A stretch of DNA of 64,000 nt from Limnomonas spitsbergensis. Taxonomy: Eukaryota; Chlorophyta; Chlorophyceae; Chlamydomonadales. A model generated the notes under the pieces. That model ran no database searches. It worked only from the letters and a program-made list of their open reading frames with translations, and had not been told where the DNA came from. Every line of letters begins with the position of its first letter. Within the stretch, counting starts at the first letter, position 1. The translations under genes and the position numbers were made by a program. This document shows positions 1 to 64,000 of this stretch, piece after piece. The stretch spans positions 1 to 64,000 of the forward strand of contig JAYJMM010000020.1 in the NCBI GenBank assembly GCA_037349105.1, read 5' to 3'.

Positions 1-999
1 TTTAGGGGGTTTAGGGCCCTGAACTACCAGCACAACCATGAACAGAAACGACAGACAAGACATGAAATTCAGGATGGCAGGATTTAGGGGGTTTAGGGCC
101 CTAAACTACCAGCACAGCCATGAACAGAAACGACAGACAAGACATGAAATTCAGGATGGCAGGATTTAGGGGGTTTAGGGCCCTGAACTACCAGCACAAC
201 CATGAACAGAAACGACAGACAAGACATGAAATTCAGGATGGCAGGATTTAGGGGGTTTAGGGCCCTGAACTACCAGCACAGCCATGAACAGAAAGGACAG
301 ACAAGGCATGAAATTCAGGATGGCAGGATTTAGAGGGTTTAGGGCCCTGAACTACCAGCACAGCCATGAACAGAAAGGACAGACAAGACATGAAATTCAG
401 GATGGCAGGATTTAGGGGGTTTAGGGCCCTGAACTACCAGCACAGCCATGAACAGAAACGACAGACAAGACATGAAATTCAGGATGGCAGGATTGAGGGG
501 GTTTAGGGCCCTGAACTACCAGCACAACCATGAACAGAAACGACAGACAAGGCATGAAATTCAGGATGGCAGGATTGAGGGGGTTTAGGGCCCTGAACTA
601 CCAGCACAGCCATGAACAGAAACGACAGACAAGACATGAAATTCAGGATGGCAGGATTTAGGGGGTTTAGGGCCCTAAACTACCAGCACAACCATGAACA
701 GAAACGACAGACAAGACATGAAATTCAGGATGGCAGGATTTAGGGGGTTTAGGGCCCTGAACTACCAGCACAGCCATGAACAGAAACGACAGACAAGACA
801 TGAAATTCAGGATGGCAGGATTTAGGGGGTTTAGGGCCCTGAACTACCAGCACAGCCATGAACAGAAACGACAGACAAGACATGAAATTCAGGATGGCAG
901 GATTTAGGGGGTTTAGGGCCCTGAACTACCAGCACAACCATGAACAGAAACGACAGACAAGGCATGAAATTCAGGATGGCAGGATTGAGGGGGTTTAGG

Positions 1000-3900
1000 G
1001 CCCTAAACTACCAGCACAACCATGAACAGAAACGACAGACAAGACATGAAATTCAGGATGGCAGGATTTAGGGGGTTTAGGGCCCTGAACTACCAGCACA
1101 ACCATGAACAGAAACGACAGACAAGACATGAAATTCAGGATGGCAGGATTTAGGGGGTTTAGGGCCCTGAACTACCAGCACAGCCATGAACAGAAACGAC
1201 AGACAAGGCATGAAATTCAGGATGGTAGGATTTAGGGGGTTTAGGGCCCTGAACTACCAGCACAACCATGAACAGAAACGACAGACAATGCATGAAATTC
1301 AGGATGGCAGGATTTAGAGGGTTTAGGGCCCTGAACTACCAGCACAGCCATGAACAGAAACGACAGACAAGACATGAAATTCAGGATGGCAGGATTGAGG
1401 GGGTTTAGGGCCCTGAACTACCAGCACAACCATGAACAGAAACGACAGACAAGACATGAAATTCAGGATGGCAGGATTTAGAGGGTTTAGGGCCCTGAAC
1501 TACCAGCACAACCATGAACAGAAACGACAGACAAGACATGAAATTCAGGATGGCAGGATTTAGGGGGTTTAGGGCCCTGAACTACCAGCACAGCCATGAA
1601 CAGAAAGGACAGACAAGACATGAAATTCAGGATGGTAGGATTGAGGGGGTTTAGGGCCCTAAACTACCAGCACAGCCATGAACAGAAACGACAGACAAGA
1701 CATGAAATTCAGGATGGTAGGATTTAGGGGGTTTAGGGCCCTGAACTACCAGCACAACCATGAACAGAAACGACAGACAAGACATGAAATTCAGGATGGC
1801 AGGATTTAGGGGGTTTAGGGCCCTGAACTACCAGCACAGCCATGAACAGAAACGACAGACAAGACATGAAATTCAGGATGGCAGGATTGAGGGGGTTTAG
1901 GGCCCTGAACTACCAGCACAGCCATGAACAGAAACGACAGACAAGACATGAAATTCAGGATGGTAGGATTTAGGGGGTTTAGGGCCCTGAACTACCAGCA
2001 CAACCATGAACAGAAACGACAGACAAGACATGAAATTCAGGATGGCAGGATTTAGGGGGTTTAGGGCCCTGAACTACCAGCACAACCATGAACAGAAACG
2101 ACAGACAAGGCATGAAATTCAGGATGGTAGGATTGAGGGGGTTTAGGGCCCTGAACTACCAGCACAGCCATGAACAGAAACGACAGACAAGACATGAAAT
2201 TCAGGATGGCAGGATTTAGGGGGTTTAGGGCCCTGAACTACCAGCACAACCATGAACAGAAACGACAGACAAGGCATGAAATTCAGGATGGCAGGATTGA
2301 GGGGGTTTAGGGCCCTGAACTACCAGCACAGCCATGAACAGAAACGACAGACAAGACATGAAATTCAGGATGGCAGGATTTAGGGGGTTTAGGGCCCTGA
2401 ACTACCAGCACAACCATGAACAGAAACGACAGACAAGACATGAAATTCAGGATGGCAGGATTTAGGGGGTTTAGGGCCCTGAACTACCAGCACAACCATG
2501 AACAGAAACGACAGACAAGACATGAAATTCAGGATGGCAGGATTTAGGGGGTTTAGGGCCCTGAACTACCAGCACAGCCATGAACAGAAACGACAGACAA
2601 GACATGAAATTCAGGATGGTAGGATTTAGGGGGTTTAGGGCCCTGAACTACCAGCACAACCATGAACAGAAACGACAGACAAGACATGAAATTCAGGATG
2701 GTAGGATTTAGGGGGTTTAGGGCCCTAAACTACCAGCACAGCCATGAACAGAAACGACAGACAAGACATGAAATTCAGGATGGCAGGATTTAGGGGGTTT
2801 AGGGCCCTGAACTACCAGCACAACCATGAACAGAAACGACAGACAAGACATGAAATTCAGGATGGCAGGATTTAGGGGGTTTAGGGCCCTGAACTACCAG
2901 CACAGCCATGAACAGAAACGACAGACAAGACATGAAATTCAGGATGGCAGGATTTAGGGGGTTTAGGGCCCTGAACTACCAGCACAGCCATGAACAGAAA
3001 CGACAGACAAGGCATGAAATTCAGGATGGCAGGATTGAGGGGGTTTAGGGCCCTGAACTACCAGCACAACCATGAACAGAAACGACAGACAAGACATGAA
3101 ATTCAGGATGGCAGGATTTAGGGGGTTTAGGGCCCTGAACTACCAGCACAGCCATGAACAGAAACGACAGACAAGACATGAAATTCAGGATGGCAGGATT
3201 TAGGGGGTTTAGGGCCCTGAACTACCAGCACAGCCATGAACAGAAACGACAGACAAGACATGAAATTCAGGATGGTAGGATTTAGGGGGTTTAGGGCCCT
3301 GAACTACCAGCACAACCATGAACAGAAACGACAGACAAGACATGAAATTCAGGATGGCAGGATTTAGGGGGTTTAGGGCCCTGAACTACCAGCACAGCCA
3401 TGAACAGAAACGACAGACAAGACATGAAATTCAGGATGGTAGGATTTAGGGGGTTTAGGGCCCTAAACTACCAGCACAACCATGAACAGAAACGACAGAC
3501 AAGACATGAAATTCAGGATGGCAGGATTTAGGGGGTTTAGGGCCCTGAACTACCAGCACAACCATGAACAGAAACGACAGACAAGACATGAAATTCAGGA
3601 TGGCAGGATTTAGGGGGTTTAGGGCCCTGAACTACCAGCACAGCCATGAACAGAAACGACAGACAAGGCATGAAATTCAGGATGGTAGGATTTAGGGGGT
3701 TTAGGGCCCTGAACTACCAGCACAACCATGAACAGAAACGACAGACAATGCATGAAATTCAGGATGGCAGGATTTAGAGGGTTTAGGGCCCTGAACTACC
3801 AGCACAGCCATGAACAGAAACGACAGACAAGACATGAAATTCAGGATGGCAGGATTGAGGGGGTTTAGGGCCCTGAACTACCAGCACAACCATGAACAGA

Positions 3901-5925
3901 AACGACAGACAAGACATGAAATTCAGGATGGCAGGATTTAGAGGGTTTAGGGCCCTGAACTACCAGCACAACCATGAACAGAAACGACAGACAAGACATG
4001 AAATTCAGGATGGCAGGATTTAGGGGGTTTAGGGCCCTGAACTACCAGCACAGCCATGAACAGAAAGGACAGACAAGACATGAAATTCAGGATGGTAGGA
4101 TTGAGGGGGTTTAGGGCCCTAAACTACCAGCACAGCCATGAACAGAAACGACAGACAAGACATGAAATTCAGGATGGTAGGATTTAGGGGGTTTAGGGCC
4201 CTGAACTACCAGCACAACCATGAACAGAAACGACAGACAAGACATGAAATTCAGGATGGCAGGATTTAGGGGGTTTAGGGCCCTGAACTACCAGCACAGC
4301 CATGAACAGAAACGACAGACAAGACATGAAATTCAGGATGGCAGGATTGAGGGGGTTTAGGGCCCTGAACTACCAGCACAGCCATGAACAGAAACGACAG
4401 ACAAGACATGAAATTCAGGATGGTAGGATTTAGGGGGTTTAGGGCCCTGAACTACCAGCACAACCATGAACAGAAACGACAGACAAGACATGAAATTCAG
4501 GATGGCAGGATTTAGGGGGTTTAGGGCCCTGAACTACCAGCACAACCATGAACAGAAACGACAGACAAGGCATGAAATTCAGGATGGTAGGATTGAGGGG
4601 GTTTAGGGCCCTGAACTACCAGCACAGCCATGAACAGAAACGACAGACAAGACATGAAATTCAGGATGGCAGGATTTAGGGGGTTTAGGGCCCTGAACTA
4701 CCAGCACAACCATGAACAGAAACGACAGACAAGGCATGAAATTCAGGATGGCAGGATTGAGGGGGTTTAGGGCCCTGAACTACCAGCACAGCCATGAACA
4801 GAAACGACAGACAAGACATGAAATTCAGGATGGCAGGATTTAGGGGGTTTAGGGCCCTGAACTACCAGCACAACCATGAACAGAAACGACAGACAAGACA
4901 TGAAATTCAGGATGGCAGGATTTAGGGGGTTTAGGGCCCTGAACTACCAGCACAACCATGAACAGAAACGACAGACAAGACATGAAATTCAGGATGGCAG
5001 GATTTAGGGGGTTTAGGGCCCTGAACTACCAGCACAGCCATGAACAGAAACGACAGACAAGACATGAAATTCAGGATGGTAGGATTTAGGGGGTTTAGGG
5101 CCCTGAACTACCAGCACAACCATGAACAGAAACGACAGACAAGACATGAAATTCAGGATGGTAGGATTTAGGGGGTTTAGGGCCCTAAACTACCAGCACA
5201 GCCATGAACAGAAACGACAGACAAGACATGAAATTCAGGATGGCAGGATTTAGGGGGTTTAGGGCCCTGAACTACCAGCACAACCATGAACAGAAACGAC
5301 AGACAAGACATGAAATTCAGGATGGCAGGATTTAGGGGGTTTAGGGCCCTGAACTACCAGCACAGCCATGAACAGAAACGACAGACAAGACATGAAATTC
5401 AGGATGGCAGGATTTAGGGGGTTTAGGGCCCTGAACTACCAGCACAGCCATGAACAGAAACGACAGACAAGGCATGAAATTCAGGATGGCAGGATTGAGG
5501 GGGTTTAGGGCCCTGAACTACCAGCACAACCATGAACAGAAACGACAGACAAGACATGAAATTCAGGATGGCAGGATTTAGGGGGTTTAGGGCCCTGAAC
5601 TACCAGCACAGCCATGAACAGAAACGACAGACAAGACATGAAATTCAGGATGGCAGGATTTAGGGGGTTTAGGGCCCTGAACTACCAGCACAGCCATGAA
5701 CAGAAACGACAGACAAGACATGAAATTCAGGATGGTAGGATTTAGGGGGTTTAGGGCCCTGAACTACCAGCACAACCATGAACAGAAACGACAGACAAGA
5801 CATGAAATTCAGGATGGCAGGATTTAGGGGGTTTAGGGCCCTGAACTACCAGCACAGCCATGAACAGAAACGACAGACAAGACATGAAATTCAGGATGGT
5901 AGGATTTAGGGGGTTTAGGGCCCTG
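1000..5925. repeat. Higher-order repeat: 30-monomer block duplicated in tandem (2,460 bp)
   Basis: The order of monomer variants at about 1,000-3,460 is repeated at 3,460-5,920 with an offset of exactly 2,460 bp (30 x 82). Markers that coincide include CAATGCATG at 1,286 and 3,746, GATTGAG at 2,132 and 4,592, and CCCTAAAC at 2,724 and 5,184. The match breaks near both outer ends. This is a recent segmental duplication inside the array. Confidence 0.9.
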
Positions 5926-8900
5926 AACTACCAGCACAACCATGAACAGAAACGACAGACAAGACATGAAATTCAGGATGGCAGGATTTAGGGGGTTTAG
6001 GGCCCTAAACTACCAGCACAACCATGAACAGAAACGACAGACAAGACATGAAATTCAGGATGGCAGGATTGAGGGGGTTTAGGGCCCTGAACTACCAGCA
6101 CAACCATGAACAGAAACGACAGACAAGGCATGAAATTCAGGATGGCAGGATTTAGGGGGTTTAGGGCCCTGAACTACCAGCACAACCATGAACAGAAACG
6201 ACAGACAAGACATGAAATTCAGGATGGCAGGATTTAGGGGGTTTAGGGCCCTGAACTACCAGCACAGCCATGAACAGAAACGACAGACAAGACATGAAAT
6301 TCAGGATGACAGGATTTAGGGGGTTTAGGGCCCTGAACTACCAGCACAACCATGAACAGAAACGACAGACAAGACATGAAATTCAGGATGGCAGGATTTA
6401 GGGGGTTTAGGGCCCTAAACTACCAGCACAGCCATGAACAGAAACGACAGACAAGACATGAAATTCAGGATGGCAGGATTTAGGGGGTTTAGGGCCCTGA
6501 ACTACCAGCACAACCATGAACAGAAACGACAGACAAGGCATGAAATTCAGGATGGCAGGATTGAGGGGGTTTAGGGCCCTAAACTACCAGCACAACCATG
6601 AACAGAAACGACAGACAAGACATGAAATTCAGGATGGCAGGATTTAGGGGGTTTAGGGCCCTGAACTACCAGCACAACCATGAACAGAAACGACAGACAA
6701 GACATGAAATTCAGGATGGCAGGATTTAGGGGGTTTAGGGCCCTGAACTACCAGCACAGCCATGAACAGAAACGACAGACAAGGCATGAAATTCAGGATG
6801 GTAGGATTTAGGGGGTTTAGGGCCCTGAACTACCAGCACAACCATGAACAGAAACGACAGACAATGCATGAAATTCAGGATGGCAGGATTTAGAGGGTTT
6901 AGGGCCCTGAACTACCAGCACAGCCATGAACAGAAACGACAGACAAGACATGAAATTCAGGATGGCAGGATTGAGGGGGTTTAGGGCCCTGAACTACCAG
7001 CACAACCATGAACAGAAACGACAGACAAGACATGAAATTCAGGATGGCAGGATTTAGAGGGTTTAGGGCCCTGAACTACCAGCACAACCATGAACAGAAA
7101 CGACAGACAAGACATGAAATTCAGGATGGCAGGATTTAGGGGGTTTAGGGCCCTGAACTACCAGCACAGCCATGAACAGAAAGGACAGACAAGACATGAA
7201 ATTCAGGATGGTAGGATTGAGGGGGTTTAGGGCCCTAAACTACCAGCACAGCCATGAACAGAAACGACAGACAAGACATGAAATTCAGGATGGTAGGATT
7301 TAGGGGGTTTAGGGCCCTGAACTACCAGCACAACCATGAACAGAAACGACAGACAAGACATGAAATTCAGGATGGCAGGATTTAGGGGGTTTAGGGCCCT
7401 GAACTACCAGCACAGCCATGAACAGAAACGACAGACAAGACATGAAATTCAGGATGGCAGGATTGAGGGGGTTTAGGGCCCTGAACTACCAGCACAGCCA
7501 TGAACAGAAACGACAGACAAGACATGAAATTCAGGATGGTAGGATTTAGGGGGTTTAGGGCCCTGAACTACCAGCACAACCATGAACAGAAACGACAGAC
7601 AAGACATGAAATTCAGGATGGCAGGATTTAGGGGGTTTAGGGCCCTGAACTACCAGCACAACCATGAACAGAAACGACAGACAAGGCATGAAATTCAGGA
7701 TGGTAGGATTGAGGGGGTTTAGGGCCCTGAACTACCAGCACAGCCATGAACAGAAACGACAGACAAGACATGAAATTCAGGATGGCAGGATTTAGGGGGT
7801 TTAGGGCCCTGAACTACCAGCACAACCATGAACAGAAACGACAGACAAGGCATGAAATTCAGGATGGCAGGATTGAGGGGGTTTAGGGCCCTGAACTACC
7901 AGCACAGCCATGAACAGAAACGACAGACAAGACATGAAATTCAGGATGGCAGGATTTAGGGGGTTTAGGGCCCTGAACTACCAGCACAACCATGAACAGA
8001 AACGACAGACAAGACATGAAATTCAGGATGGCAGGATTTAGGGGGTTTAGGGCCCTGAACTACCAGCACAACCATGAACAGAAACGACAGACAAGACATG
8101 AAATTCAGGATGGCAGGATTTAGGGGGTTTAGGGCCCTGAACTACCAGCACAGCCATGAACAGAAACGACAGACAAGACATGAAATTCAGGATGGTAGGA
8201 TTTAGGGGGTTTAGGGCCCTGAACTACCAGCACAACCATGAACAGAAACGACAGACAAGACATGAAATTCAGGATGGTAGGATTTAGGGGGTTTAGGGCC
8301 CTAAACTACCAGCACAGCCATGAACAGAAACGACAGACAAGACATGAAATTCAGGATGGCAGGATTTAGGGGGTTTAGGGCCCTGAACTACCAGCACAAC
8401 CATGAACAGAAACGACAGACAAGACATGAAATTCAGGATGGCAGGATTTAGGGGGTTTAGGGCCCTGAACTACCAGCACAGCCATGAACAGAAACGACAG
8501 ACAAGACATGAAATTCAGGATGGCAGGATTTAGGGGGTTTAGGGCCCTGAACTACCAGCACAGCCATGAACAGAAACGACAGACAAGGCATGAAATTCAG
8601 GATGGCAGGATTGAGGGGGTTTAGGGCCCTGAACTACCAGCACAACCATGAACAGAAACGACAGACAAGACATGAAATTCAGGATGGCAGGATTTAGGGG
8701 GTTTAGGGCCCTGAACTACCAGCACAGCCATGAACAGAAACGACAGACAAGACATGAAATTCAGGATGGCAGGATTTAGGGGGTTTAGGGCCCTGAACTA
8801 CCAGCACAGCCATGAACAGAAACGACAGACAAGACATGAAATTCAGGATGGTAGGATTTAGGGGGTTTAGGGCCCTGAACTACCAGCACAACCATGAACA

Positions 8901-9650
8901 GAAACGACAGACAAGACATGAAATTCAGGATGGCAGGATTTAGGGGGTTTAGGGCCCTGAACTACCAGCACAGCCATGAACAGAAACGACAGACAAGACA
9001 TGAAATTCAGGATGGTAGGATTTAGGGGGTTTAGGGCCCTGAACTACCAGCACAACCATGAACAGAAACGACAGACAAGACATGAAATTCAGGATGGCAG
9101 GATTTAGGGGGTTTAGGGCCCTAAACTACCAGCACAACCATGAACAGAAACGACAGACAAGACATGAAATTCAGGATGGCAGGATTGAGGGGGTTTAGGG
9201 CCCTGAACTACCAGCACAACCATGAACAGAAACGACAGACAAGGCATGAAATTCAGGATGGCAGGATTTAGGGGGTTTAGGGCCCTGAACTACCAGCACA
9301 ACCATGAACAGAAACGACAGACAAGACATGAAATTCAGGATGGCAGGATTTAGGGGGTTTAGGGCCCTGAACTACCAGCACAGCCATGAACAGAAACGAC
9401 AGACAAGACATGAAATTCAGGATGACAGGATTTAGGGGGTTTAGGGCCCTGAACTACCAGCACAACCATGAACAGAAACGACAGACAAGACATGAAATTC
9501 AGGATGGCAGGATTTAGGGGGTTTAGGGCCCTAAACTACCAGCACAGCCATGAACAGAAACGACAGACAAGACATGAAATTCAGGATGGCAGGATTTAGG
9601 GGGTTTAGGGCCCTGAACTACCAGCACAACCATGAACAGAAACGACAGAC
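3461..9650. repeat. Higher-order repeat: 38-monomer offset (3,116 bp)
   Basis: Variant order from about 3,461 to 6,530 recurs 3,116 bp (38 x 82) further on, to about 9,650. The rare GATGAC variant at 6,308 and 9,424 and the CAATGCATG variant at 3,746 and 6,862 are at matching places. The block includes the 30-monomer unit plus eight further monomers, so duplications are nested. Confidence 0.85.
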
Positions 9651-12600
9651 AAGACATGAAATTCAGGATGGCAGGATTTAGGGGGTTTAGGGCCCTGAAC
9701 TACCAGCACAGCCATGAACAGAAAGGACAGACAAGGCATGAAATTCAGGATGGCAGGATTTAGAGGGTTTAGGGCCCTGAACTACCAGCACAGCCATGAA
9801 CAGAAAGGACAGACAAGACATGAAATTCAGGATGGCAGGATTTAGGGGGTTTAGGGCCCTGAACTACCAGCACAACCATGAACAGAAACGACAGACAAGA
9901 CATGAAATTCAGGATGGCAGGATTGAGGGGGTTTAGGGCCCTGAACTACCAGCACAACCATGAACAGAAACGACAGACAAGGCATGAAATTCAGGATGGC
10001 AGGATTGAGGGGGTTTAGGGCCCTGAACTACCAGCACAGCCATGAACAGAAACGACAGACAAGACATGAAATTCAGGATGGCAGGATTTAGGGGGTTTAG
10101 GGCCCTAAACTACCAGCACAACCATGAACAGAAACGACAGACAAGACATGAAATTCAGGATGGCAGGATTTAGGGGGTTTAGGGCCCTGAACTACCAGCA
10201 CAGCCATGAACAGAAACGACAGACAAGACATGAAATTCAGGATGGCAGGATTTAGGGGGTTTAGGGCCCTGAACTACCAGCACAGCCATGAACAGAAACG
10301 ACAGACAAGACATGAAATTCAGGATGGTAGGATTTAGGGGGTTTAGGGCCCTGAACTACCAGCACAGCCATGAACAGAAACGACAGACAAGACATGAAAT
10401 TCAGGATGGCAGGATTTAGGGGGTTTAGGGCCCTGAACTACCAGCACAGCCATGAACAGAAAGGACAGACAAGACATGAAATTCAGGATGGCAGGATTTA
10501 GGGGGTTTAGGGCCCTGAACTACCAGCACAGCCATGAACAGAAACGACAGACAAGACATGAAATTCAGGATGGCAGGATTTAGGGGGTTTAGGGCCCTGA
10601 ACCAACAGCACAGCCATGAACAGAAACGACAGACAAGACATGAAATTCAGGATGGCAGGATTTAGGGGGTTTAGGGCCCTGAACTACCAGCACAGCCATG
10701 AACAGAAACGACAGACAAGACATGAAATTCAGGATGACAGGATTTAGGGGGTTTAGGGCCCTGAACTACCAGCACAACCATGAACAGAAACGACAGACAA
10801 GACATGAAATTCAGGATGGCAGGATTTAGGGGGTTTAGGGCCCTAAACTACCAGCACAGCCATGAACAGAAACGACAGACAAGACATGAAATTCAGGATG
10901 GCAGGATTTAGGGGGTTTAGGGCCCTGAACTACCAGCACAACCATGAACAGAAACGACAGACAAGACATGAAATTCAGGATGGCAGGATTTAGAGGGTTT
11001 AGGGCCCTGAACTACCAGCACAGCCATGAACAGAAACGACAGACAAGACATGAAATTCAGGATGGCAGGATTGAGGGGGTTTAGGGCCCTGAACTACCAG
11101 CACAGCCATGAACAGAAAGGACAGACAAGGCATGAAATTCAGGATGGCAGGATTTAGAGGGTTTAGGGCCCTAAACTACCAGCACAGCCATGAACAGAAA
11201 GGACAGACAAGACATGAAATTCAGGATGGCAGGATTTAGGGGGTTTAGGGCCCTGAACTACCAGCACAGCCATGAACAGAAACGACAGACAAGACATGAA
11301 ATTCAGGATGGCAGGATTGAGGGGGTTTAGGGCCCTGAACTACCAGCACAACCATGAACAGAAACGACAGACAAGGCATGCAATTCAGGATGGCAGGATT
11401 TAGGGGGTTTAGGGCCCTGAACTACCAGCACAGCCATGAACAGAAACGACAGACAAGACATGAAATTCAGGATGGCAGGATTTAGGGGGTTTAGGGCCCT
11501 AAACTACCAGCACAACCATGAACAGAAACGACAGACAAGACATGAAATTCAGGATGGCAGGATTTAGGGGGTTTAGGGCCCTGAACTACCAGCACAGCCA
11601 TGAACAGAAACGACAGACAAGACATGAAATTCAGGATGGCAGGATTTAGGGGGTTTAGGGCCCTGAACTACCAGCACAGCCATGAACAGAAACGACAGAC
11701 AAGACATGAAATTCAGGATGGCAGGATTTAGGGGGTTTAGGGCCCTGAACTACCAGCACAACCATGAACAGAAACGACAGACAAGGCATGAAATTCAGGA
11801 TGGCAGGATTGAGGGGGTTTAGGGCCCTAAACTACCAGCACAACCATGAACAGAAACGACAGACAAGACATGAAATTCAGGATGGCAGGATTTAGGGGGT
11901 TTAGGGCCCTGAACTACCAGCACAACCATGAACAGAAACGACAGACAAGACATGAAATTCAGGATGGCAGGATTTAGGGGGTTTAGGGCCCTGAACTACC
12001 AGCACAGCCATGAACAGAAACGACAGACAAGGCATGAAATTCAGGATGGTAGGATTTAGGGGGTTTAGGGCCCTGAACTACCAGCACAACCATGAACAGA
12101 AACGACAGACAATGCATGAAATTCAGGATGGCAGGATTTAGAGGGTTTAGGGCCCTGAACTACCAGCACAGCCATGAACAGAAACGACAGACAAGACATG
12201 AAATTCAGGATGGCAGGATTGAGGGGGTTTAGGGCCCTGAACTACCAGCACAACCATGAACAGAAACGACAGACAATACATGAAATTCAGGATGGCAGGA
12301 TTTAGAGGGTTTAGGGCCCTGAACTACCAGCACAACCATGAACAGAAACGACAGACAAGGCATGAAATTCAGGATGGTAGGATTTAGGGGGTTTAGGGCC
12401 CTGAACTACCAGCACAACCATGAACAGAAACGACAGACAAGACATGAAATTCAGGATGGTAGGATTTAGGGGGTTTAGGGCCCTAAACTACCAGCACAGC
12501 CATGAACAGAAACGACAGACAAGACATGAAATTCAGGATGGCAGGATTTAGGGGGTTTAGGGCCCTGAACTACCAGCACAACCATGAACAGAAACGACAG

Positions 12601-15600
12601 ACAAGACATGAAATTCAGGATGGCAGGATTTAGGGGGTTTAGGGCCCTGAACTACCAGCACAGCCATGAACAGAAACGACAGACAAGGCATGAAATTCAG
12701 GATGGCAGGATTGAGGGGGTTTAGGGCCCTGAACTACCAGCACAACCATGAACAGAAACGACAGACAAGACATGAAATTCAGGATGGCAGGATTTAGGGG
12801 GTTTAGGGCCCTGAACTACCAGCACAGCCATGAACAGAAACGACAGACAAGACATGAAATTCAGGATGGCAGGATTTAGGGGGTTTAGGGCCCTGAACTA
12901 CCAGCACAGCCATGAACAGAAACGACAGACAAGACATGAAATTCAGGATGGTAGGATTTAGGGGGTTTAGGGCCCTGAACTACCAGCACAACCATGAACA
13001 GAAACGACAGACAAGACATGAAATTCAGGATGGCAGGATTTAGGGGGTTTAGGGCCCTGAACTACCAGCACAGCCATGAACAGAAACGACAGACAAGACA
13101 TGAAATTCAGGATGGTAGGATTTAGGGGGTTTAGGGCCCTGAACTACCAGCACAACCATGAACAGAAACGACAGACAAGACATGAAATTCAGGATGGCAG
13201 GATTTAGGGGGTTTAGGGCCCTAAACTACCAGCACAACCATGAACAGAAACGACAGACAAGACATGAAATTCAGGATGGCAGGATTGAGGGGGTTTAGGG
13301 CCCTGAACTACCAGCACAACCATGAACAGAAACGACAGACAAGGCATGAAATTCAGGATGGCAGGATTTAGGGGGTTTAGGGCCCTGAACTACCAGCACA
13401 ACCATGAACAGAAACGACAGACAAGACATGAAATTCAGGATGGCAGGATTTAGGGGGTTTAGGGCCCTGAACTACCAGCACAGCCATGAACAGAAACGAC
13501 AGACAAGACATGAAATTCAGGATGACAGGATTTAGGGGGTTTAGGGCCCTGAACTACCAGCACAACCATGAACAGAAACGACAGACAAGACATGAAATTC
13601 AGGATGGCAGGATTTAGGGGGTTTAGGGCCCTAAACTACCAGCACAGCCATGAACAGAAACGACAGACAAGACATGAAATTCAGGATGGCAGGATTTAGG
13701 GGGTTTAGGGCCCTGAACTACCAGCACAACCATGAACAGAAACGACAGACAAGACATGAAATTCAGGATGGCAGGATTTAGGGGGTTTAGGGCCCTGAAC
13801 TACCAGCACAGCCATGAACAGAAAGGACAGACAAGGCATGAAATTCAGGATGGCAGGATTTAGAGGGGTTTAGGGCCCTGAACTACCAGCACAGCCATGA
13901 ACAGAAAGGACAGACAAGACATGAAATTCAGGATGGCAGGATTTAGGGGGTTTAGGGCCCTGAACTACCAGCACAACCATGAACAGAAACGACAGACAAG
14001 ACATGAAATTCAGGATGGCAGGATTGAGGGGGTTTAGGGCCCTGAACTACCAGCACAACCATGAACAGAAACGACAGACAAGGCATGAAATTCAGGATGG
14101 CAGGATTGAGGGGGTTTAGGGCCCTGAACTACCAGCACAGCCATGAACAGAAACGACAGACAAGACATGAAATTCAGGATGGCAGGATTTAGGGGGTTTA
14201 GGGCCCTAAACTACCAGCACAACCATGAACAGAAACGACAGACAAGACATGAAATTCAGGATGGCAGGATTTAGGGGGTTTAGGGCCCTGAACTACCAGC
14301 ACAGCCATGAACAGAAACGACAGACAAGACATGAAATTCAGGATGGCAGGATTTAGGGGGTTTAGGGCCCTGAACTACCAGCACAAGCCATGAACAGAAA
14401 CGACAGACAAGACATGAAATTCAGGATGGTAGGATTTAGGGGGTTTAGGGCCCTGAACTACCAGCACAGCCATGAACAGAAACGACAGACAAGACATGAA
14501 ATTCAGGATGGCAGGATTGAGGGGGTTTAGGGCCCTGAACTACCAGCACAGCCATGAACAGAAAGGACAGACAAGACATGAAATTCAGGATGGCAGGATT
14601 TAGGGGGTTTAGGGCCCTGAACTACCAGCACAGCCATGAACAGAAACGACAGACAAGACATGAAATTCAGGATGGCAGGATTTAGGGGGTTTAGGGCCCT
14701 GAACCAACAGCACAGCCATGAACAGAAACGACAGACAAGACATGAAATTCAGGATGGCAGGATTTAGGGGGTTTAGGGCCCTGAACTACCAGCACAGCCA
14801 TGAACAGAAACGACAGACAAGACATGAAATTCAGGATGACAGGATTTAGGGGGTTTAGGGCCCTGAACTACCAGCACAACCATGAACAGAAACGACAGAC
14901 AAGACATGAAATTCAGGATGGCAGGATTTAGGGGGTTTAGGGCCCTAAACTACCAGCACAGCCATGAACAGAAACGACAGACAAGACATGAAATTCAGGA
15001 TGGCAGGATTTAGGGGGTTTAGGGCCCTGAACTACCAGCACAACCATGAACAGAAACGACAGACAAGACATGAAATTCAGGATGGCAGGATTAAGAGGGT
15101 TTAGGGCCCTGAACTACCAGCACAGCCATGAACAGAAACGACAGACAAGACATGAAATTCAGGATGGCAGGATTGAGGGGGTTTAGGGCCCTGAACTACC
15201 AGCACAGCCATGAACAGAAAGGACAGACAAGGCATGAAATTCAGGATGGCAGGATTTAGAGGGTTTAGGGCCCTAAACTACCAGCACAGCCATGAACAGA
15301 AAGGACAGACAAGACATGAAATTCAGGATGGCAGGATTTAGGGGGTTTAGGGCCCTGAACTACCAGCACAGCCATGAACAGAAACGACAGACAAGACATG
15401 AAATTCAGGATGGCAGGATTGAGGGGGTTTAGGGCCCTGAACTACCAGCACAACCATGAACAGAAACGACAGACAAGGCATGAAATTCAGGATGGCAGGA
15501 TTTAGGGGGTTTAGGGCCCTGAACTACCAGCACAGCCATGAACAGAAACGACAGACAAGACATGAAATTCAGGATGGCAGGATTTAGGGGGTTTAGGGCC

Positions 15601-16200
15601 CTAAACTACCAGCACAACCATGAACAGAAACGACAGACAAGACATGAAATTCAGGATGGCAGGATTTAGGGGGTTTAGGGCCCTGAACTACCAGCACAGC
15701 CATGAACAGAAACGACAGACAAGACATGAAATTCAGGATGGCAGGATTTAGGGGGTTTAGGGCCCTGAACTACCAGCACAGCCATGAACAGAAACGACAG
15801 ACAAGACATGAAATTCAGGATGGCAGGATTTAGGGGGTTTAGGGCCCTGAACTACCAGCACAACCATGAACAGAAACGACAGACAAGGCATGAAATTCAG
15901 GATGGCAGGATTGAGGGGGTTTAGGGCCCTAAACTACCAGCACAACCATGAACAGAAACGACAGACAAGACATGAAATTCAGGATGGCAGGATTTAGGGG
16001 GTTTAGGGCCCTGAACTACCAGCACAACCATGAACAGAAACGACAGACAAGACATGAAATTCAGGATGGCAGGATTTAGGGGGTTTAGGGCCCTGAACTA
16101 CCAGCACAGCCATGAACAGAAACGACAGACAAGGCATGAAATTCAGGATGGTAGGATTTAGGGGGTTTAGGGCCCTGAACTACCAGCACAACCATGAACA
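8500..16200. repeat. Higher-order repeat: ~50-monomer offset (4,100-4,102 bp)
   Basis: Markers at about 8.5-12.1 kb recur at about 12.6-16.2 kb. Examples are GATGAC at 9,424 and 13,524, and ACCAACAG at 10,601 and 14,703. The offset changes from 4,100 to 4,102 because of the two 1-bp insertions near 13,865 and 14,386. The ACCAACAG marker recurs again at 19,951, which is 64 monomers (5,248 bp) after 14,703. Confidence 0.8.
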
Positions 16201-19200
16201 GAAACGACAGACAAGGCATGAAATTCAGGATGGCAGGATTTAGAGGGTTTAGGGCCCTGAACTACCAGCACAGCCATGAACAGAAACGACAGACAAGACA
16301 TGAAATTCAGGATGGCAGGATTGAGGGGGTTTAGGGCCCTGAACTACCAGCACAACCATGAACAGAAACGACAGACAAGACATGAAATTCAGGATGGCAG
16401 GATTTAGAGGGTTTAGGGCCCTGAACTACCAGCACAACCATGAACAGAAACGACAGACAAGACATGAAATTCAGGATGGCAGGATTTAGGGGGTTTAGGG
16501 CCCTGAACTACCAGCACAGCCATGAACAGAAAGGACAGACAAGACATGAAATTCAGGATGGTAGGATTGAGGGGGTTTAGGGCCCTAAACTACCAGCACA
16601 GCCATGAACAGAAACGACAGACAAGACATGAAATTCAGGATGGTAGGATTTAGGGGGTTTAGGGCCCTGAACTACCAGCACAACCATGAACAGAAACGAC
16701 AGACAAGACATGAAATTCAGGATGGCAGGATTTAGGGGGTTTAGGGCCCTGAACTACCAGCACAGCCATGAACAGAAACGACAGACAAGACATGAAATTC
16801 AGGATGGCAGGATTGAGGGGGTTTAGGGCCCTGAACTACCAGCACAGCCATGAACAGAAACGACAGACAAGACATGAAATTCAGGATGGTAGGATTTAGG
16901 GGGTTTAGGGCCCTGAACTACCAGCACAACCATGAACAGAAACGACAGACAAGACATGAAATTCAGGATGGCAGGATTTAGGGGGTTTAGGGCCCTGAAC
17001 TACCAGCACAACCATGAACAGAAACGACAGACAAGGCATGAAATTCAGGATGGTAGGATTGAGGGGGTTTAGGGCCCTGAACTACCAGCACAGCCATGAA
17101 CAGAAACGACAGACAAGACATGAAATTCAGGATGGCAGGATTTAGGGGGTTTAGGGCCCTGAACTACCAGCACAACCATGAACAGAAACGACAGACAAGA
17201 CATGAAATTCAGGATGGCAGGATTTAGGGGGTTTAGGGCCCTGAACTACCAGCACAACCATGAACAGAAACGACAGACAAGACATGAAATTCAGGATGGC
17301 AGGATTTAGGGGGTTTAGGGCCCTGAACTACCAGCACAGCCATGAACAGAAACGACAGACAAGACATGAAATTCAGGATGGCAGGATTTAGGGGGTTTAG
17401 GGCCCTAAACTACCAGCACAACCATGAACAGAAACGACAGACAAGACATGAAATTCAGGATGGCAGGATTTAGGGGGTTTAGGGCCCTGAACTACCAGCA
17501 CAGCCATGAACAGAAAGGACAGACAAGGCATGAAATTCAGGATGGCAGGATTTAGAGGGTTTAGGGCCCTGAACTACCAGCACAGCCATGAACAGAAAGG
17601 ACAGACAAGACATGAAATTCAGGATGGCAGGATTTAGGGGGTTTAGGGCCCTGAACTACCAGCACAGCCATGAACAGAAACGACAGACAAGACATGAAAT
17701 TCAGGATGACAGGATTGAGGGGGTTTAGGGCCCTGAACTACCAGCACAACCATGAACAGAAACGACAGACAAGGCATGAAATTCAGGATGGCAGGATTGA
17801 GGGGGTTTAGGGCCCTGAACTACCAGCACAACCATGAACAGAAACGACAGACAAGACATGAAATTCAGGATGGCAGGATTTAGGGGGTTTAGGGCCCTGA
17901 ACTACCAGCACAGCCATGAACAGAAACGACAGACAAGACATGAAATTCAGGATGGTAGGATTTAGGGGGTTTAGGGCCCTGAACTACCAGCACAACCATG
18001 AACAGAAACGACAGACAAGACATGAAATTCAGGATGGCAGGATTTAGGGGGTTTAGGGCCCTGAACTACCAGCACAGCCATGAACAGAAACGACAGACAA
18101 GACATGAAATTCAGGATGGTAGGATTTAGGGGGTTTAGGGCCCTGAACTACCAGCACAACCATGAACAGAAACGACAGACAAGACATGAAATTCAGGATG
18201 GCAGGATTTAGGGGGTTTAGGGCCCTAAACTACCAGCACAACCATGAACAGAAACGACAGACAAGACATGAAATTCAGGATGGCAGGATTGAGGGGGTTT
18301 AGGGCCCTGAACTACCAGCACAACCATGAACAGAAACGACAGACAAGGCATGAAATTCAGGATGGCAGGATTTAGGGGGTTTAGGGCCCTGAACTACCAG
18401 CACAACCATGAACAGAAACGACAGACAAGACATGAAATTCAGGATGGCAGGATTTAGGGGGTTTAGGGCCCTGAACTACCAGCACAGCCATGAACAGAAA
18501 GGACAGACAAGACATGAAATTCAGGATGACAGGATTTAGGGGGTTTAGGGCCCTGAACTACCAGCACAACCATGAACAGAAACGACAGACAAGACATGAA
18601 ATTCAGGATGGCAGGATTTAGGGGGTTTAGGGCCCTAAACTATCAGCACAGCCATGAACAGAAACGACAGACAAGACATGAAATTCAGGATGGCAGGATT
18701 TAGGGGGTTTAGGGCCCTGAACTACCAGCACAGCCATGAACAGAAACGACAGACAAGACATGAAATTCAGGATGGCAGGATTGAGGGGGTTTAGGGCCCT
18801 GAACTACCAGCACAACCATGAACAGAAACGACAGACAAGGCATGAAATTCAGGATGGCAGGATTGAGGGGGTTTAGGGCCCTGAACTACCAGCACAGCCA
18901 TGAACAGAAACGACAGACAAGACATGAAATTCAGGATGGCAGGATTTAGGGGGTTTAGGGCCCTAAACTACCAGCACAACCATGAACAGAAACGACAGAC
19001 AAGACATGAAATTCAGGATGGCAGGATTTAGGGGGTTTAGGGCCCTGAACTACCAGCACAGCCATGAACAGAAAGGACAGACAAGGCATGAAATTCAGGA
19101 TGGCAGGATTTAGAGGGTTTAGGGCCCTGAACTACCAGCACAGCCATGAACAGAAAGGACAGACAAGACATGAAATTCAGGATGGCAGGATTTAGGGGGT

Positions 19201-22200
19201 TTAGGGCCCTGAACTACCAGCACAGCCATGAACAGAAACGACAGACAAGACATGAAATTCAGGATGGCAGGATTGAGGGGGTTTAGGGCCCTGAACTACC
19301 AGCACAACCATGAACAGAAACGACAGACAAGGCATGAAATTCAGGATGGCAGGATTGAGGGGGTTTAGGGCCCTGAACTACCAGCACAGCCATGAACAGA
19401 AACGACAGACAAGACATGAAATTCAGGATGGCAGGATTTAGGGGGTTTAGGGCCCTAAACTACCAGCACAACCATGAACAGAAACGACAGACAAGACATG
19501 AAATTCAGGATGGCAGGATTTAGGGGGTTTAGGGCCCTGAACTACCAGCACAGCCATGAACAGAAACGACAGACAAGACATGAAATTCAGGATGGCAGGA
19601 TTTAGGGGGTTTAGGGCCCTGAACTACCAGCACAGCCATGAACAGAAACGACAGACAAGACATGAAATTCAGGATGGTAGGATTTAGGGGGTTTAGGGCC
19701 CTGAACTACCAGCACAGCCATGAACAGAAACGACAGACAAGACATGAAATTCAGGATGGCAGGATTTAGGGGGTTTAGGGCCCTGAACTACCAGCACAGC
19801 CATGAACAGAAAGGACAGACAAGACATGAAATTCAGGATGGCAGGATTTAGGGGGTTTAGGGCCCTGAACTACCAGCACAGCCATGAACAGAAACGACAG
19901 ACAAGACATGAAATTCAGGATGGCAGGATTTAGGGGGTTTAGGGCCCTGAACCAACAGCACAGCCATGAACAGAAACGACAGACAAGACATGAAATTCAG
20001 GATGGCAGGATTTAGGGGGTTTAGGGCCCTGAACTACCAGCACAGCCATGAACAGAAACGACAGACAAGACATGAAATTCAGGATGACAGGATTTAGGGG
20101 GTTTAGGGCCCTGAACTACCAGCACAACCATGAACAGAAACGACAGACAAGACATGAAATTCAGGATGGCAGGATTTAGGGGGTTTAGGGCCCTAAACTA
20201 CCAGCACAGCCATGAACAGAAACGACAGACAAGACATGAAATTCAGGATGGCAGGATTTAGGGGGTTTAGGGCCCTGAACTACCAGCACAACCATGAACA
20301 GAAACGACAGACAAGACATGAAATTCAGGATGGCAGGATTTAGGGGGTTTAGGGCCCTGAACTACCAGCACAGCCATGAACAGAAAGGACAGACAAGGCA
20401 TGAAATTCAGGATGGCAGGATTTAGAGGGTTTAGGGCCCTGAACTACCAGCACAGCCATGAACAGAAAGGACAGACAAGACATGAAATTCAGGATGGCAG
20501 GATTTAGGGGGTTTAGGGCCCTGAACTACCAGCACAGCCATGAACAGAAACGACAGACAAGACATGAAATTCAGGATGGCAGGATTGAGGGGGTTTAGGG
20601 CCCTGAACTACCAGCACAACCATGAACAGAAACGACAGACAAGGCATGAAATTCAGGATGGCAGGATTGAGGGGGTTTAGGGCCCTGAACTACCAGCACA
20701 GCCATGAACAGAAACGACAGACAAGACATGAAATTCAGGATGGCAGGATTTAGGGGGTTTAGGGCCCTAAACTACCAGCACAACCATGAACAGAAACGAC
20801 AGACAAGACATGAAATTCAGGATGGCAGGATTTAGGGGGTTTAGGGCCCTGCACTACCAGCACAGCCATGAACAGAAACGACAGACAAGACATGAAATTC
20901 AGGATGGCAGGATTTAGGGGGTTTAGGGCCCTGAACTACCAGCACAGCCATGAACAGAAACGACAGACAAGGCATGAAATTCAGGATGGCAGGATTTAGG
21001 GGGTTTAGGGCCCTGAACTACCAGCACAACCATGAACAGAAACGACAGACAAGGCATGAAATTCAGGATGGCAGGATTGAGGGGGTTTAGGGCCCTAAAC
21101 TACCAGCACAACCATGAACAGAAACGACAGACAAGACATGAAATTCAGGATGGCAGGATTTAGGGGGTTTAGGGCCCTGAACTACCAGCACAACCATGAA
21201 CAGAAACGACAGACAAGACATGAAATTCAGGATGGCAGGATTTAGGGGGTTTAGGGCCCTGAACTACCAGCACAACCATGAACAGAAACGACAGACAAGG
21301 CATGAAATTCAGGATGGCAGGATTTAGGGGGTTTAGGGCCCTGAACTACCAGCACAACCATGAACAGAAACGACAGACAAGACATGAAATTCAGGATGGC
21401 AGGATTTAGGGGGTTTAGGGCCCTGAACTACCAGCACAACCATGAACAGAAACGACAGACAAGACATGAAATTCAGGATGGCAGGATTTAGAGGGTTTAG
21501 GGCCCTGAACTACCAGCACAACCATGAACAGAAACGACAGACAAGACATGAAATTCAGGATGGCAGGATTGAGGGGGTTTAGGGCCCTGAACTACCAGCA
21601 CAGCCATGAACAGAAACGACAGACAAGACATGAAATTCAGGATGGTAGGATTTAGGGGGTTTAGGGCCCTGAACTACCAGCACAACCATAAAAGAAACGA
21701 CAGACAAGACATGAAATTCAGGATGGTAGGATTGAGGGGGTTTAGGGCCCTGAACTACCAGCACAACCATGAACAGAAACGACAGACAAGGCATGAAATT
21801 CAGGATGGCAGGATTTAGGGGGTTTAGGGCCCTGAACTACCAGCACAACCATGAACAGAAACGACAGACAATACATGAAATTCAGGATGGCAGGATTTAG
21901 AGGGTTTAGGGCCCTGAACTACCAGCACAACCATGAACAGAAACGACAGACAAGACATGAAATTCAGGATGGCAGGATTGAGGGGGTTTAGGGCCCTGAA
22001 CTACCAGCACAGCCATGAACAGAAACGACAGACAAGGCATGAAATTCAGGATGGTAGGATTTAGGGGGTTTAGGGCCCTAAACTACCAGCACAGCCATGA
22101 ACAGAAACGACAGACAAGGCATGAAATTCAGGATGGCAGGATTTAGGGGGTTTAGGGCCCTGAACTACCAGCACAACCATGAACAGAAACGACAGACAAG

Positions 22201-23899
22201 GCATGAAATTCAGGATGGCAGGATTTAGGGGGTTTAGGGCCCTGAACTACCAGCACAGCCATGAACAGAAACGACAGACAAGGCATGAAATTCAGGATGG
22301 CAGGATTTAGGGGGTTTAGGGCCCTGAACTACCAGCACAGCCATGAACAGAAACGACAGACAAGACATGAAATTCAGGATGGCAGGATTTAGGGGGTTTA
22401 GGGCCCTGAACTACCAGCACAACCATGAACAGAAACGACAGACAAGGCATGAAATTCAGGATGGCAGGATTTAGGGGGTTTAGGGCCCTGAACTACCAGC
22501 ACAGCCATGAACAGAAACGACAGACAAGGCATGAAATTCAGGATGGCAGGATTTAGGGGGTTTAGGGCCCTGAACTACCAGCACAGCCATGAACAGAAAC
22601 GACAGACAAGACATGAAATTCAGGATGGCAGGATTTAGGGGGTTTAGGGCCCTGAACTACCAGCACAACCATGAACAGAAACGACAGACAAGGCATGAAA
22701 TTCAGGATGGCAGGATTTAGGGGGTTTAGGGCCCTGAACTACCAGCACAGCCATGAACAGAAAGGACAGACAAGACATGAAATTCAGGATGGTAGGATTT
22801 AGGGGGTTTAGGGCCCTGAACTACCAGCACAGCCATGAACAGAAACGACAGACAAGACATGAAATTCAGGATGGCAGGATTTAGGGGGTTTAGGGCCCTG
22901 AACTACCAGCACAGCCATGAACAGAAAGGACAGACAAGACATGAAATTCAGGATGGCAGGATTTAGGGGGTTTAGGGCCCTGAACTACCAGCACAGCCAT
23001 GAACAGAAAGGACAGACAAGACATGAAATTCAGGATGGCAGGATTTAGGGGGTTTAGGGCCCTGAACCAACAGCACAGCCATGAACAGAAACGACAGACA
23101 AGACATGAAATTCAGGATGGCAGGATTGAGGGGGTTTAGGGCCCTGAACTACCAGCACAGCCATGAACAGAAACGACAGACAAGACATGAAATTCAGGAT
23201 GGCAGGATTTAGGGGGTTTAGGGCCCTGAACTACCAGCACAACCATGAACAGAAACGACAGACAAGACATGAAATTCAGGATGGCAGGATTTAGGGGGTT
23301 TAGGGCCCTGAACTACCAGCACAGCCATGAACAGAAACGACAGACAAGGCATGAAATTCAGGATGGCAGGATTTAGGGGGTTTAGGGCCCTGAACTACCA
23401 GCACAACCATGAACAGAAACGACAGACAAGACATGAAATTCAGGATGGCAGGATTTAGGGGGTTTAGGGCCCTGAACTACCAGCACAACCATGAACAGAA
23501 ACGACAGACAAGACATGAAATTCAGGATGGTAGGATTTAGGGGGTTTAGGGCCCTGAACTACCAGCACAGCCATGAACAGAAACGACAGACAAGACATGA
23601 AATTCAGGATGGCAGGATTTAGGGGGTTTAGGGCCCTGAACTACCAGCACAGCCATGAACAGAAACGACAGACAAGACATGAAATTCAGGATGGCAGGAT
23701 TTAGGGGGTTTAGGGCCCTGAACTACCAGCACAACCATGAACAGAAACGACAGACAAGACATGAAATTCAGGATGGCAGGATTTAGGGGGTTTAGGGCCC
23801 TGAACTACCAGCACAACCATGAACAGAAACGACAGACAAGGCATGAAATTCAGGATGGCAGGATTTAGGGGGTTTAGGGCCCTGAACTACCAGCACAGC

Positions 23900-26800
23900 C
23901 ATGAACAGAAACGACAGACAAGACATGAAATTCAGGATGGCAGGATTTAGGGGGTTTAGGGCCCTAAACTACCAGCACAACCATGAACAGAAACGACAGA
24001 CAAGACATGAAATTCAGGATGGTAGGATTTAGGGGGTTTAGGGCCCTGAACTACCAGCACAGCCATGAACAGAAACGACAGACAAGACATGAAATTCAGG
24101 ATGGCAGGATTTAGGGGGTTTAGGGCCCTGAACTACCAGCACAGCCATGAACAGAAACGACAGACAAGACATGAAATTCAGGATGGCAGGATTTAGGGGG
24201 TTTAGGGCCCTGAACTACCAGCACAACCATGAACAGAAACGACAGACAAGGCATGAAATTCAGGATGGCAGGATTGAGGGGGTTTAGGGCCCTGAACTAC
24301 CAGCACAACCATGAACAGAAACGACAGACAAGACATGAAATTCAGGATGGCAGGATTTAGGGGGTTTAGGGCCCTGAACTACCAGCACAACCATGAACAG
24401 AAAGGACAGACAAGACATGAAATTCAGGATGGCAGGATTTAGGGGGTTTAGGGCCCTGAACTACCAGCACAGCCATGAACAGAAACGACAGACAAGACAT
24501 GAAATTCAGGATGGTAGGATTTAGGGGGTTTAGGGCCCTGAACTACCAGCACAACCATGAACAGAAACGACAGACAAGGCATGAAATTCAGGATGGCAGG
24601 ATTTAGGGGGTTTAGGGCCCTGAACTACCAGCACAGCCATGAACAGAAACGACAGACAAGACATGAAATTCAGGATGGTAGGATTTAGGGGGTTTAGGGC
24701 CCTGAACTACCAGCACAACCATGAACAGAAACGACAGACAAGACATGAAATTCAGGATGGCAGGATTTAGGGGGTTTAGGGCCCTGAACTACCAGCACAG
24801 CCATGAACAGAAACGACAGACAAGACATGAAATTCAGGATGGTAGGATTTAGGGGGTTTAGGGCCCTGAACTACCAGCACAACCATGAACAGAAACGACA
24901 GACAAGACATGAAATTCAGGATGGCAGGATTTAGGGGGTTTAGGGCCCTGAACTACCAGCACAGCCATGAACAGAAACGACAGACAAGACATGAAATTCA
25001 GGATGGCAGGATTTAGGGGGTTTAGGGCCCTAAACTACCAGCACAACCATGAACAGAAACGACAGACAAGACATGAAATTCAGGATGGTAGGATTTAGGG
25101 GGTTTAGGGCCCTGAACTACCAGCACAGCCATGAACAGAAACGACAGACAAGACATGAAATTCAGGATGGCAGGATTTAGGGGGTTTAGGGCCCTGAACT
25201 ACCAGCACAGCCATGAACAGAAACGACAGACAAGACATGAAATTCAGGATGGCAGGATTTAGGGGGTTTAGGGCCCTGAACTACCAGCACAACCATGAAC
25301 AGAAACGACAGACAAGGCATGAAATTCAGGATGGCAGGATTGAGGGGGTTTAGGGCCCTGAACTACCAGCACAACCATGAACAGAAACGACAGACAAGAC
25401 ATGAAATTCAGGATGGCAGGATTTAGGGGGTTTAGGGCCCTGAACTACCAGCACAACCATGAACAGAAAGGACAGACAAGACATGAAATTCAGGATGGCA
25501 GGATTTAGGGGGTTTAGGGCCCTGAACTACCAGCACAGCCATGAACAGAAACGACAGACAAGACATGAAATTCAGGATGGTAGGATTTAGGGGGTTTAGG
25601 GCCCTGAACTACCAGCACAACCATGAACAGAAACGACAGACAAGGCATGAAATTCAGGATGGCAGGATTTAGGGGGTTTAGGGCCCTGAACTACCAGCAC
25701 AGCCATGAACAGAAACGACAGACAAGACATGAAATTCAGGATGGTAGGATTTAGGGGGTTTAGGGCCCTGAACTACCAGCACAACCATGAACAGAAACGA
25801 CAGACAAGACATGAAATTCAGGATGGCAGGATTTAGGGGGTTTAGGGCCCTGAACTACCAGCACAGCCATGAACAGAAACGACAGACAAGACATGAAATT
25901 CAGGATGGTAGGATTTAGGGGGTTTAGGGCCCTGAACTACCAGCACAACCATGAACAGAAACGACAGACAAGACATGAAATTCAGGATGGCAGGATTTAG
26001 GGGGTTTAGGGCCCTGAACTACCAGCACAACCATGAACAGAAACGACAGACAATACATGAAATTCAGGATGGCAGGATTGAGGGGGTTTAGGGCCCTGAA
26101 CTACCAGCACAGCCATGAACAGAAACGACAGACAAGACATGAAATTCAGGATGGCAGGATTTAGGGGGTTTAGGGCCCTGAACTACCAGCACAGCCATGA
26201 ACAGAAACGACAGACAAGACATGAAATTCAGGATGGCAGGATTTAGGGGGTTTAGGGCCCTGAACTACCAGCACAGCCATGAACAGAAACGACAGACAAG
26301 GCATGAAATTCAGGATGGCAGGATTTAGGGGGTTTAGGGCCCTGAACTACCAGCACAGCCATGAACAGAAAGGACAGACAATGCATGAAATTCAGGATGG
26401 CAGGATTTAGGGGGTTTAGGGCCCTGAACTACCAGCACAACCATGAACAGAAACGACAGACAATGCATGAAATTCAGGATGGCAGGATTTAGGGGGTTTA
26501 GGGCCCTGAACTACCAGCACAGCCATGAACAGAAACGACAGACAAGACATGAAATTCAGGATGGTAGGATTGAGGGGGTTTAGGGCCCTGAACTACCAGC
26601 ACAACCATGAACAGAAACGACAGACAAGACATGAAATTCAGGATGGTAGGATTTAGGGGGTTTAGGGCCCTGAACTACCAGCACAGCCATGAACAGAAAC
26701 GACAGACAAGGCATGAAATTCAGGATGGCAGGATTGAGGGGGTTTAGGGCCCTGAACTACCAGCACAGCCATGAACAGAAACGACAGACAATACATGAAA

Positions 26801-29800
26801 TTCAGGATGGCAGGATTTAGGGGGTTTAGGGCCCTGAACTACCAGCACAGCCATGAACAGAAACGACAGACAAGGCATGAAATTCAGGATGGCAGGATTT
26901 AGGGGGTTTAGGGCCCTGAACTACCAGCACAGCCATGAACAGAAACGACAGACAAGGCATGAAATTCAGGATGGTAGGATTTAGGGGGTTTAGGGCCCTG
27001 AACTACCAGCACAACCATGAACAGAAACGACAGACAAGACATGAAATTCAGGATGGCAGGATTTAGGGGGTTTAGGGCCCTGAACTACCAGCACAGCCAT
27101 GAACAGAAACGACAGACAAGGCATGAAATTCAGGATGGCAGGATTGAGGGGGTTTAGGGCCCTGAACTACCAGCACAGCCATGAACAGAAACGACAGACA
27201 AGACATGAAATTCAGGATGGTAGGATTTAGGGGGTTTAGGGCCCTGAACTACCAGCACAGCCATGAACAGAAACGACAGACAAGACATGAAATTCAGGAT
27301 GGTAGGATTGAGGGGGTTTAGGGCCCTGAACTACCAGCACAGCCATGAACAGAAACGACAGACAAGGCATGAAATTCAGGATGGCAGGATTTAGGGGGTT
27401 TAGGGCCCTGAACTACCAGCACAACCATGAACAGAAACGACAGACAAGACATGAAATTCAGGATGGCAGGATTTAGGGGGTTTAGGGCCCTGAACTACCA
27501 GCACAGCCATGAACAGAAACGACAGACAAGACATGAAATTCAGGATGGCAGGATTTAGGGGGTTTAGGGCCCTGAACTACCAGCACAGCCATGAACAGAA
27601 ACGACAGACAAGACATGAAATTCAGGATGGTAGGATTTAGGGGGTTTAGGGCCCTGAACTACCAGCACAGCCATGAACAGAAACGACAGACAAGGCATGA
27701 AATTCAGGATGGCAGGATTTAGGGGGTTTAGGGCCCTGAACTACCAGCACAACCATGAACAGAAACGACAGACAAGACATGAAATTCAGGATGGCAGGAT
27801 TTAGGGGGTTTAGGGCCCTGAACTACCAGCACAACCATGAACAGAAACGACAGACAAGACATGAAATTCAGGATGGTAGGATTTAGGGGGTTTAGGGCCC
27901 TAAACTACCAGCACAGCCATGAACAGAAACGACAGACAAGACATGAAATTCAGGATGGCAGGATTTAGGGGGTTTAGGGCCCTGAACTACCAGCACAACC
28001 ATGAACAGAAACGACAGACAAGGCATGAAATTCAGGATGGCAGGATTTAGGGGGTTTAGGGCCCTAAACTACCAGCACAACCATGAACAGAAACGACAGA
28101 CAAGGCATGAAATTCAGGATGGTAGGATTTAGGGGGTTTAGGGCCCTAAACTACCAGCACAACCATGAACAGAAACGACAGACAAGACATGAAATTCAGG
28201 ATGGCAGGATTGAGGGGGTTTAGGGCCCTGAACTACCAGCACAGCCATGAACAGAAACGACAGACAAGACATGAAATTCAGGATGGCAGGATTTAGGGGG
28301 TTTAGGGCCCTGAACTACCAGCACAACCATGAACAGAAACGACAGACAAGGCATGAAATTCAGGATGGCAGGATTGAGGGGGTTTAGGGCCCTGAACTAC
28401 CAGCACAACCATGAACAGAAACGACAGACAAGGCATGAAATTCAGGATGGCAGGATTTAGGGGGTTTAGGGCCCTGAACTACCAGCACAGCCATGAACAG
28501 AAACGACAGACAATGCATGAAATTCAGGATGGTAGGATTTAGGGGGTTTAGGGCCCTGAACTACCAGCACAACCATGAACAGAAACGACAGACAAGGCAT
28601 GAAATTCAGGATGGCAGGATTTAGGGGGTTTAGGGCCCTGAACTACCAGCACAGCCATGAACAGAAACGACAGACAAGACATGAAATTCAGGATGGCAGG
28701 ATTGAGGGGGTTTAGGGCCCTGAACTACCAGCACAACCATGAACAGAAACGACAGACAAGGCATGAAATTCAGGATGGCAGGATTTAGGGGGTTTAGGGC
28801 CCTGAACTACCAGCACAACCATGAACAGAAACGACAGACAAGGCATGAAATTCAGGATGGCAGGATTTAGGGGGTTTAGGGCCCTGAACTACCAGCACAG
28901 CCATGAACAGAAACGACAGACAAGACATGAAATTCAGGATGGCAGGATTGAGGGGGTTTAGGGCCCTGAACTACCAGCACAACCATGAACAGAAACGACA
29001 GACAAGGCATGAAATTCAGGATGGCAGGATTGAGGGGGTTTAGGGCCCTGAACTACCAGCACAGCCATGAACAGAAACGACAGACAAGACATGAAATTCA
29101 GGATGGCAGGATTTAGGGGGTTTAGGGCCCTGAACTACCAGCACAACCATGAACAGAAACGACAGACAAGACATGAAATTCAGGATGGCAGGATTGAGGG
29201 GGTTTAGGGCCCTGAACTACCAGCACAGCCATGAACAGAAACGACAGACAAGACATGAAATTCAGGATGGCAGGATTTAGGGGGTTTAGGGCCCTGAACT
29301 ACCAGCACAACCATGAACAGAAACGACAGACAAGACATGAAATTCAGGATGGCAGGATTTAGGGGGTTTAGGGCCCTGAACTACCAGCACAGCCATGAAC
29401 AGAAACGACAGACAAGGCATGAAATTCAGGATGGCAGGATTTAGGGGGTTTAGGGCCCTGAACTACCAGCACAACCATGAACAGAAACGACAGACAAGAC
29501 ATGAAATTCAGGATGGTAGGATTTAGGGGGTTTAGGGCCCTGAACTACCAGCACAGCCATGAACAGAAACGACAGACAAGGCATGAAATTCAGGATGGCA
29601 GGATTTAGGGGGTTTAGGGCCCTGAACTACCAGCACAACCATGAACAGAAACGACAGACAATACATGAAATTCAGGATGGCAGGATTTAGAGGGTTTAGG
29701 GCCCTGAACTACCAGCACAACCATGAACAGAAACGACAGACAAGACATGAAATTCAGGATGGCAGGATTTAGGGGGTTTAGGGCCCTGAACTACCAGCAC

Positions 29801-32800
29801 AGCCATGAACAGAAACGACAGACAAGGCATGAAATTCAGGATGGTAGGATTTAGGGGGTTTAGGGCCCTAAACTACCAGCACAGCCATGAACAGAAACGA
29901 CAGACAAGGCATGAAATTCAGGATGGCAGGATTTAGGGGGTTTAGGGCCCTGAACTACCAGCACAACCATGAACAGAAACGACAGACAAGGCATGAAATT
30001 CAGGATGGCAGGATTTAGGGGGTTTAGGGCCCTGAACTACCAGCACAGCCATGAACAGAAACGACAGACAAGGCATGAAATTCAGGATGGCAGGATTTAG
30101 GGGGTTTAGGGCCCTGAACTACCAGCACAGCCATGAACAGAAACGACAGACAAGACATGAAATTCAGGATGGCAGGATTTAGGGGGTTTAGGGCCCTGAA
30201 CTACCAGCACAACCATGAACAGAAACGACAGACAAGGCATGAAATTCAGGATGGCAGGATTTAGGGGGTTTAGGGCCCTGAACTACCAGCACAGCCATGA
30301 ACAGAAAGGACAGACAAGACATGAAATTCAGGATGGTAGGATTTAGGGGGTTTAGGGCCCTGAACTACCAGCACAGCCATGAACAGAAACGACAGACAAG
30401 ACATGAAATTCAGGATGGCAGGATTGAGGGGGTTTAGGGCCCTGAACTACCAGCACAGCCATGAACAGAAACGACAGACAAGACATGAAATTCAGGATGG
30501 TAGGATTTAGGGGGTTTAGGGCCCTGAACTACCAGCACAGCCATGAACAGAAACGACAGACAAGACATGAAATTCAGGATGGCAGGATTTAGGGGGTTTA
30601 GGGCCCTGAACTACCAGCACAGCCATGAACAGAAAGGACAGACAAGACATGAAATTCAGGATGGCAGGATTTAGGGGGTTTAGGGCCCTGAACTACCAGC
30701 ACAGCCATGAACAGAAACGACAGACAAGACATGAAATTCAGGATGGCAGGATTTAGGGGGTTTAGGGCCCTGAACCAACAGCACAGCCATGAACAGAAAC
30801 AACAGACAAGACATGAAATTCAGGATGGCAGGATTGAGGGGGTTTAGGGCCCTGAACTACCAGCACAGCCATGAACAGAAACGACAGACAAGACATGAAA
30901 TTCAGGATGGCAGGATTTAGGGGGTTTAGGGCCCTGAACTACCAGCACAACCATGAACAGAAACGACAGACAAGACATGAAATTCAGGATGGCAGGATTT
31001 AGGGGGTTTAGGGCCCTGAACTACCAGCACAGCCATGAACAGAAACGACAGACAAGACATGAAATTCAGGATGGCAGGATTTAGGGGGTTTAGGGCCCTG
31101 AACCAACAGCACAGCCATGAACAGAAACAACAGACAAGACATGAAATTCAGGATGGCAGGATTGAGGGGGTTTAGGGCCCTGAACTACCAGCACAGCCAT
31201 GAACAGAAACGACAGACAAGACATGAAATTCAGGATGGCAGGATTTAGGGGGTTTAGGGCCCTGAACTACCAGCACAACCATGAACAGAAACGACAGACA
31301 AGACATGAAATTCAGGATGGCAGGATTTAGGGGGTTTAGGGCCCTGAACTACCAGCACAGCCATGAACAGAAACGACAGACAAGGCATGAAATTCAGGAT
31401 GGCAGGATTTAGGGGGTTTAGGGCCCTGAACTACCAGCACAACCATGAACAGAAACGACAGACAAGACATGAAATTCAGGATGGCAGGATTTAGGGGGTT
31501 TAGGGCCCTGAACTACCAGCACAACCATGAACAGAAACGACAGACAAGACATGAAATTCAGGATGGTAGGATTGAGGGGGTTTAGGGCCCTGAACTACCA
31601 GCACAGCCATGAACAGAAACGACAGACAAGACATGAAATTCAGGATGGCAGGATTTAGGGGGTTTAGGGCCCTGAACTACCAGCACAGCCATGAACAGAA
31701 ACGACAGACAAGACATGAAATTCAGGATGGCAGGATTTAGGGGGTTTAGGGCCCTGAACTACCAGCACAACCATGAACAGAAACGACAGACAAGACATGA
31801 AATTCAGGATGGCAGGATTTAGGGGGTTTAGGGCCCTGAACTACCAGCACAGCCATGAACAGAAACGACAGACAAGACATGAAATTCAGGATGGCAGGAT
31901 TTAGGGGGTTTAGGGCCCTGAACTACCAGCACAACCATGAACAGAAACGACAGACAAGACATGAAATTCAGGATGGTAGGATTTAGGGGGTTTAGGGCCC
32001 TGAACTACCAGCACAGCCATGAACAGAAACGACAGACAAGACATGAAATTCAGGATGGCAGGATTTAGGGGGTTTAGGGCCCTGAACTACCAGCACAGCC
32101 ATGAACAGAAACGACAGACAAGACATGAAATTCAGGATGGCAGGATTTAGGGGGTTTAGGGCCCTGAACTACCAGCACAGCCATGAACAGAAACGACAGA
32201 CAAGACATGAAATTCAGGATGGCAGGATTTAGGGGGTTTAGGGCCCTGAACCAACAGCACAGCCATGAACAGAAACAACAGACAAGACATGAAATTCAGG
32301 ATGGCAGGATTGAGGGGGTTTAGGGCCCTGAACTACCAGCACAGCCATGAACAGAAACGACAGACAAGACATGAAATTCAGGATGGCAGGATTTAGGGGG
32401 TTTAGGGCCCTGAACTACCAGCACAACCATGAACAGAAACGACAGACAAGACATGAAATTCAGGATGGCAGGATTTAGGGGGTTTAGGGCCCTGAACTAC
32501 CAGCACAGCCATGAACAGAAACGACAGACAAGGCATGAAATTCAGGATGGCAGGATTTAGGGGGTTTAGGGCCCTGAACTACCAGCACAACCATGAACAG
32601 AAACGACAGACAAGACATGAAATTCAGGATGGCAGGATTTAGGGGGTTTAGGGCCCTGAACTACCAGCACAACCATGAACAGAAACGACAGACAAGACAT
32701 GAAATTCAGGATGGTAGGATTTAGGGGGTTTAGGGCCCTGAACTACCAGCACAGCCATGAACAGAAACGACAGACAAGACATGAAATTCAGGATGGCAGG

Positions 32801-35800
32801 ATTTAGGGGGTTTAGGGCCCTGAACTACCAGCACAGCCATGAACAGAAACGACAGACAAGACATGAAATTCAGGATGGCAGGATTTAGGGGGTTTAGGGC
32901 CCTGAACTACCAGCACAACCATGAACAGAAACGACAGACAAGACATGAAATTCAGGATGGCAGGATTTAGGGGGTTTAGGGCCCTGAACTACCAGCACAA
33001 CCATGAACAGAAACGACAGACAAGGCATGAAATTCAGGATGGCAGGATTGAGGGGGTTTAGGGCCCTGAACTACCAGCACAGCCATGAACAGAAACGACA
33101 GACAAGGCATGAAATTCAGGATGGCAGGATTTAGGGGGTTTAGGGCCCTGAACTACCAGCACAACCATGAACAGAAACGACAGACAAGACATGAAATTCA
33201 GGATGGCAGGATTTAGGGGGTTTAGGGCCCTGAACTACCAGCACAGCCATGAACAGAAACGACAGACAAGACATGAAATTCAGGATGGCAGGATTTAGGG
33301 GGTTTAGGGCCCTGAACTACCAGCACAGCCATGAACAGAAACGACAGACAAGACATGAAATTCAGGATGGCAGGATTTAGGGGGTTTAGGGCCCTGAACT
33401 ACCAGCACAACCATGAACAGAAACGACAGACAAGACATGAAATTCAGGATGGTAGGATTTAGGGGGTTTAGGGCCCTGAACTACCAGCACAGCCATGAAC
33501 AGAAACGACAGACAAGACATGAAATTCAGGATGGCAGGATTTAGGGGGTTTAGGGCCCTGAACTACCAGCACAGCCATGAACAGAAACGACAGACAAGAC
33601 ATGAAATTCAGGATGGCAGGATTTAGGGGGTTTAGGGCCCTGAACTACCAGCACAACCATGAACAGAAACGACAGACAAGGCATGAAATTCAGGATGGCA
33701 GGATTGAGGGGGTTTAGGGCCCTGAACTACCAGCACAACCATGAACAGAAACGACAGACAAGACATGAAATTCAGGATGGCAGGATTTAGGGGGTTTAGG
33801 GCCCTGAACTACCAGCACAACCATGAACAGAAAGGACAGACAAGACATGAAATTCAGGATGGCAGGATTTAGGGGGTTTAGGGCCCTGAACTACCAGCAC
33901 AGCCATGAACAGAAACGACAGACAAGACATGAAATTCAGGATGGTAGGATTTAGGGGGTTTAGGGCCCTGAACTACCAGCACAACCATGAACAGAAACGA
34001 CAGACAAGGCATGAAATTCAGGATGGCAGGATTTAGGGGGTTTAGGGCCCTGAACTACCAGCACAGCCATGAACAGAAACGACAGACAAGACATGAAATT
34101 CAGGATGGTAGGATTTAGGGGGTTTAGGGCCCTGAACTACCAGCACAACCATGAACAGAAACGACAGACAAGACATGAAATTCAGGATGGCAGGATTTAG
34201 GGGGTTTAGGGCCCTGAACTACCAGCACAGCCATGAACAGAAACGACAGACAAGACATGAAATTCAGGATGGTAGGATTTAGGGGGTTTAGGGCCCTGAA
34301 CTACCAGCACAGCCATGAACAGAAACGACAGACAAGGCATGAAATTCAGGATGGCAGGATTGAGGGGGTTTAGGGCCCTGAACTACCAGCACAGCCATGA
34401 ACAGAAACGACAGACAATACATGAAATTCAGGATGGTAGGATTTAGGGGGTTTAGGGCCCTGAACTACCAGCACAGCCATGAACAGAAACGACAGACAAG
34501 GCATGAAATTCAGGATGGCAGGATTGAGGGGGTTTAGGGCCCTGAACTACCAGCACAGCCATGAACAGAAACGACAGACAAGGCATGAAATTCAGGATGG
34601 CAGGATTTAGGGGGTTTAGGGCCCTGAACTACCAGCACAACCATGAACAGAAACGACAGACAAGACATGAAATTCAGGATGGCAGGATTTAGGGGGTTTA
34701 GGGCCCTGAACTACCAGCACAGCCATGAACAGAAACGACAGACAAGACATGAAATTCAGGATGGCAGGATTTAGGGGGTTTAGGGCCCTGAACTACCAGC
34801 ACAGCCATGAACAGAAACGACAGACAAGACATGAAATTCAGGATGGTAGGATTTAGGGGGTTTAGGGCCCTGAACTACCAGCACAGCCATGAACAGAAAC
34901 GACAGACAAGGCATGAAATTCAGGATGGCAGGATTGAGGGGGTTTAGGGCCCTGAACTACCAGCACAACCATGAACAGAAACGACAGACAAGACATGAAA
35001 TTCAGGATGGTAGGATTTAGGGGGTTTAGGGCCCTGAACTACCAGCACAGCCATGAACAGAAACGACAGACAAGGCATGAAATTCAGGATGGCAGGATTG
35101 AGGGGGTTTAGGGCCCTGAACTACCAGCACAGCCATGAACAGAAACGACAGACAAGACATGAAATTCAGGATGGCAGGATTTAGGGGGTTTAGGGCCCTG
35201 AACTACCAGCACAGCCATGAACAGAAACGACAGACAAGGCATGAAATTCAGGATGGCAGGATTTAGGGGGTTTAGGGCCCTGAACTACCAGCACAGCCAT
35301 GAACAGAAACGACAGACAATACATGAAATTCAGGATGGTAGGATTTAGGGGGTTTAGGGCCCTGAACTACCAGCACAACCATGAACAGAAACGACAGACA
35401 AGACATGAAATTCAGGATGGCAGGATTTAGGGGGTTTAGGGCCCTGAACTACCAGCACAGCCATGAACAGAAACGACAGACAAGGCATGAAATTCAGGAT
35501 GGCAGGATTGAGGGGGTTTAGGGCCCTGAACTACCAGCACAGCCATGAACAGAAACGACAGACAAGGCATGAAATTCAGGATGGTAGGATTTAGGGGGTT
35601 TAGGGCCCTGAACTACCAGCACAACCATGAACAGAAACGACAGACAAGGCATGAAATTCAGGATGGCAGGATTTAGGGGGTTTAGGGCCCTGAACTACCA
35701 GCACAGCCATGAACAGAAACGACAGACAAGACATGAAATTCAGGATGGCAGGATTGAGGGGGTTTAGGGCCCTGAACTACCAGCACAGCCATGAACAGAA

Positions 35801-38800
35801 ACGACAGACAAGACATGAAATTCAGGATGGTAGGATTTAGGGGGTTTAGGGCCCTGAACTACCAGCACAGCCATGAACAGAAACGACAGACAAGACATGA
35901 AATTCAGGATGGCAGGATTTAGGGGGTTTAGGGCCCTGAACTACCAGCACAACCATGAACAGAAACGACAGACAAGACATGAAATTCAGGATGGCAGGAT
36001 TTAGGGGGTTTAGGGCCCTGAACTACCAGCACAACCATGAACAGAAACGACAGACAAGGCATGAAATTCAGGATGGCAGGATTTAGGGGGTTTAGGGCCC
36101 TGAACTACCAGCACAACCATGAACAGAAACGACAGACAAGACATGAAATTCAGGATGGTAGGATTTAGGGGGTTTAGGGCCCTGAACTACCAGCACAGCC
36201 ATGAACAGAAACGACAGACAAGGCATGAAATTCAGGATGGCAGGATTTAGGGGGTTTAGGGCCCTGAACTACCAGCACAGCCATGAACAGAAACGACAGA
36301 CAAGACATGAAATTCAGGATGGTAGGATTGAGGGGGTTTAGGGCCCTGAACTACCAGCACAGCCATGAACAGAAAGGACAGACAAGGCATGAAATTCAGG
36401 ATGGCAGGATTTAGGGGGTTTAGGGCCCTGAACTACCAGCACAGCCATGAACAGAAACGACAGACAAGACATGAAATTCAGGATGGTAGGATTTAGGGGG
36501 TTTAGGGCCCTGAACTACCAGCACAACCATGAACAGAAACGACAGACAAGACATGAAATTCAGGATGGCAGGATTTAGGGGGTTTAGGGCCCTGAACTAC
36601 CAGCACAGCCATGAACAGAAACGACAGACAAGACATGAAATTCAGGATGGTAGGATTGAGGGGGTTTAGGGCCCTGAACTACCAGCACAGCCATGAACAG
36701 AAAGGACAGACAAGGCATGAAATTCAGGATGGCAGGATTTAGGGGGTTTAGGGCCCTAAACTACCAGCACAGCCATGAACAGAAACGACAGACAAGACAT
36801 GAAATTCAGGATGGCAGGATTTAGGGGGTTTAGGGCCCTGAACTACCAGCACAGCCATGAACAGAAACGACAGACAAGACATGAAATTCAGGATGGCAGG
36901 ATTTAGGGGGTTTAGGGCCCTGAACTACCAGCACAACCATGAACAGAAACGACAGACAAGACATGAAATTCAGGATGGCAGGATTTAGGGGGTTTAGGGC
37001 CCTGAACTACCAGCACAACCATGAACAGAAACGACAGACAAGACATGAAATTCAGGATGGCAGGATTTAGGGGGTTTAGGGCCCTGAACTACCAGCACAA
37101 CCATGAACAGAAACGACAGACAAGGCATGAAATTCAGGATGGCAGGATTTAGGGGGTTTAGGGCCCTAAACTACCAGCACAGCCATGAACAGAAACGACA
37201 GACAAGGCATGAAATTCAGGATGGCAGGATTTAGGGGGTTTAGGGCCCTGAACTACCAGCACAACCATGAACAGAAAGGACAGACAAGGCATGAAATTCA
37301 GGATGGCAGGATTTAGGGGGTTTAGGGCCCTGAACTACCAGCACAACCATGAACAGAAACGACAGACAAGGCATGAAATTCAGGATGGCAGGATTTAGGG
37401 GGTTTAGGGCCCTGAACTACCAGCACAGCCATGAACAGAAAGGACAGACAAGGCATGAAATTCAGGATGGTAGGATTGAGGGGGTTTAGGGCCCTGAACT
37501 ACCAGCACAGCCATGAACAGAAAGGACAGACAAGGCATGAAATTCAGGATGGCAGGATTTAGGGGGTTTAGGGCCCTGAACTACCAGCACAGCCATGAAC
37601 AGAAACGACAGACAAGACATGAAATTCAGGATGGTAGGATTTAGGGGGTTTAGGGCCCTGAACTACCAGCACAACCATGAACAGAAACGACAGACAAGGC
37701 ATGAAATTCAGGATGGCAGGATTTAGGGGGTTTAGGGCCCTGAACTACCAGCACAGCCATGAACAGAAACGACAGACAAGACATGAAATTCAGGATGGTA
37801 GGATTGAGGGGGTTTAGGGCCCTGAACTACCAGCACAGCCATGAACAGAAAGGACAGACAAGGCATGAAATTCAGGATGGCAGGATTTAGGGGGTTTAGG
37901 GCCCTAAACTACCAGCACAGCCATGAACAGAAACGACAGACAAGACATGAAATTCAGGATGGCAGGATTTAGGGGGTTTAGGGCCCTGAACTACCAGCAC
38001 AGCCATGAACAGAAACGACAGACAAGACATGAAATTCAGGATGGCAGGATTTAGGGGGTTTAGGGCCCTGAACTACCAGCACAACCATGAACAGAAACGA
38101 CAGACAAGACATGAAATTCAGGATGGCAGGATTTAGGGGGTTTAGGGCCCTGAACTACCAGCACAACCATGAACAGAAACGACAGACAAGACATGAAATT
38201 CAGGATGGCAGGATTTAGGGGGTTTAGGGCCCTGAACTACCAGCACAACCATGAACAGAAACGACAGACAAGGCATGAAATTCAGGATGGCAGGATTTAG
38301 GGGGTTTAGGGCCCTAAACTACCAGCACAGCCATGAACAGAAACGACAGACAAGGCATGAAATTCAGGATGGCAGGATTTAGGGGGTTTAGGGCCCTGAA
38401 CTACCAGCACAACCATGAACAGAAAGGACAGACAAGGCATGAAATTCAGGATGGCAGGATTTAGAGGGTTTAGGGCCCTGAACTACCAGCACAACCATGA
38501 ACAGAAACGACAGACAAGACATGAAATTCAGGATGGTAGGATTTAGGGGGTTTAGGGCCCTGAACTACCAGCACAGCCATGAACAGAAACGACAGACAAG
38601 GCATGAAATTCAGGATGGCAGGATTTAGAGGGTTTAGGGCCCTGAACTACCAGCACAACCATGAACAGAAACGACAGACAAGACATGAAATTCAGGATGG
38701 TAGGATTTAGGGGGTTTAGGGCCCTGAACTACCAGCACAGCCATGAACAGAAAGGACAGACAAGACATGAAATTCAGGATGGCAGGATTTAGGGGGTTTA

Positions 38801-41800
38801 GGGCCCTGAACTACCAGCACAGCCATGAACAGAAACGACAGACAAGGCATGAAATTCAGGATGGCAGGATTTAGGGGGTTTAGGGCCCTGAACTACCAGC
38901 ACAGCCATGAACAGAAACGACAGACAAGACATGAAATTCAGGATGGCAGGATTTAGGGGGTTTAGGGCCCTGAACTACCAGCACAACCATGAACAGAAAC
39001 GACAGACAAGACATGAAATTCAGGATGGCAGGATTTAGGGGGTTTAGGGCCCTGAACTACCAGCACAGCCATGAACAGAAACGACAGACAAGGCATGAAA
39101 TTCAGGATGGTAGGATTTAGGGGGTTTAGGGCCCTGAACTACCAGCACAACCATGAACAGAAACGACAGACAATGCATGAAATTCAGGATGGCAGGATTG
39201 AGGGGGTTTAGGGCCCTGAACTACCAGCACAACCATGAACAGAAACGACAGACAAGACATGAAATTCAGGATGGCAGGATTTAGGGGGTTTAGGGCCCTG
39301 AACTACCAGCACAACCATGAACAGAAACGACAGACAAGGCATGAAATTCAGGATGGTAGGATTTAGGGGGTTTAGGGCCCTGAACTACCAGCACAACCAT
39401 GAACAGAAAGGACAGACAAGACATGAAATTCAGGATGGCAGGATTTAGGGGGTTTAGGGCCCTGAACTACCAGCACAACCATGAACAGAAACGACAGACA
39501 AGGCATGAAATTCAGGATGGTAGGATTTAGGGGGTTTAGGGCCCTGAACTACCAGCACAGCCATGAACAGAAACGACAGACAATACATGAAATTCAGGAT
39601 GGCAGGATTTAGGGGGTTTAGGGCCCTGAACTACCAGCACAACCATGAACAGAAACGACAGACAAGGCATGAAATTCAGGATGGTAGGATTTAGGGGGTT
39701 TAGGGCCCTGAACTACCAGCACAGCCATGAACAGAAACGACAGACAAGACATGAAATTCAGGATGGCAGGATTTAGGGGGTTTAGGGCCCTGAACTACCA
39801 GCACAACCATGAACAGAAACGACAGACAAGGCATGAAATTCAGGATGGCAGGATTTAGGGGGTTTAGGGCCCTGAACTACCAGCACAGCCATGAACAGAA
39901 ACGACAGACAAGACATGAAATTCAGGATGGCAGGATTTAGGGGGTTTAGGGCCCTGAACTACCAGCACAACCATGAACAGAAACGACAGACAAGACATGA
40001 AATTCAGGATGGCAGGATTTAGGGGGTTTAGGGCCCTGAACTACCAGCACAACCATGAACAGAAACGACAGACAAGGCATGAAATTCAGGATGGTAGGAT
40101 TTAGGGGGTTTAGGGCCCTGAACTACCAGCACAGCCATGAACAGAAACGACAGACAATACATGAAATTCAGGATGGCAGGATTTAGGGGGTTTAGGGCCC
40201 TGAACTACCAGCACAGCCATGAACAGAAACGACAGACAAGGCATGAAATTCAGGATGGTAGGATTTAGGGGGTTTAGGGCCCTGAACTACCAGCACAACC
40301 ATGAACAGAAACGACAGACAATGCATGAAATTCAGGATGGCAGGATTTAGAGGGTTTAGGGCCCTGAACTACCAGCACAGCCATGAACAGAAACGACAGA
40401 CAAGACATGAAATTCAGGATGGCAGGATTGAGGGGGTTTAGGGCCCTGAACTACCAGCACAACCATGAACAGAAACGACAGACAAGACATGAAATTCAGG
40501 ATGGCAGGATTTAGAGGGTTTAGGGCCCTGAACTACCAGCACAGCCATGAACAGAAACGACAGACAAGGCATGAAATTCAGGATGGTAGGATTTAGGGGG
40601 TTTAGGGCCCTGAACTACCAGCACAACCATGACCAGAAACGACAGACAAGACATGAAATTCAGGATGGCAGGATTGAGGGGGTTTAGGGCCCTGAACTAC
40701 CAGCACAGCCATGAACAGAAACGACAGACAAGACATGAAATTCAGGATGGTAGGATTTAGGGGGTTTAGGGCCCTGAACTACCAGCACAGCCATGAACAG
40801 AAACGACAGACAATACATGAAATTCAGGATGGCAGGATTTAGGGGGTTTAGGGCCCTGAACTACCAGCACAACCATGAACAGAAACGACAGACAAGACAT
40901 GAAATTCAGGATGGCAGGATTTAGGGGGTTTAGGGCCCTGAACTACCAGCACAGCCATGAACAGAAACGACAGACAAGGCATGAAATTCAGGATGGTAGG
41001 ATTTAGGGGGTTTAGGGCCCTGAACTACCAGCACAACCATGAACAGAAACGACAGACAAGACATGAAATTCAGGATGGCAGGATTGAGGGGGTTTAGGGC
41101 CCTGAACTACCAGCACAGCCATGAACAGAAACGACAGACAAGGCATGAAATTCAGGATGGTAGGATTTAGGGGGTTTAGGGCCCTGAACTACCAGCACAA
41201 CCATGAACAGAAACGACAGACAAGACATGAAATTCAGGATGGCAGGATTTAGGGGGTTTAGGGCCCTGAACTACCAGCACAGCCATGAACAGAAACGACA
41301 GACAAGACATGAAATTCAGGATGGCAGGATTTAGGGGGTTTAGGGCCCTAAACTACCAGCACAGCCATGAACAGAAACGACAGACAAGACATGAAATTCA
41401 GGATGGCAGGATTTAGGGGGTTTAGGGCCCTGAACTACCAGCACAGCCATGAACAGAAACGACAGACAAGGCATGAAATTCAGGATGGCAGGATTTAGGG
41501 GGTTTAGGGCCCTGAACTACCAGCACAACCATGAACAGAAACGACAGACAAGGCATGAAATTCAGGATGGCAGGATTTAGGGGGTTTAGGGCCCTGAACT
41601 ACCAGCACAACCATGAACAGAAACGACAGACAAGACATGAAATTCAGGATGGCAGGATTTAGGGGGTTTAGGGCCCTGAACTACCAGCACAGCCATGAAC
41701 AGAAACGACAGACAAGGCATGAAATTCAGGATGGCAGGATTGAGGGGGTTTAGGGCCCTGAACTACCAGCACAGCCATGAACAGAAACGACAGACAATAC

Positions 41801-42100
41801 ATGAAATTCAGGATGGCAGGATTTAGGGGGTTTAGGGCCCTGAACTACCAGCACAACCATGAACAGAAACGACAGACAAGACATGAAATTCAGGATGGCA
41901 GGATTTAGGGGGTTTAGGGCCCTAAACTACCAGCACAACCATGAACAGAAACGACAGACAAGGCATGAAATTCAGGATGGCAGGATTTAGGGGGTTTAGG
42001 GCCCTGAACCAACAGCACAGCCATGAACAGAAAGGACAGACAAGGCATGAAATTCAGGATGGCAGGATTTAGGGGGTTTAGGGCCCTGAACTACCAGCAC
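23900..42100. repeat. Right-half higher-order repeats (13- and 14-monomer blocks)
   Basis: The right half uses shorter blocks. CCCTAAAC at 23,965 recurs at 25,031 (1,066 bp, 13 monomers) with its neighbours in the same order. The double variant ACCAACAG plus AAACAACAG occurs at 30,773, at 31,101 (328 bp, 4 monomers) and at 32,249 (1,148 bp, 14 monomers). CCCTAAAC at 36,757 and 37,167 recurs at 37,905 and 38,315, both 1,148 bp later. An AAAGG marker at 24,401 recurs at 33,831, an offset of 9,430 bp (115 monomers). The same 115-monomer offset links 241 and 9,671 in the left half. Confidence 0.8.
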
Positions 42101-43189
42101 AGCCATGAACAGAAACGACAGACAATACATGAAATTCAGGATGGCAGGATTGAGGGGGTTTAGGGCCCTGAACTACCAGCACAACCATGAACAGAAACGA
42201 CAGACAAGACATGAAATTCAGGATGGCAGGATTTAGGGGGTTTAGGGCCCTGAACTACCAGCACAGCCATGAACAGAAAGGACAGACAAGGCATGAAATT
42301 CAGGATGGTAGGATTTAGGGGGTTTAGGGCCCTGAACTACCAGCACAGCCATGAACAGAAACGACAGACAATACATGAAATTCAGGATGGCAGGATTGAG
42401 GGGGTTTAGGGCCCTGAACTACCAGCACAGCCATGAACAGAAACGACAGACAAGACATGAAATTCAGGATGGCAGGATTGAGGGGGTTTAGGGCCCTGAA
42501 CTACCAGCACAACCATGAACAGAAACGACAGACAATACATGAAATTCAGGATGGCAGGATTTAGAGGGTTTAGGGCCCTGAACTACCAGCACAGCCATGA
42601 ACAGAAACGACAGACAAGACATGAAATTCAGGATGGTAGGATTTAGGGGGTTTAGGGCCCTGAACTACCAGCACAGCCATGAACAGAAACGACAGACAAG
42701 ACATGAAATTCAGGATGGCAGGATTTAGGGGGTTTAGGGCCCTGAACTACCAGCACAGCCATGAACAGAAACGACAGACAAGGCATGAAATTCAGGATGG
42801 CAGGATTGAGGGGGTTTAGGGCCCTGAACTACCAGCACAACCATGAACAGAAACGACAGACAAGACATGAAATTCAGGATGGCAGGATTTAGGGGGTTTA
42901 GGGCCCTGAACTACCAGCACAACCATGAACAGAAACGACAGACAATACATGAAATTCAGGATGGTAGGATTTAGGGGGTTTAGGGCCCTAAACTACCAGC
43001 ACAACCATGAACAGAAACGACAGACAAGACATGAAATTCAGGATGGCAGGATTTAGGGGGTTTAGGGCCCTGAACTACCAGCACAACCATGAACAGAAAC
43101 GACAGACAAGGCATGAAATTCAGGATGGCAGGATTGAGGGGGTTTAGGGCCCTGAACTACCAGCACAGCCATGAACAGAAAGGACAGAC

Positions 43190-43560
43190 TATATTACAAA
43201 ATAAAAACTCCTGATGGCAGCATTTACGGGTTAGGGACCTGAACCAACAGCACAGCCATGAACAGCGACAACAGGTACACGATCAGGATGCCAAACAGGG
43301 TCACAATATCCGTCTCACGGTTAGCATCAGTGTTTTAGAGTTTAGGATTTAAACGCCTTGTGCTAATATTTTGTTAAATAAGCTAATTTTTGCTAAATAT
43401 TGGTGCTTTAGAGTTAAGGATGTAGGCGCCTTGTGCTAATTTCTTGCTAAATATATAGAGCCTAGGCGACCCGAGCATCATGGCTAGCAGCTTGCTGCAC
43501 CAGTCCCCCTCAGCCACAGGCCACAATGTAGCTGAGTTGTAGCTGAATAATCCTAAGACG
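43190..43560. repeat. Array edge: decayed monomer and a 50-bp direct duplication
   Basis: Homogeneous repeats stop at 43,189. Positions about 43,212-43,293 still match the monomer in outline (TTTACGGG, TTAGGGACC, GAACCAACAGCACAGCCATG, AACAG, GATCAGGATG) but with many substitutions, as expected at the old edge of a satellite. Next come two 50-bp copies, 43,331-43,380 and 43,404-43,453, both running from TG(T/C)TTTAGAG to TG(T/C)TAAATA and sharing CGCCTTGTGCTAAT. No gene is seen. Confidence 0.8.
43475..43545 (+). repeat. Dispersed repeat copy (pair with 61,611-61,680)
   Basis: The stretch has AGCATCATGGCT, then CAGCCACAGGCCA, then TGTAGCTGAGTTGTAGCTGA. A related stretch near 61,611-61,680 has AGCAGCATGGCT, CCGGCCACAGGCCAG and TGTAGCTGACATGTAGCTGAG in the same order and spacing. 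It is a diverged dispersed repeat of unknown type. Confidence 0.55.
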
Positions 43561-43619
43561 AGTAGTGTCACTCACCGCTGCACTCATCCTTCATGTCCGC
43601 GACCAGGTCGCGCTGGAAT

Positions 43620-43800
43620 TCACTGCAAGCAGCAACAACAGCACGATAAAAGCAGCAGCAGAAGTAGCGACACCATCAGCAGCAGCAGGAGTAGCAGCAG
43701 CAGCAGCAGCAGCAGAAGTAGCAGAAACAGCAGAAGTAGCGACGCCATCAGCAGCAGCAGAAGTATCGACACCATCAGCAGCAGCAGAAGCAGCGACAGC

Positions 43801-43832
<32 letters not shown>

Positions 43833-43840
43833 ATGTAGCG

Positions 43841-43876
<36 letters not shown>

Positions 43877-44060
43877 AAAGAAGTAGCGACGACATCAGCA
43901 GCAGCAGACATGTGAAACACATGGAAATTAAATGACAGCAGTGGAGGCAGCGACAACATGCAGCGGCGACAGCGGCAACAGCGGCAACAGCGGCAGCAAC
44001 AGCAATTAAAAAGCAGAGCAAGGCAATGCACCCCTGGGTAAGCAGCAGCAGCAACATGGA
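43620..44060 (+). repeat. CAG/GCA trinucleotide microsatellite cluster 1
   Basis: The interval is dominated by imperfect AGC/GCA triplets interrupted by AGTAGCGAC and ACCATCAGC blocks, themselves tandem (for example GCGACACCATCAGCAGCAGC and variants). After 43,930 it grades into CAGCGGCAA repeats. Long ORFs exist on both strands (poly-Ala on plus, poly-Leu/Ala on minus) only because triplet repeats lack stops. The plus ORF at 43,565 has no ATG start. I see no reason to call a gene. Confidence 0.9.
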
Positions 44061-44349
44061 TAACAGAAGTGACGAAAGGGCTTTGTTTTTGTTCTTGCCG
44101 CTGGTTCCCCCTTGTCGCTCTTCCTGGCTCTTTGAAGACAGCAGGCTGTGGGTGGTTGCGTCAACTTTGTAACAGCAGCGTTAGGGGGGGTGAGATCAAT
44201 AATTTACGGAACAGGAACAGTATGATAAACACCGGGAAACAAACAGCAGCAGCTAGCAGCAACAATTGAGCGACATTAGGGTTCAAGGGGAAGTTAATGC
44301 GAGACTTTGTGACAATAGCAATAGCAAGAATAGCGGCAACAAATAAAAA

Positions 44350-44410
44350 CAATGACAGCCGTAGGATCCACAAAAGCAGCAGTTGCAATAACAGAAGCAA
44401 CATTGGCAGT

Positions 44411-44446
<36 letters not shown>

Positions 44447-44600
44447 GGTGGCAACAACGGCAGCAATAGCGGCATCAACATTGGTAACAACGGCAGCAAC
44501 AGCAGCAGCAAGAACAGCAGCAGCAGCAGCTACAGCAGTGAGTGGTAGCAAGAAGAGCAACAGCAGCAGCAACTCAGCAAGAACAGCAGCAGAAGTTTGA
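44350..44600 (+). repeat. CAG/GCA trinucleotide microsatellite cluster 2
   Basis: A second run of imperfect GCA/CAG triplets with ACA, GTA and GCG interruptions follows about 300 bp of less repetitive DNA. Low-complexity Ala/Ser/Asn reading frames overlap on both strands and are artefacts of the repeat. Confidence 0.9.
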
Positions 44601-44639
44601 CAAGGCAAAGCGCCCTCTGGCCCAACCGTAGAAACTAGC

Positions 44640-45390
44640 CTGGTCATGTGGGTTTTTTACAGGGTGTGTAACAAAACAAACGTGATCTACCTAGTATTCG
44701 ATATGATATACATACACTACTGCTGAATCAGCAACTGAAACGGCTTTACTCATAATCTGCTGCTCTCCGTGGGTTCAGGTAAATATATCGACACACTTCC
44801 TGAATTGCATTCCATTTGCTTTTAAGGATTCAGCTACGCCCTCAAGGAACTTGGTGCAGCAAGCTTTGTTGCCTGGGCAACAGGCCATCGGTATGCTGGT
44901 CCAGGTTTAGTCGCCACCGGCCCAGTCATGGCCGCCGGGCGGCCCCCTTTATCACGCGGTCTGGCCGATTCTAAAACACACACTGATGCCCACTGCTGAT
45001 GCTCCTGCCCCGGCTCCGATGCCTGTCAGCATATCAGCCTGGCAACCCGGAAATGCAGGCAGACAAAATGAAGTACATGCAGATACATTTTTACCGGAAC
45101 ATCTGGTATCAACGCCCATCGACCCTTACTTGAGGAAGCTACAACGTAGCTGACTGGGCAGGCAGCCAGTAGTGGAACATCACTCAACCAGCACACGTGC
45201 AGGCACGAGAGGTCAAGGGAATCTGGACACAACAACTGCAGGCGTAGCTGAGCCGAGGCAGGCATCTATCTGGGCATGCATCGCGATAATTTCCCCGGCA
45301 ATCCCACACACCGGCTTCTGTCCCAGAGCTGTCTATCTCAGAGGCCACATCTTGTTCACGCCCGCGCCGTGCTTCGCCATTCCCGATCAA
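44640..45390. other. Unassigned region downstream of the annexin exon
   Basis: This is where the rest of an annexin gene should lie on the minus strand, but no further annexin repeat could be read in any minus-strand frame. On plus, 44,830-44,960 encodes an open stretch beginning GFSYALKELGAASFVAW. It shares the 11-mer TTCAGCTACGC and, further on, CGCCCAGTCATG-like sequence with 56,389-56,528, so it may be a dispersed repeat. It is not recognised. Confidence 0.4.
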
Positions 45391-45395
45391 CTAAC

Positions 45396-45529
45396 CTCTG
45401 GTAGGCCGCGCGTATGGATTGCAGTTGCTCGTTACTTCGTTGCGACAAGATGTTGATCAGCTCCTTATCGTCGGTGCCGAAACCCTTCATGGCCTTGCGC
45501 AAGGCAGCAGCATCCGCAGGTGCAGACAT
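45396..45529 (-). CDS. Annexin, first coding exon (partial gene or fragment)
   Basis: Translation from the ATG at 45,529 gives 44 residues that read as the start of an annexin first repeat. The hallmark GFGTD is present, followed by DKELINILSQRSNEQ and an IRAAYQR segment, matching helices A-B of the endonexin fold with its type II calcium loop GxGT. The exon ends in CAG-AG followed by GTTAGT, a good 5' splice site, leaving two bases of a split codon. Annexins bind phospholipid membranes in a calcium-dependent way and usually have four such repeats (about 300-320 aa). The start is supported by the family's usual short N-terminus and by AAAATG context; the frame is also open 26 codons upstream. 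No later annexin exon is visible between here and the satellite 2 kb away. This may be a truncated fragment, or the remaining exons may lie beyond the repeats. Confidence 0.75.
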
Positions 45530-45599
45530 TTTGACTCTGCTGATCTTTCTAAAAACCTGCAAGTTTAAGCGTATTCGCGTGTTCGGAGTTGGAGGAGGC

Positions 45600-46225
45600 G
45601 ACACCACTGTCGGAGCCTCGAGTGTGCCTCTTGTTGTGACTTGTTAACTAACACCAACCGACCAACTAACCAGCCAGAGAACCAACCAAACCGTAACCAC
45701 CCGGTACATTTCATACAGAGAGCCTCAACACGTTTGAACCCGCAAAGCAGACGGTCTCGCTCCCCATACAGAGGGTTGGCATACACCTTGATTGGGATTT
45801 CTCAGTCCTCCACCCATGTCAAAAAATCACGAGCAAACCAGGTGTGTCTGATCCATCTATATTTATTTGGTGTTACAACGGATGATTGACACCGTTTCCA
45901 ATCTTCTGTTTCCTCATCCCCCCCCCACCAACCAGGCAGTTGGGTGCCAACGGGGCAAGCTGGTCATTTTCCTTTTCATTAGGGCACATACAGTAGGTGT
46001 GACGCCACGCCACTAACTAAAACAACGGCCACTCTAACCGATACAGAAGGTAAACCAAAGATGTAGAAGTTGCGATTACCAGGATGGGTCAATAACGTTA
46101 CACCTCTGGGCCCTGCTCGAATATAACCTATACCTATAACCAGGGTGGGTGGAACCGTATTTTAATCCAACATGATGTTTTCGCTCGGGGGAGAAGGCAC
46201 TTGATCCATATGGTACTGTGATATA
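45600..46225. other. Gene-poor stretch with a dispersed 27-bp motif
   Basis: 45,650-45,690 has short ACCAACC-type repeats that would lie in the 5' region of the annexin gene. 46,091-46,117 matches AATRACGTTACACC followed by TCTGGGCCCTGCT; close copies occur at 56,780-56,806 and 57,953-57,979. No coding signal is seen. Confidence 0.5.
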
Positions 46226-46762
46226 TTGTTCCCTATTTTTAGTAAGGAAGTTCAAGGTGGTACACCGTCATTTTTGTTGTCTAAAACATTGAGTGCTCGA
46301 ACCGGCTTGCGGGCACCTTTCGGGCACATGTTCGTCCTCCAAAGGTTTGGCCTACCTGGTAATTTCGTGCAATTCAACCATCCACGAGGCGGAACGTCCA
46401 GAGATTTCCATAGCCCCAAAATTAAGCATCCTTTAATATTACCGATGCCAATCATTTACAACATAAAACGCCGCTTGTTTATGCGGCACTGCCCATGCGC
46501 ATATACTGAATGCACGACCAAGAAACTCCCTCTGACAGTGTTAACAGAATACCGATTCAGATCGCACAAGAAGTACGCCAAACCTTATTACACATCCACC
46601 CAGTTTCACGAAAAACGACCTTGGTCAGCAACAATTTCCTGGGGAACATGCGTATATTCTGAAATAATAATTGTCCCCTTGATAATAGAATTGACAATTG
46701 TATGCTTCAACCACACAAACACTCCGCAGCAAAAACAATCACATCTTATATGTCATGTATAG
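46226..46762 (+). CDS. Weak ORF, 178 codons, unrecognised
   Basis: This open frame starts at a TTG. The first ATG is at residue 35, which would leave a protein of about 144 aa. The product is basic and mixed in composition (HCPCAYTEC near the middle, a short hydrophobic stretch near the C-terminus). I recognise no family or motif. The DNA is more AT-rich than the ankyrin exons, and no splice signals or neighbours support it. It may be chance; an unrecognised exon is possible. Confidence 0.15.
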   Translation: MFPIFSKEVQGGTPSFLLSKTLSARTGLRAPFGHMFVLQRFGLPGNFVQFNHPRGGTSRDFHSPKIKHPLILPMPIIYNIKRRLFMRHCPCAYTECTTKKLPLTVLTEYRFRSHKKYAKPYYTSTQFHEKRPWSATISWGTCVYSEIIIVPLIIELTIVCFNHTNTPQQKQSHLICHV

Positions 46763-46804
46763 CATATGATTCGTCAAGAGCTTTGACTGCCACATAAACT
46801 AGAG

Positions 46805-47133
46805 AGAGAAGCAAACTGCACGATAAAGGAGGCTTTTGAGGGGAAAAGCTCCATCTCGGGTACCGAATCCCCCCCTGTTTGGTGGGATGGGGCAGCCCCT
46901 AGTAACAGGCCCCTTCTATAAAGTCATCATGAAGGTGCTCAGGTGTATAGGTGATTCAACTATTGAAACAGAGAAGCAAACTGCACGATAAATAAGGCTT
47001 TCCAGAGGAAAGACTCCATCGCAGGGACCAAAGCCCCCCCTGTTTGGGGGATGGGTCAGGCCCAAAGTGACAAACCCCCTTTCTAGAGTCACCGTGAAAG
47101 TGCTCAGATGATTAAACGATTAAAACTATTAGA
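46805..47133 (+). repeat. Degenerate 165-bp tandem duplication
   Basis: Two copies, 46,805-46,969 and 46,970-47,133, each begin AGAGAAGCAAACTGCACGAT. They share the blocks CCCCCCTGTTTG, GTGCTCAG and a run near the end rich in ATT/AAA. They differ by many substitutions and small indels. No coding meaning is seen. Confidence 0.8.
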
Positions 47134-47534
47134 ACAGAGGATGGGGATGGTGGGCAAAGGCCAAGTCCATAAGCTGTAAATTCGCATAATCGAGTTTGCA
47201 AAGAAAAACATTACCAGGTACCGATACCGGGATTTCAATTGAATGTTGTGATTCTTCCGAGGTCCAGCAAAGCATCAGGTCTGATGCAAGGGCCATACGC
47301 ATTCTTGCAAACGCGTTCGAGCACTAAAACAAACCAGAGCAGGAATATATTAACCATGCCCATCCTGGGGCCGCTTCTCCGAAGCTAAAACGTCCACGGT
47401 GTGGTTTAAGTAGGATTCCCATCATAGATGTGATAGGATCCTTGAAACTAGACATAAGGGTGCTGATGGTGGGAAAGGCAAAGCCCACACACGACACATA
47501 CTTGGCTACCGTGCTTCATAAATACTGAGTGAAG

Positions 47535-47640
47535 TGGAACATACGCATACGGCACTCTTCACTGTGATCCGTACAGTGAAAAATGTCATGGAAAATACGC
47601 ATACAGTACTCTCACTGCAATCCGTACAGTGAAAAGCGTG
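47535..47640 (+). repeat. ~54-bp tandem duplication
   Basis: Two copies share ATACGCATAC, a CACT core and ATCCGTACAGTGAAAA, offset by about 54 bp (47,541 and 47,595). A further partial echo, TTCATTGCGATCCATGATG, lies near 47,680. The rest of 47,160-47,760 shows nothing identifiable. Confidence 0.7.
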
Positions 47641-47760
47641 TTAATATAATATCTTTGGGGGCATGCAGCCCTCCGTACTTTTCATTGCGATCCATGATGC
47701 CACCAGGAAGGGCACGCATGCTGACAGAAAAGAGTTCATGCAAAAACCTCTCTGAACAAG

Positions 47761-48174
47761 ATGCAGCCCTCCATAGAGGAGGATTGCATAGAAGGGAGCG
47801 GTCGATATGATAATCGCCGCATGACTTGGTTTCCCGAGAAAAAAATGTTCTTCAAAACATTTCTTCAAGAGACATCCTGCCACAGAGCACAACAGGCAGG
47901 ACCAAACTATTTGGTACCATACAAAAAACACGGAAATTTTAGTGGAAGCAAAAGAAAGATACCGGCAACTATCATAACTATTAGCTGCTTAGTGACCATA
48001 GGTATGGACAAAAAGACAACAAAGAGCGGCACCAGTTGTAAGGGTTTCACCCTTGGTCCACCGCAACAAAGCGCTGAGTGGCGCTGCCCGAGTTTGTACC
48101 ACCCGATGGCAAAGACCTCAGAAGCAGCGTGTACGACTGTTGACGCTTTAACCCTTGTCCCCATCGTCCTCTAG
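47761..48174 (+). CDS. Weak ORF, 137 codons, unrecognised
   Basis: An ATG-initiated frame encodes 137 aa with no recognised domain. It is rich in Lys, Ser and Thr, with a possible short hydrophobic stretch (PATIITISCLVTIG) near residues 68-81. There is no nearby splice, promoter or repeat evidence either way. It could be a chance ORF. Confidence 0.15.
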   Translation: MQPSIEEDCIEGSGRYDNRRMTWFPEKKMFFKTFLQETSCHRAQQAGPNYLVPYKKHGNFSGSKRKIPATIITISCLVTIGMDKKTTKSGTSCKGFTLGPPQQSAEWRCPSLYHPMAKTSEAACTTVDALTLVPIVL

Positions 48175-48234
48175 TCCCACCGTTCCATCGTCTCCCTTTT
48201 ACCAGCAACAAGGCGCTAAAAATCTCACAAACAT

Positions 48235-48522
48235 CTCGATCGGCGGTGAGATGACACGATCTTGATGGAAAACATTTATTCTCCGGACCAATCAGATGGC
48301 TGCCAGCCCTCAGAAACACAGGGCGGCACCAACAGCAGGAGACCAGAAACCTCCAGCACCAAGATCAGCAGTGAAATAACGCGATCTCGTGAGCTTTATT
48401 TCTTCTGGAGCAACCAGATGGCCGCCGGCCCTCAGCAACCAAACACAGATCAGCACCAAAAGCTAGATATCGGAAACCGCCAGCACCTCGATCGGCGGTG
48501 AAATAAAGCGATCACGAGGGAT
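48235..48522 (+). repeat. ~126-bp tandem repeat, 2.3 copies
   Basis: Copies start at 48,235, 48,360 and 48,487 (partial). Each starts with a GATCRGCRGTGARAT block, followed by ACCAGATGGC(C/T)GCC and GCCCTCAG. The array lies just beyond the ankyrin-derived array and has no visible coding capacity. Confidence 0.8.
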
Positions 48523-48589
48523 CGATGCCCGGTTAAAGGAAGCGGCAACCTCTAGATGAGATCTGACGATCTAGATGTGTTGCCCCTGC

Positions 48590-49430
48590 CGGATCCATTC
48601 TGCTGAAGACGCCGCACATAACAATATCCTCACGGCCTCGACCTCCAGCTGTGCCGCCTCCGCATGCCTGACAGCCGCTGCTAGCTGCGCCGCCGAGATG
48701 CTGCGACACGCTCTTTCTGCCGAGGACGCCACACACAGTAAGCTCCTCACAGCTTCATCCACCAGCTGTGCAGCCTCCGCATGCCTGACAGACTCTGCTA
48801 GCTGCACCGCCGTGGTGCCCCTGCCAGCCCTTTTCTGTTGAGGACGCCGCGAAAAACAAGCTCCTCATATCCGCCTCCACCAGCTGTGCCGCCTCCGCAT
48901 GCCTGATAGCCGCTGCTAGCTGAGCTGCCGGCCATCTCGCGACCCGCTATATTCTGCCGAGGACTCAGCGCAAAGGAAGCTCCTCACAGCCTCATCCACC
49001 AGCTGTGCCGCCTCCACATGCCCGACAGCCGCTGCTAGCGCCGCCGTGGTGCCCCTGCCCGCTATTTTCTGCCGAGGACGCCGCACAAAACAAGTTCCTC
49101 ACAGCCTCATCCACCAGCTGTGCAGCCTCCGCATGCCCGACAGCCGCTACTAGCTGCAACGCCGTCAATCTCGCGACGCGCTCTGTTCTGCTGAGAACGC
49201 CGCACATAACAAGCTCCTCACAGACGCATCCACCAGCTGCGCAGCCTCCGCATGCCCGACTGCGAGCTGCGCTGCCATGGTGCTGCAACAATCCCTATTA
49301 TGCCGAGGAGGCCGCACATAACAAGCTCCTCACAGCTGCATCCACCAGCTGCGCAACCTCCACATGCCCGACAGCCGCTGCTAGCTGCGCCGCCGTCAAT
49401 CCCCCGCTGTCCCTCGCGCCTAGCAGAAGC
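48590..49430 (-). repeat. Seven tandem copies of the ankyrin gene exon-5 tail (~117 bp unit)
   Basis: On plus, the anchor C(T)CCTCA recurs at 48,624, 48,743, 48,861, 48,980, 49,095, 49,214 and 49,326, giving periods of 112-119 bp. On minus each unit encodes a version of TAAQLAAAVGHVEVAQLVD, a degenerate ankyrin helix pair, followed by LLCAASSAE. The rightmost unit is the in-frame end of the ankyrin gene. Because most periods are not multiples of three, successive copies fall into different frames, so the array is not one long repeat protein. A GTGAGG hexamer, a possible 5' splice site, is kept in six of the seven units. Confidence 0.85.
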
Positions 49431-52400
49431 TCACCACACTGACGCCGCGAGGCCGCCGCCGCAAAGGCCTCCACACCCACTGTCACATCCCAACGACATT
49501 CCCTGCCCTGCTGCGGACAAACCGCTGATGCAGCGCAATCCTTGAGGCCGTCCCGCCTGCCCGTGCCGGAGCAAGTGCAGCAGTGAGCCAGCAGCTCCCC
49601 GACCACCTCCAGGTGCCCATCATAGCAGGCCCAGTGCAGGCCTGTCCGCCCCTCGTGGTCTGCAGCCTGCTCTAGGACCCCTGGGTGACGCAGGAGCGCA
49701 CGGACCACCTCGATGTGGCCGTTGTGGCAGGCGACATGGAGGCTGGTGCGGCCTTGCCGGTCGGCGGCGTTGACCTGGAGGCCTGGTTGATGCAGCAGCA
49801 GCTCTTGAACGACGTCCAGCAGGCCGCGGCTGCATGCGTAGTGCAGGATCGTGCGACCGTAGTGCCTGCACACAGATATGATAGAAATATTTATATATTA
49901 AATATTTAGGAGGCCTGGTTGATGCAGCAGCAGCAGCTCTTGAACGACGTCCAGCAGGCCGCGGCTGCAGGGGTAGTGCAGGATCGTGCGACCGTAGTGC
50001 CTGCACACAGATATGATTGAAATGTTATTATACAAATATTTAGGAGGCCTGGCTGATGCAGCAGCAGCAGCTCTTGAACGACGTCCAGTAGGCCGTGGCT
50101 GCAGGCGTAGTGCAGGATCGTGCAACCGTGGTGCAGGCACACAGATATTATTGCAGCATTAACATAAATATCTAGGAGGCTCTGTTGATGCAGCAGCAGC
50201 TCTTGAACGACGTCCAGCAGGCCGCGGCTGCAGGCGTTGTGCAGGATCGTGCGACCGTGGTGCAGGCACACAGAATTACCCGGATATTAGTATTTAAATC
50301 CAGCCAGGTTTCAGATAGACTGTTCAATCTCGACCCTGTCTGCTGCGTGGACGTCTGGTCTAGGGTCAGATCTCTTTAAAGACGCATCTGATGCTGAATT
50401 CCAGTGGATTTTAGTGCCTTACGTATTGAACCGTACACCCGAAACCCGTGTGCATCCCTCTGTGTGTGTCACTCCCCCTGCATGGATAAATCAACAAACA
50501 CCTCTCGAGATTGGCATTGAACAATTGATTTGGGGGAAATGGGTATCCTTAACAGGAATAATGAATGCATACAGTACCAGAGAGGAGGCAATGAAATCTA
50601 CGGTAAGCTAGCGGCAACACTGTACCTCTCTGATAATGTATCCGTCAAATTAATAAAGAGTCAGATTTATCCCTTCGCCGTGACCTATAAAAGGTCATAT
50701 GCTATGAATCTCTGATGATGCACCAATCAGCCCTTTTCAGGGCCAGAGTAACACTCCCGTAGATTTGCTTGCCTTCCCTCATAATCAATGTTGTTAGGGG
50801 TTAAGGGATCCATGAATTTACTAATAATCGATTGTCGATGCCAATTATTAGTCGGAAATTCATAGGTTTTGTGGACAGTTTGCCCTGAGTGCAGCATTGA
50901 AACAAACCATGTTTCAATGCCTGAGGGAAGGCAAATCAACTATACGGTATTTCCTCAAACACATGGTAATTCCCGGTGACCCTCTCTGTTATTTACTTCA
51001 CCAGCCCGCTGCATTGACATTGGCCAATCCAGCTCAGGATCACTTTTGTAAGCCCTTGCAGCCCATCCTGGCAATTAGCAACACGGCGACTCTCTCATTT
51101 AATTTACTTCACCTGCCCCCTGCGTTGACATTGACCAGTCCGGCTAAGAATTACATAACTCACTAGGCCACAGCCTAACAACCAGCAAAACTGCCCCCCT
51201 GTCTGCTCCTTCATCATACCTGCCTGCTGCATTGACATTGATCAGTCTGGTTAAGGATCACTTAACACACTAGGCCATAACCTGACTCTGTTCCACAAGT
51301 GCCCCTCTCAGATCATGCATCGCACCTGTCTGCTGCATTAACATTGACCAGTCAAAATCACATACCTCACAACCAGCAAAACCGCCCCCCTCTCTGACCC
51401 TTAATTATACCTATCTGCTGCAATCTGCATTGACATTGAATAGTCCGGTGTAGGATCACAGTACTCACTAGGCCATAAACTGACTTTCTACAACAGTGCC
51501 CCTCTCATATCATGTGTCGCACCTGTCTGCTGCGTTGACATTGATGCCGGGCTGCTTAAGCAGCAGCGACCAGGCCATGGACTTGTACGTGAACACAGAC
51601 ATGGCCAGTGGCGTCCAACCCTCCTTATCCTGCACGATTCAAAAGACAGGGTGAGGGTTGTGTTACATGGACATGTTTGGTGTTCAGAATCCGAGTCTAA
51701 TACGGGATGGGGGGTTCGTAACCCTTCAAGCGCAATTAGGCAAAAGCGACCTAACCGTCTGGGACCCAGCGCACTTCTGAAACAGGGTAAGGGTCCAGCA
51801 TCCAGGTTAAGGGGGCTGTAGAAGCGAGGGGGCGTCATGTGAAGGGCCTCACCCCGATGTCGGGGTCTAGGCAGTGTGTGTATGCAGCTGGAGATATCAG
51901 CGAGTGCCCGGGGTTCATTATATACAGATCTCTCTGTGAGGGACTAGGTACGGCTCTATGTGAATGGCCTAGCTTAACTCCATGTCGGGGTCCAGGCAGA
52001 TTGCCTCAGCAGCTGGAGCTACCAGCGAGTGCTCGAGTTTCATTACATAGCAATCCCACTGTCAGGGACTAGGTTAGGCGCCATGTCCTGGCTTTACCTC
52101 CAAGTTCAGGTCCAGGCCAGAGTGCATGATCAGCTAGCGCCATCAGCTACTGACAGGATTTCATCACTTAATGATCCCCTAGCTGAGGCCATGATTAGCT
52201 CCGCGTGAAGGGCCTAGCTTACCTCCATGTTCAGGTCTAGGCCAGGGTGCATGATCAGCAGGTTCCAACAGGTAGTGTCAGGATGTCCTCAATAAATGAT
52301 CCCCTAGCTGAGGCCCTCCTTAGCGCTGTGTGAAGGGCCTAGCTTACCTCCAAGTTCAGGTCCAGGCCAGGGTGCCTCAGCAGCTCGCGCATGACGTCTG

Positions 52401-55400
52401 GGGATTTCACTGCGGCGGCCAAGTGGAGCGCAGAATTTCTCCGCCAGGAGGTGACCGCATTGACCTGGAGTTGGGAGCAAAGAGGGGTGCATCCTTGTGT
52501 CAACAATCAGACAAAGAGTGTACCGTATGACTGTATGCTAGCTGAATAAAGATTTCCAAATAATTCGTTTTTTCCGGAATATTTCCTCCGCCATGATGTG
52601 ACCGCGTTAACCTAAAATTGGAGGCAAAGAGTGGTGCACGCTGGTGTCAACAATGCGAGCGCGTTCTAGCCCACATATATTCCGTAACATTCCAATATTT
52701 CGAAAACAAGTTCCGTAGATACGGTTAGCCTGCTGGTTTGGCGAACCGTATCTGTATGGCGAATCCGTATTAGTATGGGGAACCGTAATTGGGTTTGCGT
52801 AGGGTTAAGCATGTTGTGCGGCTTGTGGAAGCCTTGGGAATTCGTAAAAAATGGGGAAATGGGAAAATGGGAAGTCGTAGGCGAGTTGGTTGGCGGTGGT
52901 TGGGAAGTTGAGGAGGCTACCAGGGTCCTTGTAAGCGGCTGCGCCTTTTTGTGGGTTGTATTGTGAATGTCATTCTTATCATTTTGGAGGCAGGAGAAGC
53001 ATGATGAGAAGAAGCAGAAGCAGGATGCGGCGCAGGCTGGTTTAATTAATGTTGTATGGGGGTGAGGGTTATGCCTGAGGGATACATCAAATATCCATTA
53101 TTTGGGGTGAGGGGCGCCAACATTTAAATATTAAGAATATCGAAGATCGCTGTCCTCGCCACCGCCTGTCGTCGTTCGCGTTCCTTCATTCGACGTCTGG
53201 TACAAAGGGTACCGCATTTTTTACGAACCGGTACAAGACCTTAGCTTTCAAGCGCTGTTCGTAAAGAGGCTGCACATTCGAGGTATAGTGTGATGGCTTA
53301 ATATGTCACAGGGTCTGCTCTCTTTTTCCGATCTCTCTTCAGACCTGGGTCCTTATTTCGATCTCATGCGATGGCCTTCTGGTTCCGATCTCTCATCTGG
53401 TCAGCCTTCTTATTTCGATCTCTCTTCTGATATGTGTTTATATTTCGATGTCATGTGATGGCCTTCTGGTTTCAATCTCTCATCTGATATGCTTCCTTGG
53501 GGATCGTGCCCCCCTTGAAAGGCCAGCTTGATATGGACCCAGCCTTCATGATGGCTGAGGAGCCTGGGCTGGGGCCAGCACCCACTGCTTACGAAAGGGC
53601 ACGCGCAATGGACGGTTGGCTGCTGAAAGAGCTAGATACACAGGGGCTCAGAGCAGTGTCTGAGGGGGGCGTGAGAAAGGGCAAGGGGTCCTCTAAGTGT
53701 GTCTTCAAGGGCTGCTACTCTGTTAAGTGCAAGCCCTGAACTCATTTGTTTCGGTAGTGCCGGTACTATATCTACATTGACATCAATAGGAGGCCCTGCA
53801 TGTTGTAACGGCACCATCTTGAGGGTCATCAGTGCTGTCGATTGCCCCGATGATTTTGGTTGTGGAACTGAATGTAATACATGGCAGTTGTGAGGCTTTT
53901 AATACTGCTCGGAAGCGAATTTTGGTGCCGAGGGAACGGATTAAACAAAAAATCTGCCCAGAGGGCAGCATTAAATAAATAGTTAATTGATACCCGAAGG
54001 AAGGCAAATCAAATCTACGGTTTTGTTTCCCTGGAATGATTTCTCCGCCACGAGCTGATGGCTTTGGGCTGCAGGTGAACACCAAGAGAGGTGTCTGATG
54101 GAGTCAATAGGGTGAGTGCTTGCTAGCCCCGCACAAACAAAAAATCAGATCAATCCTTTCCCGAAATAATTCTCCACCAGCAAGTGTCCGCGTTCATCTG
54201 AAGTTAAAAGCAAAGAGAGATACGTAGTGCCCAGAATTTTTGTTAGTGACATTCGGAATTATTTTTGGTAACCAGAAGCAGCGAGTTCTGACAGAGTTCT
54301 TGTTGAAGAGCGCGCCGCAGCCGCTAAAATTTTCCCGATCCTAATTGATTACGTCTATTTTCGTTACCGCACTACTGAACCACAGCTTTGCCCAATTAAT
54401 TGTTTGGTTACCACTCTGGTTTCCACTTTGGTTACCACTCGTAACCAGTAACCACTAAAATAGGCCCTACCTAGTGCACTGTAGTGTAATGAAATGTTTG
54501 TGTACGCTAACCCACACAGATATTCCTTCATCTCCTCTGCAGGCCACAGCGGTCACATGGTGACCGCTGGGGCCTGCAGAGGATATCAGTGCCTCTCCAC
54601 TTAGGCATATTAGAGTTCTATGTCCACAGCATGCTCTACATCGCCAAAAATACTCCCGGCCACTTCCTGTCTTCATGACGATATCAGGACATGAATAACT
54701 TAATAGTATTGATATCAGTAATACACATACCCCGGTGTGTGAACGATTCAACAATAGAATGTCCCCCTCCGGAATTGAATTGGATAAAGAATTGTAAACA
54801 CTCCAGGGCTTTATGAACAAACCTCAATGTCAGGCGCCGTCAGCAGCATCCTCACGACGTCTGCGCGGCCATACTGGCTCGCCACGAGCAGCGGTGTGAG
54901 CTGGTCCGGGCACCCTAACTCCGAAAACCTATTGACGTCGACACCTGGCACCGTCAACAAGTATTTCACGACCTCAGCGCTGCCGCTCTCTGCACAGGCC
55001 TGGTGCAACAGAGTCTCTTGGTGGCCGCTGGAGGTGTCGACAGAGTTGACATCGGTGTGATAAACCTCCAAAAGCAGCCGCAAGACTGCGAGTGAGCCGT
55101 TGCGGCTGGCCGCGAAGGCGGCCGCCGCACCGCCGCGCTGCGCTACCAGCCATGCGGCAGTCATATCCGGGCTGCGGACGAGGGCAGATGTGGCGCGGGA
55201 TGTGTGGGAGAGGGACCTGACGTCGGGCCCCGAGGGCAGGTGCTGCGAGATGATTTCGAAGAGCAGCTCGTTGGGAAGGTGGTTGAAGAGCAGGCAGCAG
55301 TCGGATGAGGTATCTGCAAGGGTTGCAGAGGGAGTATATACGTTGAGATCAGTGCAGAGATCAGTCGACGCCCCGCAGGTGTGTTCGGGTTCAAGAGATA

Positions 55401-55854
55401 AACAGACAGTGCAGCCTGGGCTGAGGCTCTATAAGTCCAGTTTTCAGGGAAAAGTGAGGTATATGGAAATAATACAGCATGGACCCAAGCTCCGTCCGCG
55501 CTTTGACTAATATCAATGCAGAGTTCAGTAAGCTGCATTGGGCATGCGCATCTGGACATGCATAGGCAAGGGCAGGCTTGCAGGGGTATCAACAACTGCT
55601 GTCAAGATTCATGGTGGCATCATATGCGGGCATGAGAGGTGCTCATGGGTCCTAGCCAGGCACAGGCAAGTGGGTGTGACGACATTCAAAATGGCTGAGC
55701 GAAGAAAACCCATATTGGCGTGACTAAGGGAGTAAGTAAGGGGCACACCATCATCCATTTCCTAGCAAAGCGATGTACCTGAGACAGAGGCGACAGCAGG
55801 AGATACAGTTGTGGCCATCGCTCCGCTGCCGATTTTAAACCCCCTCGAAGCCAT
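49298..55854 (-). CDS. F-box/ankyrin-repeat protein, five-exon gene model
   Basis: The coding exons, in gene order, are 55,854-55,779, 55,313-54,823, 52,464-52,348, 51,629-51,523 and 49,865-49,298. All introns are GT-AG: donors CAG/GTACAT, GAG/GTTTGT, GAG/GTAAGC and CAG/GTGCGA; acceptors TTGCAG, CTCCAG, GTGCAG and GTGCAG. Phases agree at every junction and give 452 aa ending in TAA. Residues about 36-75 look like an F-box (LPNELLFEIISQHLPSG), which in known proteins recruits substrates to SCF ubiquitin ligases through SKP1. Ankyrin repeats, protein-binding helix pairs, follow at about 88-117, 124-153, 164-192, 198-228, 231-261, 266-294, 300-330 and 334-362, with a degenerate one near 412-440. 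Clear examples are GRTILHYACSRG and GRTSLHVACHNGH. The F-box call is by eye. An alternative end exists: a GTGAGG donor after 49,334 would leave phase 0 and continue the gene further left. Extra exons in the 2.4-kb intron 2 cannot be excluded. Confidence 0.8.
49777..50275 (-). repeat. Four tandem copies of the exon-5 acceptor and exon head (~133 bp unit)
   Basis: Copies span 49,777-49,908 (real exon start), 49,909-50,042, 50,043-50,174 and 50,175-50,275 (partial). Each reads, on minus, an AT-rich intron end, CTGTGTG, the splice junction, then about 85 nt of exon encoding (H)YGRTILHYACSRGLLDVV and QELLLHQ. Copies end in GGCCTCC followed by AT-rich DNA. The real copy and the adjacent one keep CAG/GCACTAC. 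The two further ones read GCCTGCACCAC and so lack the acceptor AG. Confidence 0.9.
50280..50990. other. Middle of intron 4, with nested inverted repeats
   Basis: No exon is visible. Between 50,759 and 50,947 lie three stems. Outer arms TTGCCTTCCCTCA and its complement are at about 50,769-50,781 and 50,922-50,935. An inner imperfect stem runs from ATGAATTTACTAATAAT to its complement at about 50,812-50,863. A perfect 11-bp stem GCATTGAAACA with a 5-nt loop is at 50,894-50,920. A related GGAAGGCAAATCAA segment recurs near 53,998. Confidence 0.6.
50995..51545 (-). repeat. Six tandem copies of the exon-4 tail and donor (~105 bp unit)
   Basis: The plus-strand anchor GC(A/G)TT(G/A)ACATTG recurs at 51,011, 51,122, 51,229, 51,335, 51,428 and 51,532. 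On minus each reads CAATGT(C/T)AA(C/T)GCAG, the end of exon 4 (INVNAAD), followed by a junction and GTGCGA, GTATGA, GTATAA or GTGAAG. The copy at 51,532 is the real exon end. The others lie inside intron 4 as decoy 5' splice sites. Confidence 0.88.
51839..52400 (-). repeat. Five tandem copies of the exon-3 tail and donor (~123 bp unit)
   Basis: Units start near 51,841, 51,962, 52,086, 52,207 and 52,332 on plus. On minus each has GGCCTGGACCTGAACTTGGAG-like sequence (exon 3 end, GLDLNLE) and then a junction. The real donor and the nearest copy read GTAAGC, the next reads GTAAAG, the fourth has lost GT (TTAAGC) and the farthest has GTGAGG. Decay broadly increases with distance from the real exon. 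Confidence 0.88.
52430..54220 (-). repeat. Scattered copies of the exon-3 acceptor and exon head
   Basis: The real exon 3 starts at 52,464 with CTCCAG/GTCAATGCGGTCACC, and TGGCGGAGAAAT follows. Related junctions lie upstream in intron 2 at 52,612 (TTTTAG/GTTAACGCGGTCACA), 54,069 (CTGCAG/CCCAAAGCCATCAGC) and 54,198 (CTTCAG/ATGAACGCGGACACT). Each keeps a TGG(C/T)GGAG exon segment of about 35 nt and intron-side sequence like CTCTTTGC or CTCTCTTG. All three lose the frame soon after and are decoy or dead exon heads. Confidence 0.82.
52660..54030. other. Intron 2 interior
   Basis: Within this part of intron 2, 53,327-53,493 is a ~30-bp minisatellite of about six units alternating TATTTCGATCTC and CCGATCTCTC(A/T)TC. 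53,533-53,700 on plus has an open frame (MDPAFMMAEEPGLGPAP and onwards) that looks protein-like in composition but is not recognised and has no clear splice borders. GGTTACCACTCTGG-type repeats lie near 54,410-54,450, just right of the exon-head copies. No ankyrin exon is visible. Confidence 0.45.
54533..54583. repeat. Near-perfect 24-bp inverted repeat (hairpin) in intron 2
   Basis: The left arm at 54,533-54,556 begins TCCTCTGCAGGCC and ends CAGCGGTCAC. The right arm at 54,560-54,583 is its reverse complement except for one base, with a 3-nt loop (ATG). It could form a cruciform or RNA hairpin. The tiny loop argues against a standard miRNA precursor. Confidence 0.85.
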
Positions 55855-55859
55855 TATGG

Positions 55860-56370
55860 CTTTCTTGGACGAGGCGTACCCAGGGGGCTATCAGTCGGAT
55901 ATTGTATGTGACAAGGCCGTGGCTAAATATAGCACGAGTGCGCACTGCGCAGGCTAGCTCAGCCTTCGGTCGGTGATGGTGCGTTGGTCCTTCAAGCAAT
56001 GGACCGGCTTAAAGGGTACGTGGTTGTTTTAGATAAGATTAGCGCAAATTGATTGATCGAGAGTCTAACAGAACATGCATTCTGGAGTGCCCTTTGCCCT
56101 TTGGGGCCAACAAAGAACGTGTCAATTTGTTCGCACTGACAGCGCGTCTGCCACCCTGACCGGCCCGTGTGGCCAGCTGCGCAGAAACGTCTGAAGAAGA
56201 TTGTGAAGTACGCCAGCGTGGCATGTCAAGATTTCAGCCGCAACCACCGCCGAACAAGCTGATCAGTCAGATATGACTAATGAGGTGACTGGGCAGACAT
56301 TTGGCAGCGACTTTACTTTGCAATAACTTGCTAGTTTCGACCCACCGTGATTTCGGTGAACTATGCTACA
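55860..56370. other. Upstream intergenic region
   Basis: Apart from the TATA-like motif at 55,921-55,933 I see no feature. Short open frames on both strands have no recognisable product. Confidence 0.4.
55921..55933 (-). promoter_or_regulatory. Possible TATA box of the F-box/ankyrin gene
   Basis: On minus the sequence reads GCTATATTTAGCC, about 70 nt upstream of the ATG at 55,854. The spacing fits a TATA box with a short 5' UTR. Only the motif and position support it. Confidence 0.35.
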
Positions 56371-56383
56371 TTTTTCATTCCAG

Positions 56384-56429
56384 GGTCGCTTCAGCTACGC
56401 GTCGGCTATTACAACCCGGCTGATGGCCG
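56384..56429 (+). other. Possible small exon or dispersed repeat copy
   Basis: The segment is bordered by TTTTTCATTCCAG and GTAAGG, good splice sites. It encodes GRFSYASAITTRLMA in the open frame. It shares TTCAGCTACGC with 44,831-44,841, and the flanks share CGCCCAGTCATG-like sequence, so it may be a dispersed repeat. No gene can be assembled around it. Confidence 0.25.
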
Positions 56430-57417
56430 GTAAGGGGTGGCCCGGGTGGGAACAACCGTGCTGTTTGGGCCACCGGGCTGTAGCATGGTCAATTGGTCAT
56501 GGCATGTTCCAAGCTAGCCGCCCAGTCATGACTGTCAGTCAAACACCGAGAAGCGGCATGATGAGCCTGGACGTAAATGCTGTCATACCGCTTACAGCCT
56601 AGAGTGCTATACTCCGCCAGAGCAGCCGGTGAGCCGGGGCCCCCGCTGCTAGTACTAGTACTCTAGTAGTGCTAGCTGCATGAATGCCCTGCCACCGACA
56701 GCACCGATCCGCTGGGCAGCGCCTGGCCTATTTGCATAGCGTGCAAGGTGAGCAAAATCACAATCCAGTTGCACCTGTTAATGACGTTACACCTCTGGGC
56801 CATGCTGAAATGAAGCTCGGCCACGTCGGCCACCAAAATGTGAGCTAGGAGAGTCAAGGGAAAATGCTCGAGAGGAGGCACAAGAGGAAAAACAGTCTAC
56901 CCAAGTCAAGGTGGCAAGTTCACCCACCAAACAACAAGAACACAAACGATTGGCAAACCGTATCCCCTACCCCTAATGAGACAAGCCTTCAAAATGCTCA
57001 ACTGCAAGTTGCAGAAAACCAGGGCCTCCAACGCCTGCCTGCAGGCTCTCCGACGTCCTGTCTGGTTGGGAGGAAAAATGAAGGAAGTAAAGGCTAGATG
57101 AAAGACAGAGAGGAGCACAAAGGGCAAATTGAAACGCCCCTTCAGAAAAACAAAAGGCAGGCTGAAAGATCCCTGCCTAGCTGAAAGCAAGAGAAAGACA
57201 AAAATGGGAAGGAGCCAGTCCCCAGGGAGGCAAAATAAAAGACAGCAGACTAGCCCTCAACATAGTCTACAACGTCATCAACAAAAGCCAGAGCCTCCCA
57301 CCCAGGCCTGCCCTTGTACAACTGCTGAAAGTCCGTGGCGCCCTTAGGGCGACTGGCCCAACCTCTCGCCCTCAGCCTCTCTTTCTACTCTTTCACGCTA
57401 GGGCACTAAAAGCACAC
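56430..57417. other. Unassigned region with a palindrome and purine-rich DNA
   Basis: 56,651-56,662 is a perfect 12-bp palindrome AGTACTAGTACT inside a CTAG-rich stretch. 56,780-56,806 carries a copy of the dispersed AATGACGTTACACC motif. About 57,050-57,240 is purine-rich on plus, giving basic plus-strand reading frames (for example from 57,129) of no known family. Confidence 0.5.
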
Positions 57418-57639
57418 ATGCAGCGAATCCTCCACTTGTTGAACGTGTCCCTTAGCCAAGCACTGTTGGCAGTAGCGTGTGTCACGCTGCTGATCGCTGC
57501 TCTGTCCTCTATTATATTATTATCAACTGTGCTGGCCGCTCCGAGTCGCAGCCAGAAGTTAGTGTACACACGAGTGCACGCCCTTTTGCTTCTGCTGCGG
57601 TGCCTGGCGTGCGCCAGCACGGCGCCTGCAGTAGGCTGA
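57418..57639 (+). CDS. Weak ORF, 73 aa, with one hydrophobic segment
   Basis: An ATG-initiated frame encodes 73 aa with a long hydrophobic run (ALLAVACVTLLIAALSSIIL) at about residues 15-34. That could be a signal anchor or membrane helix. No homology is recognised. Overlapping minus-strand frames at 57,559-57,954 (131 aa) and 57,393-57,662 (89 aa) are equally open, so the real strand is not decided and none may be coding. Confidence 0.15.
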   Translation: MQRILHLLNVSLSQALLAVACVTLLIAALSSIILLSTVLAAPSRSQKLVYTRVHALLLLLRCLACASTAPAVG

Positions 57640-57884
57640 AACCAGGCGTGGTAGGCGGCCACAGACCCCTGTGTTTGTTGGCGGGGTCCCTAGGGTCTTC
57701 CCGGACGAAGATCTCCATTTGCGCCCGTCCACTAGCGCTTGCACCTTCGGTACTGGGAGAAGTTGTAGGTCATCCGCTGCCTGACGGATCTTGGGGCGGC
57801 TGCTCCCCCATCTAGCTCCTCTCAGGCAGTTCACTGCACCAATTGCTTGCGTCCTCCACTGGTCTGACTGAGCACGAGCTGCAT

Positions 57885-58150
57885 ACCAGCCAGTTGCACC
57901 TGTGCCGTATCGTACTACCTTGGTGGCATAATCTAGTTGAACCTGTACTGTCAATGACGTTACACCTTTGGGCCCTGTTCAAGAAGGCTAGGTTGCGTGG
58001 GTGCCTAACTTATGGGTTGAACCTGTACTGTACCATGCTACTTTGGTTGCACATATTCCGGTTTTATGGTGTTGCCTTGCACTATCTTCGTGGGACAATC
58101 CGGCTCCACCTGTTCTGTATCATGCCGCGTTATGCAATCTTAACATGGGA
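57885..58150 (+). repeat. Degenerate repeats around a GTTGAACCTGTACTGT motif
   Basis: Related segments CCAGTTGCACCTGTGCCGTA, AGTTGAACCTGTACTGTCAA, GGTTGAACCTGTACTGTACC and CGGCTCCACCTGTTCTGTAT occur in order through this stretch. The second leads into a copy of the dispersed motif at 57,953-57,979. They look like an old, diverged tandem array. Confidence 0.5.
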
Positions 58151-58659
58151 CAATCAATGTTAACAGGGGAAGCCTTGCCTGTCAAACAGCTCGAAGGTAG
58201 ATTGCATGCATGCCTGACAGATGCACTGCACACACCATGCTCGATGTATGATGTGTTTGGCGCTTGGGGAAGCAAATTCAACTTGCATGGTGCACTGTCT
58301 GGCAAGCACTGGGAGCACCATGCATTTGAATCATGAAATTGTGATGTCCGCTCAAAATAAACCTCCATGCTGCACAATATAACCGCTCATAATTCCAAAT
58401 TTGTGGACAACGGTGCAATTCGAATTTGTGCACTGGAATCTGCCAGAAGATTTGGGCTGGATGTATACCGTACCTAACTCGCATCATGCTGCCAGCCCCG
58501 AAATTCCGAACATTTCTCCTGTCTCGCCGCCTGGCTCCCTGTCACGACCGCGGTTGCAGGCACGAAAGCTGTATCGCCTTGGCATTGATGTGTCTTCGGG
58601 AACGAAAACAACAACTAAACTTCCAGAATTTGCGGAATTGCGAAATGTAGGCCCCCTGG

Positions 58660-59020
58660 CAAGAGCAGTCGCCAGTGTCCTCTTGCAGGGCTTGCGACAT
58701 ATGCAGCCGTTAAGAAGACCGTGGCAAGCATTAAGCGCGTTGGAGTAAATACATCAAAACTCCCTAAGCTATATTGCAGGTCAGGGTGCTGATGCAGTTG
58801 CAAGCGTAAGAGACGGAACGGTTGTCCTACCGTTTGTACCGCATTCAAGCGTAAGAGACGGAACGGTTGTCCTACCGTTTGTACCGCATGCATGACGCAT
58901 TTGCTTTGGTCCGAATGGTGACGGAAACGGCTGAATGAGCTACCCTCTCTCTAGAATATCCAGCCGAGGCCGAGAAACGTGGGATTTATCAGCTTACGAT
59001 GGTGCTGGACATCAGGTATG
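58660..59020 (+). other. Possible short exons, unrecognised
   Basis: After CCTCTTGCAG at 58,687, an open frame reads ATYAAVKKTVASIKRVGV to a stop near 58,792. A second candidate at 58,964-59,015 lies between ATATCCAG and GTATGC and reads AEAEKRGIYQLTMVLDI. Both have protein-like composition, but I cannot link them to a gene or family. Confidence 0.2.
58801..58889 (+). repeat. Perfect 45-bp tandem duplication with an internal hairpin
   Basis: 58,801-58,845 is repeated exactly at 58,846-58,889. Each copy contains AACGGT, a 6-nt spacer and ACCGTT, an inverted repeat. Identity implies a recent duplication. Confidence 0.9.
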
Positions 59021-59259
59021 CCGTTGGCACGATCGATACAATATATTATTCACAGTTCCATCGGACCTGGCTGGCTTCTGCCTGTGTTGCGGCGAATAAC
59101 ATCCATCCAGTAATCAGAGTGCTGTCAATGTATCTGCGACTCGAACTGCTAAATACGACGCCGTTGCATTCGGCTCGATCATGGTTGCCACTTGCCATAG
59201 CTTGCAGGCAGGCATGTCGTCTAGTTGTCTAACTCTACCCTTGCACGCATAGAGGCATG

Positions 59260-59580
59260 ATTATGACATGTTATTTCCTGGTCATGCCCATGCCCCATGC
59301 CCATGCAGCCTTGAATGCCCTGGAAGCATACACCCATGCAGCTTTATATACCATGCATGCATACCCATGCACAGACATTACGAGCCGTGCATTACTGCAT
59401 GCATATAAAACAACCCATTAGTGTATGCCATCCATGTAGGCAGACGCCCATCCTTGCATGCCATGCATGTCATGAATGCGAGTTTGCACCCATGCAACTT
59501 TGCATGCGCGCCCACATGTAGCTATGGATTTGACATATGAAGGAGCAGAGGCGTATGCATGCATGCATGCAATATACGCC
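59260..59580. repeat. CATGC/GCATG-rich low-complexity stretch
   Basis: CATGC, CCATGC and ATGCATGC motifs recur many times, including CCATGCATGCATA and GTATGCATGCATGCATGC. There is no regular period. Overlapping reading frames are rich in His and Met for this reason and are not called. Confidence 0.6.
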
Positions 59581-59755
59581 GCTGCCCGCATGTTCAAGCT
59601 CCAGGTTGACACCACCCTGAGACAGATGCCGTGTCCCTCTGCGCCTTCAGAACGGCTATCTCTGGATTGCTGCATGGAGCGGCACTGCTCTGTTTCAGTC
59701 GAGCATGGCTGTGGCACCTCACTCCACAAGCCGCTCTGCTCCCGGGCGCGGCGGG

Positions 59756-60000
59756 ATTCGGCTGGTTCTTCAAGTAAGACAATTTTCTACTTTGAATAGC
59801 TTGAAACTGCCGTCTAGCTTTGCCCACCCCTGCAAACAAGCCGAATCCCACCTCCATGGACTGAGCTGCCGCGTGCATCGGAGTCCGACTCGTTCTTCAA
59901 GTTGATTTGCACCTCAAAACACCTAGGTACCCATGACTGCAAACAATGTGAACAACCCTTCTATGTGCTGAGCTGCCAGGGGCCTCTGTTCGAGGCCGGA
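59756..60000 (+). repeat. ~125-bp degenerate tandem duplication
   Basis: Two copies share GTTCTTCAAGT, CCCATGACTGCAAACAA or CCACCCCTGCAAACAA, and GACTGAGCTGCC or TGCTGAGCTGCC in the same order, at about 59,756-59,884 and 59,885-60,000. Confidence 0.65.
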
Positions 60001-60323
60001 TTTTTAGTTAGATCCTCTCGCTCATGCTTTCAGTAAAATGCCGCCAGCCAAACGAAAATGGCAAGAACATAGGGGAATCCCGCACACCCCCTCGCAGTCT
60101 CTCCATGGGTGCCGGAGATGGCAACAAGGTAGCACACGCCGTCTTAACCTGTGTCGTACTTATCTCGCCGTACCCTCAAACTCTGAACCCCTTAACCCCT
60201 GATGAGAACCTAAACATAGTTCCTGTCCCTGCTCCCTTGTTCTGTTCCTACGTTGGACTCTTTGTGCACGCAACTGTCCTTTCCCCGGCTGGCTGTGTCC
60301 GTAACCCAGTGCCTGATGCCTGC
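60000..60323. other. Unassigned, no gene recognised
   Basis: A 101-aa ATG-initiated open frame (60,024-60,329) has no recognised family and ends inside the telomere-like tract. Nothing else is visible. Confidence 0.3.
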
Positions 60324-60361
60324 TGTTAGGGTTTATGATTTAGGGTTTAGGGTTTAGGGTT
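60324..60361 (+). repeat. Interstitial TTTAGGG tract
   Basis: The tract reads GTTAGGG, TTTATGA, then three TTTAGGG units and a final TT. It matches the Arabidopsis-type telomere repeat found in plants and many green algae. It stands alone here, so it is an internal remnant rather than a telomere end. Confidence 0.9.
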
Positions 60362-60590
60362 GTGCATGTTAGGCCTCAACCCTCCAATCTCACATACATG
60401 TTTTAGGCACACGCCCCTTTTGCCAGGGTTACCCAGTACGACCTGCAAGCCCGTTAACCATATCATACCACACTTTTTAACAATACTGCAGCGTGTGTGA
60501 ACACTGTATAGTTTATTTTTTCAAGTCCGTCCATTTGTCTGAACTGCTCCGGTATCTGTACCGTACTGTTTGACGGTGCTGTATTTCCGT

Positions 60591-60934
60591 ACCTCTCCCT
60601 GGCTATGCGCCCAGCCCTACATCCTGCAAGTTACATATATAAACATCCTCAACCCTTCACCCCCCCCCTGCTTTTACTTTCAGGTTTATGGCATTCTGGG
60701 GCCTGGCGCTGCTGGTCCTCTCCCTGGCTATGCACGCAGCCCCTAAATCCTGCAAGTTACATATATGGACATCCCCAACCCTTCATTCCCCCCCTGCTTT
60801 TACTTTCAGATACATGGCATTCTGGGGGCCATCGTTGCTGGTCCTCTCGCCGGCTGTGCACGCAGCCAAATCCCCTTAAAATCATGACCAAGGAATCCCT
60901 ACACCCCAAATCACCCCCTCGTGTTTACTTCTAG
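60591..60934 (+). repeat. Tandem copies of a splice acceptor plus hydrophobic exon head
   Basis: A partial copy (60,591-60,640) and two fuller copies with acceptors TTTACTTTCAG near 60,684 and 60,810 precede the complete exon at 60,935. Each copy holds a C-rich tract, the acceptor, and then a segment encoding MAFWGLALLVLSLAMHA or MAFWGPSLLVLSPAVHA. It ends in ATCCTGCAAGTTACATATAT or similar intron-like DNA. This is the same arrangement as the exon-head copies of the ankyrin gene, on the other strand. Confidence 0.82.
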
Positions 60935-61029
60935 GTACATGACGTTCTGGGGCCTGACGCTGCTGGTCCTCTCCCTGACTGCTTCTTTAATGGATGACAT
61001 CATGTGTGCAGTCAGTGTATCAGCAACAG
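60935..61029 (+). CDS. Internal exon of an unrecognised membrane protein
   Basis: The exon is bordered by TTTACTTCTAG and CAACAG/GTAAAC and is 95 nt long: one base, 31 codons, then one base. It encodes YMTFWGLTLLVLSLTASLMD and continues DIMCAVSVSAT, a hydrophobic helix fit for a membrane span. Two copies of its first part lie just upstream, and only this one reads through to a donor. The other exons of the gene are not identified with confidence. A possible later exon starts at 62,790 after CCCACAG (GLAFVISLAML) and ends before GTAAGG. No family is recognised. Confidence 0.5.
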
Positions 61030-61159
61030 GTAAACAAGGCCGCGCCTTCAGGAGGCCAGGAGCTAGCACTGCATTTTCTTGAGAAAGGCGGATGACGTCT
61101 GCTGGTCTACTTCAGTCTTCAAATTTCTCATTGCTGGCAATGCTGGCGGTGCTTTTGCC

Positions 61160-61612
61160 CAGGTCCTGGCTTGCATGTCACATTTAAGGACCTACCTTCC
61201 GACCTTACGTAGGAATGAAGACAGTGCCGACCATAGGGTAGAAGAGAATGGCAGAGCTTGCCTGTTTTCAGTGTGTGTATTTTCTTGGCGACGAGTCCAC
61301 CTTCTGCAGGCCGCCCCGCGGCCGCCAAAGGCCCAATTGGGACCAAACTTGGGCCGGCCTACAACTGGTGGCCAAAGCAGCAAGGACCTGCCTCGCATGT
61401 CACATTTCAGGACCCACTTTGTGACCTAAAGTAGGATTGAAGGCGGTGCCGACCAGAGGGTAGAAGAGAATGGCGGAGATTTTGGGACCAAACTTGCGTG
61501 TTCTTGGTGTGTATTTCATCGACTGTGAGTCCACCTTCTGCAGGCTGCCCCGCGGCCACCAAAGGCCCAATCGGGACCAAACTTGGGCCAGCCTATGCCT
61601 GGTGGCCTAAGC
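61160..61612 (+). repeat. 222-bp tandem duplication
   Basis: Copies at 61,161-61,382 and 61,383-61,612 share CTCGCATGTCACATTT-type sequence, GGGTAGAAGAGAATGGC, GAGTCCACCTTCTGCAGG and GGGACCAAACTTGGGCC. The second copy also carries an extra GGGACCAAACTTG. No coding role is visible. Confidence 0.85.
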
Positions 61613-62290
61613 AGCATGGCTGGCCACAAATGGTGTCACCGGCCACAGGCCAGTGTGTAGCTGACATGTAGCTGAGTCTCGAAAAATGAACACCATGTTC
61701 TGGTCTGGTGTCTGGAAAAGCTGACTGAACCCCTGGCTTGTATACACCATTCCAGCACCCCCATTGTGACTTGGTGCAGGAATCAAAGCTGCGTTTTCTG
61801 GAGGAGTTCAGGAAGGCGGAGTGTGCCTGTCGGTCTGGTCTTATCGCTTGCAAAAGCTGACTGGCGCCTCAACTTGCATGACGGTCCGGTACCCACCTCA
61901 TGACCTGATGCAGGAACCAAGGCAGCACCACCCAGAAGCCAGAAGAAGGGCAGAACACAGCTCCTGGGCTTATCGGTGGCATGCCTGGCCGACGTCCTGG
62001 CTCGCATATCACGTTTCACTGATTTCCTTGTGACCTGATGCAGGAATTAAGACTGCGCCACCCGGAGGCCAAAATAAGGGAGGAGGACAGCTCCTAGGCT
62101 TATCGGTGTCAAGGCTGGCCGATGATCAGGCTTGCATATAATGGTCCTGTCCCCTCCTTGTGACCTCATGTAGTATCTAAGGCAGCTCCTTTAAGAGGAC
62201 AGAAGAGGGGCAGAGCACAGCGCCTGGGCTATTCGGTGGCATGCCTGGCCGACGACCTGGCTTGTGTCACCTTCTCCTTTGCGAACGTCG
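61190..62290 (+). repeat. Six-unit degenerate array, possibly copies of the exon tail and donor
   Basis: The anchor TGTGACCTGATGCAGGAA and variants recurs at 61,199, 61,420, 61,765, 61,899, 62,029 and 62,159; the last four are about 130 bp apart. Each unit then has AAGRCNGCNCC, a GGAGGCC-like block and GGGCTTATCGGTGGCATGCC-like sequence. The exon tail at 61,015-61,060 (AACAG/GTAAACAAGGCCGCGCC, then AGGAGGCCAGGAGC) aligns in outline, so the array may derive from it. This link is weaker than in the ankyrin gene. Confidence 0.65.
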
Positions 62291-63119
62291 TGACAGTCAT
62301 GTTCTACGCCATTAAGTGAGTGGATAAGATGTTAATAAAGAAAGAAAGCTACGCCCCTTGGGGGAAGTGAGAGTTGAGGAAACAGCGCAGCCTGGGCCGA
62401 GGCCACATCCGCGCCGCTACTCTTCTGATGAGTCCCGCAGCCTGACGGAAATGGTGCAGATGTGGCTCAGCCCAGGCTGCTATGATGCCCTCACTCTCAA
62501 GCTTGCCCCCCACAGGGCATAGCTGTTGTTCTTTGTTTTGCCCCTGCTGGGCCTGCCCCTCTTTTTCTCTGACAAGTCCTGTGGCCTTAAAGCATCTGCG
62601 GGGATGTGGACTCGGCCAGGGCAGATCCACCCTGTTTCCTTTGCTCTCATGCTGGCCGCAGAATGTCGTGAGCAGGCTATCCTACCAACCTGGATAGAGC
62701 TGCTGTGGGTCGAGCGGTTCTTACGCCTCCTGTTTCGGCGGAGGAGGAGTCTTTATTTATTTATTTCTCATGCTGCCCCTCCCACAGGGCCTAGCTTTCG
62801 TTATATCTTTGGCCATGCTGGTAAGGGTGACAGTGTGGATGTGGCTTCGACCCAGGCTGCGCTGCTTCCCTTGCTCTTACTTCTCCCCTACAGGGCATAG
62901 TTCTTTTCCTTTGGCCCTGCTGGTCCTTCCCCTCTCTTCTCTGATGGGTCTTAATGAATCACACCGTCTTACACTTAAGGCGTGGATGTGGCTTTGGCCC
63001 TGGACAGATCCCCCCTTTTTCTCTGGTGCGTCCAGCGGCAACCGCGTGGATGTGGCTTTGGTCCAGGTTGTTCTGTTTTCTTTGCTCTAACATCCCCCAC
63101 ATGGTGTAACTTTTGGTTT

Positions 63120-63600
63120 TTTATTTTGTACTGCTGGACCGACCCCCCCTTCTTTTGTACTGCTGGACCGATCCACCCTTATTTTGTACTGCTGGACCGA
63201 TCCATCCTTATTTTGTACTGCTGGTCCGATATCCCCTTTTGTACTGCTTGACCAATCCACCCTTCGTTTGTACTGCTGGACCCCCCCACCCCTCCTTTTG
63301 TACTGCTGGATCGACTCCCCCCTTCTTTTGTACTGCTGGACCGACCCCCCCTTCTTTTCCATTGTTGGACCGAGCCCCTTTCTCTGGTACTGCTGGACAG
63401 CCCCCCCCCTTTCTCTTGTACTGCTGGACCGCCCCCCCCCCCCTTATCTTGTACTGCTGGACGGATCCCCCCCCTTATCTTGTACTGCTGGACGGATCCC
63501 CCCCCTTATCTTGTACTTTTGGACGGATGCCCCTTCTCTTGTACTGCTGGACCGCCCCCCCCCTTATTTTGTACTGCTGGACCTATCCCCCCTCATTTTC
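63120..63600 (+). repeat. ~30-bp minisatellite, about 16 units
   Basis: Units of 26-34 bp read TTTTGTACTGCTGGACCGAT followed by a C-run of varying length. The length variation is mostly in the C homopolymer. Open frames across it encode Tyr-Cys-Trp-Thr-Asp-Pro-rich repeats and are not genes. Confidence 0.92.
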
Positions 63601-63828
63601 TGAGTGGCCCGCAGCTTGACGTCAATGGCGCTGATGCGGATTCAGCCCAGGCTGCATGGATGCCTTGCCTCTAACAATTGCCACCTACAGGGCGCACCTT
63701 TCGTTATTTCTTTATTATCATGCTGAACCTTGCCCCCCCTTCCTTTTTTGAGTCCATGACAGTAATAGCGCGGATGTGGCATCGGCCCGGGCTGCATTGT
63801 TTCCTCTGCTCTCATGCCCCTCACAGGG

Positions 63829-63895
63829 AATAGCTTTTGTTTTCTTTGAACCCTGTACCAAATAGCTTTCGTTTTCTTTGGACCCTTCCTGTACC
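63829..63895 (+). repeat. ~35-bp tandem duplication inside the terminal array
   Basis: AATAGCTTTTGTTTTCTTTG and the following ACCCTGTACC recur as AATAGCTTTCGTTTTCTTTG and CCTGTACC, a local duplication of the T-rich exon-head-like part of one unit. Confidence 0.75.
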
Positions 63896-64000
63896 TTCCC
63901 CCATTCTTTTTGATGTTTCCCGCAGCCTAACAGTAATAGCGCAGATGTGGCTTCAGCCCGGGCTGCGCTGTTTCCTAAACTCTCACGCTCGCCGCCCAAA

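Follow-up and report, generated by a model that had tools for sequence, protein, structure and literature searches.

The window analysed here comprises the first 64,000 nucleotides of contig C20 in a 260-Mb assembly of 124 contigs and opens with approximately 527 copies of an 82-bp satellite (positions 1-43265, contig start), whose unit contains a plant-type, TTTAGGG-like sequence; repeats of this type suggest that the DNA comes from an alga or a plant. On the minus strand it carries an ankyrin-repeat gene, for which five exons with GT-AG borders modelled from the sequence join into a 452-codon open frame:

55779..55854, minus strand: exon 1 (first in-frame ATG at 55854; open joined frame, GT donor)
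54823..55313, minus strand: exon 2 (both edges free of arrays; matched by the own-genome protein comparison)
52348..52464, minus strand: exon 3 (CAG acceptor and GTAAGC donor; frame and ankyrin alignment)
51523..51629, minus strand: exon 4 (modelled in the joined frame)
49298..49865, minus strand: exon 5 (stop codon TAA at 49300-49298)

A Pfam search of the gene product at E 0.001 returned ankyrin families. The preliminary description of this DNA had spoken of an F-box/ankyrin gene; the ankyrin part of this assignment stands, but no F-box was found in the product at the same threshold, the F-box being a resemblance seen by eye. Three predicted relatives, P0001, P0003 and P0004, are 39, 34 and 38% identical to the product, respectively. 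The alignments of all three cover the joint between exons 2 and 3, those of P0001 and P0004 also cover the exon 3/4 joint, and in the exon 4/5 region P0001 alone aligns, with extra repeats between. These relatives are remote proteins without gene structures and do not date the introns. In a protein comparison within the genome itself, no close second copy of the gene appeared among the 93 of 180 candidates that were scored, the other loci in this set showing 30-52% identity to it, and the gene's own exon copies, located in its introns and downstream, emerged as separate matches. The repeats in and next to the gene are the following:

51839..52390, minus strand: exon 3 tail and donor, real unit plus four copies of ~125 bp (TRF and self-comparison)
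50980..51544, minus strand: exon 4 tail and donor, real unit plus five copies of ~85-113 bp (TRF and self-comparison)
49777..50278, minus strand: acceptor and exon 5 head, real unit plus three copies of 129-135 bp (TRF and self-comparison)
52435..52654, minus strand: exon 3 acceptor and head with the nearest copy, 147 bp apart (self-BLAST)
54023..54237, minus strand: exon 3 acceptor and head, two weaker copies at a distance of 1.6-1.7 kb upstream (62-77% identity)
48577..49401, minus strand: array at the 3' end of the gene, including the last codons of exon 5, ~7 units of ~117 bp, continuing downstream beyond the stop codon (TRF)
53301..53498, minus strand: array in intron 2 without exon contact, 87-bp unit (TRF and self-comparison)

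The preliminary description had placed arrays at the exon 3 tail, the exon 4 tail, the exon 5 head and the exon 3 head, with five, six, four and four units, respectively. Self-comparison recovers all of them at these places, as does TRF with the exception of the exon 3 head, and the unit counts agree if the real unit is included. The exon 3 tail array gives a self-match with an E-value of 1e-76, and the exon 4 tail array, all five copies of which keep the GT, has in part a two-unit period of 197 bp. The exon 3 head set consists of the real unit and three scattered copies, one of which (near 54068) is weak; its pieces near 52654-52581 (E 1e-12) and 54237-54039 (E 3e-8) were detected by self-BLAST only and are absent from TRF. 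Ladders of splice-site copies, as described earlier, are present overall, but they are incomplete at exon 5, where one of the three head copies keeps the AG and the other two have CT instead, and at exon 3, where the two outermost donor copies are degraded.

In all four splice arrays the repeat unit spans the modelled exon-intron boundary, and the modelled junction coincides with the exon-proximal unit, which agrees with the earlier proposal that the real junction sits at the array end touching the exon. The self-comparison suggested in the preliminary description has been run, and the repeats do contain exon sequence: 22-104 bases in the five exon-edge arrays and 22-89 in the four splice arrays, the tail copies of exons 3 and 4 carrying only ~20-45. 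Intron 4 contains arrays of both kinds, one at each end, as had been noted, and the two are unrelated. The statement that every side of the gene is affected goes too far, as self-comparison reveals no array flanking exon 1 or exon 2 and none at the exon 4 head. The 3'-end array, which runs past the stop codon, is a fifth exon-edge array that the preliminary description did not contain, and the intron 2 array is the one without exon contact among the six that were counted, those with units of at least 87 bp. An exon edge is touched by the other five. Random placement, with up to 105 exon bases allowed, predicts such contact for 13-18% per array, and the probability of at least five contacts in six is 0.0005, a value computed post hoc. 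The proportion becomes 5/8 once the two short-unit TRF arrays that were left out (12 and 19 bp) are added, and 4/5 if the exon 3 head pair, detected by self-BLAST and not by TRF, is omitted.

Similar arrays occur elsewhere in the genome. The 200 kb adjoining the window contain 43 merged arrays with periods of 40-500 bp, together 9.4% of the sequence, and the period is 60-170 bp in 30 of the 43. Among 12 other ankyrin loci (43.7 kb, self-matches read by eye), arrays at putative exon edges are found at two, L046 and L050, for which the gene models are predictions. At L046 an exon tail with the donor GTGAGTCT recurs on the donor side in five units that are 137-187 bp apart; this 8-base donor is identical in all five units (1738-2472), and telomere-like CCCTAAA runs lie within the array and upstream of it. 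At L050 a CCCGCAG acceptor with an exon head forms two units, 126 bp apart, on the acceptor side. With the ankyrin gene, L046 and L050 taken together, both 5' and 3' boundaries, as modelled or predicted, are affected in several genes. The remaining arrays at the 12 loci are situated apart from the matched reading frame or form coding ankyrin repeats within it, except for one with 17-bp units, which lies at its end. A 17-bp minisatellite of ~880 bp at L037 (2165-3048; the same stretch is found from position 3164 of L026) starts within the final bases of an open ankyrin frame, and open frames of 3832, 3125 and 2140 codons at L003-L004 and L013-L014 resemble transposable elements. The window itself holds a further candidate:

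60592..60975, plus strand: candidate array with an acceptor-like AG and the open sequence that follows, three units of 126 bp (TRF)

Pfam yielded nothing below E 0.4 for this candidate, and any gene there is putative. A 130-bp array of 2.8 units at 61901-62262, with an acceptor-like GATGCAG-GAA in two units, may also be an exon-edge array.

The preliminary description knew of no named system with this design, but one has been named in amphioxus (PMC3087553). Amphioxus "mirages" are minisatellite-like tandem duplications of exon-intron boundaries, at both 5' and 3' edges, present in Adh3, the globin genes BflGb6 and BflGb9, TnC and PGBD5; the BflGb6 units measure 150-160 bp and are 81-100% identical, AG or GT is kept in many units though not in all, RT-PCR suggests regular splicing, and a role in intron gain has been proposed (PMC3087553, PMC3902484). 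The arrays described here share with them the boundary-spanning unit, the copies on the intron side, many of which have AG or GT, and the occurrence at both edges and in several genes. They differ in that the genome is of the TTTAGGG type and not that of a lancelet, in being known from the DNA of one assembly, in having copies more diverged than those of BflGb6 and in affecting several edges of one gene as well as its coding 3' end. The exon-edge arrays are therefore a new case of an already known structure.

Other systems are related more loosely. In human segmentally duplicated genes, minisatellites that cross exon-intron boundaries lengthen exons or introns; this likeness is accompanied by differences, since the human units average 30 bp and were found via recent paralogues and with RNA support (PMC2812944). 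In the potato RdRp gene, a tandem duplication over an intron-exon border supplies splice sites and a new intron arises, whereas the ankyrin gene only lengthens existing introns (PMC4974935). Apart from this single potato duplication, we found no report of exon-boundary minisatellites in algae or plants in the open-access literature, which does not prove their absence. In the polyubiquitin gene UBC, tandem units carry dual-specific AG-GT splice sites and coding monomers are variably included (PMC10809524); the units described here likewise carry such sites in tandem, but they are partly intronic and lead to stops. A repeat gene with dual-specific splice sites, in which intron length should be a multiple of the unit and one sequence should act as both donor and acceptor, was considered for the present locus and rejected, as intron 3 is 718 bp long with units of ~125 bp and the arrays of intron 4 are unrelated.

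We consider it probable, at roughly 0.8, that the arrays are mirage-type minisatellites, which arose by recurrent tandem duplication across exon edges and were tolerated via exon-proximal splicing. The genome is rich in tandem arrays, many with 60-170 bp units, and local duplications of segments of ~100-150 bp spanning an exon edge, presumably generated by slippage, unequal exchange or break repair, would repeatedly have crossed such edges. The copy adjacent to the exon would stay intact and supply the donor or acceptor in use, and the surplus copies would remain in the intron or behind the stop codon, where they would lengthen the intron and decay. Duplications of this kind would be tolerated because splicing would take the exon-proximal site; events reaching deeper into the exon, or leading to use of a distal copy, would give a truncated protein and be removed by selection, so that the arrays left behind would flank an intact exon from within the intron. 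Consistent with this view, all 15 decoy borders (two of which lack the AG) would lead to a premature stop if used. Hence, a full-length protein requires the exon-proximal site, provided that the gene is expressed. Divergence of the copies from the real unit is 8-39%, and the nearest copy is the most similar to it in three of five arrays (exon 3 tail, exon 5 head and L046); in the exon 3 tail, for example, similarity is 0.82 for the nearest copy versus 0.73, 0.71 and 0.63 for the others. Several points argue against the mirage interpretation or its splicing component: in the exon 4 and 3' arrays the second copy, not the nearest, is closest to the real unit; the exon 4 decoys, judged by eye, resemble a donor no less than the real site does; the edge enrichment is post hoc and shifts with the choice of arrays; and kinesin genes, described below, nearly lack large exon-edge copies. 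The earlier proposal that repeated exon-edge duplication lengthened introns and left decoys fits the self-matches, the exon content and the decoy analysis. Its link to intron gain is not borne out: the duplications copy existing exon-intron borders, existing introns have been lengthened, and nothing indicates a new intron.

Ankyrin genes expand through repeat duplication, and the copies could instead be real or recently real coding exons, the gene being longer than modelled or the arrays being relics of a longer coding array. All seven units at the 3' end are open in the homologous frame, although their spacings are not all multiples of three, and an open frame is likewise present in the first two head copies of exon 5, which have a spacing of 129 bp (43 codons). 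Within the 3' array, similarity among units is 0.80 over the exon-derived part and 0.46 over the short remainder (shift p 0.008), but that remainder amounts to ~12 columns at the alignment edge. Copies 2-7 of the 3' array show a tendency towards synonymous substitutions (36 N : 23 S versus 39.7 : 17.6 expected, P 0.07) and contain no stops against 1.7 expected (P 0.19); as neither codon test is significant, coding constraint in this array was rejected. Moreover, the short exon portion of the tail copies at exons 3 and 4, the stop met by every tested extension, and the exon 5 head copies, which by eye end without a good donor and of which two of three lack the AG, make coding exons an unlikely explanation. 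That the assembly produced the arrays artificially is scarcely credible: long tandem arrays can be misassembled, and the window does open with ~43 kb of satellite, but the divergence among copies is not expected from misassembling one unit, and comparable arrays are present on other contigs.

Selection might also keep the decoys, which would then tune splicing through unproductive products with premature stops, as every decoy border would yield, or through the excision of long introns in steps at AG-GT sites. Of 22 copies from seven arrays at four loci, one of them a putative gene, 19 retain the splice dinucleotide, compared with 10.8 expected (p 0.006). The signal is weaker without L046, whose units were anchored on the donor (15/18, p 0.024), and for the ankyrin gene alone (12/15, p 0.07), and these p values are optimistic because the copies have a common ancestry; in addition, the acceptor has been lost from two of the three exon 5 copies. 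In four of five splice arrays, similarity among copies is higher over the exon-derived than over the intron-derived part, but for substitutions only the Fisher p is 0.11, and the fifth array (60592-60975) shows the opposite direction. Constraint on the exon-derived parts, for which early window ranks were 4-16 of ~120-130 (47/128 in one rotation), is not claimed in view of this Fisher value. Recursive splicing was rejected as well: the exon 4 copies are mostly AG-GT, yet those of L046 are GG-GT. Taken together, selected decoys appear very unlikely, and neutral decay of the copies remains the simplest reading. Equally hard to credit is the stronger view that exon edges are preferred duplication sites, that the decoy ladders were selected to regulate splicing, for example by directing transcripts into decay, and that functional mirages exist genome-wide outside the chordates.

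As mirage-type minisatellites, the arrays would place an amphioxus-type structure in a genome that looks like that of a plant or alga, where it affects several edges and the coding 3' end of one gene and, probably, two or more further genes. How the spliceosome chooses among near-identical tandem sites, and how long introns originate, can thereby be addressed directly in one organism. In kinesin genes, duplicated exon pieces of at least 20 residues are nearly absent, with one overlap (21 residues) in a set of 139 matches from 50 clusters, a search that is blind to short edge copies; large exon-edge copies are thus not general in this genome. A protein kinase search, in which 121 of 1187 first-look candidates were scored, gave 140 matches, with one overlapping pair recognized by eye. 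At G000:C36:1439951-1440937, two kinase matches 0.6 kb apart overlap by 28 profile positions, and one of them contains internal stops; this may be another exon-edge copy.
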